DNA of 64,000 nt from Anaerolineaceae bacterium. GTDB lineage: Bacteria; Chloroflexota; Anaerolineae; Aggregatilineales; Phototrophicaceae. The DNA lies in the NCBI GenBank assembly GCA_002699585.1, contig PABP01000014.1, forward strand, positions 744,001 to 808,000, written 5' to 3'. Made by a program: the position numbers and the translations under genes. The notes beneath the pieces were generated by a model. The model was not told where the DNA came from. It made no database searches and worked only from the letters and a program-made list of their open reading frames with translations. Shown piece after piece: positions 1-64,000 of this stretch; the first letter of the stretch is position 1; every line of letters begins with the position of its first letter.

Positions 1-577
1 GCGTGGTCAGGGTGACTTCAAAGGTATAGTCGTCGATGACCTGTAGGCCAGGGACTTCCATATCATCCAGGACCAGCGGCAGTTCGTCGCCAGCATCCAG
101 CATTTCTTGCATGGCGGCGGTGTATTCTTCTGCACCAACCACAAAACGCATGTTGGAAGCCAGTGTTGGCTCGGAAACATCCGGGTCGGCGTTCAGCGCG
201 ACCATGAAGTTCCAGAGAACGTCATCAGCCGTTAGTTCGCGGTCTGTCAGTTCCACACCTTCGATGTCGTGGAACAACACGCCCTGACGTAGATTGAAGG
301 TAAACACCTGCTGACCTTCGTCATTGGTGCTGATGTCGTAGCTTTCTGCCAACTGCGGGACCAGATCGCCGGTAGCCGGGTCCAGGTCGAGCAGCCCTTC
401 GTAGATTTGATTGAGGACGGTGGAATTCGCGATTTCGTCATTGGTGAAGACATTTAAGTGTGACGGATCGGTGGTGATCGGATAGCGGAGGATGTTTTCA
501 TCCTGCGCGGTGATCGTGATTGCACCCATCATCAAGAGGGCAGCTAGCACGACGCCAATGGTCAGTTTTCTTAACAT
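1..577 (-). CDS. Oligopeptide-type ABC transporter substrate-binding protein (5' part)
   Basis: This is the N-terminal 192 residues of an extracytoplasmic solute-binding protein of family 5 (peptide/nickel type); the rest lies off the left edge. The start (MLRKLTIGVV) is followed by a hydrophobic signal segment ending near AITITAQDEN, without a lipobox cysteine. The body shows the family-5 pattern: an opening stretch ending in TDPSHLN, then IYEGLLDLDP, a statement of load (LVPQLAESYDI), then VFTFNLRQGVLFHD and a DDVLWNF segment. Such proteins deliver peptides or related solutes to an inner-membrane permease. No permease gene is visible, so the substrate and partner genes are unknown. Translation begins at position 577 and the frame is open to the window edge. 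Confidence 0.85.
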   Translation of the reverse strand, partial: MLRKLTIGVVLAALLMMGAITITAQDENILRYPITTDPSHLNVFTNDEIANSTVLNQIYEGLLDLDPATGDLVPQLAESYDISTNDEGQQVFTFNLRQGVLFHDIEGVELTDRELTADDVLWNFMVALNADPDVSEPTLASNMRFVVGAEEYTAAMQEMLDAGDELPLVLDDMEVPGLQVIDDYTFEVTLTT

Positions 578-679
578 AGTATATTCCCTTTACTATGAAT
601 GGTGTCGCAACGGAGTATAGCTTATCTGCTGCGGAATTTACAAAACCATAAAATATGCCAATTGTCTAATACCTGATCA

Positions 680-2164
680 TTAGGCCGAAGGTATCGGTAA
701 GCCAAGACGTTCATATTGGTCGATTGGGCTGTCATTGGCTTGCATCAAAGCAACCATCTTTTCGGTCATCATGGCTTCGATGGCCTCGTCCTGTAACGGA
801 TTGAGCTGCTTGGGGTCCGCCTGGACATCGAACAGCAGGTTGCCGAAAGGATGGGCCTCAGCCCAAGCACGCCCCGGAACGCGCAGCACCGGGCAGCCTT
901 TGGTAAAGCTGAACGGTGGGGCCAGCTCGGCATCTTTTAATTCCTCCGGCGAAAAATGCCCGCGCATGTGGGTCGGCATCAGCGTGTAGTTATAGAGTGG
1001 CTTGTTATCCGGGTTGGCTGGTGCACGCATATAGACATAGCGGCCATCGGTGCAGTTGACGTGTGCCCCATGTGCGCCGAACAGGGCAGCATCACGGACA
1101 GGTGTATCCTTGGCGACCGTATCGCGCAGGGGTTGGCCCTGCATATCCGCCGGGCGATCCACGCCGAAGTATTCCAGCAGCGTGGCGGGTAAGTCGATCA
1201 TCTGCACCAGACTTTGCCGCCGCTCGTTCTGAATGCGGCTACGCGGGTCCCAGATGAACAGGGGCGTGTTGGCCAGTTCGTTGTACCAGGGTTGAACGTT
1301 CTTGGCCCACCAGTCATGCTCACCCAGCAAAAAGCCATGATCAGTACACACGATCAGCATCGTATCGTCCCATAGGGCCAGTTCGTCCATCAGGTCGAGC
1401 ACACGGCCCATATAACGGTCACACATACTGAGCAGGGCCGCATAGCGATAGCGCATATGCTGCACATACTCGTCGGACTCTGTGACCGGGGCGTAATTGG
1501 GCCAATCGTCGGTCCACTCTGGCGGCGGTGTATAACCATCCGGGTACAGGTTTTTGAACTCCTGCTGGGTGAAGAATGGCTCATGTGGGTCAAACGTTTC
1601 CAGTTGCAGGAACCAGTTATCGGTCTCCTGATTATCACGGATGAATTCCATGCCCAGGTCGAAGGTCCGCGCCTGCGGCTGCGACTCCGGCGTGTGCATG
1701 AACTGGCGATTAATCGCATCCTGGCGGCGCATTTTATCCCGCATTTCGTCAGCGGGCGCTGTGAAGTTGATATCTGGCTCAACGACCGCTTTCCAGGGGT
1801 CGCCCTCTTGCCCGCGCACGAACTCGAAGGTGTTATAGCGAATATGATAGGTCGCGCCGCCATCTTCCCAATAATGCTGATGGTCGGTCACGAGGCGCGT
1901 GTAGACGCCGTTGTCTTTGAGAATTTCCGGCATGGAGTCGTCGAACGGCTCCAGCGGCGACCAACTGCGGTGCAAAAAATTATAGCGCCCGGTGTGTAGT
2001 TCGCGTCGGGCAGGCATGCAGGGCATGCTGCCCACATAGCAGTTGTCAAAGACGGCTGTACGCTCAGCCAATCGTTGGAAGTTGGGTGTATGCGTCCAAT
2101 CGCAGCCGTAAGGGGCCAACATGCGCCGATTCAGCGTGTCGAACATCACCATGATGGCTTTCAT
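680..2164 (-). CDS. Sulfatase (alkaline phosphatase superfamily)
   Basis: A 494-aa cytosolic-looking sulfatase with no signal peptide. The formylglycine motif C-x-P-x-R is present as CMPAR at residues 49-53, followed by RELHTGRYN, and Asp9 in MVMFDTLN is the usual first metal ligand. A later TDHGFLLGEHDWW block supplies the second Asp-His metal pair. The family hydrolyses sulfate (sometimes phosphonate) esters; the Cys must be oxidised to formylglycine by a maturase that is not in this window. A GAGGTGACC ribosome-binding site precedes the ATG. The neighbour on the right, an NAD-dependent epimerase, is in the same orientation but separated by a structured repeat, so co-transcription is uncertain. 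The substrate cannot be inferred. Confidence 0.9.
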   Translation of the reverse strand: MKAIMVMFDTLNRRMLAPYGCDWTHTPNFQRLAERTAVFDNCYVGSMPCMPARRELHTGRYNFLHRSWSPLEPFDDSMPEILKDNGVYTRLVTDHQHYWEDGGATYHIRYNTFEFVRGQEGDPWKAVVEPDINFTAPADEMRDKMRRQDAINRQFMHTPESQPQARTFDLGMEFIRDNQETDNWFLQLETFDPHEPFFTQQEFKNLYPDGYTPPPEWTDDWPNYAPVTESDEYVQHMRYRYAALLSMCDRYMGRVLDLMDELALWDDTMLIVCTDHGFLLGEHDWWAKNVQPWYNELANTPLFIWDPRSRIQNERRQSLVQMIDLPATLLEYFGVDRPADMQGQPLRDTVAKDTPVRDAALFGAHGAHVNCTDGRYVYMRAPANPDNKPLYNYTLMPTHMRGHFSPEELKDAELAPPFSFTKGCPVLRVPGRAWAEAHPFGNLLFDVQADPKQLNPLQDEAIEAMMTEKMVALMQANDSPIDQYERLGLPIPSA

Positions 2165-2250
2165 AAGGTCACCTCGTTAGGGGATGAATAAATAATATAT
2201 AGTCATCGCATCTGGCAGCTTAAGGCGCAGCATGCTGGTATGCGAGTTTC

Positions 2251-2390
2251 GCTAGGCACTGAAGTGCCTAGCTCGCCAAAAGCCAAGTCCACTGAAGGGA
2301 CTGTGAAAACAAGTTTACGCAGCGGGTCAGAGTGCCTTTAGTGCACTTCCCGCTGCCCAGACATAGCCATATGACTTCAGTCTATGGCGG
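2251..2390. repeat. Four-hairpin structured repeat, copy A
   Basis: About 140 bp that recur, 41 kb away, at 43406-43545. Four consecutive inverted repeats are visible: a 9-bp stem with TGAA loop (2251-2272); AGTCC/GGACT (2286-2302); a nested hairpin of GCAGCGGG/CCCGCTGC (2319-2326 with 2349-2356) enclosing AGTGC/GCACT; and a stem around GACTTCAGTC (2366-2388). Hairpins 2 and 3 are almost identical between copies; 1 and 4 differ in sequence but still pair. It lies between two minus-strand genes and carries no open reading frame. No transposase is nearby. It could be a REP/MITE-like element or a structured RNA. Confidence 0.75.
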
Positions 2391-2434
2391 CGTAAAGAGG
2401 CATATGCTGCGCCTGTTTACGTTAGTAAGTACAT

Positions 2435-3391
2435 TTACCCCACGTCGATTTTGCCGTTATCGATCAGCCATTGCACGCTTTCAAACACGGCTTGCAGCGA
2501 GGTATAGCGTGGCTGATACCCCAACAAACGACGGGCTTTTTCAATGCTGGCGTTAGGGCTGTGGGCGATATGATCCCAGGTTGTGGTGGCATTGCTTTCG
2601 CTGACCGTTGTTTTCCACTGTTCCCAGGGTAAGTAGACCAGGTTGGCTTCCTGGCCGAACCAGGCCGCCGTTGCTTCAGCGAAGCCGCGCAGCGTCAGGG
2701 CCGCGCCGGAAACCGCATGGAAGCTCTCGCCAACTGAGGTGCTCCAGTTGGCCATCGCCAGCATGAATAACTGGGCCACGTCATCCGCATGGACGTGATG
2801 CACCGTTTCCATACCCAAGTTGGGGATATTAAGGGGCTCGCCTTTGGCCAACTTCTCGAAGGCTTTGGGGTCGCCATGGCCTGCCGGGTTCACCGGGTTA
2901 TGGCCGGGGCCGACGATATGGCCCGGTAGGATGGCCGTCGCCGGGAAGCCGTTCTGACGGGCTTCTTTCATCAGGTAGCGCTCAATCTGTGACTTCTGAA
3001 TGCCATAATCGCCGAAGGGTTCGCGTGGGGCATCTTCTGTTGTGGGAACCTGCACCGAATGGCCATGCATCCAGATGGTGCCGCAGTGCAAAAAGTGCTC
3101 GACTTTCCCACGCAGGGCCTCGACAATATGCTGGCAGCTTTCCAGCGTAAAGCAAATCATGTCGATGACCACATCGGCTTGCATGGCGGCGATGCGCTCG
3201 CCAAAAGTGCCATCGGCTTCGGCGGCTGCGCGGTCGATGAAGACGCGCTCGACCTTGTCCCAGGCGGCATGCGGCAGATAGGGCTGGCTTTCACCACGGC
3301 TGATGCAAACGACCTCGTGCCCAGCCGCGACCAATCGCGGCACCAGATACGTACCAACATGCCCGGTTCCGCCAATAATAACGACTTTCAT
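2435..3391 (-). CDS. NAD-dependent epimerase/dehydratase (extended SDR)
   Basis: A 318-aa Rossmann-fold protein starting MKVVIIGGTGHVGTYLV, whose GGTGHVG (residues 7-13) is the dinucleotide-binding glycine motif of extended short-chain dehydrogenases. An acidic/basic pair after the second strand (CISRGE) and the downstream AILPGHIVGPGHNP segment match the nucleotide-sugar epimerase/isoflavone reductase-like branch. A standard YxxxK is not obvious (YGIQKSQIE near residue 130 is the candidate: Tyr and Lys four apart). The ATG follows an AAAGGATA ribosome-binding site. The true substrate is unknown; annotation as UDP-glucose 4-epimerase would be over-precise. Confidence 0.85.
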   Translation of the reverse strand: MKVVIIGGTGHVGTYLVPRLVAAGHEVVCISRGESQPYLPHAAWDKVERVFIDRAAAEADGTFGERIAAMQADVVIDMICFTLESCQHIVEALRGKVEHFLHCGTIWMHGHSVQVPTTEDAPREPFGDYGIQKSQIERYLMKEARQNGFPATAILPGHIVGPGHNPVNPAGHGDPKAFEKLAKGEPLNIPNLGMETVHHVHADDVAQLFMLAMANWSTSVGESFHAVSGAALTLRGFAEATAAWFGQEANLVYLPWEQWKTTVSESNATTTWDHIAHSPNASIEKARRLLGYQPRYTSLQAVFESVQWLIDNGKIDVG

Positions 3392-4032
3392 AATCGTATC
3401 CTTTTACTATTTCGATTTACTAGTTCAACAGCATTTCAATTGATTAAGTACCTTGTGGGGAACGACATTTTTTGTCGTATATTCACGCCATGACGTTCTT
3501 TCGTGTTCCGGTTCTTGCTAGCGTCGGAACCCCACCCCTAAATCCCCTCCCCATGATGAGTGGACTTTTGCTTGCCTTCATAAGATTAGAAAGGCATCCT
3601 TCCACCTCACGGGGGAAGGAACAAGGATAGGGGTCTGACCAACAAGGAAAATATCCCTTTGCCTCAGATCCTCTGTATTCTAACGACCTTGTGCAAAGAT
3701 CACCAAAGGGCCAATGGGACCGCTTGACTTAAGCCCATTCGTTATAAATAGATAAGAACCATATGATAAGTAACATTAACAATCTGGCCAAGTACTTCAC
3801 ATAATGGCTAAAGTGAGTACAATATGGTTTAGACTAGGGCTAGACAAATCTTTTGTTTTGCTCTATTTGTAAAAAGCACAATCACAGAGCGTGAACGGAT
3901 TGTTTTTGAGGCGGCATGTCGCTGCAAACGCCAGAACGTGCGGTGGAACGTGGTCACAAGCACAATCCCAAGGTAGCTGTCGTATACAAACGACTGTCGT
4001 ACACGTAGGAAACCTGAAGAAAGGTTTTTATA
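3392..4032. other. Intergenic region with one fold-back repeat, otherwise no gene
   Basis: The 641 bases between the epimerase start and a small plus-strand gene hold one copy of the five-copy fold-back repeat (3527-3640). The remainder, 3641-4032, is AT-richer and has no convincing coding frame. The reading frame running leftward through 3829-4185 lacks a ribosome-binding site and opposes the small gene, so I do not call it. Confidence 0.5.
3527..3640 (-). repeat. Fold-back repeat, copy 1 of 5
   Basis: Same element as at 8983, 18585, 32161 and 58532, here in reverse orientation. Ends are GAACCCCACCCC and AGGGGTCTGACC, an imperfect terminal inverted repeat. The internal CCTTCC...GGGGGAAGG hairpin (about 3599-3620) is recognisable; the second internal hairpin is eroded. 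Contains no coding frame. Confidence 0.75.
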
Positions 4033-4194
4033 GTGACCAGGCAAAAACGTACCATCTGGGATGAACTCATTGAAATTGGCCGTGACATTGTCGATACACT
4101 CGACAGGGCCATGAACCCGCATCGGCGGGAGCAGGAACCCGTGCGCGTCCCAGTGCCTGTGCGCAACAACTTCCCTCCCCAACAAGAAGACTAA
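4033..4194 (+). CDS. Small 53-aa hypothetical protein
   Basis: A GTG-initiated frame of 53 residues, preceded at a suitable distance by AAGAAAGG. The product begins MTRQKRTIWDELIEIGRDI and continues with VDTLDRAMNPHRR, an amphipathic helix with regular spacing of Ile/Leu/Val, followed by a proline-rich tail ending NNFPPQQED. The alternation of acidic and hydrophobic residues and the clean stop argue that it is real, but I do not recognise a family and the call rests on composition and the ribosome-binding site. It lies alone between a repeat and leuS. Confidence 0.5.
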   Translation: MTRQKRTIWDELIEIGRDIVDTLDRAMNPHRREQEPVRVPVPVRNNFPPQQED

Positions 4195-4772
4195 TCACCC
4201 TTCATAATGACCTTTTTGGTACGGCAATCGCCGTTTTTTGCTGCGCCAGATAATCGCATTCAGTTGTTCCCTGCATAGATGGGTTTTCTTAAATAGCCTT
4301 TTTCAAATAGCCTTTTCAGTTTGGTGATGCATTGGCAGATGCCAGTGTTTTGCCGTGTTGGTGTTGTGCCGCACGAATTGACCTGCTCTGCAAAGTGATG
4401 TATGGTTAGGCATCGCAGGACAACACACATAATGGAGTCCATATTATGGCATCCAAGCACAGCATGATTATGGGTATCGAGGTCGCCCGCTCTTCTCTTA
4501 TGTAGCGGTTAGTGTTGGCCGCGATCCTCCCCTTACGCTTAAAAAATTACATAGTCCCTGTCGCTACAAGGTCATTACATGCAGGCCCTGGGGCATTTGC
4601 GCGTATTTGCCGCGCAAGCTGGTACGATGGGTGTTCGGCCAATGGCCATACCAATGGTACAATCGCACGCTGCTGTAAGCACCAACCGAGTCGATGATAA
4701 AAGTCGCTTTGATGCGACTGTTTGCATAATGCAGTATTTGCACAACGCACTATAGGAGAAAACGGATCTTTT
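4195..4772. other. Long leader region upstream of leuS
   Basis: 578 bases without a convincing gene. Near its right end TACAAT (4658-4663) is a possible -10 box with no good -35. A short perfect hairpin AGTCGC-TTTGAT-GCGACT lies at about 4702-4719, some 55 bases before the leuS start. I looked for a T-box (AGGGTGGNACCGCG) because leuS genes often carry one, and did not find it. Confidence 0.4.
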
Positions 4773-7568
4773 ATGACCGAGTCATATCAACCTGAAGCTA
4801 TTGAAAGCCGCTGGCAGCAGAAGTGGGATGAAACCCAACTGTATCGCAGCGTGGTCGATTGGGAAAAGCCCAAGCACTACGCCCTGACGATGCTGCCCTA
4901 TCCCTCTGGCGATTTGCACATCGGCCACTGGTTTGCCATGACGCCCAGTGATGCCCGTGCCCGCTGGATGCGTATGCGCGGCTACAACGTCATGTTCCCG
5001 ATGGGCTTTGACGCCTTTGGCCTGCCTGCGGAACAAGCGGCGATCAGCCGCAACATCCACCCCTGGAAGTGGACCTACGCCAATATTGAACGCATGCAAA
5101 AGCAGATGCGCAGTATGGGCGCGATGTTCGATTGGGAGCGCGAGGCTATTTCCTGCACGCCAGAGTACTACAAATGGACCGAATGGTTCTTCAAAGTATT
5201 CTACGAAAATGACCTGGCCTATCGTGACGAGGCCCTGGTCAACTGGTCGGAAGCGCTGCAAACGGTGCTGGCCAACGAGCAAGTCATCGATGGCAAGGAC
5301 GAGCGCCTGGGCCAACCGGTCGTCCAGAAGCTGATGACACAGTGGTTCTTCAGCATCACCAAATACGCCGACGAACTGCTGAACTTCGACAACTTGGATT
5401 GGCCAGAGCCGATCAAGATCATGCAGACCAATTGGATTGGTCGCAGCGAAGGCGCCAAAGTCACCTTCAAGACGGCATCCACCGACGATGACATCGTCGT
5501 GTTCACCACGCGGCCTGACACGCTGTGGGGCGCGACCTTCATGGTGCTGGCACCGGAGCACGATCTGGTCGATAAGATCACGACCGATGACCAGCGCGAA
5601 GCGGTCGAAGCCTACCGAGAAGCAGCCGCCAACGCCACCGAAATCGAGCGCTTGAGCGAAGACCGTGAGAAGTCAGGCGTCTTTACCGGGGCCTATGCTG
5701 TCAATCCGGTCAACCAGAAACAAATCCCGATCTGGATCGCGGATTACGTCATGATTAGCTACGGTACAGGCGCGATCATGGCCGTGCCCTATGGCGACCA
5801 GCGCGACTTTGAGTTCGCTCGTCACTTCGGCCTGGATATCGTGACCGTTGTGCAGCCGGATGGCGTAGACGAAATCCCGGTGCCGGATGAGATGGACGAG
5901 GCTTATGCTGGCCCGGGTACGATGGTCAACAGCGGCCCGCTGGATGGCATCGCCCACAACGGCGAAAAAGGCCGCAAAAGTCCGGCTGTCGCCGCTGCCA
6001 TCGACTATTTGGAAGAACGCGGCATCGGTGAGGAAACGGTCAACTACCGCCTGCGCGACTGGCTAATCAGCCGCCAGCGCTACTGGGGTAGCCCCATCCC
6101 GATGATCCATCGCCAGGATGGTAGCGTCGAACCGGTTCCCGATAGCGAATTGCCCGTCGAACTGCCGGAAGATGTCGAGTTCATGCCGACTGGCCGCAGT
6201 CCGCTGACCTATCACGAGCCGTTCCTGAATACGACCGACAGCGATGGCAACCCGGCCCGCCGCGAAACGGACACGATGGATACCTTCATGTGCTCGTCGT
6301 GGTACCAACTGCGCTATCTATCGCCGCACTTCAATACAGCCCCCTTCGACCCGGAAGAGGCCGCTTACTGGCTGCCCGTCGATGTCTATACGGGTGGCGC
6401 GGAACACGCCGTCATGCATTTGCTGTATACGCGCTTCTTTACCAAGGCGCTGCGCGATACGGGCGTCTTCGATGATGCGATCAAAGTCATGCAGCGTGAA
6501 GGGCGCGACCCGGAGGGCTTGTTCGATGAGCCGATGACCGTGCTGCGTAACCAGGGCCAGGTCCTGGGTGGCGAACGCCTGGGCGATTATGTCCTGTGCA
6601 GTGGCTCGTTCTCTGGCGACAAGCTGATGGCCGACCGCGTTGAGGTCGTTGAATGGGCAGAGGTCCCGGCAGGCTTTGAAGGCGTCACAGGCGAGTTGAC
6701 CAAGCGCGTGGAGAACACGCTCTTCGTCGGCCCCGATAACAGCATCGTTGAAGTTGCGCCGGATGCTGAAGTCATCATCCCAAGTATTGAAGGCGAAAAC
6801 AACGTCAACCAGTTAAAGCACCATCTGGAAATTCAGCGTATGTCCAAGAGCAAGGGCAATGTCGTTAATCCGGATGAGCTGGTGGACAAATACGGTGCGG
6901 ATACTGTCCGTGCCTACCTGATGTTCAACTTTGACTGGCAGAAAGGTGGCCCCTGGAACGAAAACAACATCAAAGGCCCGGCTGGTTGGATCAATGATGT
7001 ATGGGATATTGTGGTGGCAGGTGCACCGGATGGTGCAGGCAACGCGGACGTCGAGCGCGATGTCGAGCGTAAGCTGCATCAGGCCATCGCCGAAATTGAC
7101 AACAGCCTGGACAAATTCAGCTTCAACAAGGCCATCGCTGACCAGATGAAGTTCAAGAACTTCTTCCGTGATGCTATCAAGGCGGGCGATGTCGGTGCTG
7201 AGGCCTGGGCTGCGACCATCAACGTGATGCTGCGTTTGATGGCGCCGTTTACGCCCCACGTCGCGGAAGAACTATGGGCGCGCATGGGCTGGGAATACAG
7301 TGTGCATCAGCAGCCCTGGCCGGAGTACGACGAAGAGAAAGCGGCTGAATCCGAAGTGCCGCTGGTCATTATGATTAACGGCAAGCCGCGCGGGACTATC
7401 ACCGTTGCCGCTGGTATCGCCCAGGCAGATGCCGAAAAGCTGGTGTTGGCCTCGGACAAGGTGAAGTCAGTCTTGAATGGCGACACGCCCAACCGCGTGA
7501 TCTTCATCCCTGGCGACGAACCCAAAGTCAATATCGTCGTGGGTGGCAAGAAGAAAAAGAAGAAATAG
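4773..7568 (+). CDS. leuS: Leucyl-tRNA synthetase
   Basis: A 931-aa class I aminoacyl-tRNA synthetase that charges tRNA-Leu. The start MTESYQPEAIE was chosen over an upstream in-frame ATG because it matches the usual bacterial LeuRS N-terminus. The HIGH signature is HIGH at 49-52 within LPYPSGDLHIGHW, and the KMSKS loop is RMSKSKGNV near residue 690. The CP1 editing domain is present with TTRPDTLWGATF near residue 245. The C-terminus VVGGKKKKKK ends in a run of six lysines, an unusual tail. A strong terminator follows at 7592. GGAG lies rather far (15 nt) upstream of the ATG. Confidence 0.97.
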   Translation: MTESYQPEAIESRWQQKWDETQLYRSVVDWEKPKHYALTMLPYPSGDLHIGHWFAMTPSDARARWMRMRGYNVMFPMGFDAFGLPAEQAAISRNIHPWKWTYANIERMQKQMRSMGAMFDWEREAISCTPEYYKWTEWFFKVFYENDLAYRDEALVNWSEALQTVLANEQVIDGKDERLGQPVVQKLMTQWFFSITKYADELLNFDNLDWPEPIKIMQTNWIGRSEGAKVTFKTASTDDDIVVFTTRPDTLWGATFMVLAPEHDLVDKITTDDQREAVEAYREAAANATEIERLSEDREKSGVFTGAYAVNPVNQKQIPIWIADYVMISYGTGAIMAVPYGDQRDFEFARHFGLDIVTVVQPDGVDEIPVPDEMDEAYAGPGTMVNSGPLDGIAHNGEKGRKSPAVAAAIDYLEERGIGEETVNYRLRDWLISRQRYWGSPIPMIHRQDGSVEPVPDSELPVELPEDVEFMPTGRSPLTYHEPFLNTTDSDGNPARRETDTMDTFMCSSWYQLRYLSPHFNTAPFDPEEAAYWLPVDVYTGGAEHAVMHLLYTRFFTKALRDTGVFDDAIKVMQREGRDPEGLFDEPMTVLRNQGQVLGGERLGDYVLCSGSFSGDKLMADRVEVVEWAEVPAGFEGVTGELTKRVENTLFVGPDNSIVEVAPDAEVIIPSIEGENNVNQLKHHLEIQRMSKSKGNVVNPDELVDKYGADTVRAYLMFNFDWQKGGPWNENNIKGPAGWINDVWDIVVAGAPDGAGNADVERDVERKLHQAIAEIDNSLDKFSFNKAIADQMKFKNFFRDAIKAGDVGAEAWAATINVMLRLMAPFTPHVAEELWARMGWEYSVHQQPWPEYDEEKAAESEVPLVIMINGKPRGTITVAAGIAQADAEKLVLASDKVKSVLNGDTPNRVIFIPGDEPKVNIVVGGKKKKKK

Positions 7569-7591
7569 CCTCGCTACCAGTCGCTAGACAG

Positions 7592-7621
7592 AAACGCGCT
7601 CCACATGGGGCGCGTTTTTTG
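7592..7621 (+). terminator. Rho-independent terminator after leuS
   Basis: AACGCGC and GCGCGTT form a 7-bp stem around a short loop, followed by a run of T residues, 24 bases after the leuS stop codon. Confidence 0.9.
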
Positions 7622-7716
7622 TGTTGGAGTATGTTGGTTATCGACATTCATCGTCAGCAACCTCAAAATCTGGTACTGTTTAGCTGACTGTTCCGAAAGA
7701 TTGCTGAGGAACGATC

Positions 7717-8400
7717 ATGGTCGATGTACAACAGGCGCTTTTGCAGATCGCTGATGAGATACGCGGCGAGGCTTCATACCTGAATAATTTTGCCGCCAAT
7801 CATCACGCGAAAGAACGCGCTCACCATCTGATGGAACTGGCGGCGCAGGTGGTTGCTTTGGCATCCGATAAGCCCATAGAAATCGCGCGTGAAGGCTTTG
7901 TAGATGGCTCCTGGCAGCATTTTTCGCCCGTGATTGCGGTCGAAGCGGTCGTGCTCAATCCGCAGGAGGAGATGCTGCTGATTCAGCGCAGTGATAGCAA
8001 GCGATGGGCCTTGCCGGGTGGCATCGCTGAAATTGGATCGACATTTTCTGAGGCCGTGCTGCGTGAATTATGGGAAGAGGCAGGCTTGCGCGGGCGTGTG
8101 AAGCGGCTACTGGGGGTTTTCGATGGCCGACTGTGGCAAACGGAGTCGCCCTGGCATCTGGTCTACCTCATCTACCAGATCGAATGCCATGAATTTTTGG
8201 CCAGCCCAGGCATTGAGGCCGTCGGTACGGGCTTTTTCAGTCGCGTCCATCTGCCAGACGAACTGCACCCTGGCCATGACGTCCGCATCAAGAAGTGCTT
8301 CGAGCTTCTGCAGGGCCAGGATACACACTTTGACCCGGCTGACTCATTTGATTCTGATTTGCCCATGCACCAGCGTCCAGCGGATGACGCCAAGAGCTAA
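7717..8400 (+). CDS. Nudix hydrolase with N-terminal helical domain
   Basis: A 227-aa protein. Residues 1-70 are a helical N-terminal region (ALLQIADEIRGEASYL ... AKERAHHLMELAAQV) resembling the Nudix_N domain found before ADP-ribose-pyrophosphatase-like enzymes. Residues about 72-200 form the Nudix fold, with box GGIAEIGSTFSEAVLRELWEEAG at 101-123 (split here: GGIAEIGSTF then SEAVLRELWEEAG). The catalytic RExxEE is intact (RELWEE), but the upstream glutamate of the usual G-x5-E is replaced by Ser in GST. The family cleaves nucleoside diphosphates linked to another moiety. A GNAT gene follows 28 bases later, probably co-transcribed. Confidence 0.88.
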   Translation: MVDVQQALLQIADEIRGEASYLNNFAANHHAKERAHHLMELAAQVVALASDKPIEIAREGFVDGSWQHFSPVIAVEAVVLNPQEEMLLIQRSDSKRWALPGGIAEIGSTFSEAVLRELWEEAGLRGRVKRLLGVFDGRLWQTESPWHLVYLIYQIECHEFLASPGIEAVGTGFFSRVHLPDELHPGHDVRIKKCFELLQGQDTHFDPADSFDSDLPMHQRPADDAKS

Positions 8401-8428
8401 GCGATTATGAACGATCTACAGGACGAAA

Positions 8429-8968
8429 ATGATGCACTTTGAAATTTTCCAGGGACGCAAGCTTCCCAAGTCATATATTCAGCGCATGGTGAAGCAGCGC
8501 ATCCAGGAATACGGCGAAAATACCAAGGATTTTGAGAAAAACGAACAAAATTCTTTCTTTATCTTCCTGTGGGAGCATGATGTCCTCAAAGCGTTTGGCA
8601 TGCTCAAGCCGCTGCGGTTGACCTACCTGGAAGAGGTTTACAACGTGCGCGGCATTGGCAATATCATCGCGATAGAAAAGGGGCAAGGCTACGGCAAGCT
8701 GCTCATGACCGAGCTGAGGTCTTATCTGGATAGCCAGAAACGGGTCGGGTTGGGTTTTTGCGACCCGGAGAATACGGGCTTCTATCGCAAATGCGGCTAT
8801 ACAGTCGTCGAAGACATCTCTACACGGTTTCGCTATCTCCATGCCCAGGAAACAGGCAACCGCGAACGGCTCGATGATGCGCCGGATGTGCTGTGCTCCT
8901 CGCCGGAGTTCATTGACCTACTGCAATCGACTGAAGAGCCAATCTACGTCAGCGTGCCGTTCTGGTAA
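8429..8968 (+). CDS. GNAT-family N-acetyltransferase
   Basis: A 179-aa protein with the GNAT acetyl-CoA-binding pattern: strand NVRGIGNIIAI followed by EKGQGYGKLLMTEL (the Q/R-x-x-G-x-G/A loop, here GQGYGK), then the C-terminal GFCDPENTGFYRKCGYTVV that is typical of the substrate side (N-x-FY-x-K-x-GF/Y). It probably acetylates an amine on a small molecule or protein; the substrate is unknown. Start ATG at 8429 follows AGGACGAAA. It sits directly after the Nudix gene, and a fold-back repeat begins about 14 bases after its stop. Confidence 0.85.
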   Translation: MMHFEIFQGRKLPKSYIQRMVKQRIQEYGENTKDFEKNEQNSFFIFLWEHDVLKAFGMLKPLRLTYLEEVYNVRGIGNIIAIEKGQGYGKLLMTELRSYLDSQKRVGLGFCDPENTGFYRKCGYTVVEDISTRFRYLHAQETGNRERLDDAPDVLCSSPEFIDLLQSTEEPIYVSVPFW

Positions 8969-8982
8969 TCTTTTGCTTCCTA

Positions 8983-9092
8983 GACCTCCATCCTCAGTCC
9001 TTCCCCCGAAGGAGGAAGGATGCCTTTCTTAGCCATTTGGCAGTAAGTAAAAGTCCCCTCTCCTTTGGGGAGGGGATTTAGGGGTGGGGTCT
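8983..9092 (+). repeat. Fold-back repeat, copy 2 of 5
   Basis: Terminal ends GACCTCCATCC and AGGGGTGGGGTCT form an imperfect inverted repeat. Two internal hairpins: CCTTCCCCCGAAGGAGGAAGG (9 bp arms allowing bulges) and CCCCTCTCC-TTTGG-GGAGGGG. Lies 14 bases after the GNAT stop and just before a bidirectional terminator. Confidence 0.8.
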
Positions 9093-9095
9093 AAA

Positions 9096-9133
9096 CAAAA
9101 ATGGGCAAGGTCGCTGGACCCTGCCCGTTTTTG
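9096..9133. terminator. Bidirectional terminator between convergent genes
   Basis: GGGCAAGGTC-GCTG-GACCCTGCCC (9103-9126, one mismatch) is flanked by A-rich sequence on the left and T-rich sequence on the right, so it can end both the minus-strand ABC operon (stop at 9167) and rightward transcription from the GNAT gene. Confidence 0.85.
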
Positions 9134-9166
9134 TTTTGGGGGATTGTGAGTTTTTATATTGTGAAA

Positions 9167-9919
9167 TTACATCACACGCATGCCGGTGATGACTTCCTCG
9201 ACTTCGTGTACGGTGGTTTGCTTGGGATCGATGTCATCAGCGACAACTTCGCCCCGACGCAGCACGACGATGCGGTCCACCACCTCAAAGACATGGTGGA
9301 TATTATGCGCGATAAAAATGCAGGAGTGGCCGCTGTCGCGGGCACTGCGCACGAAGCGCAGCACGCCCTGTGTTTCTTCCACGCCCAGGTTGTTGGTCGG
9401 CTCATCGAGGATAATCAAATCGCTATCGAAGAACATCGCCCGTGCAATCGCCACCGCCTGACGTTCACCGCCGGATAGGGCGCTGATGGGCGTGGTCGGC
9501 GGGATGTTCTTGGTGATGCCGACTTCGCGCATCAAACGGCTGGCCTCGACGTTCATCTTGTCCTGGTCCATCCACTGCAAAAATGACGGTCCTTTGAGCG
9601 GTTCACGGCCCAGAAACAGGTTACGCGCGATAGAAAGCTGCGTCACCAGTGCAGAATCCTGATAGATAGTTTCGATGCCATGATTGATGGCGTCAGTCGT
9701 GTTGTCGATGTCGACTTCTTTGCCGTGAATATAGATTTTGCCGCTGGATTGCAGCACGGCGCCGGACAGAATCTTAATCAGCGTGGATTTACCCGCACCG
9801 TTATCGCCCAGTAAACCGACGATTTCATTCTCGTAGACGGTGAAGTTGACGTTTTCCAACGCCTGCACCCGGCCAAAGAATTTGTTGATATTTTCCATAC
9901 GTACCAATTCAGTTGCCAT
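9167..9919 (-). CDS. Sugar ABC transporter ATP-binding protein, single-domain
   Basis: A 250-aa ATPase of the CUT2 (ribose/fructose-type) importer class. Walker A GDNGAGKST at 38-46, Q-loop in YQDSA, signature LSGGERQ, Walker B LIILDEPT and switch His in FIAHN are all intact. CUT2 ATPases such as RbsA usually carry two fused ABC domains (about 500 aa); this one has one, as in FrcA. The start MATELVRM at 9919 was preferred over an in-frame ATG at 9952 because it leaves a 4-base gap after the permease stop and matches the family N-terminus. It is the last gene of the operon and is followed by a terminator. Confidence 0.92.
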   Translation of the reverse strand: MATELVRMENINKFFGRVQALENVNFTVYENEIVGLLGDNGAGKSTLIKILSGAVLQSSGKIYIHGKEVDIDNTTDAINHGIETIYQDSALVTQLSIARNLFLGREPLKGPSFLQWMDQDKMNVEASRLMREVGITKNIPPTTPISALSGGERQAVAIARAMFFDSDLIILDEPTNNLGVEETQGVLRFVRSARDSGHSCIFIAHNIHHVFEVVDRIVVLRRGEVVADDIDPKQTTVHEVEEVITGMRVM

Positions 9920-9923
9920 GATG

Positions 9924-10964
9924 TCAAGTCCCTGAGTGATGTCTACGTTCAAGCCAGGAGTGCAGCGCCATCATGCCCAGGATGATCGCGCCGATGAAGA
10001 TGTTATACGCCAGGCCGGGGATACCGATCATGACGATGCCGTTGCGCATCATACGCAGGATGAACACGCCCAGGATTGTACCAATGATCGTCCCGTAACC
10101 GCCCATTAGCGCCGTGCCGCCGATGACCACCATCGCGATGACTTCTAGCTCATAGCCGGTGCCGCTGTTGGGGTTGGCTGCGGATACACGAATCGAGCTG
10201 GTGATACCCGCGTAAGCGGCCATCACGGCTGTCAGGATAAAGAGCATGATCTTGGTGCGGTTGACGCGCACACCACGCGCATGGGCCGCGCTGGAATTAC
10301 CACCTGCGGCCTGTATCCAGTTGCCGAAGCGTGACTGTGTCAGCAAAAAGCCGAGCACAACCGCAAACAGGATGAACCATAGCAGCGAAGCATATACTCG
10401 GAAATCGCCGATGTAAAAATCGCCGACGATGATTTCTGTCAGCGCGGTCTCTGCGCGCCAGGTGCGCTGCGGGAAGCCATCCGTGATATACAGGGCCGTA
10501 CCGCGCGCGACCATCATCATGCCGAGCGTGACCAGGAAGGATGGAATCTTGAGTTTCGTCACGAACCAGCCATTGAAGAAGCCGATCAGCACAGCAAAGC
10601 CAAGTGCTACAAAAAAGGCCAGTTCCAATGGCATGACTTCCTGATTGAACAGGGTCCACATGATTATAGGGGCCAGGCCAAAGACCGAGCCAACCGACAG
10701 GTCAAACTCGCCGGAGGTAATCAGCATGGTCATGCCGAGCGCCATCATGCCCATTTCCGGGGTGAAGGCCAGCAAGTTACTGATGTTGCCTGTCGACATA
10801 AATGTCGTGGAGAGGACGGAAAAGACGACGATCTCCACAATGAGCAGGACCAGCGGTCCAAATTCACGCCGCCCGATGAACCGTTGCAGCGTAGAAGGGC
10901 TATCAATCGGGGCAGAATCCCGTTTGGCTTTATCGAATTTCGCCTGAGAGGGGTTGGCGACCAT
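9924..10964 (-). CDS. Sugar ABC transporter permease (CUT2, RbsC/FrcC-like)
   Basis: A 346-aa polytopic membrane protein of the BPD_transp_2 family. After a charged N-terminus of about 45 residues it shows eight or more hydrophobic segments (for example GPLVLLIVEIVVFSVL and LAFFVALGFAVLIGFF). Family hallmarks include ITSGEFDLSVGS and the cytoplasmic ARGVRVNRTKIMLF loop that contacts the ATPase, and a GGTALMGGYGTIIGT block. It should form the homodimeric channel served by the ATPase (9167) and the binding protein (11174). Start codon preceded by GAAAGGCG. Confidence 0.92.
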   Translation of the reverse strand: MVANPSQAKFDKAKRDSAPIDSPSTLQRFIGRREFGPLVLLIVEIVVFSVLSTTFMSTGNISNLLAFTPEMGMMALGMTMLITSGEFDLSVGSVFGLAPIIMWTLFNQEVMPLELAFFVALGFAVLIGFFNGWFVTKLKIPSFLVTLGMMMVARGTALYITDGFPQRTWRAETALTEIIVGDFYIGDFRVYASLLWFILFAVVLGFLLTQSRFGNWIQAAGGNSSAAHARGVRVNRTKIMLFILTAVMAAYAGITSSIRVSAANPNSGTGYELEVIAMVVIGGTALMGGYGTIIGTILGVFILRMMRNGIVMIGIPGLAYNIFIGAIILGMMALHSWLERRHHSGT

Positions 10965-11116
10965 AGGTGCAACGCCTTTCGATTAAAGAATGGTCACAGC
11001 CTTGGGCCGCGACGTTAGCTTGATGTTTTTTCAGAATGTGCTTTTTAAACTATTTTCACTCATCAAAACCATAGCAGCTAATAAGTCATATCACGTATGT
11101 CGTATCAAGTATGTCA

Positions 11117-11147
11117 ATACGCCCTGCAAACCACTTGCAGGGCGTAT
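11117..11147 (-). promoter_or_regulatory. Perfect 13-bp hairpin between binding protein and permease genes
   Basis: ATACGCCCTGCAA, a 5-base loop, then its exact complement TTGCAGGGCGTAT. It lies 27 bases after the stop codon of the binding-protein gene and about 150 bases before the permease start. There is no T-run on the minus strand, so it looks like an mRNA-stabilising or partial-attenuation structure of the malE-malF kind, which would keep the binding protein in excess over the membrane parts. Confidence 0.8.
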
Positions 11148-11173
11148 CATGAACGCTGTTATGGCGTTTGGTT

Positions 11174-12118
11174 CTAGTTGCCGAGCATGATGTCCAGATA
11201 AACCTGGGCCGTGTCAGCTTCGTAGAGCGAGCCGACCAGAATGTCGAATCCAGGCGGGATGCCAGCAGCGGCCATCGCGGCTACGGACAGACCCATGTAG
11301 CTGGTGGCTTGCGGATCCTGCCACATTGCGGCATTCACATAACCATCGAGCACTTCCTGGGCTGTTTCTGGCGAGTTACCCCAACCAACCACCGGGATGT
11401 CACCAGGGGCAACGCCGACCTGATCGAAGACACGGGCAATACTGCCTGTCACGAGGTCGCCGAGGCCGATGATTGCGCTGATGTTACCCTGATTGGCCAA
11501 CAGATAGTCGGACATACGGGTAATGATTTCAGCCTGATCGAGTGTGGCTTCTGTAATTTCATATTCGATGCCCATCGGGTCAAATACGCTGGAGATACCT
11601 TCAGTCTCTAGCACCTGATAGGTCGCACCAGGGACTTCCACTGGCATCCAGACGAAATCGCCTTCTGAGACGAAGCCGTTATCGACCAGATACTGTGCCC
11701 AGCGACGGCCAATTTCCACATTGTCGCCACCGACGTAGGCGTCACGTCCACTTTGTGCGTCTTCCGTGTTGATGATGATGACCGGGATACCCGCATCGTG
11801 GGCTTCCGCGATGACATCATTCAACGAACCGGGGTCCGGCGTACTGGTGACGATACCGGTTGCACCCGCCGCAATCGCCGCACGGAAGGCTTCTTGATGG
11901 GAGGGGACATCGCCACTATGGAAAGAGGTACGGACTTCATGGCCCGTATCGGCGGCCCATTGGTTAGCGCCCTCAAGGAAATACGTCCACACTGGGTCTG
12001 CCGGATCACCATGGGAAATCCAGTAGAAAACGCCCATATCATCTTGGGCAGCGGTCGGCATGACGAGTAAGGCAGCAAAGACGAGAATAAAGAGAACAGA
12101 GAAGAACTTCTTGAACAT
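11174..12118 (-). CDS. Sugar ABC transporter substrate-binding protein
   Basis: A 314-aa exported protein of the periplasmic-binding-protein-like I (CUT2) family. Residues 1-24 are a signal peptide ending PTAAQ, without lipobox. The mature part opens with MGVFYWISHGDP, contains AAIAAGATGIVTSTPDP (the 'remote-site' strand of this fold), AGIPVIIINTED at the hinge and YVGGDNVEIGRRWAQYL, all typical of ribose/galactose-type binding proteins. It captures a sugar outside the membrane for the permease and ATPase encoded downstream on the same strand. The identity of the sugar cannot be read from sequence. AAAGG lies upstream of the ATG. Confidence 0.93.
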   Translation of the reverse strand: MFKKFFSVLFILVFAALLVMPTAAQDDMGVFYWISHGDPADPVWTYFLEGANQWAADTGHEVRTSFHSGDVPSHQEAFRAAIAAGATGIVTSTPDPGSLNDVIAEAHDAGIPVIIINTEDAQSGRDAYVGGDNVEIGRRWAQYLVDNGFVSEGDFVWMPVEVPGATYQVLETEGISSVFDPMGIEYEITEATLDQAEIITRMSDYLLANQGNISAIIGLGDLVTGSIARVFDQVGVAPGDIPVVGWGNSPETAQEVLDGYVNAAMWQDPQATSYMGLSVAAMAAAGIPPGFDILVGSLYEADTAQVYLDIMLGN

Positions 12119-12332
12119 AAGGCAAACCTTTCAAATAAATATACTTACGGTTGTATTGTTTGGTTTGTGTTGCCTGATAAAGAAGTGATTTGATGCTATG
12201 TGATGGCTGCGATGCTCCTTTCAGCGTTTTGTTCAATATTTTATATATTAACGTATTTCTTGCAGGCTGTACAACAGACCGTCCCAAAATCGCTGCCCAT
12301 AAACCTTTTGTGCTGTTTACGATCCTGTCAGA

Positions 12333-12370
12333 CAAAAAAAGCCCGGTCATCTGACCGAGCTTTCTTTTGA
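12333..12370 (-). terminator. Terminator of the 1183-aa protein gene
   Basis: Read on the minus strand: AAAGCTCGGTCA-GA-TGACCGGGCTTTTTTT, a stem of about ten pairs with a T-run, 24 bases after the stop codon. Confidence 0.9.
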
Positions 12371-12393
12371 GCGACTTCGCTTGAGCGACTTCG

Positions 12394-15300
12394 CTACTCG
12401 CTGATGCTGACATCCAGTTGGCCGCTGCCAAATGATGACTCGAACAGGATGTTGATAGGCGTGTCGCCCTGGCTGACGAAAGCCAGCGGCAGGTTGTCAG
12501 GCAGAGTTGCGCTGTAGAAGCTGGCTAGCGTGATGCCATCCTGCATCACCGTGATGTACACATCGCCCAGGCTGCCATTGGCCTGCTCAACGGACAGCAC
12601 GATGGATTCGCCATCGGTCGCGCTCAGGCGCAGCATTTCGCTGTACTGCTTGCTGCTCAGGCGGATCGATACGGGGCCTTCATCGAGGAAGCGCGCTGAC
12701 GATTGTTCAACTGTGACCGTGACGGTGCCATTGTCATCCGCGTAGAACGGCTCGACGGACAGCACATAGGTCCCAGCCATTTGGACCACATAGCGCGCCA
12801 GTTCCGGGTCGAATCCACTACCGCTGTCATCATCTTCCGCGACGACATAGCCTTCCGGGTCGCGCAGTTGCAAGCGCGTATCGATGGCACCGTCGCCCTC
12901 GACCGTGATTGCCAGGGCATCGCCAACTTCAGCGTCAATGCTGAAGAACGCAGTGCCTTGCCCCTCGCCGAAAGTCACCGTAGTTGGTACGCCGCTATCG
13001 ATGGCGCTCAGGCTTGTTTCGCTGATCGTCAGTGTGAAGTCGCCCACGACGATTTCGCCATAGTTGTAGTAGTCGTAGCTGCTGCTGACGAGTGTGTACG
13101 TGCCGCTGTAAGGCAGGACGAAGGGGCCTATGGCCGAGTTCGTGTTACCTGCACCATCATCATCGGATGCCAGCAGGCTACCAAACTCATCTTCCAATAT
13201 CAGGTAGGTATCAAAGTCATCGGAGACCAGCGTCACATAGATGACGTCGCCTTCTTCGCCCTGGAAGATGTAACGATCTTCCGGGTTATTCATCGTGAGT
13301 GAGCCAGGGACAGCTTCGCCTGCTTCACTCGGTGAGGTCTGCGCCGTCGCGCTCAGGACCATGACTTCCAATTCACCGGAAGCGATCACGCTGCCATCGC
13401 GTGAAATTTCTACTGTATAAATGCCTGTTGGGTCTTCCGGGCTGGCGACAAGGTCAAGTGTGACGCTGCCCTCGCTGTCGGCGGTGCGCTCGGTGCTGTA
13501 TTCCACAGAGTCACCAAACAGCACTTCCAGTGTGACCGTTTCGCCCGCTTCCAATCCGCTGACCGTCACCGTATGCGAGGTGCCAATCACGCCAACGGCT
13601 GGCGATATATCGACCGAGACGTCGCTGTCTGCGCTTTCCGCCTGGTTCTCAGGTTGGTTGTCAGCCGTATCCGGGGCGATATCGCGCGTGACGGTGAAAT
13701 CGGCGCTGCCAACGGCTTGCAGGTCTTCGCCAGCAGGCCGCAATATGCTGACCGTGTAGACTCCGGCGGCATCTGTTTCTGATGTGCGCAGGGCCAGCGA
13801 GGTCGTGCCATCGGCATCAGCGGTCTTTTCAGTGGTGTAGACAGGCACTTCGCCCATGCTGACTTGCAATGTGACTGTTTCGTTGGCGTTCAAGCCCTCG
13901 ATGACGACCTCGTGGCGGGTGTTACGTGCGCCACGATCCGGCGTCACGGTGATCGTGCCCTCGAATGGCTCAGCTTCGACAACGGTTTCGGCATCGCCAC
14001 TATCGACGATCAGGTCTTCGCCCACACCGAATTGCGCGCTGGCGATCTGCTCGCCATCGCGTAGGATGGCGGCGGTATATTGACCAACCGGGTCGCTGTC
14101 TTCACTGGTGATTTGTAGCAGGCCGACGCCGTTGACATCGGCGGTGATTTCCGTGCTGTAAGCGGATTCGCCATCGAACAACAGGTCAATCGTGACTGTT
14201 TCTTCGGCATCCAGGCCCGTAATCGTAATCGTATAGTCCGTGCCCAGGTCGCCGCCACTCGGGTCAATATTGACCGTGACGTCGCTGGTGTCGGTTTCGG
14301 TCTGCTGTTCGTCGGATTGGTCGCTGCCTTCAGCGGTCGTGGAGGCTGTGCCCAGCACCAGTTCTGTGCTGCCGACAACCTCGCCACCCCGGATGATATT
14401 GACGCTGTAGCTGCCTTCGTCATCATCGGCGTGCGTGTGGACGCTGCGGGCAATCGTGCCGTTGATGTCAGCGTTGACTGTCTCGCTGAAGATGACCGCA
14501 GAGCCATTGCTGACCTCCACCGTGACGCGCTCCCCGGCTTGCAGGCCGCGGGCTGTCAGGATCAGGGATTCACCCGGCTCTACCGTCGCGGGTGACAGAT
14601 CAATGACCACGCCGCTCTCGCTGGTTTCTGCCTGGGCAGTGCTGTCATCGGCGACGACCGTCAGCGTGCTTTCGGCCAGGGTGGTATCGCCCTGACGGGC
14701 CAAAACAGTATAGTCACCAGCCGGGTCACTCTCACTGAGTCCGAGCGCTGTGCTGTAGGTGCCATCGGAGGCCGCATTGCGTTCGACCGAGTAAACCACC
14801 TCACCATCATAGACAATCTCGAAGGTGAAGGCCGCGCCCGGTTGCAAGTTGGCAATATCGACTGTGAATTCAGTGCCCATGCTGCCGCTTGCCGGGCTAA
14901 TGCTGAGCGTGGCCGGGGCCAGTTCCACATCACCGATGATGAGTTGGCCCTCAGCAACCTGAGTATTGTTGGTTTCTTCGGTGACGGTCACGCTGTAGAC
15001 GCCATCCGGTGTGCCGGGGTCGATCAGCACATCCAGGGTGGCGATGCCGTCGGCGTTGGCGCGCGTCGTGCCATCAAAAATAATCTCGTTGGTTTCCGCG
15101 TTGGCAATGCGTATATCAAAATCACGGAACGCATTGACCTTGCTCAAGGTGAGCAGGGGCGTATCGCCTGCTTCAGCAGTAGCGGGTTCGATGGTCAGCA
15201 CACCTTCGGTTCCGGTGGGGCCTTCCAGCGTCAGGCCGATAGTGGCCAACGCGTTCTCGGACATATCAACCACGGCGACGGTGTAATCGCCGGGGGCATC

Positions 15301-15945
15301 ATCCAGCGTGGAGTAAATTTCCACGTCCAGGCGGCCCGTGTCGGTGGCCGTAAACTGGTTGTTATAAACTTCGTCGCCCGTTGCATCCTGTGTGATGGTG
15401 ACAAACACCAATTGTTCCGGGGCCAAACCCGTGACGAAAATATCGTGGGTGCCGCCTGCCGGGGCGATGCGCGGCAGAATGCGCACTTCGACGCTGCCTT
15501 CGGCCTGATTCGGCTGGCTTGGCTCTGGCCGCGTTGGCTCCGTTTGCTGACTTTCCGGCGTGGCGTCATCTTGTGGCGCAGGCGCTGACCCGTCAGCTTC
15601 CGTCAGCACAAAAATCGCGCTGCCAATGGCCTCGCCATTTGCATCCAGCAGCTTGACTTGATAGTGGCCGGGCGGGTCACTGGCTTCGCTGAAGATGTTC
15701 ATCGACAGCATGCCGTCGCCATCGGTGGTGCGGCTGGTCGTGAACACAACCGCGTCATCGGTCATAAAGATGATTTCCAAATCATAGCTGGTATTGGGTT
15801 GCAGGTCGGTGGCGGTGAGCTGGAAAGCGGACCCAATACTGCCAGTTTCTGGGGTGACGATGATAGTATCCTGGGCGAGAGCGGTCGGGACGAGCAGCAA
15901 GAGGCTCATCATCACCAGCAAAAACCCGATCTTCGTCATGCGCAT
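12394..15945 (-). CDS. Large secreted protein with eight Ig-like repeats and PPC domains
   Basis: An 1183-aa exported protein. Residues 1-24 form a signal peptide ending PTALAQ. Then come eight divergent repeats of about 90 residues (roughly 27-860), each opening like ISPASGSMGTEFTV, with a central GLxAGETVT and an A(D/S)xDG turn, and ending DPxGxYTV. I read these as beta-sandwich (Ig/macroglobulin-like) modules. Residues about 870-975 and 977-1085 are two PPC-type beta domains (YIFQGEEGDVIYVTL; LILEDEFGSLLASDDD), and about 100 further residues close the chain. No catalytic domain, LPXTG or transmembrane anchor is visible. Likely an extracellular scaffold or adhesin. It is a single-gene unit with its own terminator. 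Confidence 0.88.
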   Translation of the reverse strand: MRMTKIGFLLVMMSLLLLVPTALAQDTIIVTPETGSIGSAFQLTATDLQPNTSYDLEIIFMTDDAVVFTTSRTTDGDGMLSMNIFSEASDPPGHYQVKLLDANGEAIGSAIFVLTEADGSAPAPQDDATPESQQTEPTRPEPSQPNQAEGSVEVRILPRIAPAGGTHDIFVTGLAPEQLVFVTITQDATGDEVYNNQFTATDTGRLDVEIYSTLDDAPGDYTVAVVDMSENALATIGLTLEGPTGTEGVLTIEPATAEAGDTPLLTLSKVNAFRDFDIRIANAETNEIIFDGTTRANADGIATLDVLIDPGTPDGVYSVTVTEETNNTQVAEGQLIIGDVELAPATLSISPASGSMGTEFTVDIANLQPGAAFTFEIVYDGEVVYSVERNAASDGTYSTALGLSESDPAGDYTVLARQGDTTLAESTLTVVADDSTAQAETSESGVVIDLSPATVEPGESLILTARGLQAGERVTVEVSNGSAVIFSETVNADINGTIARSVHTHADDDEGSYSVNIIRGGEVVGSTELVLGTASTTAEGSDQSDEQQTETDTSDVTVNIDPSGGDLGTDYTITITGLDAEETVTIDLLFDGESAYSTEITADVNGVGLLQITSEDSDPVGQYTAAILRDGEQIASAQFGVGEDLIVDSGDAETVVEAEPFEGTITVTPDRGARNTRHEVVIEGLNANETVTLQVSMGEVPVYTTEKTADADGTTSLALRTSETDAAGVYTVSILRPAGEDLQAVGSADFTVTRDIAPDTADNQPENQAESADSDVSVDISPAVGVIGTSHTVTVSGLEAGETVTLEVLFGDSVEYSTERTADSEGSVTLDLVASPEDPTGIYTVEISRDGSVIASGELEVMVLSATAQTSPSEAGEAVPGSLTMNNPEDRYIFQGEEGDVIYVTLVSDDFDTYLILEDEFGSLLASDDDGAGNTNSAIGPFVLPYSGTYTLVSSSYDYYNYGEIVVGDFTLTISETSLSAIDSGVPTTVTFGEGQGTAFFSIDAEVGDALAITVEGDGAIDTRLQLRDPEGYVVAEDDDSGSGFDPELARYVVQMAGTYVLSVEPFYADDNGTVTVTVEQSSARFLDEGPVSIRLSSKQYSEMLRLSATDGESIVLSVEQANGSLGDVYITVMQDGITLASFYSATLPDNLPLAFVSQGDTPINILFESSFGSGQLDVSISE

Positions 15946-16372
15946 TGCGTTATCCTTATGTGTTGTCCGTTATGTGTTGTCCGTTTTGCATATCGATTTT
16001 ATAAACGTCAAAATCTTTTTTTGAAATTTGATGGTTCCATGCATACAGCATACATATCGGCTGCGATGCCTACTTCATTCTAATCTACATCAGCAAAATG
16101 AGTGCGCCCTGAACGCCCAATTGATACTTGGAACAGGGATTGCCTTCAATATGTGTCTCAATTTGTATCTCATTTTGGCCGGATTTTGTTTCTAATCTGT
16201 AAATTGCTGAACCATGCAGGGTTGCCTCATCAAATTCTTGTGTATTTTTGATGGGGGCCTGCTGGCTGAGCAGGTACAATTATGCTATGGTGATCGAAAG
16301 ATAAGTCAAACAAAGCGCATATAACACGTCAAACCAGACCAGCTTCCTGGTCATCCAGAGAATAGGTGCATC
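15946..16372. other. Intergenic region between divergent genes, promoter space
   Basis: The 427 bases separate the divergent 1183-aa protein and DUF6391 genes. A hairpin CCTGCT-GGCTG-AGCAGG (16258-16274) abuts TACAAT (16275-16280), which could be a -10 box for the rightward gene, but no good -35 is seen at normal spacing. A 64-codon minus-strand frame here (16085-16279) was considered and not called. Confidence 0.4.
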
Positions 16373-16936
16373 ATGGCACTGATGAAACGTATCGCTGAGG
16401 CGATTAATCCCATCTTAAAGAGTAAAACCGTGTTGGCCATTCGCCGCAATCATGGCCTGGAGCATGGCACGATCCATATGCTCAACCGTCAGAAGTATAC
16501 GCTCAGTGGGCGCAGCAATGCCGGGGGCTTTGTGCTCTATGGTGATGTGCCGACTGAAAAAGTCGAACGCGCTGTAGCAGAAGCCCTTTCGCGCTTCCGT
16601 CGGGGCGAGGCCCAATGGGCTGTGCATCCCAATTGCGGCACCAACCTGGTGACAACCGGCCTGGTCACGACGACCATCGCCGCGCTGGGGTTCGCTGGCT
16701 CCAATCGCAAACGTGCCTGGGATCGTTTCCCCTTTGTGATGGTCTTCATGATGATCGCTTCTTTATATTCGCTGCCGCTGGGCATGTCGTTGCAGGAGCA
16801 CTTTACGACCTCCGGCGATATGGGCGAGTTGGATGTGGTCAACATCAGCAAGCGCGAAGTCACCCTGCCGATGGGCCGCAAGGCCATTATCCATGAAGTG
16901 CTGACCAAAGATAAGCTAATCCACGAAGGCAGTTAG
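16373..16936 (+). CDS. DUF6391 family protein
   Basis: A 187-aa protein with the conserved opening IRRNHGLEHGTIHML (about residues 22-36), characteristic of DUF6391 proteins of cyanobacteria and Chloroflexota. A conserved HPNCGTNLVTT motif follows near residue 84, and there is one clear hydrophobic segment near 122-140 (FPFVMVFMMIASLYSLPLG), consistent with a membrane-associated protein. The function of the family is unknown; the invariant histidines and Cys could bind metal, which is inference only. The gene ends nine bases before holA and probably shares its transcript. Confidence 0.85.
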   Translation: MALMKRIAEAINPILKSKTVLAIRRNHGLEHGTIHMLNRQKYTLSGRSNAGGFVLYGDVPTEKVERAVAEALSRFRRGEAQWAVHPNCGTNLVTTGLVTTTIAALGFAGSNRKRAWDRFPFVMVFMMIASLYSLPLGMSLQEHFTTSGDMGELDVVNISKREVTLPMGRKAIIHEVLTKDKLIHEGS

Positions 16937-16945
16937 CCCGATCTC

Positions 16946-17953
16946 ATGGCGACAACCACGTTCTACATTTTTCACGGTGATGATGACATCGCCATACAGG
17001 AGGCTGTCACCCGCCTGCGCAAGCAAATGGGCGACGACGCCAATGCGGACCTGAACATCAGCGAGTATGATGGCGAAATCACCCCTGCTGCGGAAATTTT
17101 GAATGCGGCGCGGTCGCTGCCTTTTTTGGCGGATAAGCGCCTCGTGTTGGTGACGGGCTTTTTGCGGTACATCACGCGCAAAGGGGCGGGTAACGTCGGC
17201 AAAGGTCAGGCTGATTTGCTGCTCAAAGAACTGCCCGAACTGCCGGATTTTACGCGCCTGGTGTTCATTGAGCGCGACAGCCTGCCAGCCAATAACGCTC
17301 TGGTCAAATTCGCCAGTTCAGCCGCCAATGGCTACATTAAACTGTTTGAAGTCCCCAAAGACACCACCCAATGGATCATCAAGCGTGCCCAAGACGAGTA
17401 TGACGCTGTCATTCAGCCACAGGCGGCCTCGGCGTTGGCTAGCGTCACCGCCAGCGACCTGCGCCGCGCTGATAACGAGTTGGTCAAGCTGGTCAGCTAC
17501 GTCAACGGCGAAAGCGACATCACCGAAGAACATGTCACCCTATTGACGCCCTATGTCGCCGATGCCAACGTCTTCGAGATGGTCGATGCGCTGGCAGCAG
17601 GCAACGCCAACCGGGCACTTTCCCTGATGAATACCGTTCTCGAACAGGATACCTCCGACCCTGGTTTTCGCCTTTTTGGATTGATCGTGCGCCAGTTCCG
17701 GCTGCTGCTGCTAACCCGCGAACACCTCGATGTGGGTGGGGCGGCGCGTGGCAACGCCATTGCACAGGCGATTGGTATTCGCAGCACATGGCAAGCTGAC
17801 AAACTCGCACGGCAGTCACGGGCGTTTACCGTTGAACAGTTGGAAGCCATCTATCGTCGCCTTCAAAAATACGATCTGGAGATGAAAACGGGCCAGGTCG
17901 AGCCGCGCCTCGCGCTGGATTTGCTGGTCACGTCGCTCTCTCGCCAGCGCTAA
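16946..17953 (+). CDS. holA: DNA polymerase III subunit delta
   Basis: A 335-aa HolA protein, the clamp-loader subunit that opens the beta sliding clamp. It begins FYIFHGDDDIAIQEAV, the usual HolA start with the G-(E/D)-(E/D) turn. Features in order: ARSLPFLADKRLVLV near residue 52 (the family's 'lpfl..kRlv' strand), the degenerate AAA+ lid region, then a C-terminal helical collar (FRLFGLIVRQFRLLLLTRE). Length is normal. There is no functional Walker A, as expected for delta. It follows the DUF6391 gene by nine bases with a start in CGATCTCATGG; no strong ribosome-binding site, suggesting translational dependence on the upstream gene. Confidence 0.93.
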   Translation: MATTTFYIFHGDDDIAIQEAVTRLRKQMGDDANADLNISEYDGEITPAAEILNAARSLPFLADKRLVLVTGFLRYITRKGAGNVGKGQADLLLKELPELPDFTRLVFIERDSLPANNALVKFASSAANGYIKLFEVPKDTTQWIIKRAQDEYDAVIQPQAASALASVTASDLRRADNELVKLVSYVNGESDITEEHVTLLTPYVADANVFEMVDALAAGNANRALSLMNTVLEQDTSDPGFRLFGLIVRQFRLLLLTREHLDVGGAARGNAIAQAIGIRSTWQADKLARQSRAFTVEQLEAIYRRLQKYDLEMKTGQVEPRLALDLLVTSLSRQR

Positions 17954-18010
17954 ACCACTATAGGCTCATCTTGTTTACGAGATTGACGGTCCCTAATCTC
18001 TAGTGAGTCG

Positions 18011-18057
18011 TAGGGACGCAGCACGCTGCGTCCGAACACATCAGCACGAGTGTTCAG
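18011..18057. repeat. Palindrome GGACGCAGC/GCTGCGTCC with a second weak hairpin
   Basis: GGACGCAGC (18014-18022) and GCTGCGTCC (18025-18033) make a 20-base palindrome; GAACAC/GTGTTC (18034-18055) pairs directly after it. Similar in design to the palindrome at 24708-24729. It lies between holA and the small membrane protein gene. Function unknown; the lack of a T-run argues against a terminator. Confidence 0.5.
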
Positions 18058-18213
18058 ACTCTCGTTGTTCTCGAATACGCCTGGAAAAATGTCTGTGCCA
18101 TCTTCCTAAACCCCCAGTTATTGGTGGAACTTCGCCAGCGGTTTTTCCGTATAATAAGGTATAAGGTTGTTAGGAACCGACCGGATGAGTCGGTTTGTTG
18201 AGGTTTTTGAAAA

Positions 18214-18579
18214 ATGACAAAACGCAAAAATGACGAATCTACCTATAGTCCGGCGCTGTTGATTCTGCTGCTGGTGCTGCTGTGGCTGTTTGCAGGTAGC
18301 TTCCTGGGTGGCATTGTCCCTCTGCTATGGAAATTGCTGCTATGGGTAGCGACCGGTGCCATCACAGGCTATATCGTGCGCGGCAGCAGCTACGACCTGC
18401 TCAAGAATGTGCTGCTCGGCGTGGCTGGGTCCATCCTTGGTTCGGCGCTGGTGCGCTTTTTCGGCCTGTGGTTTTTGTATCAGATTCCGATGGTCGGTGT
18501 GCTGGCCGTTGGCGTTCTCGGTGCCGTGACCCTCGTCTATGGCATGCGCCTGTTTGTCGATAACAGCTTCGCCCGTTAA
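18214..18579 (+). CDS. GlsB/YeaQ/YmgE-type small membrane protein
   Basis: A 121-aa integral membrane protein with four hydrophobic segments. The pattern GAITGYIVRG (about 48-57) then LLKNVLLGVAGSILGSAL (about 62-80) matches the transglycosylase-associated / GlsB family stress-response proteins, which have glycine-rich helices of this type. The C-terminal part adds two further segments (MVGVLAVGVLGAVTLVYG), longer than the usual 85-aa family member. Role in envelope stress is known for some members only. The start follows a T-rich stretch without an obvious ribosome-binding site. A fold-back repeat begins about five bases after the stop. Confidence 0.7.
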   Translation: MTKRKNDESTYSPALLILLLVLLWLFAGSFLGGIVPLLWKLLLWVATGAITGYIVRGSSYDLLKNVLLGVAGSILGSALVRFFGLWFLYQIPMVGVLAVGVLGAVTLVYGMRLFVDNSFAR

Positions 18580-18584
18580 GGAAT

Positions 18585-18695
18585 CAACCCCTCCCCTAAA
18601 TCTCTCCCCGAATGAGAGGGACCATCTGTAAAACAAGATGGTTTATAGGTAAGGCATCCTTCCTCCTTCGGGGGAAGGACTGAGGATGGGGGTTC
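18585..18695 (-). repeat. Fold-back repeat, copy 3 of 5
   Basis: Reverse-orientation copy. Ends TCAACCCC and GGGGGTTCA are near-perfect inverted repeats. The CCTTCCTCCTTCGGGGGAAGG hairpin is intact, and the second hairpin is CTCTCCCC-GAAT-GAGAGGG. Begins about five bases behind the stop codon of the upstream gene. Confidence 0.8.
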
Positions 18696-18831
18696 AAGAC
18701 CAGCAAATAGCTGGTCTTTTTCTTATCGCTGTTTATCTCTATTTCTCTCAAACATCGGCCTTTCTCGGATTTTCCCTTTGTGAACCCCGTCACATTGTCT
18801 AAAATGCTCATACGTTATTCAGCCACAGTGT

Positions 18832-18860
18832 TTGACCAAGTTCCTTACGGTAGGTAAACT
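18832..18860 (+). promoter_or_regulatory. Sigma-70-type promoter candidate for the pdh operon
   Basis: TTGACC (18832-18837), 17-base spacer, TAAACT (18855-18860). It lies about 130 bases upstream of the E1 alpha start and is the best-fitting pair in the gap. Confidence 0.6.
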
Positions 18861-18988
18861 TAAGAGTGCGTCTACCGCTGCCATGCATCGTTACCAGATC
18901 GCAAGCAATGAGTTGGCAGAATTTATCTATACACATTTGATTGCAATCGAATCGGTGCTGGCATAGCGAACATATTGAGGAGACCTTA

Positions 18989-19972
18989 ATGGCACGTTTG
19001 AATAAAGAAACGCTGGTGGATTGGTACCGCCAGATGGTGCTAACCCGCGAATTTGAAGAGACTTGCTACCAGCTCTATACCGAAAAGCGCATTACGGGCG
19101 TGTATTTACACCTGTATAGCGGCCAGGAAGCGCTGGGTACGGGTGCGATTGGCAACATGGAAATTGGCAAAGATCATATTATTACCGCCTACCGCGATCA
19201 TGGTATCGGCCTCATGCTGGGCATGGACCCCAAGGTGCTGATGGCCGAGATGATGGGCCGTGTTGATGGTAGCAGTGGCGGCAAGGGCGGGAGCATGCAC
19301 CTGGCCTCACGCAAGCTGAATTTCTGGGGTGGTTACGCCATCGTCGGCGGCCATTTGCCACTGGCGGCAGGCATCGGCCTGGAAGCCCAATATAATGAAA
19401 CCGGGGCTTTCGTCGTCTCCTTCGTGGGGGATGGTGCCTCGAATAATGGCTACTTCCATGAATCGCTGAACCTGGCGGGTGTCTGGGATTTGCCAGTCAT
19501 CTGGATCATTGTCAACAACGGCTTCGGCATGGGGACCGCCACCGACCGTGCAGCCGGTAACGTCAATTTGCACGAACGCGCCCTCAGCTACGGCATCAAA
19601 GATATGGGCCGGGTCGATGGCCAGGACGTTATGGCTGTTTACGAAAAAGTCAATGAAGCCGCCCAGCATGTCTGGTCCGGCAAAGGCTCCGTGCTGATCG
19701 AAGCGATTACCTATCGCTATCGTGGGCATGGCGTCAGCGACAAGCAGTACGATACCGCCTTCGCTGAAGAACTGGCCGAGTGGAAAGAAAACAAAGATCC
19801 CATCGTTTTGTTCCGCCGCCACCTGGAAGACAAATACAAAGACATCAGCGGCGAACTGGATGACATCCACGAAAAGCAGAAAGAAATCGTCGCTGAAGCC
19901 GTCGAATTCGCTGAGAACAGCCCCTTCCCGGATACGGAAGAACAGCTTTACGCCAACGTCTACGTCGAGTAG
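18989..19972 (+). CDS. pdhA: Pyruvate dehydrogenase E1 component, alpha subunit
   Basis: A 327-aa thiamin-diphosphate-dependent subunit. The start MARLNKETL follows a good GAGGAGA ribosome-binding site; an upstream in-frame ATG at 18941 was rejected. The TPP motif GDGASNNGYFHESLN ends in NN (IIVNN) about 30 residues later, as expected. LYSGQEALGTGA and TAYRDHG are the usual E1 alpha blocks and GGSMHLASRK marks the phosphorylation-loop region. With the beta subunit it decarboxylates pyruvate and acetylates the E2 lipoyl group. A branched-chain keto acid or acetoin substrate cannot be fully excluded. Confidence 0.93.
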   Translation: MARLNKETLVDWYRQMVLTREFEETCYQLYTEKRITGVYLHLYSGQEALGTGAIGNMEIGKDHIITAYRDHGIGLMLGMDPKVLMAEMMGRVDGSSGGKGGSMHLASRKLNFWGGYAIVGGHLPLAAGIGLEAQYNETGAFVVSFVGDGASNNGYFHESLNLAGVWDLPVIWIIVNNGFGMGTATDRAAGNVNLHERALSYGIKDMGRVDGQDVMAVYEKVNEAAQHVWSGKGSVLIEAITYRYRGHGVSDKQYDTAFAEELAEWKENKDPIVLFRRHLEDKYKDISGELDDIHEKQKEIVAEAVEFAENSPFPDTEEQLYANVYVE

Positions 19973-20015
19973 ATGGTGCCGACTAGAGACTTAAGACAAC
20001 AGGAAAAGAGAAACT

Positions 20016-21002
20016 ATGGCAACCAAAAATCTACCGATGCGCGAAGCTCTACGGCAGGCCCTCCTCGAAGAGATGCGCCGCGATGAGCGCGTCTTCGTCA
20101 TGGGTGAGGAAGTCGGCCAGTGGCAGGGTACCCACCGCGTCACGCGTGGCTTTATTGAAGAATTTGGCGAAAAGCGCGTGCGTGATACTCCCATCAGCGA
20201 GATGGTCATCGGCGGTGCAGCCGTCGGTGCAGCGATGGCTGGCTTGCGCCCCGTCGCCGAATTCATGACGATTAACTTTGCTTTCCTGGCGCTGGATGCC
20301 CTGATTAACCATGCCGCCAAGATTCACTATATGTTCGATGGTATGTTCAAAGTGCCGGCGGTTTTCCGCGCGGCCACTGGCTGGGGCGACCAGGCGACTG
20401 CTACCCACAGCCACATGCCAGAACCCATTTTCGCTCATTTCCCAGGTATGTACGTGGGTTCGCCCTCCAACAGTGCTGATGCCTACGGCATGCTCAAGGC
20501 CTCCATCCGCGATGAGAACCCGGTGCTCTTCACCGAGTCCATTGGCCTGTATGGCCGTCCCGGCCCGATGCCAGAGGACGAAAGCGGCGACTATGTGCTG
20601 CCGATAGGCAAGGGTAATGTCGTGCAGGAAGGCACCGACGTCAGCATCTTCACCTATGCACGTGGCGTCGAATGGGCCAAGCAAGCGGCCCGCACCCTAT
20701 CGAAAGATGGCGTCAGCGTGGAAATTGTCGATTTGCGCTGGCTGCGCCCGCTGGATACCGACATTATCTTCGAGAGCTTCAAGAAGACCAATCGTGCGGT
20801 CATTGTGGAAGAAAGCCTGCCGATGTACAGTTTCGGTAGCGAGCTGGCCGCACAGATTCAAGAAAATTGCTTTGACTACATGGATGCTCCCATCAAGCGC
20901 GTGTCAGCCGCCGATGTGCCGCTGCCCTATTCCAAATATCTGGAATTGATGGCGCTGCCGGATGAGGACAAAGTCGTCTCTGCCGTGAAGGAGATTATCT
21001 AA
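20016..21002 (+). CDS. pdhB: Pyruvate dehydrogenase E1 component, beta subunit
   Basis: A 328-aa transketolase-like subunit that pairs with E1 alpha. It opens MATKNLPMREALRQALLEEM and shows RVFVMGEEVGQWQGT near residue 25 (the E1 beta glutamate region), the DTPISEMVIGGAAVGAAM strand and the C-terminal transketolase domain with VEIVDLRWLRPLDTD. The gene follows pdhA by 43 bases, and its TAA overlaps the ATG of the E2 gene (TAATG), showing tight translational coupling. No frameshift or truncation is seen. Confidence 0.93.
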   Translation: MATKNLPMREALRQALLEEMRRDERVFVMGEEVGQWQGTHRVTRGFIEEFGEKRVRDTPISEMVIGGAAVGAAMAGLRPVAEFMTINFAFLALDALINHAAKIHYMFDGMFKVPAVFRAATGWGDQATATHSHMPEPIFAHFPGMYVGSPSNSADAYGMLKASIRDENPVLFTESIGLYGRPGPMPEDESGDYVLPIGKGNVVQEGTDVSIFTYARGVEWAKQAARTLSKDGVSVEIVDLRWLRPLDTDIIFESFKKTNRAVIVEESLPMYSFGSELAAQIQENCFDYMDAPIKRVSAADVPLPYSKYLELMALPDEDKVVSAVKEII

Positions 21003-22279
21003 TGGCCCAGGACGTAACCCTGACGATGGATGGCATGCTGTTGAACTGGCTGAAAGATGTCGGTGATTCAGTGAGCCAGGGCGATGTTATCGCCGAATTT
21101 GAAGCCGACAAGGCCACCGTCGAGGTCGAAGCACCTGCCGACGGGACCATCCTGTCGCTGATTACAGAAGTGGGTGAGGAAGTCAACGAAGGTTCCGTCA
21201 TCGCCACGATTGGCGCTGATGGCGAATCGGCTGGTTCCGCGCCTGCTAAAGAAGCACCTGCAAAAGAAGAAAAACCCGCTGAAGCCGAAGCGCAGCCGGA
21301 AGCCGCCGCACCGCAGCCGACTAGCAATGGTGCTAGCTCCGGTGCAGATGTCGCCGCCCGCACACCGGATGGCCGCATCAAGGCTTCGCCATTGGCCAAG
21401 AAAGTCGCTGCCGACAAGGGCATCGATCTGGCCCAGATCGCGGGCACTGGCCCTGGTGGTCGCATCGTGCGCGAAGATGTTGAAAACTTCACGCCTGCCG
21501 CTCCCAAGCCAGCCGCCGCCCCGGCCCCCGCGCCGACAGGTGGCACCGTCATCCCCAACAGCTACGGCAAAGTGCCTGAAGGCGACGACATCGAAATTCT
21601 GGACATCAACCGCATGCGCCGTGCCATCGCCGATGGTACCGTTAAGAGCTTCCAGACCACGCCGCACTTCTACATCACCATCGAACTGGATGTTGAACCC
21701 ATGCTGGCCCTGCGCAAGCAGATCAACGCCACGCTGGAAGAAGAGGGTATCAAAGTCAGCGTCAATGACATGATCGTCAAAGCAGTCGCCCTGACGCAGC
21801 GCCAGTTCCCCAACCTGAACACGCATTACTATGGCGATAAAATGGTGCGCCACAAACGCATCAATATTGCGATTGCGGTGGCCCTGCCGAACAATGGCCT
21901 GGTCAATGTGGTTTCGCCAGATGCCGACCAGAAGCCGCTGTCAGAGATGGCCCAGTACCACAAAGAGATGTTCGCTTCCGTGCGCGATGGCAAAATCAAG
22001 CCGGAGCACATCCAGGGTGGGACGTTCCTGGTCAGCAACCTCGGCCCCTACGATGTCGAGAGCTTCGGCTCCATCATCGACCCGCCGCAGTCGGGCGCGT
22101 TGGCCGTCAGTAGCTCGCGCAAGGTCCCGGTCGTCAAGGAAGACGGCACACTCGGTGTCGGTACCCGCATGAAAGTGACCCTCAGCATTGATCACCGTGT
22201 CAGCGACGGCGCCGAAGGCGCGGACTGGTTACAGACCTTCCGTGGCTTCCTTGAAAATCCGATGCGTCTGCTGGTCTAA
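21002..22279 (+). CDS. pdhC: Dihydrolipoamide acetyltransferase (E2) of pyruvate dehydrogenase
   Basis: A 425-aa E2. Domain order: one lipoyl domain (1-78) with lipoyl Lys37 in EADKATVEV; an Ala/Pro/Glu-rich linker (80-118); a peripheral-subunit-binding domain (about 121-160: RIKASPLAKKVAADKG, GTGPGGRIVREDV); a second linker; and the catalytic domain ending with DHRVSDG, where H398 and D402 are the acyltransfer residues. It carries acetyl groups from E1 to CoA and forms the complex core. No lipoamide dehydrogenase (E3) gene follows; a terminator comes 30 bases after the stop. Confidence 0.93.
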   Translation: MAQDVTLTMDGMLLNWLKDVGDSVSQGDVIAEFEADKATVEVEAPADGTILSLITEVGEEVNEGSVIATIGADGESAGSAPAKEAPAKEEKPAEAEAQPEAAAPQPTSNGASSGADVAARTPDGRIKASPLAKKVAADKGIDLAQIAGTGPGGRIVREDVENFTPAAPKPAAAPAPAPTGGTVIPNSYGKVPEGDDIEILDINRMRRAIADGTVKSFQTTPHFYITIELDVEPMLALRKQINATLEEEGIKVSVNDMIVKAVALTQRQFPNLNTHYYGDKMVRHKRINIAIAVALPNNGLVNVVSPDADQKPLSEMAQYHKEMFASVRDGKIKPEHIQGGTFLVSNLGPYDVESFGSIIDPPQSGALAVSSSRKVPVVKEDGTLGVGTRMKVTLSIDHRVSDGAEGADWLQTFRGFLENPMRLLV

Positions 22280-22309
22280 GCGCCGGAATTTACGAATAAC
22301 CTGTGTCAT

Positions 22310-22339
22310 AAATAGAGGGTTCCGGCCCTCTATTTTATT
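22310..22339 (+). terminator. Terminator of the pdh operon
   Basis: AAATAGAGGG and CCCTCTATTT form a perfect 10-bp stem around TTCCGG, followed by TATTT, 30 bases after the E2 stop codon. Confidence 0.92.
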
Positions 22340-22472
22340 TCCTGAGTAACAACTTGTGGGTATAGTGCAATTATGCCTTTAATCCATTTCTTACCAAATC
22401 TGTGACAACGTTAGTGTGATCTTTCAATGTGCTTAGGGGATGCGCGCTACGATGATATTGGAGGAGGTAGAA

Positions 22473-22727
22473 ATGAATTCGACAGATCCGAACACACAAC
22501 AACCAACCAAGAGAAATACAAATGTCATCCTTGGCATTATCGTTGTAATCTTCGTCGCTGCGATTATGCTACTCCTGCTTGGCGATGGCTTGCAGGAAGC
22601 GGTTGATCCTGATTTGGACGGTGAGACCCCCGTCACGCTAGAGGCAACCATCGACAACGAAATGGAAGTCGAAGCCACCGAAGCCGACATGGTAGAGTCA
22701 ACGGCGGAACCGACGCCAAGCGGTTAA
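22473..22727 (+). CDS. Small single-pass membrane protein, hypothetical
   Basis: An 84-aa protein starting MNSTDPNTQQPTKRN, directly after a consensus GGAGGAGG ribosome-binding site; the upstream ATG at 22440 was rejected for that reason. A single hydrophobic segment (VILGIIVVIFVAAIMLLLL, about 20-38) follows a short polar N-terminus, and the rest is a strongly acidic, Thr/Glu-rich tail (EATIDNEMEVEATEADMV). This architecture suggests a membrane-anchored protein with an exposed disordered tail. I recognise no family. A hairpin with T-rich tail lies at about 22767-22815. Confidence 0.65.
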   Translation: MNSTDPNTQQPTKRNTNVILGIIVVIFVAAIMLLLLGDGLQEAVDPDLDGETPVTLEATIDNEMEVEATEADMVESTAEPTPSG

Positions 22728-23036
22728 GGGTTTTGCCTTAACTATTTAATAGATACGCGATATAGTCGGTGGTGCGGGGTGAGAAATCACTCCCCATCAC
22801 CGAATTTTTGTTTTAGACGCATTTTTAGGATGTGTTGTTATTTCCTCGCAGCTACGACAAAGCGCCGCCTTCCCAGACGATTTACCATCAGATGGCTATT
22901 CGTTACGCTCACGATTTTCGGAAATGCTTGGCGCTGTGTCCCGAATTTTTATACATCGATGGATTGTGCCTAGCTGTGAGCTTGTTTTACGATCTATCTC
23001 AAATCCTAGAATCTCAAACCCTAGAAAAGAGGCTTC
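22728..23036. other. Intergenic region, terminator-like hairpin, no gene
   Basis: 309 bases. A nested inverted repeat GGTG...GGGGTGA-GAAA-TCACTCCCC...CACC at about 22769-22801 runs into AATTTTTGTTTT and probably terminates the small membrane protein transcript. Nothing else is recognised before the GAGG ribosome-binding site of the next gene. Confidence 0.5.
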
Positions 23037-23612
23037 ATGATTGACATCCGTACGATTCCGGCTGACGAGCCTGTCAAGCTCATTATTGGGGCAGGCAGCC
23101 AAATGTATCCGGGGTGGATACCGACCCAGAAAGAAGACCTCAACCTGTTGAATCGCCAGGATTGGGTCGAGAGCTTTAGCCAGCGCAAAGTCGATATGTT
23201 CCTGTGCGAGCATGTCTGGGAGCATCTGACTTTGGAAGAGGCCAAGAGTGCCGCCGCCCTGTGCTACGAATTCCTGAAACCTGGCGGTAGTTTGCGCGTG
23301 GCTGTGCCTGATGCCAATTTCCCCGATGCGGACTATCAGCGCATGGTGCATGCCGATGTGCCCCCAGGCCATCCGGCAGAAGATCACAAAACGGCTTATA
23401 CCTATCACAATTTCGTAGATGTGTTTAGCGAAGCGGGTTTTGAAGTCGATTTGCTGGAATACTGCGATGACGAAGGTCGTTTTCACTACAATCAGTGGGA
23501 CATCGAACGTGGCCTGATCTATCGTTCGCTGATGTTTGACCATCGCAACCGGGATGGTTCGCTGGGCTTCGTGTCGCTGATCGTAGATGCCATCAAACCA
23601 TCGGACAATTAG
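23037..23612 (+). CDS. Predicted SAM-dependent methyltransferase (COG4627-like)
   Basis: A 191-aa class I methyltransferase-like protein. The SAM-binding glycine loop is LIIGAGSQMYPGW (residues 15-27), with DLN as the acidic turn after strand 2, then CEHVWEHLTLEEAKSA, a characteristic 'EH.xEHL' motif of this group, and LKPGGSLRVAVPD before the C-terminal domain. This branch is often found with sugar or surface-polysaccharide genes, but none is adjacent here. Preceded by AAGAGGCTTC and followed by a terminator (23661). Substrate unknown. Confidence 0.85.
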   Translation: MIDIRTIPADEPVKLIIGAGSQMYPGWIPTQKEDLNLLNRQDWVESFSQRKVDMFLCEHVWEHLTLEEAKSAAALCYEFLKPGGSLRVAVPDANFPDADYQRMVHADVPPGHPAEDHKTAYTYHNFVDVFSEAGFEVDLLEYCDDEGRFHYNQWDIERGLIYRSLMFDHRNRDGSLGFVSLIVDAIKPSDN

Positions 23613-23660
23613 GCATCTGTCATACGCGTAACAGTCATTTAGCAAAGGCTTTACAAAATC

Positions 23661-23685
23661 GTGAGGGTTATCGCCCTCACTTTTG
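23661..23685 (+). terminator. Terminator after the methyltransferase gene
   Basis: GTGAGGG-TTATCG-CCCTCAC followed by TTTTGTGTTT. Confidence 0.85.
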
Positions 23686-23728
23686 TGTTTAATGAACATA
23701 TCACTGAATCTATGTCAGGGGATAAATC

Positions 23729-24679
23729 ATGCGCCGAATCACACTGTTGTTGTTCATCGTGTGGCTGATGCCAATTCTATCCATCACTGCGCAGGAAGAA
23801 GCTGAATACACCCTGCGTTACGATGGCCTACCGCGCAGCTATGTGCTGCATCTGCCGCCGCAGTATGATGGCGAAACATTGCTACCCGTGGTCTTTGTGC
23901 TGCATGGTGGCGGCGGCAATGCCGAGCACGCCGACTTGATGTCGGACTTTGCGGCTAAGGGCGATGAAGAAGGTTTTATTACCGTGTATCCCAATGGAAC
24001 TGGGCGCTTTAATCGTCAGAATACGCTGCTCACCTGGAATGCAGGCTTTTGCTGTTCCCAGGCCCGTGATAAGAACGTCGATGATGTAGGCTTCTTCGCG
24101 GAATTGATCGACACGCTGTTGGCGACCTATGCCATCGACCCCAACCGAGTGTACGTTACGGGTATGTCCAATGGCGCCATGATGACCCAACGATTGGGTG
24201 GCCAGCTCAGTGACCGTATTGCGGCCATTGCTTCAGTCGCTGGGGCAGCGGGTGGCCAACAAACACCCGAATCGGACCTCATCATGGTGGCTTCGCCCAG
24301 TGATCCCCTGAATGTGCTGCTCATCAACGCGCTTGACGACGAAGCCGTGCCCTATGCTGGCGGTCAGACGAGCCTGGGCACAGTCGGCGAAGAATTCGTG
24401 GTCATCAGCGCCGAGGAAAGTCTCGCGTTCTGGCAGGGAGCTAACGCCTGCCCACCCGATGCGGGTGTCACCAACGTACTGGTCACGGGCATCGCCACTG
24501 AGGAAATCTTTGCCTGCGACTCTGGCGCGGAGGTCGCTCTCGTCACCGCAACCGAAGGTGGCCATTCCTGGCCGGGTAGTGCCCTCGACCGCCGTCGCGG
24601 CGACGATCCCACCCAGGCGCTCAACGCCACAGACATTATCTGGGACTTTTTTGCCAGCCATCTCCAAGTGACTGATTAG
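23729..24679 (+). CDS. Secreted alpha/beta hydrolase, PHB-depolymerase/feruloyl-esterase-like (COG3509)
   Basis: A 316-aa exported esterase. Residues 1-21 are a signal peptide (MRRITLLLFIVWLMPILSIT then AQ). HGGGGNAE near residue 60 forms the oxyanion region, GMSNGAMM near residue 150 carries the nucleophile Ser, and GGHSWPG near residue 276 supplies the catalytic His. These features place it in the polyhydroxybutyrate depolymerase/feruloyl esterase group of the LpqC type. The usual HGTxDxxVPY acid loop is altered to NALDDEAVPY, keeping the Asp residues. It probably hydrolyses extracellular ester substrates such as polyesters or plant cell wall esters; the exact substrate is unknown. Confidence 0.88.
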   Translation: MRRITLLLFIVWLMPILSITAQEEAEYTLRYDGLPRSYVLHLPPQYDGETLLPVVFVLHGGGGNAEHADLMSDFAAKGDEEGFITVYPNGTGRFNRQNTLLTWNAGFCCSQARDKNVDDVGFFAELIDTLLATYAIDPNRVYVTGMSNGAMMTQRLGGQLSDRIAAIASVAGAAGGQQTPESDLIMVASPSDPLNVLLINALDDEAVPYAGGQTSLGTVGEEFVVISAEESLAFWQGANACPPDAGVTNVLVTGIATEEIFACDSGAEVALVTATEGGHSWPGSALDRRRGDDPTQALNATDIIWDFFASHLQVTD

Positions 24680-24707
24680 GTCTTTTTGGCAAGCACAATC
24701 AACCCTA

Positions 24708-24729
24708 GGGGCACGACATATCGTGCCCT
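24708..24729. repeat. Short palindrome GGGCACGA-CATA-TCGTGCCC
   Basis: An 8-bp perfect stem (24709-24716 with 24721-24728), 28 bases after the esterase stop. No strong T-run follows, though it may still end transcription. The same design as the palindrome at 18014-18033, differing in sequence. Confidence 0.5.
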
Positions 24730-24940
24730 GGATCTTGCCTCTTTTGCCAACTCATCCATCATCGACTACAATACGCCGATCAACTCATGTGTAGCTAGGG
24801 TTCCGCTGACCCGTCAGGCCCGGTCCGAGCGCTACGAAAAGCCGCTTTAGTGATATCCTCCGGCAGACACCTGAAGAGCTAAAAGATCAGGGGGGATGGG
24901 TTGGTGTGTATTCACATACCACCAACTAGGAGTACCCCAT

Positions 24941-25801
24941 ATGTCTAACTTCGCTATTGGCCTGGTTTTACTGTCGGCCATCTTCCACGCCTCATGGAAC
25001 TTCATCGCCAAACGCGCCAAAGGTGGCGTCAGCTTCTTATGGTTATTTGGCCTTATAGAAGCGACGCTCTACCTGCCGATTGCCGTCTACATCTTCTCCA
25101 CACAACAAATTGAACTCGACTTTACCAGCGTGTTGTTCATCGTCGGCAGCGGATTTTTGCATTTGCTGTATTTTGTGCTACTCAGTCGCGGTTATCAGGT
25201 CGGGGATTTGTCGCTGGTATACCCGCTGGCACGCGCTATCGGCCCACTGATTTCCACCTTTGCCGCTATTTTGCTGTTCAGCGAGCGCCCGACCCTGCTG
25301 GCCTTCGCTGGCGGTCTGATGATCTGCGGTGGCGTTTTCTGGCTGACGGGCGATCCGCGTAAGTTACGCAGTCATGACGCCTTGCCGGGGATCATATTCG
25401 CTGGCTTGACCGGGTTGGCTATCGCCGCCTATACGCTGTGGGATGCCTACGCTGTCAGCGATCTGGCGATTGCGCCGCTGGTCTTCCAATGGGGATTGGG
25501 CCTGTCACGGTTGGTCATGCTGACGCCCTTCGCCCTGCGCGATTGGCCTTCAGTGAAGGTCGCTTGGCGCGATGATAAATGGAAAGCAGCCTTCGTGGCC
25601 ATCTTTAGCTCGCTGGCCTACATCCTGATTTTGGCCGCCCTGGCCGTTAGCCCGATCAGTTATGTCGCTCCCATGCGCGTCATCAGCACCCTGATCGGTG
25701 TGGCGTTAGGGGCCAGCCTGCTCAAAGAGGGGGATGTGCTGCGCCGTTCGGTCGCGGCGGTCTTCATGGTGATTGGCGTGTTCGCCCTCAGCGTGGGCTA
25801 G
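24941..25801 (+). CDS. EamA/DMT-superfamily transporter
   Basis: A 286-aa drug/metabolite transporter with about ten hydrophobic helices in two EamA halves. The start MSNFAIGLVLL follows TAGGAGTACCCCAT; an upstream in-frame ATG at 24896 was rejected. Halves are marked by FHASWNFIAKRAKGG near residue 20, YPLARAIGPLISTFAAIL at about 88-105 (end of the first half) and PISYVAPMRVISTLIGVALG near 245 (end of the second). Exports or imports small metabolites; no substrate hint. Its stop codon overlaps the stop of the convergent HEAT-repeat gene by four bases. Confidence 0.9.
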   Translation: MSNFAIGLVLLSAIFHASWNFIAKRAKGGVSFLWLFGLIEATLYLPIAVYIFSTQQIELDFTSVLFIVGSGFLHLLYFVLLSRGYQVGDLSLVYPLARAIGPLISTFAAILLFSERPTLLAFAGGLMICGGVFWLTGDPRKLRSHDALPGIIFAGLTGLAIAAYTLWDAYAVSDLAIAPLVFQWGLGLSRLVMLTPFALRDWPSVKVAWRDDKWKAAFVAIFSSLAYILILAALAVSPISYVAPMRVISTLIGVALGASLLKEGDVLRRSVAAVFMVIGVFALSVG

Positions 25802-27261
25802 TTCTGGTGATGCGCCAGCCAGTGGGCGATGGTTGCCATGGCGGCGTGGTTGCCGATGGCGTTCAGCGCTTGCAGCACATAGCGCGCCATGACCTCGTCT
25901 TCTTCGTTCAGCCGGATTTGTAACGTGGCCAGCGCCCGTTCGTCCGGCTGCTGAATCAGGGCGATCAACGCGCCACTGCGCACCAGCATTTCCTCATCAC
26001 TGAGCGCCGCCAACACCACCTGGAAGGCCTCAGCTTCCCGCTGAATACGCCATAGGGCCAGGGCTGCGCCATTGCGCACGCGCAGGTTTTTGCTGTTGAG
26101 GGCCGGTTGCAGCAGGGGAACAATAGGCTTACCAATAGCGACCAGCGCCGCGACCGCTTGGCTCCAGACGCCGGGGTCGGCATCTGCCAGGGCCATCATG
26201 AGCGCCGGACCCGCTTCTGCACGGGCGATTTGCCCCAGGGCGCGCACAGCCGGTTGCCGCACTTTGACCAGCTTATGCTGTAACGCCTCGCTCAGTTGCG
26301 GGATTGCTGGTGGACCGATTTCTGCGAGTTGGGCGACGGCGGCATCGACCATTTGCTTGTCACCCTGCACAAAGACGCCAATTAGGCGCTTGATTTGATA
26401 CGGACGCAATTTTTCCGCAGCGAGGGGTCGCCAGTGTTCAACGGCTTTTTGGGCATCGTCGGTGCTGATTTGCAACAGCGCTTCGGCGGCATACTGGCAC
26501 ACGAACACATGCGAACTCTGTTGGCTGGCGACCTCAGCGTAGTCCTCTAATAAGGCTATCAACGCCGGGACCATCTGCGTATCGCCTGTCAGTTCTCCCA
26601 AGGAACCAAGCGCCCAGGCGGCTTTGCTTCGCACTTCCGACGATGCATCACGCAGCAGCGCCATGACGGGTTCAATTGCCTGCGGATGGGCCAGTTCACC
26701 GAGTGCCCAGGCCCCGTTAGCGCGTAAACTTGCCTCTTTGGATTGCAATAAGCTCAGTAGCGGATGGAGTGCCCGTTCGTCACCGATGGCACCGAGTGCC
26801 CAGGCGGCATTGCTGCGCGTCGTAACGTCATCATGATCGAGCAGTTCCAGCAGCGGATCGACTGCACGGGCATCGCGGCTGGCGCCCAGTACGTATATCA
26901 CGCGGTTGCGTACCCAATTAGCCGGATCATCCAGCGCGTCAATCAATGGGCCGATGGCGCGTTCATCCCCAATTTGGGCCAGGGCGGCAGCCGCCCGTTC
27001 GCGCACGATGTCCTGTTCATCTTGCTGCAAGCGCTCAATCAAAGTATCGACCGCCTGCGTAGCTTTGTTCGTACCCAGTCCGGTAGCCGCATTCGCTCGA
27101 ACGGTGCTGTCAGCATCGGATAGGGCAGCTAATAATGGCTCAATGATGCGCTCGTCTTTGATGCTGCTGAGGGCAATCGCGGCTTGTTGCCGCTGGCTGG
27201 GGTCATTGCCCTGGAGCAGGGCAAGCAGCGTGTCGATATTGGGCTGGTCGGTGGGCATCAT
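25798..27261 (-). CDS. HEAT-repeat protein (long)
   Basis: A 487-aa protein consisting almost wholly of HEAT/PBS-lyase-like repeats of about 31 residues (for example DERIIEPLLAALSDADSTVRANAATGLG and DERAIGPLIDALDDPANWVRNR). About 13-14 repeats cover the length. No signal peptide or enzymatic domain is visible, so it is probably a cytosolic scaffold. Its ATG overlaps the TGA of the preceding HEAT gene (ATGA), so the two are translationally coupled. It is the last gene of a four-gene minus-strand cluster. Confidence 0.88.
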   Translation of the reverse strand: MMPTDQPNIDTLLALLQGNDPSQRQQAAIALSSIKDERIIEPLLAALSDADSTVRANAATGLGTNKATQAVDTLIERLQQDEQDIVRERAAAALAQIGDERAIGPLIDALDDPANWVRNRVIYVLGASRDARAVDPLLELLDHDDVTTRSNAAWALGAIGDERALHPLLSLLQSKEASLRANGAWALGELAHPQAIEPVMALLRDASSEVRSKAAWALGSLGELTGDTQMVPALIALLEDYAEVASQQSSHVFVCQYAAEALLQISTDDAQKAVEHWRPLAAEKLRPYQIKRLIGVFVQGDKQMVDAAVAQLAEIGPPAIPQLSEALQHKLVKVRQPAVRALGQIARAEAGPALMMALADADPGVWSQAVAALVAIGKPIVPLLQPALNSKNLRVRNGAALALWRIQREAEAFQVVLAALSDEEMLVRSGALIALIQQPDERALATLQIRLNEEDEVMARYVLQALNAIGNHAAMATIAHWLAHHQN

Positions 27262-27872
27262 TCAGTATGATCTTCCTGTTGGTTGGCCAGGGCAGCCAGG
27301 GCAGCCTCATTGCCGATCTGGCGCAGCGCCTCTGCGGCGATTTTGCGCACGACGGCATCGGCATCGGCCAGGGCATGTGTTAGAGCAGGCACGGATCGCT
27401 CATCGGCCAGTCGCATGAGCGAATGGGCGATCCGCCGCCGAATGGGTGTAGGGCCATTTTGCAGCAGGTCGGCCAGCAAAGGAACCCCTTCGTGATGTAC
27501 GCCCTGTCCCAGCGCCATAATCGCATAGTCCCGTCCGCCATAGTCAAGCGTTTCATCTGCGGCGAGCTTCAATAATATGGGCACGATGGCCTTGCGATCT
27601 GCGTATTTCAGTAGCCAGGAGACGACGCGTCGCCGTACCTTCGGCGTGCGATCCGGCAGCATGCCCACAATAGCAATGGCGCTGGCATCGTCATTAATCG
27701 CGGAAAGCGCCCGTACTACCGCCCGCCGGACATCGGCGCTCTCGTCTTGCAGGCTGGCGATCAAGGCGTCGCGGCTGGTGGGGTCGGCTAAATCCATCAA
27801 AGCGAGCGCGGCTTGCTGACGCACTTCGGCATCTGGCGAGTTGAGTTGTTCGATCAGGTCTTGGAGGGTCAT
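27258..27872 (-). CDS. HEAT-repeat protein (short)
   Basis: A 204-aa HEAT-repeat protein of about six repeats (DAEVRQQAALALMDLADPTSRDALIA then DESADVRRAVVRALSAINDD). Same repeat style as the downstream gene, and coupled to it by a 4-base ATGA overlap. It begins 19 bases downstream of an ICMT-family gene. Two adjacent coupled genes could be a split form of a single longer ancestor. No ribosome-binding site is evident. Confidence 0.85.
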   Translation of the reverse strand: MTLQDLIEQLNSPDAEVRQQAALALMDLADPTSRDALIASLQDESADVRRAVVRALSAINDDASAIAIVGMLPDRTPKVRRRVVSWLLKYADRKAIVPILLKLAADETLDYGGRDYAIMALGQGVHHEGVPLLADLLQNGPTPIRRRIAHSLMRLADERSVPALTHALADADAVVRKIAAEALRQIGNEAALAALANQQEDHTE

Positions 27873-27891
27873 GATTGGGTACAGTTCGGGA

Positions 27892-28353
27892 CTATAGATT
27901 GATACCTGGGAAAAAGCGCCCGGTGCGCGTCATGTAGGCCGCGTATTCCGGGAATGCGATTTTGAGCAAACTTTCTTCGTAACGTGACTTCACGCTGAAC
28001 AGCCCATACAGCGCGATGGCCAGCAGGGCGGTCACAATGTGCCACTGGAACACGGCGATGCCAAAGGCCCCCAGCAGCACGCCCGTATAGATCGGATGCC
28101 GCACCCAGCGATACAGTCCACTGGTGATGAGGCCGCCCGTCTCTTTGGGGATCGGCACCACGTTGGGCAGTTGGCGATTGGCACGCTGATGCTCGTAAAT
28201 GGCATATAGCGCCACCAGCAAGCCCAGCACCGACATAGCGACACCCACCACGCGCGTGATGTCCGTCCCGCCTTTGGGCAGCAGCAACAACGCCACCGCT
28301 TCCAGACCAAGCAGCACAAATTGAATCACGACCAGCGTTGCGGCTTTACTCAT
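27892..28353 (-). CDS. Isoprenylcysteine carboxyl methyltransferase (ICMT) family membrane protein
   Basis: A 153-aa polytopic membrane protein with the ICMT/PEMT signature LYRWVRHPIYTGVLLG (residues about 80-95) and the C-terminal RYEESLLKIAFPEYAAYM block that binds SAM in this fold. Length fits bacterial members. Bacterial ICMT-family proteins methylate varied lipids or small molecules, and the substrate here is unknown. It lies 19 bases before the short HEAT gene and 19 bases after the TolB-like gene, all on the minus strand. Confidence 0.9.
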   Translation of the reverse strand: MSKAATLVVIQFVLLGLEAVALLLLPKGGTDITRVVGVAMSVLGLLVALYAIYEHQRANRQLPNVVPIPKETGGLITSGLYRWVRHPIYTGVLLGAFGIAVFQWHIVTALLAIALYGLFSVKSRYEESLLKIAFPEYAAYMTRTGRFFPGINL

Positions 28354-28372
28354 AACTTTGTTGAGCTAACTT

Positions 28373-29512
28373 TCATTCCATGTTTTGTGGCCCCAGATAA
28401 TCCGCGTATTGGACACCAGAGCCAATATCTGGAAATGATTGTATCTCAAGAATGCTGTTGTCCGTCAGGTTGAGAATGCGCAGTCGGCCTATTAACATCC
28501 GATTCGTGTGCAACCAATAACCGTAATTTGCTGTAAATTTGTCAGTCAAAAGTTGTGCCTCAGAGCCATCACGGTTGATGACGACGAGTTGGCGGTGATT
28601 ATTCACATAGATGAGTTTTGAACCGTCAAATGACCACTTGGGTGATTCTTCTGAACCCTGATCGAGGGTTATCCGCCGTGCGTTTGTACCGTCGATATTG
28701 GCCACATAAATATCAAAACTATTGTACTGAGCCTGAGGATTGCTATCTATAAATGGATTAAACGTGCGATCCGATGCGAAGGCGATGTACTGACCATCGG
28801 GCGAAATGGCAGGCATCGTATCCAGGCGTTCATGGTTGGTGACGTTCCACTGTTCGCCTGTTTGCAGATCAAGCGCATAGATGTCGAAACGCTCGTCGAT
28901 GGTTGCCTGGAAGTAAAGTGTCTGTCCATCCGGCGACCATGTTGGGAAGCTGTACGCTGTGCCACCTGTTGTCACACGCTCAATGTCAGAACCATTGGGA
29001 TTCATGAGGTAGATGCCATAGCCCTCTCGATTGGATACGAAAGCGATTTGCTGTCCATCAGGGGACCATGCAGGTTGATCGTCCATATATTCATCATCGG
29101 TGAGGTAGCAGAAACCTTCGCCATTCTCATCTATGCGGAACAGTTCCATGCTTTGCTGCATCCAAATACGAAAGACAAAGTAGCCGACACTTGGTTCAAA
29201 TGGGATGGTACAAGGCATCCTTAGCAGTTCGTGGCGTTCATATTCTAGCCGAGATAGTGTTACATTTTCGGGAACTTCGGCTGCCTGGGTTGCGGTCTCA
29301 AGGGGTGAGATATAGGTCCTGTTGGTTTGTGGTGCGCCATAGGCCCCCGGAGTCGCTGTTATGATGACACCTGGCGTCACTTCTATGTAATAGGGTGTGC
29401 GTTGTATCGTCATATAGCCCGCAGCCCCAGCAATGAGCAAAATGAAGACAATCCATATAGGGATGCTGCGTAGCCACCAGCGACTTGGCCTGTTTTTCTT
29501 CTTTTCAGACAT
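28373..29512 (-). CDS. TolB-like/PD40 beta-propeller protein, membrane-anchored
   Basis: A 379-aa protein. The start MSEKKKNRPSRWW follows GGAG at normal spacing; a longer frame reaching 29617 was rejected because it would abut the divergent gene. A transmembrane helix (IPIWIVFILLIAGAAGYM, about 17-34) anchors it. From about residue 145 come five WD40-like PD40 repeats with the motif PxWSPDGQxIAFxSxR (ex. QPAWSPDGQQIAFVSNR). These resemble the propeller of TolB and DPP4-like proteins, which bind partner proteins. It heads the operon with ICMT and two HEAT proteins. Confidence 0.85.
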   Translation of the reverse strand: MSEKKKNRPSRWWLRSIPIWIVFILLIAGAAGYMTIQRTPYYIEVTPGVIITATPGAYGAPQTNRTYISPLETATQAAEVPENVTLSRLEYERHELLRMPCTIPFEPSVGYFVFRIWMQQSMELFRIDENGEGFCYLTDDEYMDDQPAWSPDGQQIAFVSNREGYGIYLMNPNGSDIERVTTGGTAYSFPTWSPDGQTLYFQATIDERFDIYALDLQTGEQWNVTNHERLDTMPAISPDGQYIAFASDRTFNPFIDSNPQAQYNSFDIYVANIDGTNARRITLDQGSEESPKWSFDGSKLIYVNNHRQLVVINRDGSEAQLLTDKFTANYGYWLHTNRMLIGRLRILNLTDNSILEIQSFPDIGSGVQYADYLGPQNME

Positions 29513-29615
29513 CACGCACTCCAAGATTAAGTAACCCCCTCTGATTATATGTGGCTTTTTTCTGGATAAGGCCAACCGTTGACAGGGCGTTGGGTAAAGC
29601 CCGATACTGCGGCCC

Positions 29616-30380
29616 ATGATTCCGCGTGAAGTAACGTTTCTCTTTTTCCGCTGGCAGACTTACAGTGCCGCGATTTTGCTTGCTCTGCTGCTGATAAGCA
29701 TCTGGCTGATGTGGCGTGCGCCTGTGGGCCAGCGCCGAAAAACGGTTGATGTGCTGCTGGCTGGCTTGTTTGGTGGTGTGCTGCTGGCCAGATTAGGGCA
29801 CGTCTGGTTGTGGTGGGCCTATTTCAAGGATCACATAGCGGAAATCACCCAACTGAGTGCGGGCGGCCTCGATTGGCATGGAGCGTTGTTTGGGGCGCTG
29901 CTGGCCTCAGCGGCGATGGCTCTTTGGCGCAAAGTCGATCATGGCGCGCTGCTATCTCGCATCAGCTTTGCTGTGCCGCTTGTCGGCATGGCGACCTGGG
30001 TCGGCTGCGCAGTGGTTGGCTGTGCCTATGGCACAGAAGTCGCCCACTTGTATGACTATCCGGCGGGCATGGCCTGGATTGGCCCGGACATCTACGGCCT
30101 GGAAGCGGCCCGCTTCAATGTGCAGGGGATGGGCGCTGTCGCGGCCCTGGTGTTGCTGGCTTTCGCCTTGCTGATGCAGTGGCGCGGCTGGTTGGCACGT
30201 TCGCGATTCTGGTTGATACTGCTGGTCTGGTCGCTAGTGATGTTCGGCCTGGGCTTTTTGCGCGGTGATTATGCCGCAATGATCTACAGTCTGCGCCAGG
30301 ATCAATGGCTGGATATGGCCACCGGACTGTTCGCTTTCCTCATGATTTGGGTGGTTCTTCTGCGCCGAAATCGCGTGTGA
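29616..30380 (+). CDS. Prolipoprotein diacylglyceryl transferase-like protein (divergent)
   Basis: A 254-aa integral membrane protein with about seven helices. The Lgt pattern is recognisable: VLLARLGHVWL near residue 57, GGLDWHGALFGALLA near residue 84 (Lgt HGG[L/M]xGG region), CAVVGCAYGTEVAH near residue 130 and FLRGD near residue 218. The canonical GRxGNFxNGE and C-terminal REPD blocks are missing or altered, so it may be a paralogue with another substrate and not the general lipoprotein enzyme. It is divergent from the TolB-like operon (about 100 bases apart) and overlaps the convergent Lrp gene by 41 bases. Confidence 0.65.
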   Translation: MIPREVTFLFFRWQTYSAAILLALLLISIWLMWRAPVGQRRKTVDVLLAGLFGGVLLARLGHVWLWWAYFKDHIAEITQLSAGGLDWHGALFGALLASAAMALWRKVDHGALLSRISFAVPLVGMATWVGCAVVGCAYGTEVAHLYDYPAGMAWIGPDIYGLEAARFNVQGMGAVAALVLLAFALLMQWRGWLARSRFWLILLVWSLVMFGLGFLRGDYAAMIYSLRQDQWLDMATGLFAFLMIWVVLLRRNRV

Positions 30381-30858
30381 TTGGCTGGCTGTCGGCCACA
30401 ATTTCCGTGATGACTGCTGTCGTCGTGACACAAATATCGTGGAACGGCTCGCAGATGCGCCACAATTCCTCGATGTTGGGCACAGCCACGCGCACGATAT
30501 AGGCATCGCTGCCCAGCACGCAATAGCTGTCGATCACATACGGCAGGTCCTCCACATAACGACGTAACCGCTGCTCATTCTGTGAGGCTCCAAAGCGGAT
30601 CACAGCCGTAATCGGATAGCCCAGATACTTGGGATTAACCACCGCCCGATAGCCCGTAATCACCTGGGAATCTTCTAATTTTCGGACGCGCTCCTGCACG
30701 GCTGGCGAGGATAACCCCACCCGGCGGCCAATCTCCGCCCAGGAGATGCGTCCATCGGTTTGCAGCTCGCGCAGGATGTCCCAATCAGTCTTATCCAGGT
30801 GCTTATGTGGGCTTTCCTGGCTGCCGGAATGCTGCACTTTTGAATCAAAATCAGACAT
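30340..30858 (-). CDS. Lrp/AsnC-family transcriptional regulator
   Basis: A 172-aa regulator. After a polar extension of about 20 residues comes the winged HTH: LDKTDWDILRELQTDGRI, then WAEIGRRVGLSSPAVQERV and RKLEDSQVITGYRAVV, typical of Lrp/AsnC proteins. The C-terminal RAM/AsnC domain follows (YVIDSYCVLGSDAYIVRVAV). Such proteins form octamers that wrap DNA and respond to amino acids. The ATG at 30858 follows AAGGCGG; an earlier TTG is possible. It is divergent from a DMT transporter gene, the usual arrangement for a local regulator of that transporter. Confidence 0.92.
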   Translation of the reverse strand: MSDFDSKVQHSGSQESPHKHLDKTDWDILRELQTDGRISWAEIGRRVGLSSPAVQERVRKLEDSQVITGYRAVVNPKYLGYPITAVIRFGASQNEQRLRRYVEDLPYVIDSYCVLGSDAYIVRVAVPNIEELWRICEPFHDICVTTTAVITEIVADSQPITRDFGAEEPPKS

Positions 30859-30861
30859 CAA

Positions 30862-31103
30862 AAACCGCCTTCGATTTTAAAGTCAATGCCAGCGGAAACA
30901 AGGGATCTCGCATGGCGAAAGTGGGTTAATTTAGCCTATCATACCTATAAATCCCCGGTAGCAAAACAACCGAACATCGCACCATTCTGGTGATAATCCG
31001 TCCACCAGGTACGGGGATTTGTTTTACCTATTTGATGTTTCTATTTGATGTGCCGATTGCCTGTTTTTGCGATGAATCCCCGTTGGCTTAGAGGAGCAGA
31101 ACC
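30862..31103. promoter_or_regulatory. Lrp-DMT intergenic region with three spaced ATCCCCG boxes
   Basis: AAATCCCCGG (30949-30958), the inverse ACGGGGATTT (31011-31020) and GAATCCCCG (31074-31082) are spaced about 62-63 bp centre to centre, roughly six helical turns, between the Lrp gene and its divergent transporter. Boxes 1 and 2 are inverted with respect to each other, and enclose a CACCA-TTC-TGGTG hairpin (30980-30992). Candidate Lrp octamer binding sites; alternatively boxes 1 and 2 form the closing stem of a structured leader. Confidence 0.55.
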
Positions 31104-32027
31104 ATGCAGCAAATACACCTCCCCAGCAATGCTATTCCCTTGCAGAACACCCAGCAGAAAAACCGAATATCAGCGCGCTGGCTGGTGCCGTTTGCGGTGG
31201 GCGTGGTGCTGACCTTATGGGCATCCTCATTTGCCGGGATCGCCATCGGCTTACAAGGTTATTCCCCGGCGCAACTGGCCTTTTTACGTTATCTGGTGGC
31301 CTCGATTGCGCTGCTAGCCAATGCTATCGTCACGCGCATGCCTTTGCCCCATTGGCGCGATTGGCCGGGTATTTTTGTATTGGGTGCGATTGGCTTCAGT
31401 CTGTATAACGTGGCGCTCAACGCCGGTCAGCAGACAGTGTCCGCAGGTGTGGCCGGGTTCATTATCTCCGCGGAAATTGGCGTGATTGCCATACTGGCGG
31501 CGGTCTTCTTCAAAGAACGCCTGAGCCGTATGGGTTGGTTGGGCGTGCTCATCAGCCTGATCGGCGTGGCGCTGATTTCCTTTGCTGGCGAGACCGAGGT
31601 GCATGTATCGGGTGGTGCGCTGCTGGTGATGGTGGCGACTGTCTGCGTTGGCCTGTACTCCATTTTGCAAAAATCCTATTTGAAGAAATATAGCGCCTTA
31701 CAATTTACGACCTATGCTATCTGGGCCGGGACGCTGTGCCTGCTGCCTGCCGCCCCGGAGGCGTTCCAGGCTATTTCAACTGCGCCCACAAGTGCGACCC
31801 TGGCTGTCATCTATATGGGACTGTTCCCTGGGGCGGTCGGCTATGTCAGTTGGTCCTATGTGCTGGCCCATATTCCGGCGGCACGGGCGGGTAGCTACCT
31901 GACCATCATCCCTGTGATTGCCCTGGTGATCGCCTGGGTATGGCTCGGTGAAATCCCGACGTGGGTAGCCATCGGTGGCGGCGCAGTCGTGCTGCTGGGT
32001 GTGGTGCTTATCAGCCGCGCCCGTTGA
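31104..32027 (+). CDS. EamA/DMT-superfamily transporter, Lrp-linked
   Basis: A 307-aa transporter with ten predicted helices in two EamA halves. The N-terminal half contains WASSFAGIAIGLQGYSPAQLAFLRYL (about 40-65), the second half ends VPGAVGYVSWSYVLAHIPAAR, and IPVIALVIAWVWLGEIPT is the usual closing segment. Paralogous to the transporter at 24941 but not close. GAGGAGCAGAACC precedes the ATG. The divergent Lrp regulator implies export of an amino acid or related metabolite; that is inference from context. Confidence 0.9.
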   Translation: MQQIHLPSNAIPLQNTQQKNRISARWLVPFAVGVVLTLWASSFAGIAIGLQGYSPAQLAFLRYLVASIALLANAIVTRMPLPHWRDWPGIFVLGAIGFSLYNVALNAGQQTVSAGVAGFIISAEIGVIAILAAVFFKERLSRMGWLGVLISLIGVALISFAGETEVHVSGGALLVMVATVCVGLYSILQKSYLKKYSALQFTTYAIWAGTLCLLPAAPEAFQAISTAPTSATLAVIYMGLFPGAVGYVSWSYVLAHIPAARAGSYLTIIPVIALVIAWVWLGEIPTWVAIGGGAVVLLGVVLISRAR

Positions 32028-32394
32028 GCTTGGCATCCCATGAGTGGCCTGAGCTGTGCATAGCGTGTGCTGGACTGTCTGTCTATACTAAGTAAGAAGT
32101 CGTTAGTGATTTGTTTTTAGTGCCTATCTGAGAAATAGGTTGATGAACCTGTTATTGACAAGACCCCCATCCTCATTCCTTCCCCTATGAGGTGTAAGGA
32201 TGCCTTTCCTGGCGACTTGAACGCTGACAAAAGTCCCCTCACATCATGGGGAGGGGTTTTCAGAAAAGGGGCCGTCAGACAGGATAGGGTGGTGTTTGCT
32301 GACTGTGTCAGAGCAGGATAGCCAACAACTAAAGACTAAGAACTAAAAACTTCCTGAATAAGCCAGCACGTTCCCAAACACACAGGAGCCACTT
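32028..32394. other. Intergenic region with fold-back repeat copy 4
   Basis: 367 bases between the DMT transporter and the nitrilase-type gene. They contain the repeat at 32161-32275. The remaining 32276-32394 presumably holds the promoter of the nadE operon; I see no convincing box. No gene. Confidence 0.5.
32161..32275 (+). repeat. Fold-back repeat, copy 4 of 5
   Basis: Ends AGACCCCCATCC and AAAAGGGGCCGTC. The first hairpin keeps its outer CCTT/AAGG pairs with a changed core (CCTTCCCCTATGAGGTGTAAGG), and the second is CCCCTCACATCATGGGGAGGGG, where the loop differs from the other copies. The pairing is preserved while sequence changes. Confidence 0.75.
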
Positions 32395-33252
32395 ATGCGC
32401 GTCACTATTGGCTTGGCGCAGATGTACCCCAAACTGGGTGACGTCGCCTATAATCGCCAGGTACATCTGGAACACATCGAGCGTGCCCTTGACCAGGGCG
32501 TGGATCTGCTCGTCTTCCCGGAGTTGAGCATGACCGGGTATCAGGTGCAGGATCTCGTGCCTGAAGTCGCCCTGCGCACCCATCAACCCGATGAAACCAT
32601 CGATATTTTTAAAGAACAGAGCAAGAAGCTCGACTTGGTGGTCGGCTTCGTTCATGAGGACGAACGCGGGCGCTACTTCATTGCCGATGCCTATTTCTCC
32701 CAGGGTGAAATCGTCCATATTCACCATAAGCTCTACCTGCCGACCTATGCCATGTTTGATGAGTCGCGTTACTTCGCCCAGGGGAACAGCGTACGGGCTT
32801 TTAATACGCGCTTTGGTCGCATGGGCATGCTCATCTGCGAGGATTTTTGGCATGTGTCCCCGGCTTATTTGCTGTGGATGGATGGCGCCGATATTTTGCT
32901 GCTGAACAGCGCTTCACCGGGTCGCGGCCTGGATACCGGCGACCGCCTGTCGGGTTCGCGCTGGGTGGAACTGGTGAACCAGTCCTATGGCAGCATGTTC
33001 ACCAGCTACGTGATCCACTGCAACCGCGTCGGTTATGAAGATGGCAAGGTGTTCTGGGGTGGATCGTCGATTGTTGATCCCAATGGTGAATTTTTGCTGA
33101 ACGGCACTTATTTTGACGAGGCGTTACTCGTCCAGGAAATTGACCTTAACCAGTTACATCGCACACGGGCACGTCTGCCGCTGCTGCGCGATGAACGCCC
33201 CGGTCTGGTCCGCCGGGAATTGAACCGCATTCTACAGGAGAACTTAATCTGA
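32395..33252 (+). CDS. Nitrilase-superfamily amidase, probable NadE glutaminase partner
   Basis: A 285-aa carbon-nitrogen hydrolase with the full catalytic triad: Glu43 in FPELSMTGY, Lys112 in HHKLYLPTY and Cys148 in LICEDFWH. The latter motifs, including the ED after the Cys, resemble the glutaminase domain that is fused to the N-terminus of glutamine-dependent NAD synthetase. Here nadE, three genes on, lacks that domain. The stop overlaps the start of the next gene by one base (TGATG). I infer it supplies ammonia from glutamine in trans, but another amide substrate is possible. Confidence 0.85.
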   Translation: MRVTIGLAQMYPKLGDVAYNRQVHLEHIERALDQGVDLLVFPELSMTGYQVQDLVPEVALRTHQPDETIDIFKEQSKKLDLVVGFVHEDERGRYFIADAYFSQGEIVHIHHKLYLPTYAMFDESRYFAQGNSVRAFNTRFGRMGMLICEDFWHVSPAYLLWMDGADILLLNSASPGRGLDTGDRLSGSRWVELVNQSYGSMFTSYVIHCNRVGYEDGKVFWGGSSIVDPNGEFLLNGTYFDEALLVQEIDLNQLHRTRARLPLLRDERPGLVRRELNRILQENLI

Positions 33253-34877
33253 TGGCAGCCGATACCGTTTTAAGAGGGGGTCTGATTGTCGATGGCAGCG
33301 GCGAGGAGCCGTTTGTCGGTGATGTCGCCATTGAAGGCGACCGCATTGTCGAAATTGGCGAACCCGGTACGCTCACTGGCAAGCAGGTGATTGATGTCGA
33401 TGGGCTGGCTGTTGCGCCCGGTTTTACCAACGTGCTCAGTTGGGCCACGGAATCGCTCATTCAGGATGGCCGTTCCCAGAGCGACATTCGCCAGGGTGTG
33501 ACGCTGGAAGTCATGGGCGAGGGTACGTCAATGGGGCCGCTCAGTGAGGAAATGAAGAAGAGCCGCGACTTCATCCTGACCGATAATGATGTCAATTTTG
33601 AGATCGGCTGGGATACCCTCGGCGAATATCTCCAATTCCTGGAAGACAAGGGCGTCTCGACCAATGTCGCCTCATTCATCGGCAGTGGCACATTACGCAT
33701 CTATGCGATGGGTTATGAAGATCGCAAGCCGACCGCTGACGAAATGGCCCTCATGAAAGACCTGATTCGGCAGGCGATGGAAGAAGGCGCGATGGGCATG
33801 TCCGCTGCGCTGATTTACCCGCCGGCTGCCTTCGCCACCACCGAGGAACTGATCGAACTGGCCAGCGTCGTCGGCGAATATGACGGCGTGTATGTATCGC
33901 ACATTCGCGGCGAAGGCCGCACGCTGAATATTGCCCTGGATGAATTCCTGCGCATTGTGCGGGCCTCTAACACACGCGGCGAAATCTACCATGTCAAAGC
34001 CGCTGGACGCGCCAATTGGGGCAAGATGGATCAGATGCTAGCGACCATCGAGCAAGTCCGGGCCGAAGGCCTGCCCGTCACGGGCAATATGTACACCTAT
34101 GAAGCCAGCGGCACTGGCCTTTCGAGTTGTTTACCCAATTGGGCGCACGATGGCGGTCACGAAGCTATGATGGCCCGTCTGCGTGACCCGGAAATCCGCC
34201 AGCAAATTATGGGCGACATGTCCACACCGTCCGAGGAGTGGGAAAATATGTACGCGGAAAACTCCCCGGAGAACATTCTGCTGGTGGGCTTCCGCAACCC
34301 GGAACTGCGCAAGTATTCCGGCAAGCGCCTCTCAGAGGTCATCAAAGAGCGCGGCACAGGCTCCCGTGAAACGGTCCTTGATCTGATCTTGGAAGACGAC
34401 AGCCGCATTTTCACCATTTACTTCAGCATGAGCGAGGACAACCTGCGCAAACAGGTCGTCAAACCCTGGATCAGCTTCTGTTCTGATGCCGGGTCATATA
34501 CCGCCGAGCCGCCTTTCACCAACCAGCCGACGCACCCGCGCGCCTATGGCTCGTTCGCCCGTGTCCTCGGCAAATACGTCCGTGAAGAGGGCCTACTGAC
34601 CCTGCAAGCTGCTGTCCGTAAGCTGGCGGCTGTCCCTGTGGAAACCCTCAAAATCAAGGATCGTGGCCTGCTCAAAGTGGGCAACTACGCCGATGTCGTC
34701 GTTTTTGATCCGGCGACCATGCAGGACCATGCCACCTTCGATCAGCCGCACCAGTATGCAACTGGCATGAAGCACGTTTTTGTCAATGGTGGCCAGGTCT
34801 TACGCGATGGCGAGCATACGGGCGTCATGTCCGGGCGCTTCGTCAAAGGGCCGGGGTATAAGGACGGTGCTCAGTGA
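33252..34877 (+). CDS. N-acyl-D-amino-acid deacylase-like amidohydrolase, metal site incomplete
   Basis: A 541-aa amidohydrolase of the D-aminoacylase branch. It begins with the small beta domain TVLRGGLIVDGSGEEPF and APGFTN, then the TIM-barrel. The HxH pair that binds the alpha metal in active members is absent: the position after APGF reads TNVLSWATES. The beta-site ligands look intact (His217 in YVSHIRGEG, His near 247 in YHVKAAGRANWG and Asp near 411 in FCSDAGS). It may use a single metal or have lost activity. It is coupled to its neighbours by 1-base and 4-base overlaps in the nadE operon. Confidence 0.82.
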   Translation: MAADTVLRGGLIVDGSGEEPFVGDVAIEGDRIVEIGEPGTLTGKQVIDVDGLAVAPGFTNVLSWATESLIQDGRSQSDIRQGVTLEVMGEGTSMGPLSEEMKKSRDFILTDNDVNFEIGWDTLGEYLQFLEDKGVSTNVASFIGSGTLRIYAMGYEDRKPTADEMALMKDLIRQAMEEGAMGMSAALIYPPAAFATTEELIELASVVGEYDGVYVSHIRGEGRTLNIALDEFLRIVRASNTRGEIYHVKAAGRANWGKMDQMLATIEQVRAEGLPVTGNMYTYEASGTGLSSCLPNWAHDGGHEAMMARLRDPEIRQQIMGDMSTPSEEWENMYAENSPENILLVGFRNPELRKYSGKRLSEVIKERGTGSRETVLDLILEDDSRIFTIYFSMSEDNLRKQVVKPWISFCSDAGSYTAEPPFTNQPTHPRAYGSFARVLGKYVREEGLLTLQAAVRKLAAVPVETLKIKDRGLLKVGNYADVVVFDPATMQDHATFDQPHQYATGMKHVFVNGGQVLRDGEHTGVMSGRFVKGPGYKDGAQ

Positions 34878-35293
34878 GTGATGCCAACGAGCAGGCTCAG
34901 CAACCACAGCAGTCGGTCGATGTCATCACCCTGCGCAAAAGTCAGGCGGGGATGCGTTTTATCGCTCAGATGCATATCTACAACATGGCTAACTCGGCAC
35001 GCCTGCGGACTTTTATCACAGATAGCTACCAAGAAAATCTACTGGCCCAAACCAGTGCCGATGATCGCCTGGACGCACTGCTGGCCCAGGCGGCGGACAT
35101 CGGCAAAGTGAAGGTTAAGCAGGTGTTAGCCGCCAACGAATACCATGTGGCGGTCATCATGGAAGCCGAAAAACAGCCCGGTTACTTCTATACGGAAGTC
35201 AAAGTCGAAGAAGACTACCCGCACAAGATCATTCACTACATGTTCCAGCCGATGCAGCCTGTCAACACCAGCCAATCGGAGGCCGACCAATGA
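34874..35293 (+). CDS. Small hypothetical protein in the nadE operon
   Basis: A 139-aa protein starting at GTG that overlaps the stop of the preceding gene (GTGA), and whose own stop overlaps nadE by four bases (ATGA). A Gln-rich N-terminus (residues 1-17) precedes an alpha+beta domain (ARLRTFITDSYQENLL ... YHVAVIMEAEKQPGYFYTEV). The arrangement of strands resembles the small domain of about 100 residues found beside serine hydrolases in Chloroflexota, but I cannot name the family. No catalytic motif is visible. Its coupling suggests a role with the amidase or NAD synthetase. Confidence 0.75.
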   Translation: MSDANEQAQQPQQSVDVITLRKSQAGMRFIAQMHIYNMANSARLRTFITDSYQENLLAQTSADDRLDALLAQAADIGKVKVKQVLAANEYHVAVIMEAEKQPGYFYTEVKVEEDYPHKIIHYMFQPMQPVNTSQSEADQ

Positions 35294-36162
35294 GTGACGC
35301 AACGACCGCCCCAACCCACATTCTCAGCCGCATGGACATCAACACCGACCTGGCTACCCAAATCCTGACGGGCTTCATCCGCGACAATATCGCCAAAGCC
35401 GGCCTCAAAAAAGCGGTTATGGGGCTTTCCGGTGGCATTGATAGCGCCGTGTCGGCTTATCTGTCGGCCAAGGCGCTCGGCCCGGAAAATGTGCTGGTGA
35501 TCCGTATGCCCTATAAGACCTCCAGCGAAAACAGCCTGCTGGATGCGGAAGCGGTCATCGAAGACCTGCAATTGCCCAGCCTCACCGTCGAAATCACACC
35601 GATGGTCGATCCGCTGATTGAGCGCTTCCCGGATATGAGCAACTTGCGTAAGGGCAATATCATGGCCCGTATGCGCATGATTACCCTCTACGACCAGTCG
35701 ATGGCTAATGGCGCGCTGGTCATGGGCACCAGCAACAAAACTGAGTTCTTGCTGGGCTACAGTACGATTTATGGCGATAGTGGCGTGGCCCTGCATCCCA
35801 TCGCTGACCTGTACAAGTACCAGATTCGGCAGCTTGCCCGCAGTCTGGGCGTTCCCCGTTCGATTATCGACAAAGCCCCCAGCGCCGACCTGTGGGAAGG
35901 CCAGACCGACGAGGACGAACTCGGCTTTACCTACGATGCCGCCGATCAGGTGTTGTATCTGCTGGTTGATGAGCGCTACACGACTGAGGAAGCCGCTGCG
36001 GAAACGGGCTTCAGCCATGCATTTGTCACCAAAATATGGGAGCGCGTGAAGGCCAATCATTACAAGCGTACCATGCCCAACATCGCCAAAATCAGTCTGC
36101 GCAGCATCGGCCACGACTTCTTGTACCTGCGCGACTATACCGGTCGGCATGGGAGTGTGTAG
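35290..36162 (+). CDS. nadE: NAD+ synthetase, ammonia-type length
   Basis: A 290-aa NAD synthetase of the adenine-nucleotide alpha-hydrolase fold. The PP-loop SGGIDS is at 47-52, with GTSNKTEFLLGY (about 150) and APSADLWEGQTDEDELGFTY (about 196-215) as the standard active-site blocks. The protein has no fused glutaminase domain; a nitrilase-type amidase is encoded first in the operon and may serve that purpose. Converts nicotinic-acid adenine dinucleotide to NAD+ with ATP. The start overlaps the previous stop (ATGA), so expression is coupled. Confidence 0.95.
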   Translation: MSDATTAPTHILSRMDINTDLATQILTGFIRDNIAKAGLKKAVMGLSGGIDSAVSAYLSAKALGPENVLVIRMPYKTSSENSLLDAEAVIEDLQLPSLTVEITPMVDPLIERFPDMSNLRKGNIMARMRMITLYDQSMANGALVMGTSNKTEFLLGYSTIYGDSGVALHPIADLYKYQIRQLARSLGVPRSIIDKAPSADLWEGQTDEDELGFTYDAADQVLYLLVDERYTTEEAAAETGFSHAFVTKIWERVKANHYKRTMPNIAKISLRSIGHDFLYLRDYTGRHGSV

Positions 36163-36173
36163 AGGCGGCAGTT

Positions 36174-36545
36174 ATGCAAGATAAATTGCTCGACATCACC
36201 CGCGAACTGATTACGCTGCGCAAAAAACCGAGCACGCAGGCGCGCTTCAAGCAGTATCCGGCCCTGATGCAGCAGTTCGCTGACTTGGTCGAGCAGTGCG
36301 ACGATGTGGATACCCTGCGTCAGATCATCGAGCTGGACAGTGGCTATCATCTATTGGCATGGTATCGCCAGAAAACGATAGAGAAATGGCTTTCTCTGGA
36401 GCGCACACCGGATGTGTTGCGACTGTACGCCATGCAGCTTAACCTGTTCGGCGATGTCGATGCTTTTGGCGAAGCCGACACCGACATCGATGAGCATGTG
36501 CTAGCGCTCGAAGCCGAAGCGGATGCATTGGAGAAAACCAGCTAA
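36174..36545 (+). CDS. Small hypothetical protein after nadE
   Basis: A 123-aa protein beginning MQDKLLDITRELITLRKKPST, preceded by GAGGCGG at good spacing and starting 11 bases after nadE, so probably the last gene of its operon. It is helical and acidic, with no signal peptide and no recognised domain: DTLRQIIELDSGYHLLAW and DVLRLYAMQLNLFGDVDAF are the hydrophobic cores. The C-terminus is a Glu/Asp/Ala-rich tail. The stop overlaps the stop of the convergent PPC-protein gene by four bases. Confidence 0.75.
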   Translation: MQDKLLDITRELITLRKKPSTQARFKQYPALMQQFADLVEQCDDVDTLRQIIELDSGYHLLAWYRQKTIEKWLSLERTPDVLRLYAMQLNLFGDVDAFGEADTDIDEHVLALEAEADALEKTS

Positions 36546-38821
36546 CCGCCTTCGGCTATCTCTGCGCTTGCCTCATGTGTGAGTGACAACCGGAAATCGC
36601 CTGTTGTGCTGCCATCACGCAGACCGTAGCGCGTCACCGCGACCACATAGCGGCCTGTCTCCGGCAGGGTGTAGGTCAGGGCGGCATTGCGACTTTCGCC
36701 ATCGTCATCGTTGACTGCCAGATTGTTTTCGTTGGCATCGCGCAGCACGACGACCGGATCCAGATTGCCCGTGATCTGCTCCGTGCGCAAGCCAATAACC
36801 TCGCCTTCTTGTCCCTGGAACTGGTAGAACAGCGCGTAGACTTCGTCAGTGATGGTGCCTGTTAGCGTCTGGCCGTAGGTGATGAGCGTATCGCCGCCCT
36901 GGCTGGCGCGCTGTTGTGCCGAGGGCACGGTAATCGTCCCGGCATTAACTACCGCACTGATCGATTCCGGCTCAATGACGCGCACCGATGCTTCATAGCG
37001 CTCGTCGGGGGCCAGCGTCGTGCCATCTTCTGGCGTGATGACCAGCACATCCTCACCATCCATCGTCACCCGCAGTTTGAATGCGACCGGGTCACGCACA
37101 GTACAAACTTGCTGATACCACACCCAGATCGTATAGGTGCCGACCGGGGCTGTAGCCCCTGGCCAGTAAATATGCTCGACCGGGGTGGAGGTGGGCGTCT
37201 GGCAGCCGGTGTTGCTGTCGATTTGCAAGATACCGCCATCATCAGTCTGGGGCGTGCTCCAGGAGACAGTTTGGCCTTCCGGCGAGCGCACGAATAGGTT
37301 CAGGTCGGCGTCACCTTCCCATTCCAGTGTGACCGTCAGCGCACCCGGCGTCGGCGTGAATTGGCCGACCGTCAGTTGTAGGTCAAATGCCCCGGTTGTT
37401 GTGCCTTCTTCCAACCCGGAGCGCGTCGCCAGGATGTAATATGTTCCATCGGTAGGTAAGGCGTATTGCGCGATACGGGCGTTGGCTGTCGCGCCCACAT
37501 TGTCATTAAAGGCCAACTCATTGAGGTCATTGTCAGTCAGGATGAGGTATGGGTCGAGCGTTGTGCCATCGGTGGCTTGCATCTGCACGCTGACCAGATC
37601 ACCCGCTTTGCCCTCAAAGCGATAGTAGACGATGGGGTCATCGCCGTTGACTGTCCCTTTGAAGTTTTTGTTATAAGCCGCATCTTCTACGCCCAGTTTG
37701 CTGATGTCCAGCGGAATGCGGCGCAGGTTGAGCGTGAAGGGTACGGCCGTGTTGTTGGGGTTGCGCACCTGGATGATGTATGGCCCACTGCGCGGGATGA
37801 TGGCCCGGACGCGGGCTTCGTTCTCGCTGGCCTGCCGTGAGGCCAACTCATTAAGCGCCAGATCATACACTGCGATTTCCGGCTGGATGGCATTACTGTC
37901 GACGGTGGCCGTAGCGAAAATCCGGTCGCCGATGGTGGCATTAAAAATATACGAAATCTCTGGCGTGTCGCGCCGCCATTCGCCTTCAAGTTTTTCGCCA
38001 CTGCTGATGACGGCGTCGGCGATGCGGCTGGCGTACAGCGTAAAATCGCCCGCGCCACTCTCACGGCCCACATCCAGCAGATACCAGCCTGTTTGCGGCA
38101 GCGTGGCATAGACTGTCAGTGTCCCGGCTTCGGCCTGCGTCACCCGGCTGATGATGGTCAACTCGCTGTTACGAATCCGTAGCAGGGGGGCCAAGGTGTC
38201 ATCGTCATAGCTCATGACGACCTGCACGAAGTCACCTTGCTGGCCACCGATGACAAAATACTGATTTTCGGCCTCAGCGCTCACCCGACCTGTACCAAAC
38301 TGCTCGAACTCCAATAGCTGGAAGTTGACGCCAAACTGCGGCGGAATACTCAGCGGGTCGATGTCCGTATCCGGTCCCAGGTCGATGCCCGATAAATTCA
38401 GCGACAGCTGATAGGTTCCGGCGGTGGTGCCGCTGTCCTGCTCAAAGCGCGTGGCTTCGATGATATACAGGCCATCTTCATCGGCGGTATACAAAATGCG
38501 CGCGTTGCGTGTGCCGCCTTCGGCATCGTCGTTATCAGCCAGGACATCGGCTTGCTCGGTGTACAGCGTCAGGAACGGATCAAGGTCGCCCGACGTCATC
38601 ATCATGTCGATGGTCGCTGTCTGGCCAGCGGCTAACTCAAAGCTGTAGAGCACGCGCGGGACGCTGTCGTTGATGTTGCCTTCCACGTTACCGGGCAAAA
38701 TGCGGAAGATGGACTGGTCGCCAAAGGGGTCATTATCTTGGGCGGCTGTCCGATGAGCGGCGGGTCCGACAGCACAAATCATCATGATGACTATAATCAG
38801 GAATGGGGAAGTCCAACGCAT
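36542..38821 (-). CDS. Secreted PPC-repeat protein with DUF2135-like domain
   Basis: An exported protein of about 759 residues. The start at 38821 (MRWTSPFLIIVIMMICAVG) gives a clean signal peptide ending HRTAAQ; ATGs at 38833 and 38842 are alternatives. Several PPC-type modules follow (LDPFLTLYTEQADVLADNDDAEGG; VYDLALNELASRQ; LDPYLILTDNDLNELAFND; LDPVVVLRDANENNLAVND), each with the DxxxxLxD..G..LAxND pattern. Between about 500 and 620 lies a DUF2135-like domain (LEWEGDADLNLFVRSPEG, HIYWPGATAPVGTYTIWVWY). No protease domain accompanies the PPC modules. Function is probably extracellular binding. Confidence 0.85.
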   Translation of the reverse strand: MRWTSPFLIIVIMMICAVGPAAHRTAAQDNDPFGDQSIFRILPGNVEGNINDSVPRVLYSFELAAGQTATIDMMMTSGDLDPFLTLYTEQADVLADNDDAEGGTRNARILYTADEDGLYIIEATRFEQDSGTTAGTYQLSLNLSGIDLGPDTDIDPLSIPPQFGVNFQLLEFEQFGTGRVSAEAENQYFVIGGQQGDFVQVVMSYDDDTLAPLLRIRNSELTIISRVTQAEAGTLTVYATLPQTGWYLLDVGRESGAGDFTLYASRIADAVISSGEKLEGEWRRDTPEISYIFNATIGDRIFATATVDSNAIQPEIAVYDLALNELASRQASENEARVRAIIPRSGPYIIQVRNPNNTAVPFTLNLRRIPLDISKLGVEDAAYNKNFKGTVNGDDPIVYYRFEGKAGDLVSVQMQATDGTTLDPYLILTDNDLNELAFNDNVGATANARIAQYALPTDGTYYILATRSGLEEGTTTGAFDLQLTVGQFTPTPGALTVTLEWEGDADLNLFVRSPEGQTVSWSTPQTDDGGILQIDSNTGCQTPTSTPVEHIYWPGATAPVGTYTIWVWYQQVCTVRDPVAFKLRVTMDGEDVLVITPEDGTTLAPDERYEASVRVIEPESISAVVNAGTITVPSAQQRASQGGDTLITYGQTLTGTITDEVYALFYQFQGQEGEVIGLRTEQITGNLDPVVVLRDANENNLAVNDDDGESRNAALTYTLPETGRYVVAVTRYGLRDGSTTGDFRLSLTHEASAEIAEGG

Positions 38822-38836
38822 AAGGAGTCTCATAAA

Positions 38837-40135
38837 ATGCATGTATCTCGCCGACTGTTGCTGATCATTATACTGCTGCTGGCCCTTAACGGGATGGCAT
38901 TTGCTCAGGAGGATACCACATCGGAGGATGCCACGTCGCCCTTACTAGAGTTGCTGGCGACTGTACCGCAGTTGTCTCCTGACGACCTCGGCTTGATTTA
39001 CTATGCGGATGTCGCTGTGGCAGAGCGCGCCCGTATGGGCAACGCCAATATGATTAGCACGGCCCAACAGTTTGAGCAAATCAGTGGCATGGGCCTGGAT
39101 CGCGTCTGGTTGTTTGGCTATCCCTCCTCAACAGCGCTGCCAGCCGCCCAGTATTTCTTACAGGGCATCCCCCTGTACAAAGAAACGATGGGCTTCGAGT
39201 TATTTGACATCGAGCAGAGCCTCTATTTTGGCAATCCACCCGCAATCGGTTATGCGCTTAAAGGCAGCTTCGATCAAGATGCGATTATCGAGGCGTTCCA
39301 GGCACGTGACTACACGCTCGAAGACATCAGTGGCTTGCCTCTGCTATGTGGCTCCGCTGGCTGTGAAAACGGCAACGAAATGGACCTCGCTAATCGTAAT
39401 TTTGGTAACCTGTTCGGTGGAGAATTTGGTCTGAGTGAACCCGCCGCCCTGGCTGATGGCCTGTTCTTTGATTCCCGAGATATAGACCGCCTGAGCGCTA
39501 TTGTCGATGCCTACCTGGGTAATGAGGATTCTATGCTGGACAATGCTGCTTATGCTGCCTCGGCACAGGCGCTTGATCAGGCTGGCGCAGTTCGGCAGGC
39601 GATGTTTGTGCCCTTTAACATGATCCCCCAGATTTCTGGTGACTTGGCCAGTGCTGTGCTTGGCCCAAACGCCAGTGACGAACAAATCGCTGCCCTGGAA
39701 GAACAACTCGGCCTGAATGACCGCGATCCCAGCGAAATCCTGCCTCCATATGAGATGATGGCCCTGGGCGATGTTGTCTTGCAAGAAGACGGTGTCTCAC
39801 ATGCGATTGCCACCTTCGCCTACAGCAATCCCGGCTTTGCAGACACAGCCGCCGAGGTTATGCAGGCACGGTTGGATAGCTTCGATGAACTGGAATCGCT
39901 GGCCATGCGCCGCCCCCTCGATGAGATATTTGAGGATCGTGGTGCGCAGTCGCTGCCCGTCACCAGCTATACCGACGAAGAAACGGGCTATAACATTGTC
40001 ATCGTCGCCTGGGAAACGCCGTTGGTCGTTGGCTCACAAGAATCGGATGGGCGTCTGCTGATGTCCGGGATGACCTTTCGCCTGCTGGTGAACATGCTCT
40101 ATCAGCGTGACATGATATGGGCCGCCGCCGGATAA
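38837..40135 (+). CDS. Secreted protein of unknown function
   Basis: A 432-aa exported protein. The start MHVSRRLLLIII is set by an AAGGAG ribosome-binding site and gives a signal peptide ending GMAFAQ. The mature part is acidic and of mixed alpha/beta composition (GLIYYADVAVAERARMG; YALKGSFDQDAIIEAFQAR). A Cys pair (LLCGSAGCENG) may form a disulfide. I recognise no domain. The gene is divergent from the PPC-protein gene, with start codons only a few bases apart, so the two may be co-regulated. Confidence 0.8.
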   Translation: MHVSRRLLLIIILLLALNGMAFAQEDTTSEDATSPLLELLATVPQLSPDDLGLIYYADVAVAERARMGNANMISTAQQFEQISGMGLDRVWLFGYPSSTALPAAQYFLQGIPLYKETMGFELFDIEQSLYFGNPPAIGYALKGSFDQDAIIEAFQARDYTLEDISGLPLLCGSAGCENGNEMDLANRNFGNLFGGEFGLSEPAALADGLFFDSRDIDRLSAIVDAYLGNEDSMLDNAAYAASAQALDQAGAVRQAMFVPFNMIPQISGDLASAVLGPNASDEQIAALEEQLGLNDRDPSEILPPYEMMALGDVVLQEDGVSHAIATFAYSNPGFADTAAEVMQARLDSFDELESLAMRRPLDEIFEDRGAQSLPVTSYTDEETGYNIVIVAWETPLVVGSQESDGRLLMSGMTFRLLVNMLYQRDMIWAAAG

Positions 40136-40212
40136 TCCAGAAAATACTTGTCGTGCCAGCGCAATTGTGCGTTATCATGGATGGTGAACGATAGCGTTTC
40201 ATCTTCATCGAC

Positions 40213-40233
40213 TGTATACCCAAACGGTATACA
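40213..40233. promoter_or_regulatory. Operator-like palindrome upstream of the Ser/Thr kinase
   Basis: TGTATACC-CAAAC-GGTATACA: an 8-bp perfect inverted repeat with a 5-base spacer, 34 bases before the kinase ATG. The geometry is that of a dimeric repressor site. One matching half-site GGTATACA occurs at 54671-54678, upstream of the 865-aa protein gene. Confidence 0.55.
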
Positions 40234-40267
40234 TAGTGGGCAGTACACATCTGGACGAAGACAGCGT

Positions 40268-41821
40268 ATGACAGAACAAAGCGGTAGTCAGCAGGGCATG
40301 ACAGGCAAGACAATTGGCCAGTACGAACTGGAGCAGGAGATTGGTCGCGGCGGTATGGCGACTGTCTATAGCGCGCGCCAGCTCAGTATGAACCGTATGG
40401 TGGCTATCAAGGTGCTGCCGCGTCACTTCCTGCACGATCCGGGCTTTTTGGAGCGCTTCGAGCGCGAAGTGGATGTCATCTCCAAGCTGGAGCATCCGCA
40501 TATCCTGCCCATCTATGACTACGGCGAAACAGAAGGCGTGCCCTACATTGCCATGCGCTACCTGGGTGGGGGCAGCATGGCCGACATGATCCGCAGGGGC
40601 GTGCCTGAACTCAAAGACATTGTGCAGCCCATGCGTCAGGTCGGTGAGGCACTGGACTATGCTCATCAAAGGGGCGTCATCCACCGCGACCTCAAGCCCG
40701 GTAACATCATGCTCGATGAGAGCGGCAACGCCTACCTGAGTGACTTTGGCATCGCCCGCGTGATGGGCAGCGACTTGACTGGCAGCGCCATCATCGGCAC
40801 GCCGGCTTATATGTCACCGGAGCAGGCGCACGGTGCGCCGATTGATGCCCGTTCTGACATCTACTCGCTGGGCATCGTGCTGTTCGAGCTGATTACAGGC
40901 CAAGAACCCTACCATGCTGAAACGCCGATGGGCCTGCTATTGATGCACATCAACGAGCCGATCCCGCCGCTGACCAAGTACCGCGACGACGTGCCATCCG
41001 CGCTGCAATTGGTGGTCGAGCGTGCCACCGCCAAGGACCCCGATCAACGTTTTAGCAGCGCCGGGGAACTGGCGGAAGCGTTGGCTGCGGCAGTACGGGG
41101 CGAAGCGGTCACACCACGACCGATGGCGCCTGTTAGCTACCCACCGCCCCAGTCGGGCGCGCCGATGGCGTTTGCCCCGGCAACCAACCCGCCGACTGCA
41201 CCCGGTTCACAGACAGCCCCCGCCAGCCAGCAGTTCTATGGCGATGTCGTCAGCGGGACGGGCACACAGATTCCACAGCGGCGCTCACCCTGGCCCTGGG
41301 TTATTGGCCTGATCCTGCTGGTGGTGATCGCTGGCGGTGCCATTTTCGCGCTGAGTGGTGGCCTGCCAGGGACAGCGACCGCTGCTGTGCCGACGCCGTT
41401 CCGCGGTGCTGATACGGTTGAGGATTCGGTTTATAGCCTGTCGATCCCCTCGCGCTGGCCGTTCCGTGACCAGAGCGATGTCAGCCGCCTGATGCATACC
41501 TGGCGTGCCGATGACGATAGCGCCTTTGTCATCCTGACGCAGATGGACGATGACAGCACCACACCGGAATCATTTAGTAGCCGCGTGCTGAATGGTGACG
41601 TCAGATTCATCGACGAAACGACCGCCGAAGATGGCACCCTGCGCCGCAGCTACCGCGTCATCAACCACCCGACGCTGCCCAATGGCCAGATCGACCAGTT
41701 TTTCTATAGGGACAATGGCAAGCTGACGGTCGTCGAGATGTTCCTGGCCGATGGCAACGCGACCAACACCACCTCGCTGACGACCATGCAGGCCGTGCTC
41801 AACAGCCTGCGCTTGAGGTAA
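40268..41821 (+). CDS. Hanks-type serine/threonine protein kinase, membrane-anchored
   Basis: A 517-aa kinase. The catalytic domain (about 18-275) has the G-loop EIGRGGMATVYSA (24-36), Lys48 in VAIKVL, HRDLKPGN (139-146) and DFG (159-161), and SPEQAHG, so it looks active. A Pro/Ala-rich linker (about 280-335) leads to a transmembrane helix (about 342-364, WVIGLILLVVIAGGAIFAL) and an exterior domain of about 150 residues (SLSIPSRWPFRDQSDVSRL ...). The start ATG at 40268 was chosen because the preceding in-frame region has no conserved content. No PASTA repeats; the extracellular part is unlike PknB. Confidence 0.93.
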   Translation: MTEQSGSQQGMTGKTIGQYELEQEIGRGGMATVYSARQLSMNRMVAIKVLPRHFLHDPGFLERFEREVDVISKLEHPHILPIYDYGETEGVPYIAMRYLGGGSMADMIRRGVPELKDIVQPMRQVGEALDYAHQRGVIHRDLKPGNIMLDESGNAYLSDFGIARVMGSDLTGSAIIGTPAYMSPEQAHGAPIDARSDIYSLGIVLFELITGQEPYHAETPMGLLLMHINEPIPPLTKYRDDVPSALQLVVERATAKDPDQRFSSAGELAEALAAAVRGEAVTPRPMAPVSYPPPQSGAPMAFAPATNPPTAPGSQTAPASQQFYGDVVSGTGTQIPQRRSPWPWVIGLILLVVIAGGAIFALSGGLPGTATAAVPTPFRGADTVEDSVYSLSIPSRWPFRDQSDVSRLMHTWRADDDSAFVILTQMDDDSTTPESFSSRVLNGDVRFIDETTAEDGTLRRSYRVINHPTLPNGQIDQFFYRDNGKLTVVEMFLADGNATNTTSLTTMQAVLNSLRLR

Positions 41822-42097
41822 CACAGACCCCATCCTCTTGTCTCACTGAATCGCTTAGTTTGATTATGGTGTGCGACTGAGGCCGTTTTATTGCAGTATC
41901 CGCAGTATAGTGCTGCATCACGAGAAAAAAGTCGCTCGGTGTTGGTTTTTGGTTTGGATTGACCCCTGGCGAGCAGAGCGTTACATCATCAGTGTGCCTC
42001 TCGCTGGTGACAGGGTAGCATATATCACGCCTCAAAAGCGTTCCATATGGTACGATTCTGGCATGATGATCTTTTGAGTGCGGAGACAGCGTGCCCT

Positions 42098-43039
42098 ATG
42101 GTCGCAAGTACGACATTTTCCAGAGTAGACCTCATCGACATAATGGACAGTTACTCGCTGGGCGAGTATCGAAGCGCGCGCCCGATTTCAGCGGGGACAG
42201 TCCAGACGAACTACATTGTCGAGACGACTCAGGGTGCATTCGTCCTCAAATACTATGAAAATCGCAGCTACGAGTCCGTTCAGTTTGAAGCCGACGTGGT
42301 GCGCCATATTCACGCGCAGGGTTTCCCGTGTGCGGCGATTTTCCCCAATCAAGTGGGCGAATACGTTAATCGGCATCAGCAGAAGCCTTATATGCTGTTT
42401 GAATTTGTCGAAGGCGAGCCAGTTGACGCATTTAATCCGCACCAGTTAACGCAGGTCACGCAGTTGGCGGCACGCTTACAAACGCTCACGGAGGGCTTTC
42501 GTCCGGCGACAACACCCCATCGCTGGAACTACACGCCCGAACTCTGCCTGAGATTGGCGCATCAAAAAGCCCACGAACTCGATTCCGAGATGGGTTATGC
42601 CAAGTTGCGCTGGTATGAACGCGAGATGGCCCACCTGGAATTGCCGGATGCTTTGCCAAGAGGCATCTGCCATGCCGATTTTGATGTGTCGAATGTGTTG
42701 TTCAATGGGGATGCGGTCGCGGCGCTGCTGGACTTCGATGATGCCAACTATACCTACCTCACATTTGATTTGATCGCGCTGGTGGATGGCAATGCCTGGC
42801 CGTTTGGCGAAGCGTTCAATCCGGCCCATGCGCGGGACATCGTGCAGGATTATAGGGCTGTCCGTCCGCTCAGCGACCTGGAGCAAGCCCATCTGTTTGA
42901 TGTCCATAAGCTGCAAATTTTCATCGATGGCATCTGGTTTTATGCGCGCGGCGAGGTCGCTGATTTTTATGAGAAGCAGAAGGTCGCGTTTTTGGATCAG
43001 TTTGGCAGAGATGCGTATTCCACAGCTTTATTTAGCTAG
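42098..43039 (+). CDS. APH-family phosphotransferase, homoserine-kinase-like
   Basis: A 313-aa protein of the choline/aminoglycoside/homoserine kinase fold. Catalytic loop ICHADFDVSNVLF (about 190-202; His, Asp and Asn present; the family usually reads HGDLxxxN) and metal loop ALLDFDDANYTYLTFDL (about 208-224) are recognisable. The N-lobe shows FVLKYYENRSYESVQFEADVV with the ATP Lys. The pattern matches the ThrB type II (homoserine kinase) branch better than antibiotic kinases, but the substrate is not proven. GGAGACAGC lies upstream of the chosen ATG. The stop overlaps the convergent membrane-protein gene by 12 bases. Confidence 0.8.
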   Translation: MVASTTFSRVDLIDIMDSYSLGEYRSARPISAGTVQTNYIVETTQGAFVLKYYENRSYESVQFEADVVRHIHAQGFPCAAIFPNQVGEYVNRHQQKPYMLFEFVEGEPVDAFNPHQLTQVTQLAARLQTLTEGFRPATTPHRWNYTPELCLRLAHQKAHELDSEMGYAKLRWYEREMAHLELPDALPRGICHADFDVSNVLFNGDAVAALLDFDDANYTYLTFDLIALVDGNAWPFGEAFNPAHARDIVQDYRAVRPLSDLEQAHLFDVHKLQIFIDGIWFYARGEVADFYEKQKVAFLDQFGRDAYSTALFS

Positions 43040-43330
43040 GTTATCACTTTGTCTGCGCCGTTGATATTTCAGGATCAGAAATGTGATACCGAGGAATACC
43101 AGGCTTGTAACTGGCAGAATTGAGCAAAGCCCGCATACCAACCCTACTTCGAATACTATATCTTGAGTAACGCTCAAAAAGCCCGCGATTTCACCAGCTA
43201 GTCTCACTGCGAAGAGCCAAAGTAACGAGATTGTGACTGTTGTCACCACGAAGCATAGAATGAATAACAAAAATAGCCTTATAAATAGCCAGAGTCTTTT
43301 TCTATTTTTCGTACGTTTTCTTTTCTTCAT
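43028..43330 (-). CDS. Small two-helix membrane protein, hypothetical
   Basis: A 100-aa protein starting MKKRKRTKNRKRLWLFIRLF, a strongly basic cytoplasmic tail followed by two or three long hydrophobic segments (LFILCFVVTTVTISLLWLFAV; LVCGLCSILPVTSLVFLGITFLIL). The C-terminus is again basic. I recognise no family. Base composition is AT-richer than the flanking genes. It converges on the homoserine-kinase-like gene with a 12-base overlap, and structured repeat copy B lies just upstream. Confidence 0.6.
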   Translation of the reverse strand: MKKRKRTKNRKRLWLFIRLFLLFILCFVVTTVTISLLWLFAVRLAGEIAGFLSVTQDIVFEVGLVCGLCSILPVTSLVFLGITFLILKYQRRRQSDNLAK

Positions 43331-43405
43331 GTGTGGAGTGGAACCCAATAGGTCAGTACTAACTTACATACACGGGTTTAAAGTAGTCTACTCAAATAAT
43401 GCCCC

Positions 43406-43545
43406 GCCGGAAGCTGAGAGCGTCCGGCTAGCCAAAAGCCAAGTCCACTAAAGGGACTCATTACGCGAGTTGGCAGCGGGTCAGAGTGCCTTCAGTGCAC
43501 TTCCCGCTGCATAAACATAGCCGTATGACTTCAGTCATCGGCAGC
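43406..43545. repeat. Four-hairpin structured repeat, copy B
   Basis: Second copy of the element at 2251-2390, same orientation and nearly the same length. First stem here is GCCGGA/TCCGGC (43406-43411 with 43423-43428), wholly different in sequence from copy A but still paired. AGTCC/GGACT (43442-43458), GCAGCGGG/CCCGCTGC with inner AGTGC/GCACT (43473-43510), and GCCG-ATGAC-TTCA-GTCAT-CGGC (43520-43542) follow. In the last stem, an A-T pair of copy A is replaced by a G-C pair here. Flanks an AT-richer islet. Confidence 0.75.
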
Positions 43546-43570
43546 AATGTTCAGACTTCACAAGATATTA

Positions 43571-43942
43571 TTAGTTCTCATATTCTTGTGCGAGTGTATA
43601 CAGCTTATCAAATGTACCAGCAATAACAGCACGTCGATTGACTGCATAATCAGATTCAGTAGCATTACGTTCATTCATGTCATAGTCGAATGCAGCTAAG
43701 TAGTCTTTTTTCCACTCTTGTACTTGTATCGCCATAAGATCTGGATACGCTTCATAATGAGTACAAAGAGTTAGCAGTATATCGATGTTGGCAATGATCT
43801 GTCCTTCTCCTTCACCATCAAGGAGCTTATCTGTATCATGCTTGAAAGAAGTCTTTATCTTGTCGATCAGATGATCGAGCAAAAGGGCTAGAGCATCATA
43901 TGCACTATCGCACTCGAAGTTGTCGTATCCCCATGCACCCAT
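43571..43942 (-). CDS. DUF4259 family protein
   Basis: A 123-aa protein opening MGAWGYDNFECDSAYDALALL, the recognised start of DUF4259 (usually MGAWGxGxFxNDxAxD). The rest is alpha-helical and acidic. Function of the family is unknown; members occur scattered in bacteria and are probably cytosolic. The gene is AT-richer than its neighbours and lies beside structured repeat copy B, which suggests acquisition by transfer. No obvious ribosome-binding site is seen apart from CTGGAGAAATAA upstream of the ATG. Confidence 0.8.
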   Translation of the reverse strand: MGAWGYDNFECDSAYDALALLLDHLIDKIKTSFKHDTDKLLDGEGEGQIIANIDILLTLCTHYEAYPDLMAIQVQEWKKDYLAAFDYDMNERNATESDYAVNRRAVIAGTFDKLYTLAQEYEN

Positions 43943-43986
43943 TTATTTCTCCAGGCCTCTTGTTGACAGAGAGTATAGTTCACTGG

Positions 43987-44682
43987 CTAGCTATTCTTAG
44001 ATAGTGGCTTTCGGGTGCGGAAAAGGACTGTCGGCATGTAGTCCGGCTGGGTGACGGTGCCCTGTGGCAAGTTAAGCTGCTCGGCGATTTGGTAGTAGGT
44101 TGTCATCGGGCGGGCGGGGCGCACCAGTATCTTATCGAGGAAGGTCCCTAAGAGCGGTCGCAGCAAGCCGGGGATGCCTGCCACTTTCAGGAAATTCAGG
44201 AGCTGGCCGCGACTGGCATCCGACGTGCTATCAACCAGTAGCAGGTCGCCGCCCGGTTTGAGCACGCGCCAGCACTCACTGACGCCTTGCAGCGGGTCCG
44301 GCCAGTGCTTGACCGAGCCGAAGCTAAACACCACGTCGAAGCTGGCATCGGCGTAGGGCAGCGCCTGGGCATCAGCTACCTCAAACTGCACATCGGCCTG
44401 CTTGCTTTTGGCTCGTTGGCAAGCACGGACAATCTGCGATTCCGTCAGGTCGATGCCTGTAATCGTCAGATGGGCATAGAGGGACTTCAGGCGCAGGGCC
44501 GCTTGGCCACCGCCGCAGCCGACATCCAGCACAGAACGCGGCGTTTTTTCGGTGAGGACGGGGGCGAGTGCGGCTTTTTCGAGGATAAAGGCGTGGATTC
44601 GCAGGGCCCGCTGGCCGACGATATAGTCGTGCAACCACGCTTGCCAGTCGGCGTATTTTTCGACCATTTTCACAGCGGTCAC
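43987..44682 (-). CDS. Class I SAM-dependent methyltransferase
   Basis: A 231-aa UbiE-like methyltransferase. Motif I VLDVGCGGGQAALRL (about 47-61), motif II acidic loop in TGIDLTESQI, motif III DAQALPYADASFDVVFS and motif post-I LKPGGDLLLVDS are all in place. The N-terminus (YADWQAWLHDYIVGQRALR) forms the usual cap helix. Substrate is unknown: metal-resistance, quinone and lipid methyltransferases share this layout. Either ATG (44682 or 44667) could be the start. Promoter space for groESL follows on the right. Confidence 0.87.
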   Translation of the reverse strand: MTAVKMVEKYADWQAWLHDYIVGQRALRIHAFILEKAALAPVLTEKTPRSVLDVGCGGGQAALRLKSLYAHLTITGIDLTESQIVRACQRAKSKQADVQFEVADAQALPYADASFDVVFSFGSVKHWPDPLQGVSECWRVLKPGGDLLLVDSTSDASRGQLLNFLKVAGIPGLLRPLLGTFLDKILVRPARPMTTYYQIAEQLNLPQGTVTQPDYMPTVLFRTRKPLSKNS

Positions 44683-44857
44683 CGCTCGGCCTTTCCAAAA
44701 AATAATAGAACTCTATTTCTTGCACTCTATTGTAGCTTACGGGCAACCAAAATGACGCAGTGACGTTTATCCCAAGCGATATTACCCAAACTGATCCCCT
44801 ATATCCCAAATGCCCTAAACGCCAGTTAGCAGGAGTGTAAGAACTTTGCTAGAGATG

Positions 44858-44886
44858 TTGACTCTAAAATAGGTTCGTGCTAAGAT
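44858..44886 (+). promoter_or_regulatory. Sigma-70 promoter of groESL
   Basis: TTGACT (44858-44863), a 17-base spacer and TAAGAT (44881-44886) give a standard promoter; the expected transcription start is about seven bases on, just before the CIRCE element. Confidence 0.85.
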
Positions 44887-44900
44887 GCTGGCCATACGCT

Positions 44901-44927
44901 TTAGCACTCTCTTGTTGTGAGTGCTAA
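44901..44927 (+). promoter_or_regulatory. CIRCE operator (HrcA binding site)
   Basis: TTAGCACTC-N9-GAGTGCTAA, the exact consensus with a 9-base spacer. It lies 14 bases after the -10 box, so it would be in the 5' untranslated region of groES mRNA. Implies heat-shock control by HrcA, whose gene is not in this window. Confidence 0.95.
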
Positions 44928-44982
44928 AAAGTGATTTATAAGTACCGCATCATATTTGAGAACCCTTAGGAGGAGATCAACA

Positions 44983-45279
44983 ATGGCGGACGTGAATATT
45001 CGCCCACTGGGTGATCGCGTGGTTGTAGAGCCCATCGAGCAAGAAACAACCACCGCAAGCGGACTGGTTCTACCAGAAAGCGCAAAAGAAAAACCACAGA
45101 CCGGTAAGGTCGTTGCTGTTGGCCTGGGCAAAAAAGATGACGATGGCGACCGCATCCAGATGGATGTCGAAGAAGGCCAGACGATTCTCTTTGCGAAGTA
45201 CGCCGGCACAGAAATCAAGCTGGGCGACCGCAAGGTGCTCATCATGAAAGAATCTGACATTCTGGGCATCGTTGAGTAG
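44983..45279 (+). CDS. groES: Co-chaperonin GroES
   Basis: A 98-aa GroES. Start [17 protein letters not shown] follows AGGAGGAG; an upstream in-frame ATG was rejected. It contains the mobile loop region [18 protein letters not shown], and the conserved GDRV and [17 protein letters not shown] strands. Caps GroEL to form the folding chamber. It is the first gene of the CIRCE-controlled groESL operon and groEL follows after 171 bases. Confidence 0.97.
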
Positions 45280-45327
45280 GCTAATCAGCCCTCAGCAACC
45301 GGAATGTTTTTGATTCCCACTTTTATT

Positions 45328-45389
45328 CCAGCGGATGCCTATGCATGTGCTGGGATGCCCCGCAAGGGGATTATGTCCGTAAGGGACAT
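45328..45389 (+). promoter_or_regulatory. Three consecutive hairpins between groES and groEL
   Basis: CCAGC/GCTGG (45328-45353), CCCC-GCAA-GGGG (45358-45369) and ATGTCC-GTAAG-GGACAT (45373-45389), one after another in the spacer. There is no T-run, so they are not terminators. They may protect or process the dicistronic message and adjust the groES:groEL ratio. Confidence 0.55.
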
Positions 45390-45450
45390 GTTCGTAAAAA
45401 GAGTCAACACAGACAAGAAACCCTGACCAACGTCTGGAGGAATGATACAG

Positions 45451-47103
45451 ATGCCTAAACAACTCATTTTTAGAGATGAAGCACGCCGTAAGCTACAAGC
45501 TGGCGTTGATAAGGTCGCTAACGCTGTTAGCACCACACTTGGCCCCAAGGGCCGTAACGTCGCCCTGGACAAAAAGTTCGGCGCACCGACCGTCACCCAC
45601 GATGGCGTGACCGTCGCTAAAGAAATCGAACTGGAAGATCCCTACGAGAACATGGGTGCCCAGTTGCTCAAAGAAGCTGCCACCAAGACCAACGACATCG
45701 CTGGTGATGGTACGACAACCGCTACCGTTCTGGCTCAGGCCATCGTCACCGAAGGTCTGAAGAACGTGGCTGCTGGTGCTAACCCGATGCTGCTCAAGCG
45801 CGGCATTATCGAAGCAGCCAAGACCGTCAGCGAGTTCATCCTCGAACAAGCGACCCAGATCGACACCAAAGACGAAATCGCCAATGTCGCCAGCGTCAGC
45901 GCCCAGGACTCCGAAATCGGTAACCTGATCGCTGAAGTGATGGACAAAGTGGGTAAAGATGGCGTCGTCCAGGTTGAAGAATCCCGCGGTTTGGAATTCG
46001 AAATCGAATACGTCGAAGGTATGCAATTCGACCGTGGCTATATCAGCCCGTACTTCATCAGCAACCCGGATGCGATGGAAGCCAGCATCGAAGAACCCTA
46101 TGTTCTGATCCACGATAAGAAGATCAGCGCTGCACAGGACATCGTCCCCATCCTGGAAAAATTGATCCAGATCGGCAAGCGTGAACTGGTCATCGTCGCG
46201 GAAGATATTGACGGCGAAGCCCTCGCTACCCTGGTTCTGAACAAGATCCGCGGCATGCTGAATGTCCTGGCCGTTAAGGCTCCGGGCTTTGGTGATCGCC
46301 GTAAGGCCATGCTGCGCGACATCGCCGTCCTGACCGGCGGTACCGTCATCAGCGAAGAAACAGGCCGCAAGCTGGATAGCGTCACCATCCAGGACCTGGG
46401 CCGCGCAGGCAAGATCGTCAGCACCAAAGACGAAACCGTTGTCGTCGATGGCGCTGGTGAAGAAGATGCCATCCACGCTCGCGTCAAGGAAATTGACACC
46501 GAAATCGAAAACAGCACCAGCGACTACGACCGCGAAAAGCTGCAAGAACGCAAAGCCAAGTTGGCTGGCGGTGTGGCTGTTATCCGCGTCGGTGCTGCTA
46601 CCGAAACCGAACTGAAAGAAAAGAAGCATCGCGTTGAGGACGCCCTGAGCGCCACTCGCGCCGCTGTCGAAGAAGGTATCGTCCCAGGTGGTGGTGTGGC
46701 CCTGATCAACGCCGTTGCCTCCCTGAGTGGCCTCAAGCTCGGTAGCGAAGACGAAAATACAGGCGTCAACATCGTTCGCAAAGCCCTGGAAGTTCCGATG
46801 CGTAAGATCGCTTCCAACGCTGGCGAAGATGGCGCCGTCATCATCGAGAACGTTCGTCGCTTGCAGAAGAGCCGCAAGAACCATCGCGTTGGTTACAACG
46901 TCATGACTGGCGACTACAGCGACATGATCGAAGCAGGTATCCCGGACCCGGCCAAGGTGACCCGTGGCGCAGTCGAAAATGCAAGCTCGATTGCTTCCAT
47001 GATCCTGACCACCGAAGCCCTCATCACCGACGTCCCTGAAGACGAACCGGCGATGCCGGCTGGTGGTATGGACGGCATGGGCGGTATGGGCGGCATGATG
47101 TAA
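45451..47103 (+). CDS. groEL: Chaperonin GroEL
   Basis: A 550-aa group I chaperonin. The start [15 protein letters not shown] was preferred over an in-frame ATG at 45442, because GGAGG is ten bases upstream of 45451 and only one base from 45442. The ATP-binding segment [13 protein letters not shown] (about 85-97), the apical domain ([13 protein letters not shown] lies before it) and the C-terminal Gly/Met tail [13 protein letters not shown] are typical. Folds cytosolic proteins with GroES. The long minus-strand frame through this gene is a shadow. Terminator at 47144. Confidence 0.98.
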
Positions 47104-47143
47104 TTGGCTGCCAGCCAACTTGCATCACAGCCAAACTAGACCT

Positions 47144-47180
47144 AAAAAACAGGCCATCTCTTCTGAGTTGGCCTGTTTTT
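47144..47180. terminator. Bidirectional terminator between groEL and the SRPBCC gene
   Basis: AAAAAACAGGCCA and TGGCCTGTTTTT pair over about 12 bases around a 13-base loop, with A-run left and T-run right; works for groEL and, on the other strand, for the convergent SRPBCC gene (stop at 47186). Confidence 0.88.
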
Positions 47181-47185
47181 GTTTG

Positions 47186-47620
47186 CTAACTTTCCAACTG
47201 AGCCTTCATCGCACTTAAGGATTTGTGCACGTTGTTGTCGAAATTGCCTTTTACCAGATTGAGGGCTAAAGTCGTGAAAAATCCTTTTGGCTGGCCATTT
47301 GAATAATACCGGACACGTGTACCGACAATGGCGGGTTCAAACGACCATACAATCCTGATATCTGCTGAGTTCGATGTATGCGTATAAACGAGCCTTGAAG
47401 GTGCATGCGACTCGACGAGCGTATAAGTAGAAATGATCTCGCGCCCCATAAAATCTAGGACGACCGTCCACTGATCGCCGACTTTGGGCTGTTCGCCGTT
47501 TAAATCTCTTATTTCTCGGACGGATGGATTAATCTCGACCTGCGTTTTTGGATCGGCGGTGAAGGCAAAAGCAGCTTCTGGGGTACACGCAATATCGATA
47601 GACTCGTGCGTTACGGGCAT
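47186..47620 (-). CDS. SRPBCC-fold (polyketide cyclase/START-like) protein
   Basis: A 144-aa single-domain protein of the Bet v1-like fold. It opens with the N-terminal strand HESIDIACTPEAAFAFTADP, then a WTVVLDFMGREI strand, the second sheet (STYTLVESHAPSRLVYTHTSN) and closes with the long C-terminal helix ending HKSLSAMKAQLES. Such proteins bind hydrophobic ligands in a cavity. The ATG follows GAGGGGCGCAAC. No gene neighbour tells the ligand. Confidence 0.85.
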   Translation of the reverse strand: MPVTHESIDIACTPEAAFAFTADPKTQVEINPSVREIRDLNGEQPKVGDQWTVVLDFMGREIISTYTLVESHAPSRLVYTHTSNSADIRIVWSFEPAIVGTRVRYYSNGQPKGFFTTLALNLVKGNFDNNVHKSLSAMKAQLES

Positions 47621-47711
47621 GTTGCGCCCCTCTCTCTATTAGCTTCATACTAAAAAGTGCTGCATGTTCTCAAAATAATTTGCACTAAAAGTTACGCTAT
47701 GGTGATGTCTT

Positions 47712-48542
47712 TCAGAGTGCTCCTAAGAATGTCGTGATGTGCGGTTCAGTCTCGTCCCAATGGGTCATAAAGAAGACATGATCGTCATAGGGCATTTGGA
47801 CCGTCTGCAAGTTGTGGGTATGCTGAGCTACAAAAGCGATATCTTTATCGCGCATAAGGCCACTTCTCCTGAACTGTGCGGGCATCAGCAACACGGGGCA
47901 GGTGATGGCTTCTAATGTGGCAGCAAAATCAAACCCGCCTAGACCGCGACTTTCTATGGCCAATTTTACGGCTCTTGGGTCTAAACACTGGTATTGTTTG
48001 GCGAGTTGTCGCAACGTGTTTTCGTCGGCTTCAGGTTCCAATTGGCGGCAGGCTTCGAGGATGACTTCATAGGGTGGATTCTGGCTAATAAGGCCATATA
48101 ACATGGTTAGCCCGATATTGAGATCGGGCAGATCGGTGAGAGGTAATTCGCGCATAGACAGAGGTGGGTCGAGCAGGACAAGGGCACGGACAGCATCGCC
48201 GAGTTGTGCCCCCACACCCATGGCGGTCATCGCTCCCAGAGAATGCCCGACAATGACAGTTGGCTGGTCAATGTTGCTCGTGATGAACGCGACAATGTCG
48301 TTGACAAAATCGACAATGTGATAGGCATTTTCATCGGCTGCATGGCTGGATTTACCATGCCCGCGTAGGTCAATGGCATATAGATGCCAAAGGGCTTCGT
48401 AATGGGCGATGACTGTATCGTCCCAAGCCTGACGCCATCCCGTTATCCCATGTAGCAAGACCATCGGATCGCCATTATTCGGGCCTTCACCGTAACTCAG
48501 AGTGATGTCGCCAACTTTAAATGTTTTTTCCAAAAGTGCCAT
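47712..48542 (-). CDS. Alpha/beta hydrolase, tandem paralogue 1
   Basis: A 276-aa hydrolase with LHGITG (oxyanion loop, about 30), GHSLGAM (nucleophile Ser, about 100) and a C-terminal PYDDHVFFMTHWDE segment carrying the likely catalytic His. Same length as, and gaplessly alignable to, the next gene (48596), with more than half of positions identical by eye. Both share the unusual DDH near the end. ATG start with GGTGAG upstream. Likely an esterase or lactonase-type enzyme; substrate unknown. Confidence 0.87.
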   Translation of the reverse strand: MALLEKTFKVGDITLSYGEGPNNGDPMVLLHGITGWRQAWDDTVIAHYEALWHLYAIDLRGHGKSSHAADENAYHIVDFVNDIVAFITSNIDQPTVIVGHSLGAMTAMGVGAQLGDAVRALVLLDPPLSMRELPLTDLPDLNIGLTMLYGLISQNPPYEVILEACRQLEPEADENTLRQLAKQYQCLDPRAVKLAIESRGLGGFDFAATLEAITCPVLLMPAQFRRSGLMRDKDIAFVAQHTHNLQTVQMPYDDHVFFMTHWDETEPHITTFLGAL

Positions 48543-48595
48543 TTTCTCACCCCTCTCGAAAGAATATGTTAATCCTGTCTCATATTGACGTGCCG

Positions 48596-49426
48596 TTACA
48601 AAGCTTCTAAGAACGTTGTGATATGCGGGTGCGTTTCATCCCAATAGGTATGGAAGAAGCCGTGATCATCATAAGGCATCTTGACCGTTGTTAGGTTGCG
48701 TGTGTGTTGGCTGACAAATGCTGCATCCTCGTCACGCAGACTGCCACTTTCTCCGAATTGTGCGTGCATCAGCAACACGGGGCAGGTGACATCATCGAGC
48801 GCCTCGCCGAAGTCGAAGCCTTCCAGAATGCGGTCTTCTATCGCGATTTTGACTGTTCCCGGTGATAGGCTGTGGATTTGGGTGGCCATTGCATGCAGCA
48901 TTTTCTCGTCGCCGGGTGGGACCATCTGGCGGCAGATTTCCACGACTTGTTCGTATGAGGGCCGATCTTTGAGGATGCCATACAACTGTGTGAACCAGGC
49001 ATTGGCCCCGTGCAGGTCGGCGGTTGGCAGCTCACGGATTGCCAGGGGTGGGTCCAGCAGGATGATGGCGCGGACCCCATCGCCCAGAGCCGCACCGACA
49101 CCGATAGCGGTCATCGCCCCTAATGAGTGCCCGACAATGACGGGCGGCTGGTCGATTTCACTATTGATGAAGGCGACGATGTCTTTTACATAATCGACGA
49201 TGAGATAGGCGTCTTCGGCGGCGGCATGGCTGGATTTGCCATGACCACGCAGATCGATGGCGTACTGCTGCCAGAACGGACCATACTTGGCGACAAAGGT
49301 ATCCTGCCAGGATTGACGCACGCCCGTCAACCCATGCAGCAAAATCATCGGTGGGCCGTTATCCGGGCCTTCGTCATAACTCAGGCTGATCTCACCCGCT
49401 TGAAAAGTCTTTTCTAAGAGTGCCAC
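48596..49426 (-). CDS. Alpha/beta hydrolase, tandem paralogue 2
   Basis: A 276-aa paralogue of the gene downstream: LHGLTGVRQSW (residues about 30-40), GHSLGAMTAIGVG (about 100), PYDDHGFFHTYWDE at the C-terminus. It starts at GTG (GTGGCACTC), whereas the paralogue uses ATG at the same place; a GGGGG ribosome-binding site precedes it. The duplicates share the strand and are only about 50 bases apart, consistent with recent tandem duplication. Confidence 0.87.
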   Translation of the reverse strand: MALLEKTFQAGEISLSYDEGPDNGPPMILLHGLTGVRQSWQDTFVAKYGPFWQQYAIDLRGHGKSSHAAAEDAYLIVDYVKDIVAFINSEIDQPPVIVGHSLGAMTAIGVGAALGDGVRAIILLDPPLAIRELPTADLHGANAWFTQLYGILKDRPSYEQVVEICRQMVPPGDEKMLHAMATQIHSLSPGTVKIAIEDRILEGFDFGEALDDVTCPVLLMHAQFGESGSLRDEDAAFVSQHTRNLTTVKMPYDDHGFFHTYWDETHPHITTFLEAL

Positions 49427-49550
49427 TGTTACCCCCTTACAATCTCCATCAGTCTTTTCACTATATCATTGAAAATGAGCCTTGCTTGCAGACATGGTCT
49501 GTATCTTGTATGCTGAAAATGGCTCATAAAGGATCATTAGGGGAATATAT

Positions 49551-50360
49551 ATGCCAATAGCTGCCGTAAATGGCGCAGAACTCTATTACGAGGTCGCTGG
49601 GGAAGGCGCACCGCTGATTTTTCTCCATGCTGGGATTGCTGATAGTCGCATGTGGGCAAGCCAGCTAAAAGCCCTATCCAAGCAGTATCAGGTGATTATC
49701 TATGACATGCGCGGCTATGGTCAGTCGCCGATTGTTGAGGGTCAGTATGCCCGCCATGACGACCTTGCTGCGCTGATGGACCATCTGGGCATCCGGCGGG
49801 CGGTGCTGGTGGGTTGCTCCCTGGGTGGGCTGGTCGCTTTTGACTTTGCGCTGACGCATCCCGCGCGGGTGAAAGCCATCATCGGCGTTGGACCGGGCCT
49901 GAGTGGCCATAAATTCCAGTGGCCGCAGATTCCCTTGATTGACTCTATGGAAGCGGCAGAAGAAGAGGCCGAGCGCACCGGGGATTTGTCCGAATTGTGC
50001 GCCCTGGAACTGAAGTTGTGGGTCATCGGGCCGGATCGCCCCTTCAGTGCGGTAGCGGAAGACGTGCGTCGGCTGGCCTTCGATATGAATATGATCGCCC
50101 TCAGAGGTGACTTCACCGAAGGGGCTGAACCGCTCCCATTAGCTCCGCCTGCTGTTGACCGGCTGGCTGATCTTAAATGCCCGGTGCTGTTGGTTGTAGG
50201 CGCTGATGATCTCTCTGCTATCCATGATAAGGTGGCCTACATCATGGAAAATGCTCCCGATGCCCAGCAGATCACGATTGCCGATGCCGCCCATTTGCCC
50301 AACATGGAGCATCCTCAGCAGTTCAACCAGATTGTGTTGGATTTTATGGAGTCGATCTAA
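49551..50360 (+). CDS. Alpha/beta hydrolase (third, divergent)
   Basis: A 269-aa hydrolase. LHAGIADSRMW (about 26) is the oxyanion loop, GCSLGGLVAF (about 95) carries the nucleophile Ser, VVGADDLSA (about 225) gives the acid and DAAHLPNMEHP (about 248) the His. The lid region between 130 and 190 is helical. The enol-lactonase/PcaD-like group is the nearest pattern I recognise, but this is not certain. Start follows AGGGGAATAT. It is transcribed away from the tandem hydrolases. Confidence 0.87.
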   Translation: MPIAAVNGAELYYEVAGEGAPLIFLHAGIADSRMWASQLKALSKQYQVIIYDMRGYGQSPIVEGQYARHDDLAALMDHLGIRRAVLVGCSLGGLVAFDFALTHPARVKAIIGVGPGLSGHKFQWPQIPLIDSMEAAEEEAERTGDLSELCALELKLWVIGPDRPFSAVAEDVRRLAFDMNMIALRGDFTEGAEPLPLAPPAVDRLADLKCPVLLVVGADDLSAIHDKVAYIMENAPDAQQITIADAAHLPNMEHPQQFNQIVLDFMESI

Positions 50361-50411
50361 AAAGGCTTCTCGGTTCGACAAATGTATTTTTAAGCAAATT
50401 AAATCAATTGC

Positions 50412-50442
50412 TTGACTCTTCCCCTGGGGAAGACTGCATACT
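50412..50442 (+). promoter_or_regulatory. MerR-type promoter with operator in 19-bp spacer
   Basis: TTGACT (50412-50417), a 19-base spacer, then CATACT (50437-50442). The spacer holds the dyad CTTCCCC-T-GGGGAAG (50418-50432). A long spacer containing the dyad is the hallmark of promoters controlled by MerR-family regulators. The downstream gene is a MerR regulator, so this should be its autoregulated promoter. Confidence 0.8.
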
Positions 50443-50490
50443 ACATCCAGAAGGCGGCCTTCAAACATCAGAACCAGAGCAAGTCGCATT

Positions 50491-51351
50491 GTGGAGCGTA
50501 TCATGCTAAAGATTGGTGAGTTTTCGAGTCTTAGTCAGGTTAGTATCAAGGCCTTGCACATTTATGATGAGCGTGGATTGTTGCGGCCTGAACAGGTCGA
50601 TAAGTTCACGGGCTATCGTTACTATAGCCTGCAACAATTGCCTCGTGCGCATCGCATCATGGCTTTGAAGGGCTTGGGTTTATCTCTAGACCAGATTGGC
50701 TTCATCATCAATCAGGCGATGAATATAGATGAACTGCGCGGCATGTTTCGTCTGAAACAATCCGAGCTTGAGCAATTGGTGCGAGAGGAACAAGAGCGAC
50801 TGGCTATGGTTGAATTTCACTTAAGGATGATCGAAGTGGAGGACAACATGCCTGACTTGAATGTGATCGTAAAGGAAATTCCGTCGTTTGCCGCCTTATA
50901 TCTACGGTTCCGCCCGGTTGAACATCAAATCCCAACTGTGGGGGAAGAAATTAATGAGTTGATTGCATCGGGGGAGATCGCCCATACGGGCCAATGGATG
51001 GGGGGCGTATATGGTGAAAAGGTCAATCCTGATGATTATGAGTTCGCCTTCATCGTGCCAGTAACCGAAGACCAGGTTGGAGATCTCGAACTATCAACTG
51101 GTGATACGCTTGCGCTAACGCAGATGCCGCCCGCTTTGGCCGCCACAATTGTTGTTAACGCGCATGGCGAAGCCGAATTGTTTGAAAAACAGGTTTTGCT
51201 AAAGCGTTGGGCTGTCGACAATGGCTATGCGCTGTGCAATGAATATCGGGCCATTCATCATAAGGGCCCAATGCACCATGTTCCGCAGTCCGACTACGTG
51301 ACCGAATTACAGATCATCATTGAAAAGCGAACTGACACGCAATCGTCATGA
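50491..51351 (+). CDS. MerR-family transcriptional regulator with GyrI-like effector domain
   Basis: A 286-aa regulator. The winged HTH at about 5-75 (LKIGEFSSLSQVSIKALHIY then GLLRPEQVDKFTGYRYYSL) is typical of the BmrR/TipAL group. A coiled-coil helix (ELEQLVREEQERLAMVEF) leads to a C-terminal GyrI-like small-molecule domain (about 125-280). The alternative start MLKIGEF at 50503 is possible. Control of its own gene is supported by a dyad in a 19-bp spacer. It is followed by a terminator; no drug pump is adjacent. Confidence 0.92.
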   Translation: MERIMLKIGEFSSLSQVSIKALHIYDERGLLRPEQVDKFTGYRYYSLQQLPRAHRIMALKGLGLSLDQIGFIINQAMNIDELRGMFRLKQSELEQLVREEQERLAMVEFHLRMIEVEDNMPDLNVIVKEIPSFAALYLRFRPVEHQIPTVGEEINELIASGEIAHTGQWMGGVYGEKVNPDDYEFAFIVPVTEDQVGDLELSTGDTLALTQMPPALAATIVVNAHGEAELFEKQVLLKRWAVDNGYALCNEYRAIHHKGPMHHVPQSDYVTELQIIIEKRTDTQSS

Positions 51352-51368
51352 ACTTCAATGTGTGGATA

Positions 51369-51397
51369 GGCCCCTCTTAAGTGAGGGGCTTTTTTTG
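51369..51397 (+). terminator. Terminator of the MerR gene
   Basis: GCCCCTC-TTAAGT-GAGGGGC followed by seven T residues, 18 bases after the stop codon. Confidence 0.93.
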
Positions 51398-51412
51398 TTC
51401 GGGAGTTAACAC

Positions 51413-52330
51413 CTAGACAGCCGCTTTGACGGTAGTCTGAACGGGATACGGGGTGGCGCTGGCAATATTGGGTGACCGCAGTGTGAAGATCGATACTTCC
51501 GGCGGGCAGTTAAAACGAATCGGCAGCAGGGTCGTGCCCAGGCCACGGTTGGTATACAACTGCATGTTCCCCAATTGATAATGGCCAGTAGGGTACTTCT
51601 GACCCTGTGCGGGTAGCCACATCGCGCCTTTGAATGGGAAGTAAATCTGGCCGCCGTGCGAGTGCCCACTCAATTGCAGGTCGAAGTTGCCTGTCGGGGC
51701 GCTGATGTCAGCGACGTCGGGTTCATGGGCCAGCAGCACCACGCATTCCTCACCTGTGAGTTCTTCACTGACGAGGTCAATGTCTGAAAGGCCCTGCAGG
51801 TGGTCTTCAATGCCAGCGATATGCAATGTATCGTCACCACGCTTAATCTTGAAGACTTCGTTGCGCAGTTCGATGACGCCTGCTTCGCGCAGCATGACGC
51901 GCAGTTTTTCGACATCGTGCCAGTGATCGTGGTTGCCCATGATGGCCAGCACGCCATCTTTGGCCTGCAAATTGGCGAAGTTCTTACGCAGATGCTCGAC
52001 ATCTTCGTCGTGTGGCACTGTGGACACATAATCGCCCGTGATGACGATCAGGTCGGGTTCCAGCGCGTTGATGCGCTCGACGATCTGCGGCAGGGTCGTT
52101 TTAGCAGCGATCCAGCTATCGAAGTGAATATCGCTGATCTGAATAATCCGGTAGCCATCGAAGCCGGGTTTGAGCCGCGGCAGCAGCATATTGCGTTTGT
52201 TGAAGTCTACCCGGCGTGGTTCAACGCCAATGGCATAGGCCGAAGCCATCATTCCGACGACGGGTACCATCAAGCCTGCAGCCAGCATAAGCGAACGGCG
52301 AATATTGCGACGAAGGGTCCGGTTTATCAT
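51413..52330 (-). CDS. Metallophosphoesterase (YaeI/YkoQ-like)
   Basis: A 305-aa calcineurin-like phosphoesterase with an N-terminal transmembrane helix (LMLAAGLMVPVVGMMASAYAI, about 14-34) so probably membrane-bound. The five metal motifs are present: QISDIHFD (D-x-H), ITGDYV (GD), IMGNHDHW (GNHD), LLAHEP (H) and SGHSHGGQ (GHxH). Such enzymes cleave phosphodiester or pyrophosphate bonds, often in lipids. Start with ATG at 52330 preceded by GAGGACTGACT. Confidence 0.92.
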   Translation of the reverse strand: MINRTLRRNIRRSLMLAAGLMVPVVGMMASAYAIGVEPRRVDFNKRNMLLPRLKPGFDGYRIIQISDIHFDSWIAAKTTLPQIVERINALEPDLIVITGDYVSTVPHDEDVEHLRKNFANLQAKDGVLAIMGNHDHWHDVEKLRVMLREAGVIELRNEVFKIKRGDDTLHIAGIEDHLQGLSDIDLVSEELTGEECVVLLAHEPDVADISAPTGNFDLQLSGHSHGGQIYFPFKGAMWLPAQGQKYPTGHYQLGNMQLYTNRGLGTTLLPIRFNCPPEVSIFTLRSPNIASATPYPVQTTVKAAV

Positions 52331-52424
52331 AGTCAGTCCTCTGTGATTTCTTGTTTATTGTGACGTTGTGCCACGATGACGATTACCTGACGAAATCGAA
52401 TAATTTCTAATCTGAATGCGCAAT

Positions 52425-52925
52425 CTACTGGGATTGCAACTGCAGCTCGCGCAGGTAGAAGAACATATCCTGCTCGAAGGTTTCACCCCCCATATCGTGG
52501 ATGCAGCGCAGCATTTGGCCGCGATGATCCGTACCGTGATTGACCATGTGGGCGATGATCTGCCAGACAGGCAAACTGAGCTGCTCACCATTGCCGCGTG
52601 GAAAGGTCACGACGCGCTCAAGTTCTAACGGTGTGAGTGCCTCGACATAGGCTTTCCAGCGGCCTTCGATGGTATCCCAGGCCGCACGGACGTCCTCGCG
52701 TGTCGGCAGCGTCAGATGGCTGTGATCCGGGCGCGGTAGGCTGTGAATGCGCGAATACCAGAGATCCTCTGCCCACAGCACATGGACGACTTGCTGGTGC
52801 AGCGAGCCCACCGAGTAATCAAGCGGCTTGACGAAATCTGCGTCAGAGACAGTCAATGTGCACTGCCAGATTTTGTGCTGTGCCCACCAACTGTAGGCTG
52901 TAATCGTCTGGATATAGTCGAGCAT
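52425..52925 (-). CDS. DinB-family protein
   Basis: A 166-aa four-helix-bundle protein of the DinB/YfiT group. Metal-binding histidines are visible in LHQQVVHVLWAED (about 41-53) and HMVNHGTDHRGQM (about 130-142), where the spacing H-x3-H is diagnostic. Family members are thiol-dependent transferases, often with bacillithiol or mycothiol partners; the actual reaction is unknown. Start follows AAGGATGG. Single-gene unit. Confidence 0.9.
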   Translation of the reverse strand: MLDYIQTITAYSWWAQHKIWQCTLTVSDADFVKPLDYSVGSLHQQVVHVLWAEDLWYSRIHSLPRPDHSHLTLPTREDVRAAWDTIEGRWKAYVEALTPLELERVVTFPRGNGEQLSLPVWQIIAHMVNHGTDHRGQMLRCIHDMGGETFEQDMFFYLRELQLQSQ

Positions 52926-53063
52926 AAGCCATCCTTAATGACGTCGTATGTTGCTTTTCAGCCCTAACATACGCTCATTAAGATACACAACTCAACCTAT
53001 CAACACCCTAAAAATAGGCGGAATTTGTGTTACAAACACGTAAAAATGGGCAAATCGGTGGTT

Positions 53064-54500
53064 TTAGGTGCTGGCGCAGACGTCTTCCCCCACTTTGGAC
53101 TCGCGCCAGATGCCGCCCTGCGCCGTCTCGCAGAAGGTCCATTTGAGGTGCTCCGGTGGCTCGCAGGAGTCATCAATCACCACCTGGTCGGACTCCGCGA
53201 AGACGTAGTTGAAGTCAATCGACTGGTTGGTGATGGTGTAGGTGAGGTCACGCAAAATGTCATTGAGGGCCAGCTCGGCCTGATACTCTGCATCTTCGAT
53301 GTAGCCGTCATCGACCGCTTTACGCACCAATTCGCGCATGGCGGTGATGTAAGCCGCATCTTCGGCAGCATCCCAATCTGCGGAAATACTGGTCGAGCGG
53401 TCCCACTCGATGAGGGGTGTCAGGCTGCAACTGGTGATGTACGGCTGCGGCAGCGTGATCTGATAGGTGCTGGCGTCAATCGGCGTGACTTCTACATCTT
53501 GCTGTAGATTCACGCCAATCTGAACCTCGCCAAAGGCCGCGTATGATGCCCCAAAGCCGGATGCATTCAACAGGCCGCCGGCATAATTCACGCGCAAATT
53601 GGGAATGTTGATTTTGACTTCAGCTACGTTGAGCGTGCTGCGCGTCCTGAACTGGCTGACGATCACATCCTGCACCTGGACGCTGGCCGCACCCGGTAGG
53701 TTTACACCCGCTGCCAAGTTGGTGATGGCTGCGCTGATTTGATTGGGCACGCCCAGGAACGTAATCAGGATGAGCAGCAAAATGCCGACGAAGCCAGCCG
53801 CCAATATCTGGCAAGTGAGGCCACGCCGCGGCGGTTGACCTCCGCTTGTACCGCCAGATGATCCTGAGGGCTGCGATTGAACAGGCTGTGGCCTATTTGC
53901 TTGTGGCGCGTTGGCTGGCTCCTGAACTGGGGCAGCAGCCATCGGCGGGTTGCTGGGTGGTGGTGGCGGCGCATCACTGGCGCGCACACTTGCCGCTTTA
54001 ATCCGCGCTGGAATAGAAGCCGGGGGTGTCGGATTAGTGGCATCGTGATCGACATCATTATCTGATGCAGGAATCGGGTTTTGGGGCATTGCTTGCATAC
54101 TCTCAGAATTTAGTGCAGGTAAGGCTGCAGACGATGTCTTCCCAGAAGAAAACACCAATTTATCGATTCGGTTGCCCGCCGCGAACATGAACAGCGAAGC
54201 CAGCATTTCGTCCAGATTGCCGACGAAGGGCAGCGCATCCGGCACGAACTCGACCACGCCCAAGGTCGGGAAGATGAGATAAATCAAACCCGCTGCACCC
54301 AGCGCGACGATAATCACCGTCCTGAGCGCGGATTTGTTTTCCGGGTCGTTGGTCAGGCCCATAAAGCGGGCGATGGTATACGACGCCAGCATCTCATCCA
54401 GATGGCCCGCAAACGGAATATAGTCTGGTAAAAATTCTACCAGCCCACCCGTCGGGAAAATCAGATAGAGCGCGCCAATCGCCGCCAGAATGATATTCAT
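53064..54500 (-). CDS. Membrane protein with two DUF1232-like segments and C-terminal DUF4230-like domain
   Basis: A 478-aa protein. Residues 1-110 contain two similar units, each hydrophobic with the core FLPDYIPFAGHLDEMLAS and FVPDALPFVGNLDEMLAS; this is the DxIPVxGxLDD motif of DUF1232. A Pro/Ala-rich linker (about 130-230) leads to a single transmembrane helix (CQILAAGFVGILLLILITFLG) and then to a DUF4230-like domain (VIVSQFRTRSTLNVAEV ... YITSCSLTPLIEWDRS). The fusion of a DUF1232-like pair to DUF4230 is unusual. No functional assignment. Confidence 0.75.
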   Translation of the reverse strand: MNIILAAIGALYLIFPTGGLVEFLPDYIPFAGHLDEMLASYTIARFMGLTNDPENKSALRTVIIVALGAAGLIYLIFPTLGVVEFVPDALPFVGNLDEMLASLFMFAAGNRIDKLVFSSGKTSSAALPALNSESMQAMPQNPIPASDNDVDHDATNPTPPASIPARIKAASVRASDAPPPPPSNPPMAAAPVQEPANAPQANRPQPVQSQPSGSSGGTSGGQPPRRGLTCQILAAGFVGILLLILITFLGVPNQISAAITNLAAGVNLPGAASVQVQDVIVSQFRTRSTLNVAEVKINIPNLRVNYAGGLLNASGFGASYAAFGEVQIGVNLQQDVEVTPIDASTYQITLPQPYITSCSLTPLIEWDRSTSISADWDAAEDAAYITAMRELVRKAVDDGYIEDAEYQAELALNDILRDLTYTITNQSIDFNYVFAESDQVVIDDSCEPPEHLKWTFCETAQGGIWRESKVGEDVCAST

Positions 54501-54765
54501 AGACTCTCAGTACCACTTTTTGGACATTATAGGGCATACCCAGGCCTAGTGTAGGCGAAGTTCCATAAGAGAAACGTATCTATCCCCGTTATGTATACGC
54601 CGCCAGCCGTGTACAGGTTGTCATGGGTTGGGTAATCGTAGGGTTGGTGTGCATCCCAGGGCGGTTCGATGGTATACAACTTCCCCAATTGTAATTAATG
54701 GAATCCTATAGGATGTAGTACAGTTGGTAGCGGATTAACAATCTACTTTTTTGAAAGAAATTAAC

Positions 54766-57363
54766 ATGACAGATTACTTTAATACATCCATTTCTAAAGG
54801 TGAACTGATCAAACCCTGGCTGATGCTGGGACCGTTTTATGAGGATGTTTCCGCGCAGGTGGAAGGCCTCTCTCTTTTTGAGAACGTGAGTGGGGCTGTG
54901 GGGCGCCCGGTCATGGCAGAAGTCGCTGAGGAAGCGGCTGAGTTGCTGGCTATCTCCCCTAAAGAAGGCGATCCGGCCACTTTCCGGGGCAAATCCGGCT
55001 ATTGGAATTTTGTGCGGCGGCCTGATGAATACCTGGCATGGGGCACGTATAACATTTCCAATCACCTGGGATCGGTTTTTCTTTCGACGATCATCACGCC
55101 GGAAGAAGCCGGGACACGTCGCTGGTCCCTGGCCCATATGATGGCCGAGCATGTCTTCGTCGCCATCAATGGCAAAATCGTATGGGATAATCGCAAAATC
55201 CCCTTTGAAAAGCCCTCTGGTTTGAAGGAATATAGCTTTGAAGCCGACCTGCAACCGGGTGAAAATGTGCTCTCGGTGGGCTTGTTCCGGTTGGCGAGGA
55301 TGGCCCAGGTAGGTTGCCGCCTGCAAGTCGATACCGACATGGAAGCGCGTGTTGACCTCAATATGCCCATTGAAAACCGCATCGCCATTGAAGAATCGGT
55401 ACGTAGCATCCGCCTGGAACGGGATATTTTTTACCCTGAACACCCCATTGGCTTCTCTGTTGGGCAAAACGCCGATGGCGGCATCATCAAAGCGGAATTG
55501 ACCGAACCGGGTGGCGAAACCCTCACCGAAATTTCCGATGTCAAAATTGGCGATGTGATTTTACGCAAAGCCACGACCAATGGGACGGGCGCGGTTTCTT
55601 TCGCCAATGGGACCGATATACCCGATGGCGCGTATCAAATTCATTGCACATGGCTGGACGCGAACAAGCAGTTCATTACATCAACAACCTATGATATTCG
55701 TGTTGTAACTCCTGTCGCGCCCTTGCCCGGTTATGACCATATGGCCGAACGCAAACAGAAAGCCCTGGCGCACTATACAAACGACACAGGCGGAGATCGG
55801 ACTATCTGGGGGCCGGTGGCCAGCTATGCGCTCGGTCGTTATGATGAGGTGGATGAGGAATTGATTGCCAAAACCTGCCGATTCATTGCAGATCGCAAAG
55901 ACTGTGCCGATTTTGCCATTCAGGGCCTTTTGCGGCTGATGTACTGGGAAAATGAGGAGCAGCACCTCAGCCCTCAGATCAACGCCATGATGAAAGATAC
56001 GGTGCTGGGCTTCAAATATTGGATTGATGAACCGGGCGATACCGTCATGTACATGGGATCTGAAAATCACCGTCTGCTCTTCCATGTCGCGGAGTGGATG
56101 GCGGGGCAGCTTTTCCCGAATGACATCTTCACCAACACCGGCCAAACCGGGCTTTTCCATGCCCTTAAGGGCCAATACTATATCTCGGAGTGGTTACGTC
56201 AACGCGGGCGTTTTGGCTTCAATGAATGGCACTCCAATTCCTATTATCCGATCTGCTTTGCGCCCTTAATCAACGTGTATGATTTTTCCCAATACGAGAA
56301 CGATAAAATCCTCACCATCGGCTCGCTGGCAAAAGATGTGCTGGATATGATGTTTTTCAATCTGGCCGCTGATAGCTATCAAGGCATATTCGGCACAACA
56401 CATGGGCGCAGTTATGGCGTCAATCTAAAGTACCCGGACTTTGAAGGCACGACCGCGACCTGTTGGTTGTTGTTCGGCGTGGGTTCCATGGTAGCCGGGA
56501 CCAGCGGCATGGCCCCGGTTTCGATTGCCAGCAGTAGCTATGAACTGCCGCCGATCCTGGCCAAGATGGCGACGGACGATCAGGCTGTCATTCACTCGAA
56601 AATCCGGCAGGGGCTGATGAAAGCGCAAGATCAACACGCCTTTTTCACCGTCTACCGCACCCCGGATTACATGCTATGCGGCTTGCAGGATCATAAGAAG
56701 GGCCAGAACAGCGATGCCATCATGCCAGGACAGGTGACGTTGGGCAATAAAGCGGTTATTTTCTGGTCAGCACCGCGCACCAGCAGCGAAGGCTCTGGGT
56801 TGCGCCCGGATTACTGGTCAGGCAGTACCAGCCTGCCGCGTGTCATCCAGCATAAAAACGTCCTGTCCCTGTCCTATCAATTGCAGAATTTTGCCTGGAT
56901 GTCGCACTGCTTCTTCGAGCAATCGCGTTTTGATGAAGTCCGAGTGCAAGATAATTGGGCCTTTGCTCGCGTGGGTGCCGGATATGTCGGCATCTACTCT
57001 CAGAATGGCCTGAAGCTGGGCGAAGATGGCCAATATGCCGGACGTGAATTGCAATGCCCTGCATCTGAAAATACATGGATTGTGGAATGCGGGCGTCAGG
57101 CGGATTGGGGCGATTTTGATGCTTTCGTAGCGGCCTTATCTGCTGCAAAAGTCACCACAAACGCGGGCGCAGTCAGCTATGAATCGCCGTCGGTAGGGAC
57201 GTTCGTCACCGGGTGGGCTGCCAAGCCCACGATTGATGGCGAAGCCGTGCAGCTCCGGGATTATCAACTTGTAGAAAGCGATTGGGCTTACAGTCGCTTC
57301 GGCTCCGGGGAAATGACGCTGCGTTATGGTGATGACGCCTACCATCTCTGGTTTAATCAATAA
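54766..57363 (+). CDS. 865-aa protein, possible carbohydrate-active enzyme, unclassified
   Basis: The start at 54766 (MTDYFNTSISKGEL) was preferred over the ATG at 54751; a ribosome-binding site is not clear for either. Residues 1-220 appear to be a beta-sandwich sugar-binding-like domain (WNFVRRPDEYLAWGTYNISN; AEHVFVAINGKIVWDN). About 220-340 is a further beta domain (HPIGFSVGQNADGG). About 345-680 is alpha-helical with many aromatic and polar motifs (MYMGSENHRLLFHVAEWMAG; GRFGFNEWHSNSYYP), consistent with an (alpha/alpha) toroid as in polysaccharide lyases and glycosidases. No signal peptide. A Gfo/Idh oxidoreductase follows. Confidence 0.7.
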   Translation: MTDYFNTSISKGELIKPWLMLGPFYEDVSAQVEGLSLFENVSGAVGRPVMAEVAEEAAELLAISPKEGDPATFRGKSGYWNFVRRPDEYLAWGTYNISNHLGSVFLSTIITPEEAGTRRWSLAHMMAEHVFVAINGKIVWDNRKIPFEKPSGLKEYSFEADLQPGENVLSVGLFRLARMAQVGCRLQVDTDMEARVDLNMPIENRIAIEESVRSIRLERDIFYPEHPIGFSVGQNADGGIIKAELTEPGGETLTEISDVKIGDVILRKATTNGTGAVSFANGTDIPDGAYQIHCTWLDANKQFITSTTYDIRVVTPVAPLPGYDHMAERKQKALAHYTNDTGGDRTIWGPVASYALGRYDEVDEELIAKTCRFIADRKDCADFAIQGLLRLMYWENEEQHLSPQINAMMKDTVLGFKYWIDEPGDTVMYMGSENHRLLFHVAEWMAGQLFPNDIFTNTGQTGLFHALKGQYYISEWLRQRGRFGFNEWHSNSYYPICFAPLINVYDFSQYENDKILTIGSLAKDVLDMMFFNLAADSYQGIFGTTHGRSYGVNLKYPDFEGTTATCWLLFGVGSMVAGTSGMAPVSIASSSYELPPILAKMATDDQAVIHSKIRQGLMKAQDQHAFFTVYRTPDYMLCGLQDHKKGQNSDAIMPGQVTLGNKAVIFWSAPRTSSEGSGLRPDYWSGSTSLPRVIQHKNVLSLSYQLQNFAWMSHCFFEQSRFDEVRVQDNWAFARVGAGYVGIYSQNGLKLGEDGQYAGRELQCPASENTWIVECGRQADWGDFDAFVAALSAAKVTTNAGAVSYESPSVGTFVTGWAAKPTIDGEAVQLRDYQLVESDWAYSRFGSGEMTLRYGDDAYHLWFNQ

Positions 57364-57527
57364 GGTGATGTCATCAAAGTGATGTCGTAGGGCCTCGTGG
57401 GCAAGAATCCGGTTTTCAGATCAAGGACTTCCATACACACGTCTTGCCCATGAGCCTTTGCCTTTGTCTGTACTTGAAGGCACAATAGCTCTTGAAACAA
57501 CAACACACATTACGGAGAGATCACTTT

Positions 57528-58517
57528 ATGGACCCGATACGCTGGGGTATATTGTCGACAGGGAATATTGCCAACCAATTTGCCAAGGGCTTACAGGTAC
57601 TAGACGACGCCGAACTGGTCGCAGTCGGCTCCCGCTCGCAATCGAGCGCCGATGAATTCGCTAAAAAATATGACATTCCGCACAGCCACGGCAGCTACGA
57701 AGCGCTGGCCAACGATCCCGATGTGGATGTGATTTACATAGGTAGCCCGCACAGCCATCACCACGAGCACATGATGCTGTGCTTGAACGGTGGCAAGCAT
57801 ATTCTGTGCGAGAAGGCTTTTACCCTGACTGCCGCCGAAGCCGAGGAATGCATCAATCTGGCCCAGGAAAAGGGCCTTTTCCTGATGGAAGCTATGTGGA
57901 CGCGCTTCTTGCCCGGTATCGTCAAACTGCGCGAATGGCTGGCCGATGGCAAGCTGGGCAAGGTCGAGTACTTCCGTAGCGAGTTCAGCTTTCATGGGAC
58001 GTTCAACCCGGAGCATCGCCTGTGGAACCCAGAATTGGGCGGCGGTGCGCTGCTCGACCTGGGTGTTTACAATGTGGCGATGGCGTCAATGGTCCTCGGC
58101 GTGCCGGATAGTGTCGATAGCCATATTTTGAAAGCCCCCACCGGGGTGGATCGTCAGACGACGATGTTCTTTAAGTACGACGATGGAGCTGCGGCCACCC
58201 TCATGTGCAGCTTTACGGCCAATACGCCCATGCAGGCGCTCATCATCGGCGATAAGGGCTGGGCACGTATCGAACACCGTTTTTATGAAGGCAAACAGAT
58301 CACGCGTCAGATTCATGGCCAGGATGCGGAAGTCTTTGAAGTGCCGTATGAATCGACGGGCTATCAGCACGAAGCGGCAGAAGTCATGGCCTGTATCCGC
58401 GCGGGCAAGCTGGAAAGTGACATCATGCCGCTGGACGAAACATTAGCTCTGATGAAGCTCATGGATGGCGTGCGCCACCAGTGGGGCATTAGCTATCCAG
58501 TGGAGCAACAGGGCTAG
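57528..58517 (+). CDS. Gfo/Idh/MocA-family oxidoreductase
   Basis: A 329-aa NAD(P)-dependent dehydrogenase. The start MDPIRWGILSTGNIAN follows ACGGAGAGA; an upstream in-frame ATG was rejected. The Rossmann motif is GILSTGNIAN (about 7-16), IGSPHSHHHEHM is the conserved middle block and the catalytic lysine lies in CEKAFTL (usual form EKPxxx), with the C-terminal GGGALLDLGVYNV. The family oxidises or reduces sugar derivatives. It follows the 865-aa protein gene by 164 bases and may act in the same pathway. Confidence 0.93.
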   Translation: MDPIRWGILSTGNIANQFAKGLQVLDDAELVAVGSRSQSSADEFAKKYDIPHSHGSYEALANDPDVDVIYIGSPHSHHHEHMMLCLNGGKHILCEKAFTLTAAEAEECINLAQEKGLFLMEAMWTRFLPGIVKLREWLADGKLGKVEYFRSEFSFHGTFNPEHRLWNPELGGGALLDLGVYNVAMASMVLGVPDSVDSHILKAPTGVDRQTTMFFKYDDGAAATLMCSFTANTPMQALIIGDKGWARIEHRFYEGKQITRQIHGQDAEVFEVPYESTGYQHEAAEVMACIRAGKLESDIMPLDETLALMKLMDGVRHQWGISYPVEQQG

Positions 58518-58531
58518 GCTGTCATGCCAAA

Positions 58532-58640
58532 TTCCCATCCTCGGTCCTTCCCCCGAAGGAGGAAGGATGCCCTTCTAATGACTTTGTATGTTTGCAGACG
58601 TCCCCTCTCCTTCGGGGAGGGGACTACAGGGGTGGGGTCG
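58532..58640 (+). repeat. Fold-back repeat, copy 5 of 5
   Basis: Best-preserved copy. Both hairpins are intact: CCTTCCCCCGAAGGAGGAAGG and CCCCTCTCCTTCGGGGAGGGG, ending in AGGGGTGGGGTCG. Begins about 14 bases after the oxidoreductase stop codon. Confidence 0.85.
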
Positions 58641-58662
58641 TCTTAGGCAAAAATGCAACAAA

Positions 58663-58686
58663 AAAAGCACGCTCAGGCGTGCTTTT
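58663..58686 (-). terminator. Terminator of the Nudix gene
   Basis: AAAAGCACGC-TCAG-GCGTGCTTTT with T-run on the minus strand, about 27 bases after the stop at 58713. Confidence 0.9.
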
Positions 58687-58712
58687 CCATTTTCGGTAAA
58701 AGATGGCTGTAG

Positions 58713-59186
58713 CTAGCGCATCTGTTGCAGCATACGCAGCATATGCAAATTGGCGATCAACCAATCGCGCAATTCTTCCGTCTTGATGTTGATGCTCTCG
58801 ATGGCATCTTCAGTCAAGTCAACAGCATCCGGTACGAACTCGCCGCGTGACGGATCGTCGAATTCGGGGCCAGTCCGCAGGCTGATGTCATAATCGTGCA
58901 AGCGGCAGACGAAGAAGTGTTCAATCAGGTCTTTGCCGCCTTTATGATGTTCCAACGTGAAGGCATCAAACAGGATTTCGTACTCGGCACCCAGTTCTTC
59001 CGCCAGTTCACGGGCCAGGGCATCATGCAGCGACTTGTCATAATCTTCGACGCCGCCGCCCGGGGCGACCCAATAGGGATCTTGTTTATGCGGTTTTACG
59101 CGCTTGATGAACAGCACTTTGCCCTCATCCGTCAGCAAAATGGCGCGGACGCGGTGGATGGGCATTGTTTCTTCTACGGCTTGCAT
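58713..59186 (-). CDS. Nudix hydrolase
   Basis: A 157-aa Nudix protein. Start at ATG 59186 (MQAVEETMPIHRVRAILL) or at 59198. The Nudix box is GGGVEDYDKSLHDALARELAEEL (split here: GGGVEDYDKSLHDAL then ARELAEEL), with RExxEE intact and the preceding glutamate position unusual. Length fits a single-domain hydrolase of nucleotide-sugar or modified nucleotide type. It has no clear operon partner; a terminator follows. Confidence 0.85.
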   Translation of the reverse strand: MQAVEETMPIHRVRAILLTDEGKVLFIKRVKPHKQDPYWVAPGGGVEDYDKSLHDALARELAEELGAEYEILFDAFTLEHHKGGKDLIEHFFVCRLHDYDISLRTGPEFDDPSRGEFVPDAVDLTEDAIESINIKTEELRDWLIANLHMLRMLQQMR

Positions 59187-59405
59187 TACAAAACTCACTA
59201 CAAACTTGACCTACATTTTTCAAAAACCTTGATCAGCATATCACACATAAAATGAAATTCATCGTAAATAATGTGTAGAAGTCTTTAAGGTTTCTTTATT
59301 ACTTTATGACTATTTTAGCACTTATTTCTTACGGATTGATGAGGCGGACCTCTTTTTGCTGCTAAACAGATTGGTAGATTCATACAAATCTGACTCGGAG
59401 CAGGG

Positions 59406-59435
59406 ATAAAAAACGGGCACTCGTGGAGCGCCCGT
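59406..59435 (-). terminator. Terminator of the aldo/keto reductase gene
   Basis: Read on the minus strand, ACGGGCGCTC-CAC-GAGTGCCCGT is followed by a T-run; 27 bases after the stop at 59462. Confidence 0.88.
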
Positions 59436-59461
59436 CTGTAAAACTTGACCTGTACGTGTCT

Positions 59462-60433
59462 TTACCAGGCGTAAGCTTCTGGGGCAGCGCCACCAGGGCC
59501 AGGGAAAATTTCGTCCAGCTTGGCCAGGGCATCGGCGTCCAGTTTGATTTCCAGGGCGCGTAAGCTGCCATCGAGCTGTTCCAGCGTACGCGGGCCGATG
59601 ATCGGCGCGGTGACGACCGGGTTGCTCAGCAGCCATGCCAGGGCCACATCCGCCGGATTCTCGCCCAATTCCTTGCAGAATGCTTCATAAGCTTCGATCT
59701 TGGGGCGGTGCTTGTCGAGGGCTTTTTGCACGCCTTCAGACGCACGACGACCGCTTTCGATCTTCTGCAAGATGCCACCCAGCAAACCACCCGCCAGTGG
59801 CGACCAGGGGATCAGGCCGAGGCCGTAGTCTTCGGCAGCCGGGATGACTTCCAGCTCGACCATACGCGCGTTCAGGTTGTAGAGGCTCTGCTCGCTGACC
59901 AGGCCCAGGAAGTTGCGGTCCTTAGCGGCTTCGTTGGCTTTAGCGATGTGCCATCCGGCGAAGTTGCTGCTGCCGACATAGAGCACTTTGCCTTCGTTCA
60001 CCAGTTGTTCCATCGCTTGCCAGACTTCTTCCCAGGGTGCCTGACGATAGATGTGGTGCATCTGGTAAATATCGATGTAGTCGGTCTGCAAACGGCGCAG
60101 GCTGGCTTCTGCCGCTCTCTTGATATTCAGCGCCGACAGGCGGCTTTCGTTGGGCCAATCGCCCATATCTCCGTAGACCTTGGTGGCGATGACCGTCTTC
60201 TCACGACGTCCGCCACCCTTGGCGAACCAGCGACCGATGATCTGCTCCGTGACGCCCTCGCCCTTCTTCCCGCCGTAGACATTGGCCGTATCGAAGAAGT
60301 TGATGTCCAGGTCGTGGGCGCGGTCCATGATTGCATAGCTGTCTTCTTCCGTCGTATGCGGGCCGAAGTTCATCGTGCCCAGGCACAGACGAGACACTTT
60401 AAGTGCGGTTCTGCCCAAATAAGTGAATTCCAT
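59462..60433 (-). CDS. Aldo/keto reductase
   Basis: A 323-aa NADPH-dependent oxidoreductase with TIM-barrel pattern. Start MEFTYLGRTALKVSRL at 60433 follows GGAGG at normal spacing. Catalytic residues are visible: Asp in FFDTANVYGG (D and Y of the tetrad), Lys in VIATKVYG and His in YQMHHIYRQ. The C-terminal VTAPIIGPRTLEQLDGSL is the usual cofactor-binding block. Reduces carbonyls of unknown identity. No operon partner is seen. Confidence 0.95.
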   Translation of the reverse strand: MEFTYLGRTALKVSRLCLGTMNFGPHTTEEDSYAIMDRAHDLDINFFDTANVYGGKKGEGVTEQIIGRWFAKGGGRREKTVIATKVYGDMGDWPNESRLSALNIKRAAEASLRRLQTDYIDIYQMHHIYRQAPWEEVWQAMEQLVNEGKVLYVGSSNFAGWHIAKANEAAKDRNFLGLVSEQSLYNLNARMVELEVIPAAEDYGLGLIPWSPLAGGLLGGILQKIESGRRASEGVQKALDKHRPKIEAYEAFCKELGENPADVALAWLLSNPVVTAPIIGPRTLEQLDGSLRALEIKLDADALAKLDEIFPGPGGAAPEAYAW

Positions 60434-60585
60434 TGATGCAGCCTCCAATATGTTTTTGTATGACGGATTGCGGCATGCAATCCTAAGTGTGAGACGCTGT
60501 AGGAGTGTTACATATAAGATACACTGTAATTTTTACAGGTGGATAAGAGGATATATCCATTAGGTCCATCTTATATCATGTGGGG

Positions 60586-61494
60586 TTACTCGACGACTTC
60601 CACCAGGATCAGGTCGGCAACATGATAGCCCAGCACCGTTTCCTGATCGCTGTCGCCGACGGTAATCGTTAGTGGGCCGTTGAATGGATCGCGGGAGCGT
60701 ACCGCAACGGGTGTATTGAGCTGAAAGCCGCGTTCGAGGATGTGTTGCAGCATATCGGATTCTTCCGCTAGATAGCGTGAAACACGCGCGGTCGTATCCA
60801 GTTCGAGTTCGCTCAGGGGGCGTAAGTCGCGCTGCTTGATGGTGCCGTCAGCCGCCGGGATGGGGTCGCCATGTGGGTCAAAATGGGGATGGTCCAGCCG
60901 CGTGTCGATGGCTTCTACAAAGCGGTCGGATACAGCGTGCTCCAGCGCTTCGGCCTCAATGTGGACTTCGTGCAGCGCATAGCCCAATTCTTGCACCAAA
61001 AACAGCTCAATCAGGCGGTGGCGGCGGATCGTACGCAGGGCGACACGCTCACCCAATGGGGTCAGACGCACACCATAATACTTGCGGTGGTCGATGAGGC
61101 CCGCTTCTTGCAGGCGCTTGGCCATGTCGGTCACGCTGGGGGCGGTGATGTTGAGCACATCGCGCAGGGCATTGGTGCTGACGCGCTCGCTGTGCTGTTG
61201 TAAAGCGTAAACGGCCTTGACGAAATTTTCTACCGATTCCGATTGCGGCAATAGCAAGCCCAGCGCCGTTTGTTGGCCCAATTCCGTCAGCCTGATGCTG
61301 TCGGCCTTCGCCCGGATGAGTTTACTGGTCGTGGCTTCGTGCAAGACGGCATCGAGCGCATCCATATCTGGCAGTGCTTCTACTAGATGATCGTGCGTAA
61401 GTGGCTCGTTTGTTTGCGTCTGGATATAGATCGTCTTGAGTAAGTCACTGATTTCGGCAGTGAAGGCGGATTTGGCCTTTGTGTGTGGATGCAT
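60586..61494 (-). CDS. MntR/DtxR-family metalloregulator with duplicated wHTH
   Basis: A 302-aa regulator. The canonical DtxR/MntR module starts at about residue 85 (SVENFVKAVYALQQHSERV, TAPSVTDMAKRLQEAGLID, YYGVRLTPLGERVA), then the dimerisation/metal domain (HRLIELFLVQELGYALHEVHIEA) and a C-terminal SH3-like domain. Residues about 13-80 are a second, degenerate wHTH of the same layout (AEISDLLKTIYIQTQTNEPL; IRLTELGQQTA), which the family normally lacks. Ligands E-x2-EH (EALEH) match MntR more than DtxR, suggesting Mn(II). Confidence 0.85.
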   Translation of the reverse strand: MHPHTKAKSAFTAEISDLLKTIYIQTQTNEPLTHDHLVEALPDMDALDAVLHEATTSKLIRAKADSIRLTELGQQTALGLLLPQSESVENFVKAVYALQQHSERVSTNALRDVLNITAPSVTDMAKRLQEAGLIDHRKYYGVRLTPLGERVALRTIRRHRLIELFLVQELGYALHEVHIEAEALEHAVSDRFVEAIDTRLDHPHFDPHGDPIPAADGTIKQRDLRPLSELELDTTARVSRYLAEESDMLQHILERGFQLNTPVAVRSRDPFNGPLTITVGDSDQETVLGYHVADLILVEVVE

Positions 61495-61630
61495 ACAGCG
61501 AGCTTTTCGTCTGCAAACGGTTGGTCAAATTCGGTGTCTAAATTCGATGGTCAAATGCGCGGTAGACATCGCGTCTATTCGTCTATTGATCATATCACAG
61601 AACCGACCAATAAACCTCGGTTACGCAGGT

Positions 61631-62518
61631 CTAAAGCGCCGAAACGACGTAATACCCACTTAGCACGCCAATCCACACAATGGCCGTATATACCAGGCTG
61701 AGGATGACTGAAAAGCGCACCAGCGACTCTGAGCGGTTGCGTTTGCCCCGGACGTAACGATGCAGCATGACCGGCATGGCGATCAGGATGTAGGGCAGTA
61801 AGAAAGTGGGCAGTACGCCCAGCACGATCATACCCACCACATGGATCCCCAACAGCGTCGTGATGACCTTCAGCAGCAGACGCGTGGGCCGCAAGCCAAA
61901 CCAGATGGTGAAGTTGCTCTCAAACTGGCTATCTACATGAAAATCACGGACTTGCTGCTCTAGTTGGGCGGCCAGCGACGCCAGGATGAACATCAGCAGC
62001 AGGCCGCCATCCACACGTTCCCAGCCGGTAGCAGGCAAGGCAACTGCCACAAAGTAAGGGAAGGTCTGCACGAACAGGGCATGCGTCAGCAAATCCAGGC
62101 CAGGGCGGTTTTTCAAGCGGATCGGTGACGCCGAATAAGCCCACATGATGAAAATGGCCATGAAATAGGTTAGGGCACCGCGCAGACCATAAGACGCGAA
62201 TACGACAAATACACCCACTTGCAGCAGCACCGCGCTGGCAGCCAGCAGTTCTTTAGGAAGGTGGACCTGGCAGAAAAAATTTCGACTGGCTTTTTTGACG
62301 TCGGCGCCATCGTACTGGGCATCGAAGTAATCATTGACGGCAAAGCCTAGCCAATAGCTGACAGTCACGGCCAGCAACAGGGGAAAGTGCTGTAAATTGA
62401 AGTTGCCGTGTAAGATCAGGCCTAATGATGTGATGGTACAGGTCAATCCCCAGGCATCAGCATGATTGATGACGAGGGAAAGCCACCGTCCACGAGAGGG
62501 ATACGTTGTATAGGTCAT
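61631..62518 (-). CDS. UbiA-family prenyltransferase
   Basis: A 295-aa integral membrane enzyme with about eight or nine helices. Start MTYTTYPSRGRWL at 62518 follows GGGAGAAAC; a longer upstream frame was rejected. Both Asp motifs are present: NDYFDAQYD (NDxxDxxxD) and DFHVD (DxxxD) in QQVRDFHVD. It joins a prenyl group to an aromatic or lipid acceptor. Possible roles are quinone, chlorophyll, heme or lipid synthesis; nothing adjacent settles this. An MntR-like regulator lies downstream on the same strand. Confidence 0.9.
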   Translation of the reverse strand: MTYTTYPSRGRWLSLVINHADAWGLTCTITSLGLILHGNFNLQHFPLLLAVTVSYWLGFAVNDYFDAQYDGADVKKASRNFFCQVHLPKELLAASAVLLQVGVFVVFASYGLRGALTYFMAIFIMWAYSASPIRLKNRPGLDLLTHALFVQTFPYFVAVALPATGWERVDGGLLLMFILASLAAQLEQQVRDFHVDSQFESNFTIWFGLRPTRLLLKVITTLLGIHVVGMIVLGVLPTFLLPYILIAMPVMLHRYVRGKRNRSESLVRFSVILSLVYTAIVWIGVLSGYYVVSAL

Positions 62519-62778
62519 AAGAATGTTTCTCCCAAGCCTGTGCCACATAGTAACATAACATGAGCGCGATATAAGCGGCGTACTTGCAAAAAAGTCGTGA
62601 ATACGCCCCCTGTGTGCCGCCGATTCGCAAAACGCGCTGGCGCTCACTGTGGATGGATTGGCCGCAAAAGATAGGCTCTATCAGGCGAACTAACTATAGC
62701 AAACTCTACAAAATAATACGTGTAAATCCAGGATGGGTTCCATACTAGGAAACTTACATACCAAAAAAGTTACACACA

Positions 62779-63669
62779 TTACAGGCTATAAAGTTTTCCC
62801 GACAGATAAACGATGAATTTGTCCAGCGTGCGGTGTTTGAGGTCGATATAGTCGCGGAATACCAGGCCGACCGTTCGCTCGAAGTGGTGACCTTCTACGG
62901 TGCGTAGTATCGTTTGCTCAGGCAGGGGGTCGGCAGCCTGGGGCGGCATCACTGCTACGCCAACATTCCGTTGGACGAAGGCAACTGCGCCGCGGATGCT
63001 GGTGATCTCGATATTCGCGTAAGGATGTGTGCCACCATAGGCGATGAGGTTGTTCTGAACGACGCCACGATAGGCTCCCACCGCCTCTGTGAAGATAAGG
63101 CGTGTGCGGCGCAGGTCATCCAACCGAATGCGTGGCATGTGCGCCAGTGGGTGGGACTTGTGCATCAACAGAGCCATATTTTCGACCTGTAATGGCTCGA
63201 AGTTCAGCGGCATCCCGGGCGCGGGCATATACGAAATACCGACGTCCAGTTCTCCGGCTCCGATGCGGTCCATGATGGTATAGCCACTGCCCGTTTCAAA
63301 ATTGATCTGGAGCATGGGGCGCTCGCGGACGTATTCAGCGATGAGGGGCGCGACCTGCCAGCTCCCAATCGGCTCAATCGCCCCAATGCGGATGTGCCCT
63401 GCATCCCCCTCGGACATGTCCTTCACAGTCCGGTCGAGCGTATCGACTTGCTCCAGAATGGTATAGACCTTGCTGAGGATGGTGCGGCCTTCGTTGGTGA
63501 TGCGTACTCCGCGCCCATGCTTCTCGAATAATTCGACGCCCCAGGCCGCTTCTAACTGCTGGATATGCAACGTTACCGTTGACGGTGCGTATAACAGTTC
63601 GTCGGCTGCGGCTGCGAAGCTCCCTTTTCTTGCAGCGAGATAAAACGTGCGTAACAACTGCAAATTCAT
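62779..63669 (-). CDS. LysR-family transcriptional regulator
   Basis: A 296-aa regulator. Start MNLQLLRTFYLAARKGSF at 63669 was chosen by homology with the LysR N-terminus; a longer upstream frame is not supported. The HTH is FAAAADELLYAPSTVTLHIQQLEAAW (split here: FAAAADELLYAPSTV then TLHIQQLEAAW), and the effector domain (about 90-290) carries RIGAIEPIGSWQVAPLI and TSIRGAVAFVQRNVGVAVMP. The GIG(I/V)LP-type motif is GVAVMP. Divergent from the small gene at 63794, which it may control. Confidence 0.93.
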   Translation of the reverse strand: MNLQLLRTFYLAARKGSFAAAADELLYAPSTVTLHIQQLEAAWGVELFEKHGRGVRITNEGRTILSKVYTILEQVDTLDRTVKDMSEGDAGHIRIGAIEPIGSWQVAPLIAEYVRERPMLQINFETGSGYTIMDRIGAGELDVGISYMPAPGMPLNFEPLQVENMALLMHKSHPLAHMPRIRLDDLRRTRLIFTEAVGAYRGVVQNNLIAYGGTHPYANIEITSIRGAVAFVQRNVGVAVMPPQAADPLPEQTILRTVEGHHFERTVGLVFRDYIDLKHRTLDKFIVYLSGKLYSL

Positions 63670-63793
63670 GATTGTGACCTGTGATAATTCATGAATATTG
63701 AACAATTTCTTTGAAATGTTCGTATTTATCGAAGAGTCAATGGGGCATATACTATCGCAAGATGTGGGGGACTGACAAGGAAGGGATGTCTGA

Positions 63794-64000
63794 ATGGACC
63801 CGAATATACATGCAATGGTCACGGCAGCGAACTATGCTGCTTATCGCCGGGATCGCCAACGCGATGCTATACTCTCGCCGGAGCCATCACCACGTAAACG
63901 GGCGTATCGCACCTGGCTGCGTCTGCACTTTTTGAAGTGGCGCATCGAAGTTCAACGCGCCCACCCGGAGCATCAACCTCGTCCGGCTATCGAGGTGGGG
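63794..64000 (+). CDS. Hypothetical protein, 5' part
   Basis: A frame open to the window edge (69 codons) starting MDPNIHAMVTAANYAAY. A ribosome-binding site GGAAGGGA lies eight bases upstream. The N-terminus is helical; then a very basic region (YRRDRQRD, SPRKRAYRTWLRLHFLKW) and a His/Pro-rich stretch follow. I do not recognise a family. A competing frame starting at 63711 on the same strand runs through this region; I prefer 63794 because it remains open and has the ribosome-binding site. It is divergent from the LysR gene. Confidence 0.55.
   Translation, partial: MDPNIHAMVTAANYAAYRRDRQRDAILSPEPSPRKRAYRTWLRLHFLKWRIEVQRAHPEHQPRPAIEVG

Follow-up and report, generated by a model that had tools for sequence, protein, structure and literature searches.

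Inverted dimers of a covarying two-hairpin repeat and their association with TnpA subclass 1.2 genes in Chloroflexota and Cyanobacteria

Two four-hairpin elements in the 64-kb window

The window, meaning the whole 64-kb stretch of DNA analysed, contains two elements of about 143 bp with four hairpins each, designated copies A and B (Table 1). Both were present as originally predicted, at 2251 and 43406, and could be read directly from the sequence; all four inverted repeats were found in matching order in both copies. In a blastn search of the draft genome from which the window derives, copy A matched copy B with 85% identity over 112 bp (E = 1e-28), and the four-hairpin likeness of the two is far beyond chance. 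At the fourth pair of H4, copy A has A-T and copy B has G-C, again as predicted. The H1 hairpins had been described as having no sequence in common. Their foot and flank (CGC...GCTMGCC) align between the copies, however, and only the inner stem differs. The outer stem of H3 in copy A is GCAGCGGG/CCCGCTGC. In the outer H4 stem of copy B, pairs 5-6 are mismatched and an inner ATGAC/GTCAT stem is formed instead.

Two covariance models were used. R1 described the right half (H3-H4) with pairing in H3 only; it also matched the left halves on the opposite strand, missed many units and was superseded by R2, in which both hairpins are paired and which was built from 49 units. Model E-values are rough. 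The R1 match to the right unit of copy A spans the full 73 nt. In the 64-kb window R2 gave four matches, two units per element and one per strand, all with E < 1e-12, and the next best match had E = 0.95; because the training units include the window copies these scores are partly by construction, and the useful part is the clean gap to the next match.

Table 1. Positions of the elements, hairpins, units and outer repeat in the window.
Feature	Positions	Strand	Remarks
Copy A	2248-2391		four hairpins
Copy A, H1	2251-2272
Copy A, H2	2286-2302
Copy A, H3	2319-2356
Copy A, H4	2366-2388
Copy A, left unit	2248-2302	minus	H2 and H1 read on minus; foot degenerate, CGAG; R2 56.2 bits, E = 4e-13; R1 match on same strand
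Copy A, right unit	2319-2391	plus	H3, TAG foot 2364-2366, H4, tail GGC; R2 2331-2391, 65 bits, E = 1.9e-15
Copy B	43403-43545		four hairpins
Copy B, H1	43406-43428
Copy B, H2	43442-43458
Copy B, H3	43473-43510
Copy B, H4	43520-43542
Copy B, left unit	43403-43458	minus	H2 and H1; foot CTAG; R2 56.9 bits, E = 2.6e-13
Copy B, right unit	43473-43545	plus	H3, TAG foot 43518-43520, H4, tail AGC; R2 43485-43545, 58.2 bits, E = 1.2e-13
Outer inverted repeat enclosing copy A (perfect, 11 bp)	2223-2414 (arms 2223-2233, 2404-2414)	.

The outer inverted repeat was significant in copy A and in a minority of 32 dimers, and as only this minority has one, it was rejected as a defining part of the family. Outer inverted repeats also enclose the dimers at loci L101, L100, L109, L122 and L115, with a sequence that varies between genomes. 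REP dimers inserted in larger palindromes have been described (PMC3733652), and by analogy the outer repeats seen here are perhaps the same phenomenon.

Unit anatomy and covariation

The four hairpins of an element belong together in pairs and do not stand on their own. Read as the reverse complement, H1-H2 is the same unit as H4-H3, so that each element consists of two two-hairpin units arranged as an inverted dimer, with their feet on the inner side. Dimers measured 118-165 bp and have inverted ends (GCCGC...GCGGC). Each unit starts with an H3-type hairpin; a spacer and a TAG foot follow, and an H4-type hairpin comes last. A typical H4 has 6 outer pairs, an optional bulged base, 2-3 inner pairs and a TTNA loop, and H3 has 5 pairs plus a closing pair, with a loop of similar type. 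An extra outer H3 stem is often present in one dimer partner, and this long/short asymmetry recurs in genomes G030 and G015. The TAG of the foot is conserved (T 52/61, A 60/61, G 61/61) and any base may precede it (T 19, A 17, G 14, C 11); in cyanobacterial units the foot is mostly TTAG.

Standard pairs made up 96.4% of cells in the alignment of 49 Chloroflexota units (A3), versus 79.0% when shuffled and at most 44.7% when partners were slid, a percentage inflated by the selection of rows partly for well-formed hairpins. Two-sided changes, which are less affected by that selection, occurred at 12 of 15 pairs (137 cells versus 42.4 when shuffled). The covariation value was 0.520 versus 0.198 in shuffled alignments, and none of 500 shuffles was as high. 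Cyanobacterial units (n = 27), taken directly from model matches, gave 0.639 versus 0.195. These figures bear out the original claim that selection or spread acts on structure; stems that vary without keeping their pairing, the observation said to count against it, were looked for and not seen.

Covariation in stems, together with strong folding as RNA on both strands, might also be expected of a structured RNA, either a cis-regulatory or a small RNA, that is multicopy by chance. Both strands of both copies folded better than dinucleotide shuffles, as DNA or as RNA (z -3.1 to -5.5). On the other hand, Rfam 15 gave no matches in the window at the gathering score, a single element carries the unit on each strand in the form of an inverted dimer, and copies stand at unrelated genes with a single-strand-DNA transposase as the constant neighbour (see below). 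Furthermore, G-T pairs were hardly more frequent than A-C mismatches (9 versus 6 among 615 stem cells, loop-closing pairs excluded), a ratio that, with small numbers, suggests DNA more than RNA. Covarying stems in a multicopy hairpin repeat are no sure sign of RNA, and we regard an RNA here as very improbable.

Dispersal and association with TnpA subclass 1.2 genes

Two copies had been predicted, and about a dozen loci were found in the draft genome (6.70 Mb, 42 contigs), some with the H3-H4 unit only. Copy A as a blastn query matched 12 places, one of which is copy B, and R2 gave 17 unit matches. All 12 elements examined lay outside ORFs of at least 80 aa, and no plasmid-borne copies were found. 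R2 matches were obtained in 34 of the 61 genomes searched, with highest counts of at least about 90 per genome; between genomes of one family the unit copy number ranged from 0 to that level. The same-genus genome had one weak R2 match, and two empty-site searches there met regions that are not syntenic. Copies were sharp-ended. Fifteen dimers in G030 were alike from tail to tail, as were six near-identical dimers in G006; in both genomes the flanks were mostly unrelated, with a few similar just outside. Judged from these alignments, tail-to-tail likeness with unrelated flanks is the mark of dispersed mobile DNA. Whole-genome searches of eight cyanobacteria found between 1 and 92 units per genome, for example 92 in Hormoscilla, 77 in Cyanosarcina and 34 in Nostoc mirabile. 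A near-exact H3 consensus gave no matches in named genomes, as expected if the stems covary.

REPs have been co-opted for host roles as terminators, mRNA stabilisers and landmarks. The repeats here could likewise serve the host as terminators, mRNA 3'-end stabilisers or chromosome landmarks, with TnpA domesticated for their upkeep and spread being secondary. All copies examined in the draft genome being intergenic, weak terminator-like matches in both window copies, and a tnpA that is low-copy and not itself IS-like (PMC6006769) fit this proposal. However, the T-tails were poor, the copies were tied to no gene class, and the range of copy number within one family tells against it; it is considered unlikely.

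Among the Y1_Tnp genes in the 61 genomes were IS200-type genes and another group marked by the motif Y---Q--HH. In a tree the proteins of this other group were set apart from the IS200 type as one clade with full support. HUH and Y motifs are present in them, and they have clear matches to the solved structures of the IS608 and ISDra2 transposases. Y---Q--HH was present in 21 of 23 proteins, WQ in 23/23, and DH[VIL]H or NH[VI]H in 22/23, the exception being L081 with THVH. TnpA_Y1 subclass 1.2 is described as having DH[IV]H, WQ and YIKNQKEHH motifs, a length of about 148 aa and low copy number (PMC6006769). By motifs and our own tree, the unit-flanked genes are assigned to TnpA_Y1 subclass 1.2.

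With R2, units were found beside 13/13 subclass-1.2 loci in relatives, two of which (L082, L083) had weak matches only. The units there form minus/plus dimers or stand singly to one or the other side of the gene, and L080 has an array of 13. At other Y1 loci, units were found beside one of nine IS200-type genes (one weak partial match) and none of seven long-ORF Y1-like genes; the three class-2 RAYT genes of the draft genome had none. The difference between subclass-1.2 and other loci was significant (Fisher p = 5e-7) with L072, L075 and L081, which gave five R2 training rows, left out. In G030 a dimer lies just upstream of the tnpA start codon, with stems as in the 14 dispersed G030 dimers. 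The gene was present in one to four copies per genome, mostly one, versus dozens of units. The earlier statement that no transposase is associated thus holds within the window and fails for the family, in which the unit flanks tnpA subclass 1.2 in many relatives.

The association was then examined in 80 subclass-1.2 loci of named genomes from a GTDB protein search, about half in Chloroflexota (mostly Anaerolineae) and half in cyanobacteria, including some relatives from the first set (e.g. L167 = L073). R2 for this test was trained only on units from relatives of the window, and the threshold was E ≤ 0.01 within 600 bp. Units were found near the gene at 55/80 loci (28/37 Chloroflexota, 26/41 cyanobacteria and 1/2 others), so that the association spans phyla, and on both sides of the gene at 24 loci. 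At the remaining 25/80 loci no unit was found under these settings. The zone up to 600 bp from the gene contained 144 of 156 unit matches and made up 42% of flank sequence.

Units were found in 14/14 relatives with a strong subclass-1.2 gene (median 45.5) versus 20/47 without (median 0), with p = 2.6e-6, which is optimistic as the genomes share ancestry. The relatives are mostly fragmented metagenome assemblies, and a missing gene is weak evidence. Three draft assemblies (G006, G021, G056) had more than 50 units each and no subclass-1.2 gene, and G015 had 33 units with the gene only as a fragment with a stop, which would fit a loss of the gene once the units had spread. Our own draft assembly yielded no subclass-1.2 gene despite its 17 unit matches, so its copies are probably orphaned, being leftovers of a lost gene or dependent on a gene missing from the assembly. 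A decayed subclass-1.2 gene was sought there, and the sole extra weak match was a class-2 RAYT. The IS200-type gene of this genome (L013) was rejected as partner for having no adjoining units, and so were the class-2 RAYT genes.

Proposed mechanism and relation to known systems

The element is likely to be a REP/REPIN-like non-autonomous mobile DNA whose unit is a single-stranded DNA substrate of TnpA subclass 1.2. When DNA becomes single-stranded, the hairpins of the unit would fold; TnpA subclass 1.2 would bind the folded units by their shape and foot, and by cutting and rejoining them would spread copies into intergenic sites. We infer recognition, cutting and transposition by this protein from the evidence above. 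TnpA_REP of E. coli requires both a foot motif and a hairpin with a bulge (PMC8266576), and the units here would fit a similar logic. Three roles were originally left open: RNA, DNA fold-back or passive mobile element. The evidence points to the last of these, with the element being recognised as a DNA fold-back.

The original prediction also raised the solo end of a known transposon as an objection. This is partly relevant, since single units flank tnpA in inverted orientation at L078, L081 and L083. Taken with the inverted ends of the dimer, these loci could point to a MITE of a double-strand (DDE) transposon with the dimer as its terminal inverted repeats. The gene beside the units encodes a Y1 HUH protein, however, the stems covary while the end sequence is not fixed, and inspection by eye showed no target-site duplication at the dimers of the draft genome; a MITE is considered highly improbable. 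An equally small chance is given to the units being ends of a classic IS200/IS605-type insertion sequence that has lost its gene. By profile, subclass 1.2 is nearest to IS200 TnpA. Yet units were absent at the IS200-type genes studied here, bar the one weak match in 9 loci, and the dimers are inverted, often tandem and far more numerous than the gene, which itself occurs mostly once per genome versus 11 times for the IS200-type gene in G001.

The putative mobile repeat with subclass 1.2 as its candidate enzyme can be compared with described groups. Like GTAG REPs, BIMEs, REPINs and REPtrons (PMC3733652, PMC3116915, PMC2817692, PMC8266576), the units are short, dispersed, mostly intergenic hairpin palindromes that form inverted dimers (BIME/REPIN) and arrays, with a conserved foot 5' of a hairpin, a low-copy Y1 gene flanked by its own repeats, and orphan genomes. 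They differ in having two hairpins, a foot that is nTAG and not GTAG, and subclass 1.2 instead of class-2 TnpA_REP (RAYT) as partner. No constant GT[AG]G foot lies immediately 5' of the hairpin, and the three class-2 genes of the draft genome have no flanking units; because of this the element is not placed within the GTAG REP superfamily. With IS200/IS605 and TnpA subclass 1.1 (IS608, ISDra2) the system shares an HUH/Y1 enzyme and imperfect subterminal hairpins, whereas the units here occur as inverted dimers scattered with no gene accompanying them, tnpA has a low copy number, and units bounding a multicopy, near-identical tnpA were not found. The Y1 genes of class 3 and subclass 2.6, for which 'atypical secondary structures' are described (PMC6006769), are alike in being flanked by multicopy hairpins that have no GTAG foot; the proteins and host phyla are others, and the class 3 foot is CnGA.

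The neighbour proteins share HuH, W and Y motifs and length with subclass 1.2 of Quentin et al. 2018 (PMC6006769), which was published without REP ('no' in the survey table) and mostly from Cyanobacteria and Bacteroidetes; here, in contrast, a hairpin partner is present and the gene is frequent in Chloroflexota. The automatic REP search of that survey used GT[AG]G feet, and may have missed these units because such feet are absent from them. Subclass-1.2 proteins are widespread and had no known DNA partner in that survey, which was met in a literature search of openly licensed papers; a covarying, dispersed hairpin repeat next to them in two phyla is a concrete candidate substrate. We lean slightly towards a broader proposal: TnpA subclass 1.2, published as lacking both IS ends and REPs, would have its own REP system of two-hairpin, nTAG-footed units in inverted dimers, conserved across Chloroflexota and Cyanobacteria. 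This system would have its origin on the IS200 side of the family, independently of class-2 RAYTs and GTAG REPs, and the recognised module would be the hairpin pair and not one hairpin. The results suggest that single-strand transposases gave rise to REP-like systems on more than one occasion and that GTAG-keyed searches miss such repeats.

Other repeats and Y1 genes were seen. The draft genome has a second, canonical REP system with three class-2 RAYT-like genes (L132, L133, L134) below the NCBIfam cut-off. At L132 (G000:C28, about 646 kb), GTAG-tagged palindromes lie at 1057-1084 and 1435-1462, one upstream of the gene and one inside it. Single GTAGGGRC-type palindromes like the REP of this second system occur at window positions 24705-24728 and 18010-18033, a number within chance expectation, and one adjoins an element copy in the left flank of L005. 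The IS200-type tnpA at L013 (1438-1950; C22 of the draft genome, about 123.5 kb) lies amid several hairpins, and its type has 11 copies with identical scores in the same-genus genome G001. Y1_Tnp-like matches were also seen inside frames of ~600-1250 aa at G000:C23:574489-574815 (L014) and, in many relatives, at L085-L091; this Y1-like domain is possibly domesticated and fused into a large protein.

Follow-up and report, generated by a model that had tools for sequence, protein, structure and literature searches.

The gene considered here lies on the forward strand of the window, the whole 64,000-nucleotide stretch of DNA that was analyzed. It is a single open reading frame that begins with an ATG at 54766 and closes with a stop codon ending at 57363 (Table 1). 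The product, P0001, has 865 aa, and the length and coordinates given in the initial annotation are borne out by the reading frame and by the closest ortholog (L002), which is 68% identical over its full length and comes from a second genome within that family. Inspected by eye, the N-terminus of P0001 shows no obvious signal peptide, which supports the earlier proposal that the protein acts in the cytosol. A Gfo/Idh/MocA-type dehydrogenase gene starts 128 bases downstream, as had been noted; however, it is not a conserved partner, as the gene of the closest ortholog, at locus L073, has a LacI regulator next door. The dehydrogenase was therefore rejected as a functional partner. No sugar operon surrounds the window gene, and past the Gfo/Idh gene the rest looks unrelated. 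Elsewhere in the window (47712-49426, minus strand), two similar genes for alpha/beta-hydrolases of 276 aa stand in tandem and apparently arose by local duplication.

P0001 was described at the outset as a member of an unrecognized family, and database searches agree. Zero Pfam models score above cut-off, and the single row below it is PF22994 (residues 93-173, E 0.00057). There is no match to the Hepar_II_III_N/C and Alginate_lyase models (PF05426, PF07940), to the PcRGLX models, or to PF07470 (GH88/GH105). NCBIfam returns chance-level rows only, none above cut-off, and PDB sequences give nothing meaningful with P0001 alone or with a 36-row family profile. Thus, no strong match to a defined family emerged from these three collections. 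Ten diverse relatives likewise have no Pfam match above cut-off, and a literature search, which included the accessions of six family members, found no report on the family.

Table 1. Features of the P0001 gene, its product, and the downstream neighbor
Feature	Coordinates	Strand	Basis or remark
P0001, whole gene	54766..57363	+	ORF and full-length orthologs
GAAAG, ribosome-binding-like	54753..54757	+	8 bases 5' of the ATG; putative, from reading the sequence
Domain 1 (residues 10-191), GH2 beta-glucuronidase N-terminal sugar-binding-like beta-sandwich	54793..55338	+	5z1b_A, Z 9.6, rmsd 3.3, 127 residues
Domain 2 (residues 192-314), Ig-like beta domain	55339..55707	+	Model strands; GH2 rows covering 10-314 in order
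Domain 3 (residues 323-602), (alpha/alpha) toroid with the putative catalytic cleft	55732..56571	+	Predicted models
Domain 4 (residues 609-865), C-terminal antiparallel beta-sandwich	56590..57360	+	Predicted models
Glu433-Asn434-His435, proposed carboxylate neutralizer and base	56062..56070	+	Profile alignment, conservation, table of PMC12088678
EWHSNSY (487-493), proposed catalytic Tyr493	56224..56244	+	Profile alignment, conservation
Gly547-Arg548-Ser-Tyr550, proposed substrate-carboxylate contact	56404..56415	+	G547, R548, and Y550 in 46/46 rows
Met653, at the column of a His that is the candidate third catalytic residue of the PL12/15/17/21 type	56722..56724	+	Alignment; column is His in 38/46 family rows
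Gfo/Idh/MocA-type dehydrogenase	57492..58517	+	Internal ATG at 57525; below every NCBIfam equivalog cut-off

Relatives of P0001 and their distribution

A search with the single protein finds a match in 7 of 41 near genomes. The A1 profile (E<=0.001) matches in 32 of 154 genomes of the order and in 12 of 400 sampled from the phylum, counts that take in weak partial matches of ~17-60 bits, possibly to other proteins. Five full-length relatives from Chloroflexota MAGs show 53-60% best-segment identity. The one other genome listed for the window's genus has no match to the family, so P0001 looks like an accessory gene. Among plasmids, a relative is found in 199 of 72,556 records, mostly from Rhizobium (123) and Pseudosulfitobacter (40), with others in Subdoligranulum and Haladaptatus, and Photobacterium is among the matches of a search with the Shinella protein. 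A search of viral contigs gave no relative. The tree built from 48 core sequences places P0001 and its orthologs in a group of eight on a long, fully supported branch. The alignments left out L030, L031, L041, L044-L047, and L049, which repeat places already represented, and L063, which is cut by a contig end; L043, apparently the same protein as L014, is present in A2 and A3 and was removed as a duplicate from the conservation count.

Some members have only ~640 aa and do not feature the two N-terminal domains. One of these is encoded in the window genome (G000) itself, at ~99951-101819 of contig 3 (L072 8916-10826), where it comes after SIS-like, KduD-like SDR, and MetE-like genes as judged by eye; the genome has two KduI/IolB-type genes, one of them ~13 kb from this short paralogue. 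Short members also occur on the Haladaptatus plasmids (L023 and L127), within an archaeal sugar cluster rich in Gfo/Idh genes, and these copies suggest transfer between bacteria and haloarchaea. Two members that are only distantly related to each other lie close by on one contig in L016 (1510-4017 and 7959-10571), where they flank radical-SAM and GH67 genes, and likewise in L084 (7702-10350 and 10749-13373). L085 and L086 have a common order of transporter, GH42-like, and GHL6-like genes around degenerate members. Further Chloroflexota proteins of 550-860 aa (L033-L037, L042, and L064-L067) give weak partial matches to the family profile. They were rejected as a bridge to a known family, since none has a Pfam match above cut-off, and they possibly belong to a wider unclassified lyase-like superfamily.

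Predicted fold and candidate active site

AlphaFold2 models were obtained for the full-length protein (pLDDT 87.6, pTM 0.89) and for the core, residues 312-865 (pLDDT 89.1, pTM 0.92). The order of two beta domains followed by a helical toroid, as set out in the initial annotation, is reproduced by the model, and the sugar-binding-like character of the first domain is supported by its match to the GH2 beta-glucuronidase N-terminal sandwich. The list of three domains was incomplete in that it missed the fourth, the C-terminal beta-sandwich. Several GH2 chains align over residues 10-314 in order with a large rmsd, as for two domains in a different relative placement. The ~640-aa members do without these GH2-like and Ig-like domains at the N-terminus, which are therefore regarded as accessory.

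In a Foldseek search of the core against the PDB, the sole three matches at E<=0.001 are all lyases (3afl, 9o3q, and 9irq), the best being 3afl (Atu3025, PL15). VIA re-aligns just the chains that Foldseek ranks high, and among the matches listed for the core every one of the 50 rows is a toroid/beta-sandwich lyase or human dermatan sulfate epimerase. The lyases listed comprise heparinase III and II, PL8 hyaluronate/chondroitin/xanthan lyases, alginate lyases, GAGases, and ODV-E66; PL27 and PL33 are absent from the folds listed, an absence that excludes nothing. The best row is 5jmf (Z 12.3, rmsd 6.5, 380 residues), and others include 1cb8_A (Z 10.6, rmsd 5.2, 398 residues), 4nei_A (Z 10.1, rmsd 5.7, 422 residues), and the epimerase 6hzn_A (Z 9.3, rmsd 6.1, 439 residues). 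According to the tool note, Z values up to ~13 can come from an arrangement common among helical proteins, so the support lies in the agreement of the rows and their coverage of both domains more than in Z. The predicted structure has the toroid followed by an antiparallel beta-sandwich that characterizes the PL8/12/15/17/21/23/35/39 group. Comparison with toroid enzymes, the check proposed with the initial annotation, thus reveals a core resembling the toroid/beta-sandwich uronate lyases.

Two segments had been singled out as probable active-site or cleft motifs, and both are present (ENH at 433-435 and SNSYYP from 490). This assignment gains support from conserved residues within them, as Asn434-His435 and Tyr493 appear to align with the catalytic Asn/His and Tyr of lyases of the heparinase II/III type. 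Proteins with Pfam Hepar_II_III_C matches were looked for across 121 related genomes, and the alignment A4 was built from 16 of the sequences retrieved. Comparison of the core family profile with A4 by hhalign gives a probability of 0.45% and a P of 0.13, which is not significant by itself; the single alignment pairs N434, H435, and Y493 with the N, H, and Y that are invariant in A4. Among 200 column shuffles, 8 scored as high and none put even two of these three residues onto matching conserved columns. With A5, another Hepar-like profile, the family profile did not produce this pairing.

Conservation was counted over 46 rows, from which the degenerate L019 and L020 had been removed beforehand and in which L059 was kept. 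E433, S490, G547, R548, Y550, and H714 are present in all 46, and D379, D382, D421, N434, H435, E487, and Y493 in 45. L059, in which ENH and the Tyr are also gone, is the exception for N434, H435, E487, and Y493. L019 and L020 lose E433, N434, H435, E487, Y493, G547, R548, and Y550 and keep W419, W476, P595, W684, P691, H714, and W771, a pattern that fits loss of a putative active site on a retained scaffold. All three proteins (L019 of G185, L020 of G105, and L059 of G548) have wholly lost the proposed site while keeping the scaffold and are likely pseudoenzymes. His714 was rejected as a catalytic residue and is treated as structural because every row, the degenerate ones included, retains it.

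The spacing of these residues can be set beside that of characterized lyases. As tabulated in PMC12088678, the Asn-to-Tyr spacing is 54 in heparinase III, the exo-heparinase (PL15), and GAGase II, 57 in Alg17c, 53 in the PL39 enzyme, and 59 in the PL8 chondroitin AC lyase; tabulated members having both residues carry them 53-63 apart, and in the rows for PL12/15/17/21/35/39 the beta-sandwich His lies 130-166 residues past the Tyr (PMC12088678). In P0001 the toroid Asn and Tyr are both found, with a spacing of 59 for Asn434-Tyr493 and 58 for His435-Tyr493, counted along the sequence without superposition. The layout of PL8, with a His nine residues before the Tyr, was dropped, since P0001 has none nine before Tyr493 and the His four before is unconserved in the family. 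Column 653, assigned from sequence alone, lies 160 residues past Tyr493 and is the probable site of the beta-sheet His. It is occupied by His in 38 of the 46 rows. P0001 and L002 carry Met instead, five alphaproteobacterial rows linked to kduI carry Thr, and the Subdoligranulum row carries Asn; among all 48 rows, Met653 is common only to P0001 and L002. If the column is right, the family can dispense with a His at this position, and catalysis by the window enzyme would depend on His435 and Tyr493.

Gene neighborhoods of the family

GH88/GH105 enzymes act on an unsaturated uronide that a lyase must first produce. A GH88/GH105 gene (PF07470-type) adjoins the family gene or lies within ~6.5 kb of it in 11/11 bacterial plasmid genera examined, which are 11 of those among the 199 plasmid records. 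It was located by annotation in Pseudosulfitobacter, Rhizobium, Thioclava, Shinella, Pannonibacter, and Gemmobacter, and by tblastn in Subdoligranulum, Ciceribacter, Pararhizobium, Photobacterium, and Allorhizobium, as well as in R. ruizarguesonis. The same stretches hold kduI in seven of the 11 genera and kduD in five, and often a sugar importer as well; kduI is the immediate neighbor in Pseudosulfitobacter, Shinella, Pannonibacter, Gemmobacter, and Ciceribacter. The GH88 type of R. leguminosarum (E<=1e-60) is found in 221 plasmid records, versus 199 for the family. The records per genus for the GH88 type and the family are nearly equal, with 124 and 123 in Rhizobium, 40 and 40 in Pseudosulfitobacter, 12 and 12 in Sinorhizobium, and 5 and 5 in Neorhizobium. 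The GH88-type listing includes enterobacterial records, one of them annotated as RhiN, a rhamnogalacturonide degradation protein. Among records listed for both genes, the gap is at most 6.5 kb in 26/26 and at most 1 kb in 19; since near-copies abound among these records, a tally by genus is the fairer measure.

In R. leguminosarum, GH88 is followed by GH28, and the Thioclava operon is adjoined by a rhamnose gene cluster; together these point to rhamnogalacturonan-like substrates, and an oligosaccharide of this kind is the best guess for the substrate of the alphaproteobacterial branch. The GH88 proteins of L022 and L024 are named beta-galactosidase BglB by NCBIfam, above cut-off, and so the GH88 partner may not be a pure unsaturated-uronide hydrolase. 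No GH88 is annotated near the family gene in the two Haladaptatus records, one of which has a heparinase II/III gene ~8 kb away.

Within Chloroflexota, GH88 is found at two of the 24 loci examined. In L014, a member of the window clade, it lies directly downstream with a PL22 oligogalacturonate lyase nearby; in L016 it is ~7 kb away, and GH67 and GH4 are also present. L017 has GH106-like and GH38 genes, and L015 has GH130. In L075 the family gene is directly followed by a PcRGLX-like gene, which the PcRGLX Pfam models match, and PL22 is present as well. Six further loci (L076, L077, L078, L081, L082, and L083) encode a solute-binding protein that shares 44-49% identity with its counterpart in the Shinella operon. 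The window genome has no strong GH88, just three weak matches to PF07470.

A putative uronide lyase among known families

The P0001 family is probably a cytosolic uronide lyase that stands outside the Pfam, NCBIfam, and PDB sequence families tested. From the predicted fold, the conserved residues, and the computed neighborhoods, we infer beta-elimination, the roles of the residues, and the substrate. The fold and probable mechanism are of an already known kind, and the sequence family is unclassified in Pfam and NCBIfam. An acidic oligosaccharide, probably from sugar chains of the plant or algal type, would enter through a sugar transporter and be bound in the cleft formed by the toroid and the C-terminal sandwich. 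There, Asn434, with Arg548, would neutralize the uronate carboxylate, His435 and/or Tyr493 would abstract the C5 proton, and Tyr493 would donate a proton to the leaving oxygen. The chain would thereby be cut by beta-elimination to leave a 4,5-unsaturated uronide, and in most relatives outside Chloroflexota the neighboring GH88/GH105 would remove the unsaturated sugar, which would then pass to KduI and KduD. The initial annotation had left open a new glycosidase or a lyase family and had proposed a screen that included uronates. Chemistry on acidic sugars is supported, and of the two classes the fold, motifs, and neighborhoods favor the lyase.

A glycoside hydrolase on the toroid scaffold, using the conserved acids Glu433, Glu487, Asp421, and Asp379/382 to trim uronide oligosaccharides before GH88, is unlikely. 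Toroid glycosidases do exist, GH127/GH146-type rows appear in Foldseek at E 0.04 or worse, the acids are nearly or fully invariant in the family, and GH28, GH67, GH4, GH106-like, and GH38 occur among the neighbors of family genes. However, the best structural matches are all lyases or the epimerase, and the Asn-His and Tyr appear to coincide with lyase residues. The downstream GH88/KduI genes also call for a product that is unsaturated, and the annotation of the Pseudosulfitobacter, Shinella, Pannonibacter, and Gemmobacter stretches, taken from incomplete gene tables, shows no lyase besides the family member. A uronyl C5-epimerase is a very unlikely reading: dermatan sulfate epimerase 1 has the same fold, as the 6hzn_A row shows, but the family resides in catabolic operons with kduI, and an epimerase alone yields no unsaturated sugar for GH88.

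For the window gene itself, support from context is weaker than for its relatives. With no strong GH88 in the genome and Met653 at the probable His column, this copy is less typical of the family. That it has drifted from an otherwise lyase family toward an altered or weaker activity, carrying Met653 and lacking a GH88 partner in its genome, is nevertheless very unlikely. The confinement of Met653 to P0001 and L002 and the lack of a surrounding sugar operon agree with drift, but every other proposed active-site position is intact in P0001, one kduI-linked branch is likewise without His at column 653, and the clade members L014-L017 sit with GH88, PL22, GH67, GH4, GH130, GH106-like, or GH38 genes.

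Returning to the lyase, we lean slightly toward a broader proposal. The family would be a new cytosolic polysaccharide-lyase family of Chloroflexota, Proteobacteria, Bacillota, and haloarchaea that supplies the lyase step to GH88/KduI operons with no recognized lyase. In this scheme the window branch, with the beta-sheet His given up along with its GH88 partner, may act on another acidic glycan or complete the product by a different route, and pseudoenzyme branches with the active site lost would have been kept in the genomes of two families. At the lyase step, many alphaproteobacterial GH88 plasmid operons, those of rhizobial crop symbionts among them, show no more than a "hypothetical protein." With a candidate lyase, these operons could be annotated and the uronate lyases would gain a family, and the degenerate relatives form a natural comparison set with a presumably dead active site.

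Among known lyases, heparinase III (PL12; 5jmf, 4mmh, and 4fnv) gives the best VIA rows and, like P0001, combines a toroid with a beta-sandwich, with the slightly shorter Asn-Tyr spacing tabulated for it. Unlike heparinase III, P0001 has no Pfam Hepar_II_III match and no signal peptide seen, and it adds the N-terminal GH2-like and Ig-like domains. The oligoalginate lyases of PL17 (Alg17c, 4nei) and PL15 (Atu3025, 3afl) share the fold with P0001 over ~420 residues and, as tabulated, the pattern of Asn-His or His plus Tyr (PMC12088678); however, P0001 has no PF05426/PF07940 match, and the family's neighborhood is of the GH88/KduI/pectin type and not the alginate type. The PL35 GAG lyases (GAGase II and VII) have a two-domain core like that of P0001 and a tabulated catalytic set of Asn, Tyr, and His (PMC12088678), whereas a PDB sequence search with the profile detected no relation to the P0001 family. 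GAGases are described as having toroid and beta-sheet domains only, which differs from the four domains of P0001 (PMC12088678).

The PL26 exo-rhamnogalacturonan lyase PcRGLX possibly does the same job as the P0001 family, and a PcRGLX-like gene comes right after the family gene in L075; P0001 itself matches no PcRGLX model. The P0001 family profile has no match among PDB sequences, a result that bears on PL27 (BT0263, BACCELL_00875) only if an entry of that family is among them, and the likeness is to the published description of the rhamnose-glucuronate lyase BT0263, which has an N-terminal beta-sandwich and an (alpha/alpha)6 barrel (PMC8377490). The BT0263 reaction desaturates a glucuronate, comparable to the uronide desaturation proposed for P0001.
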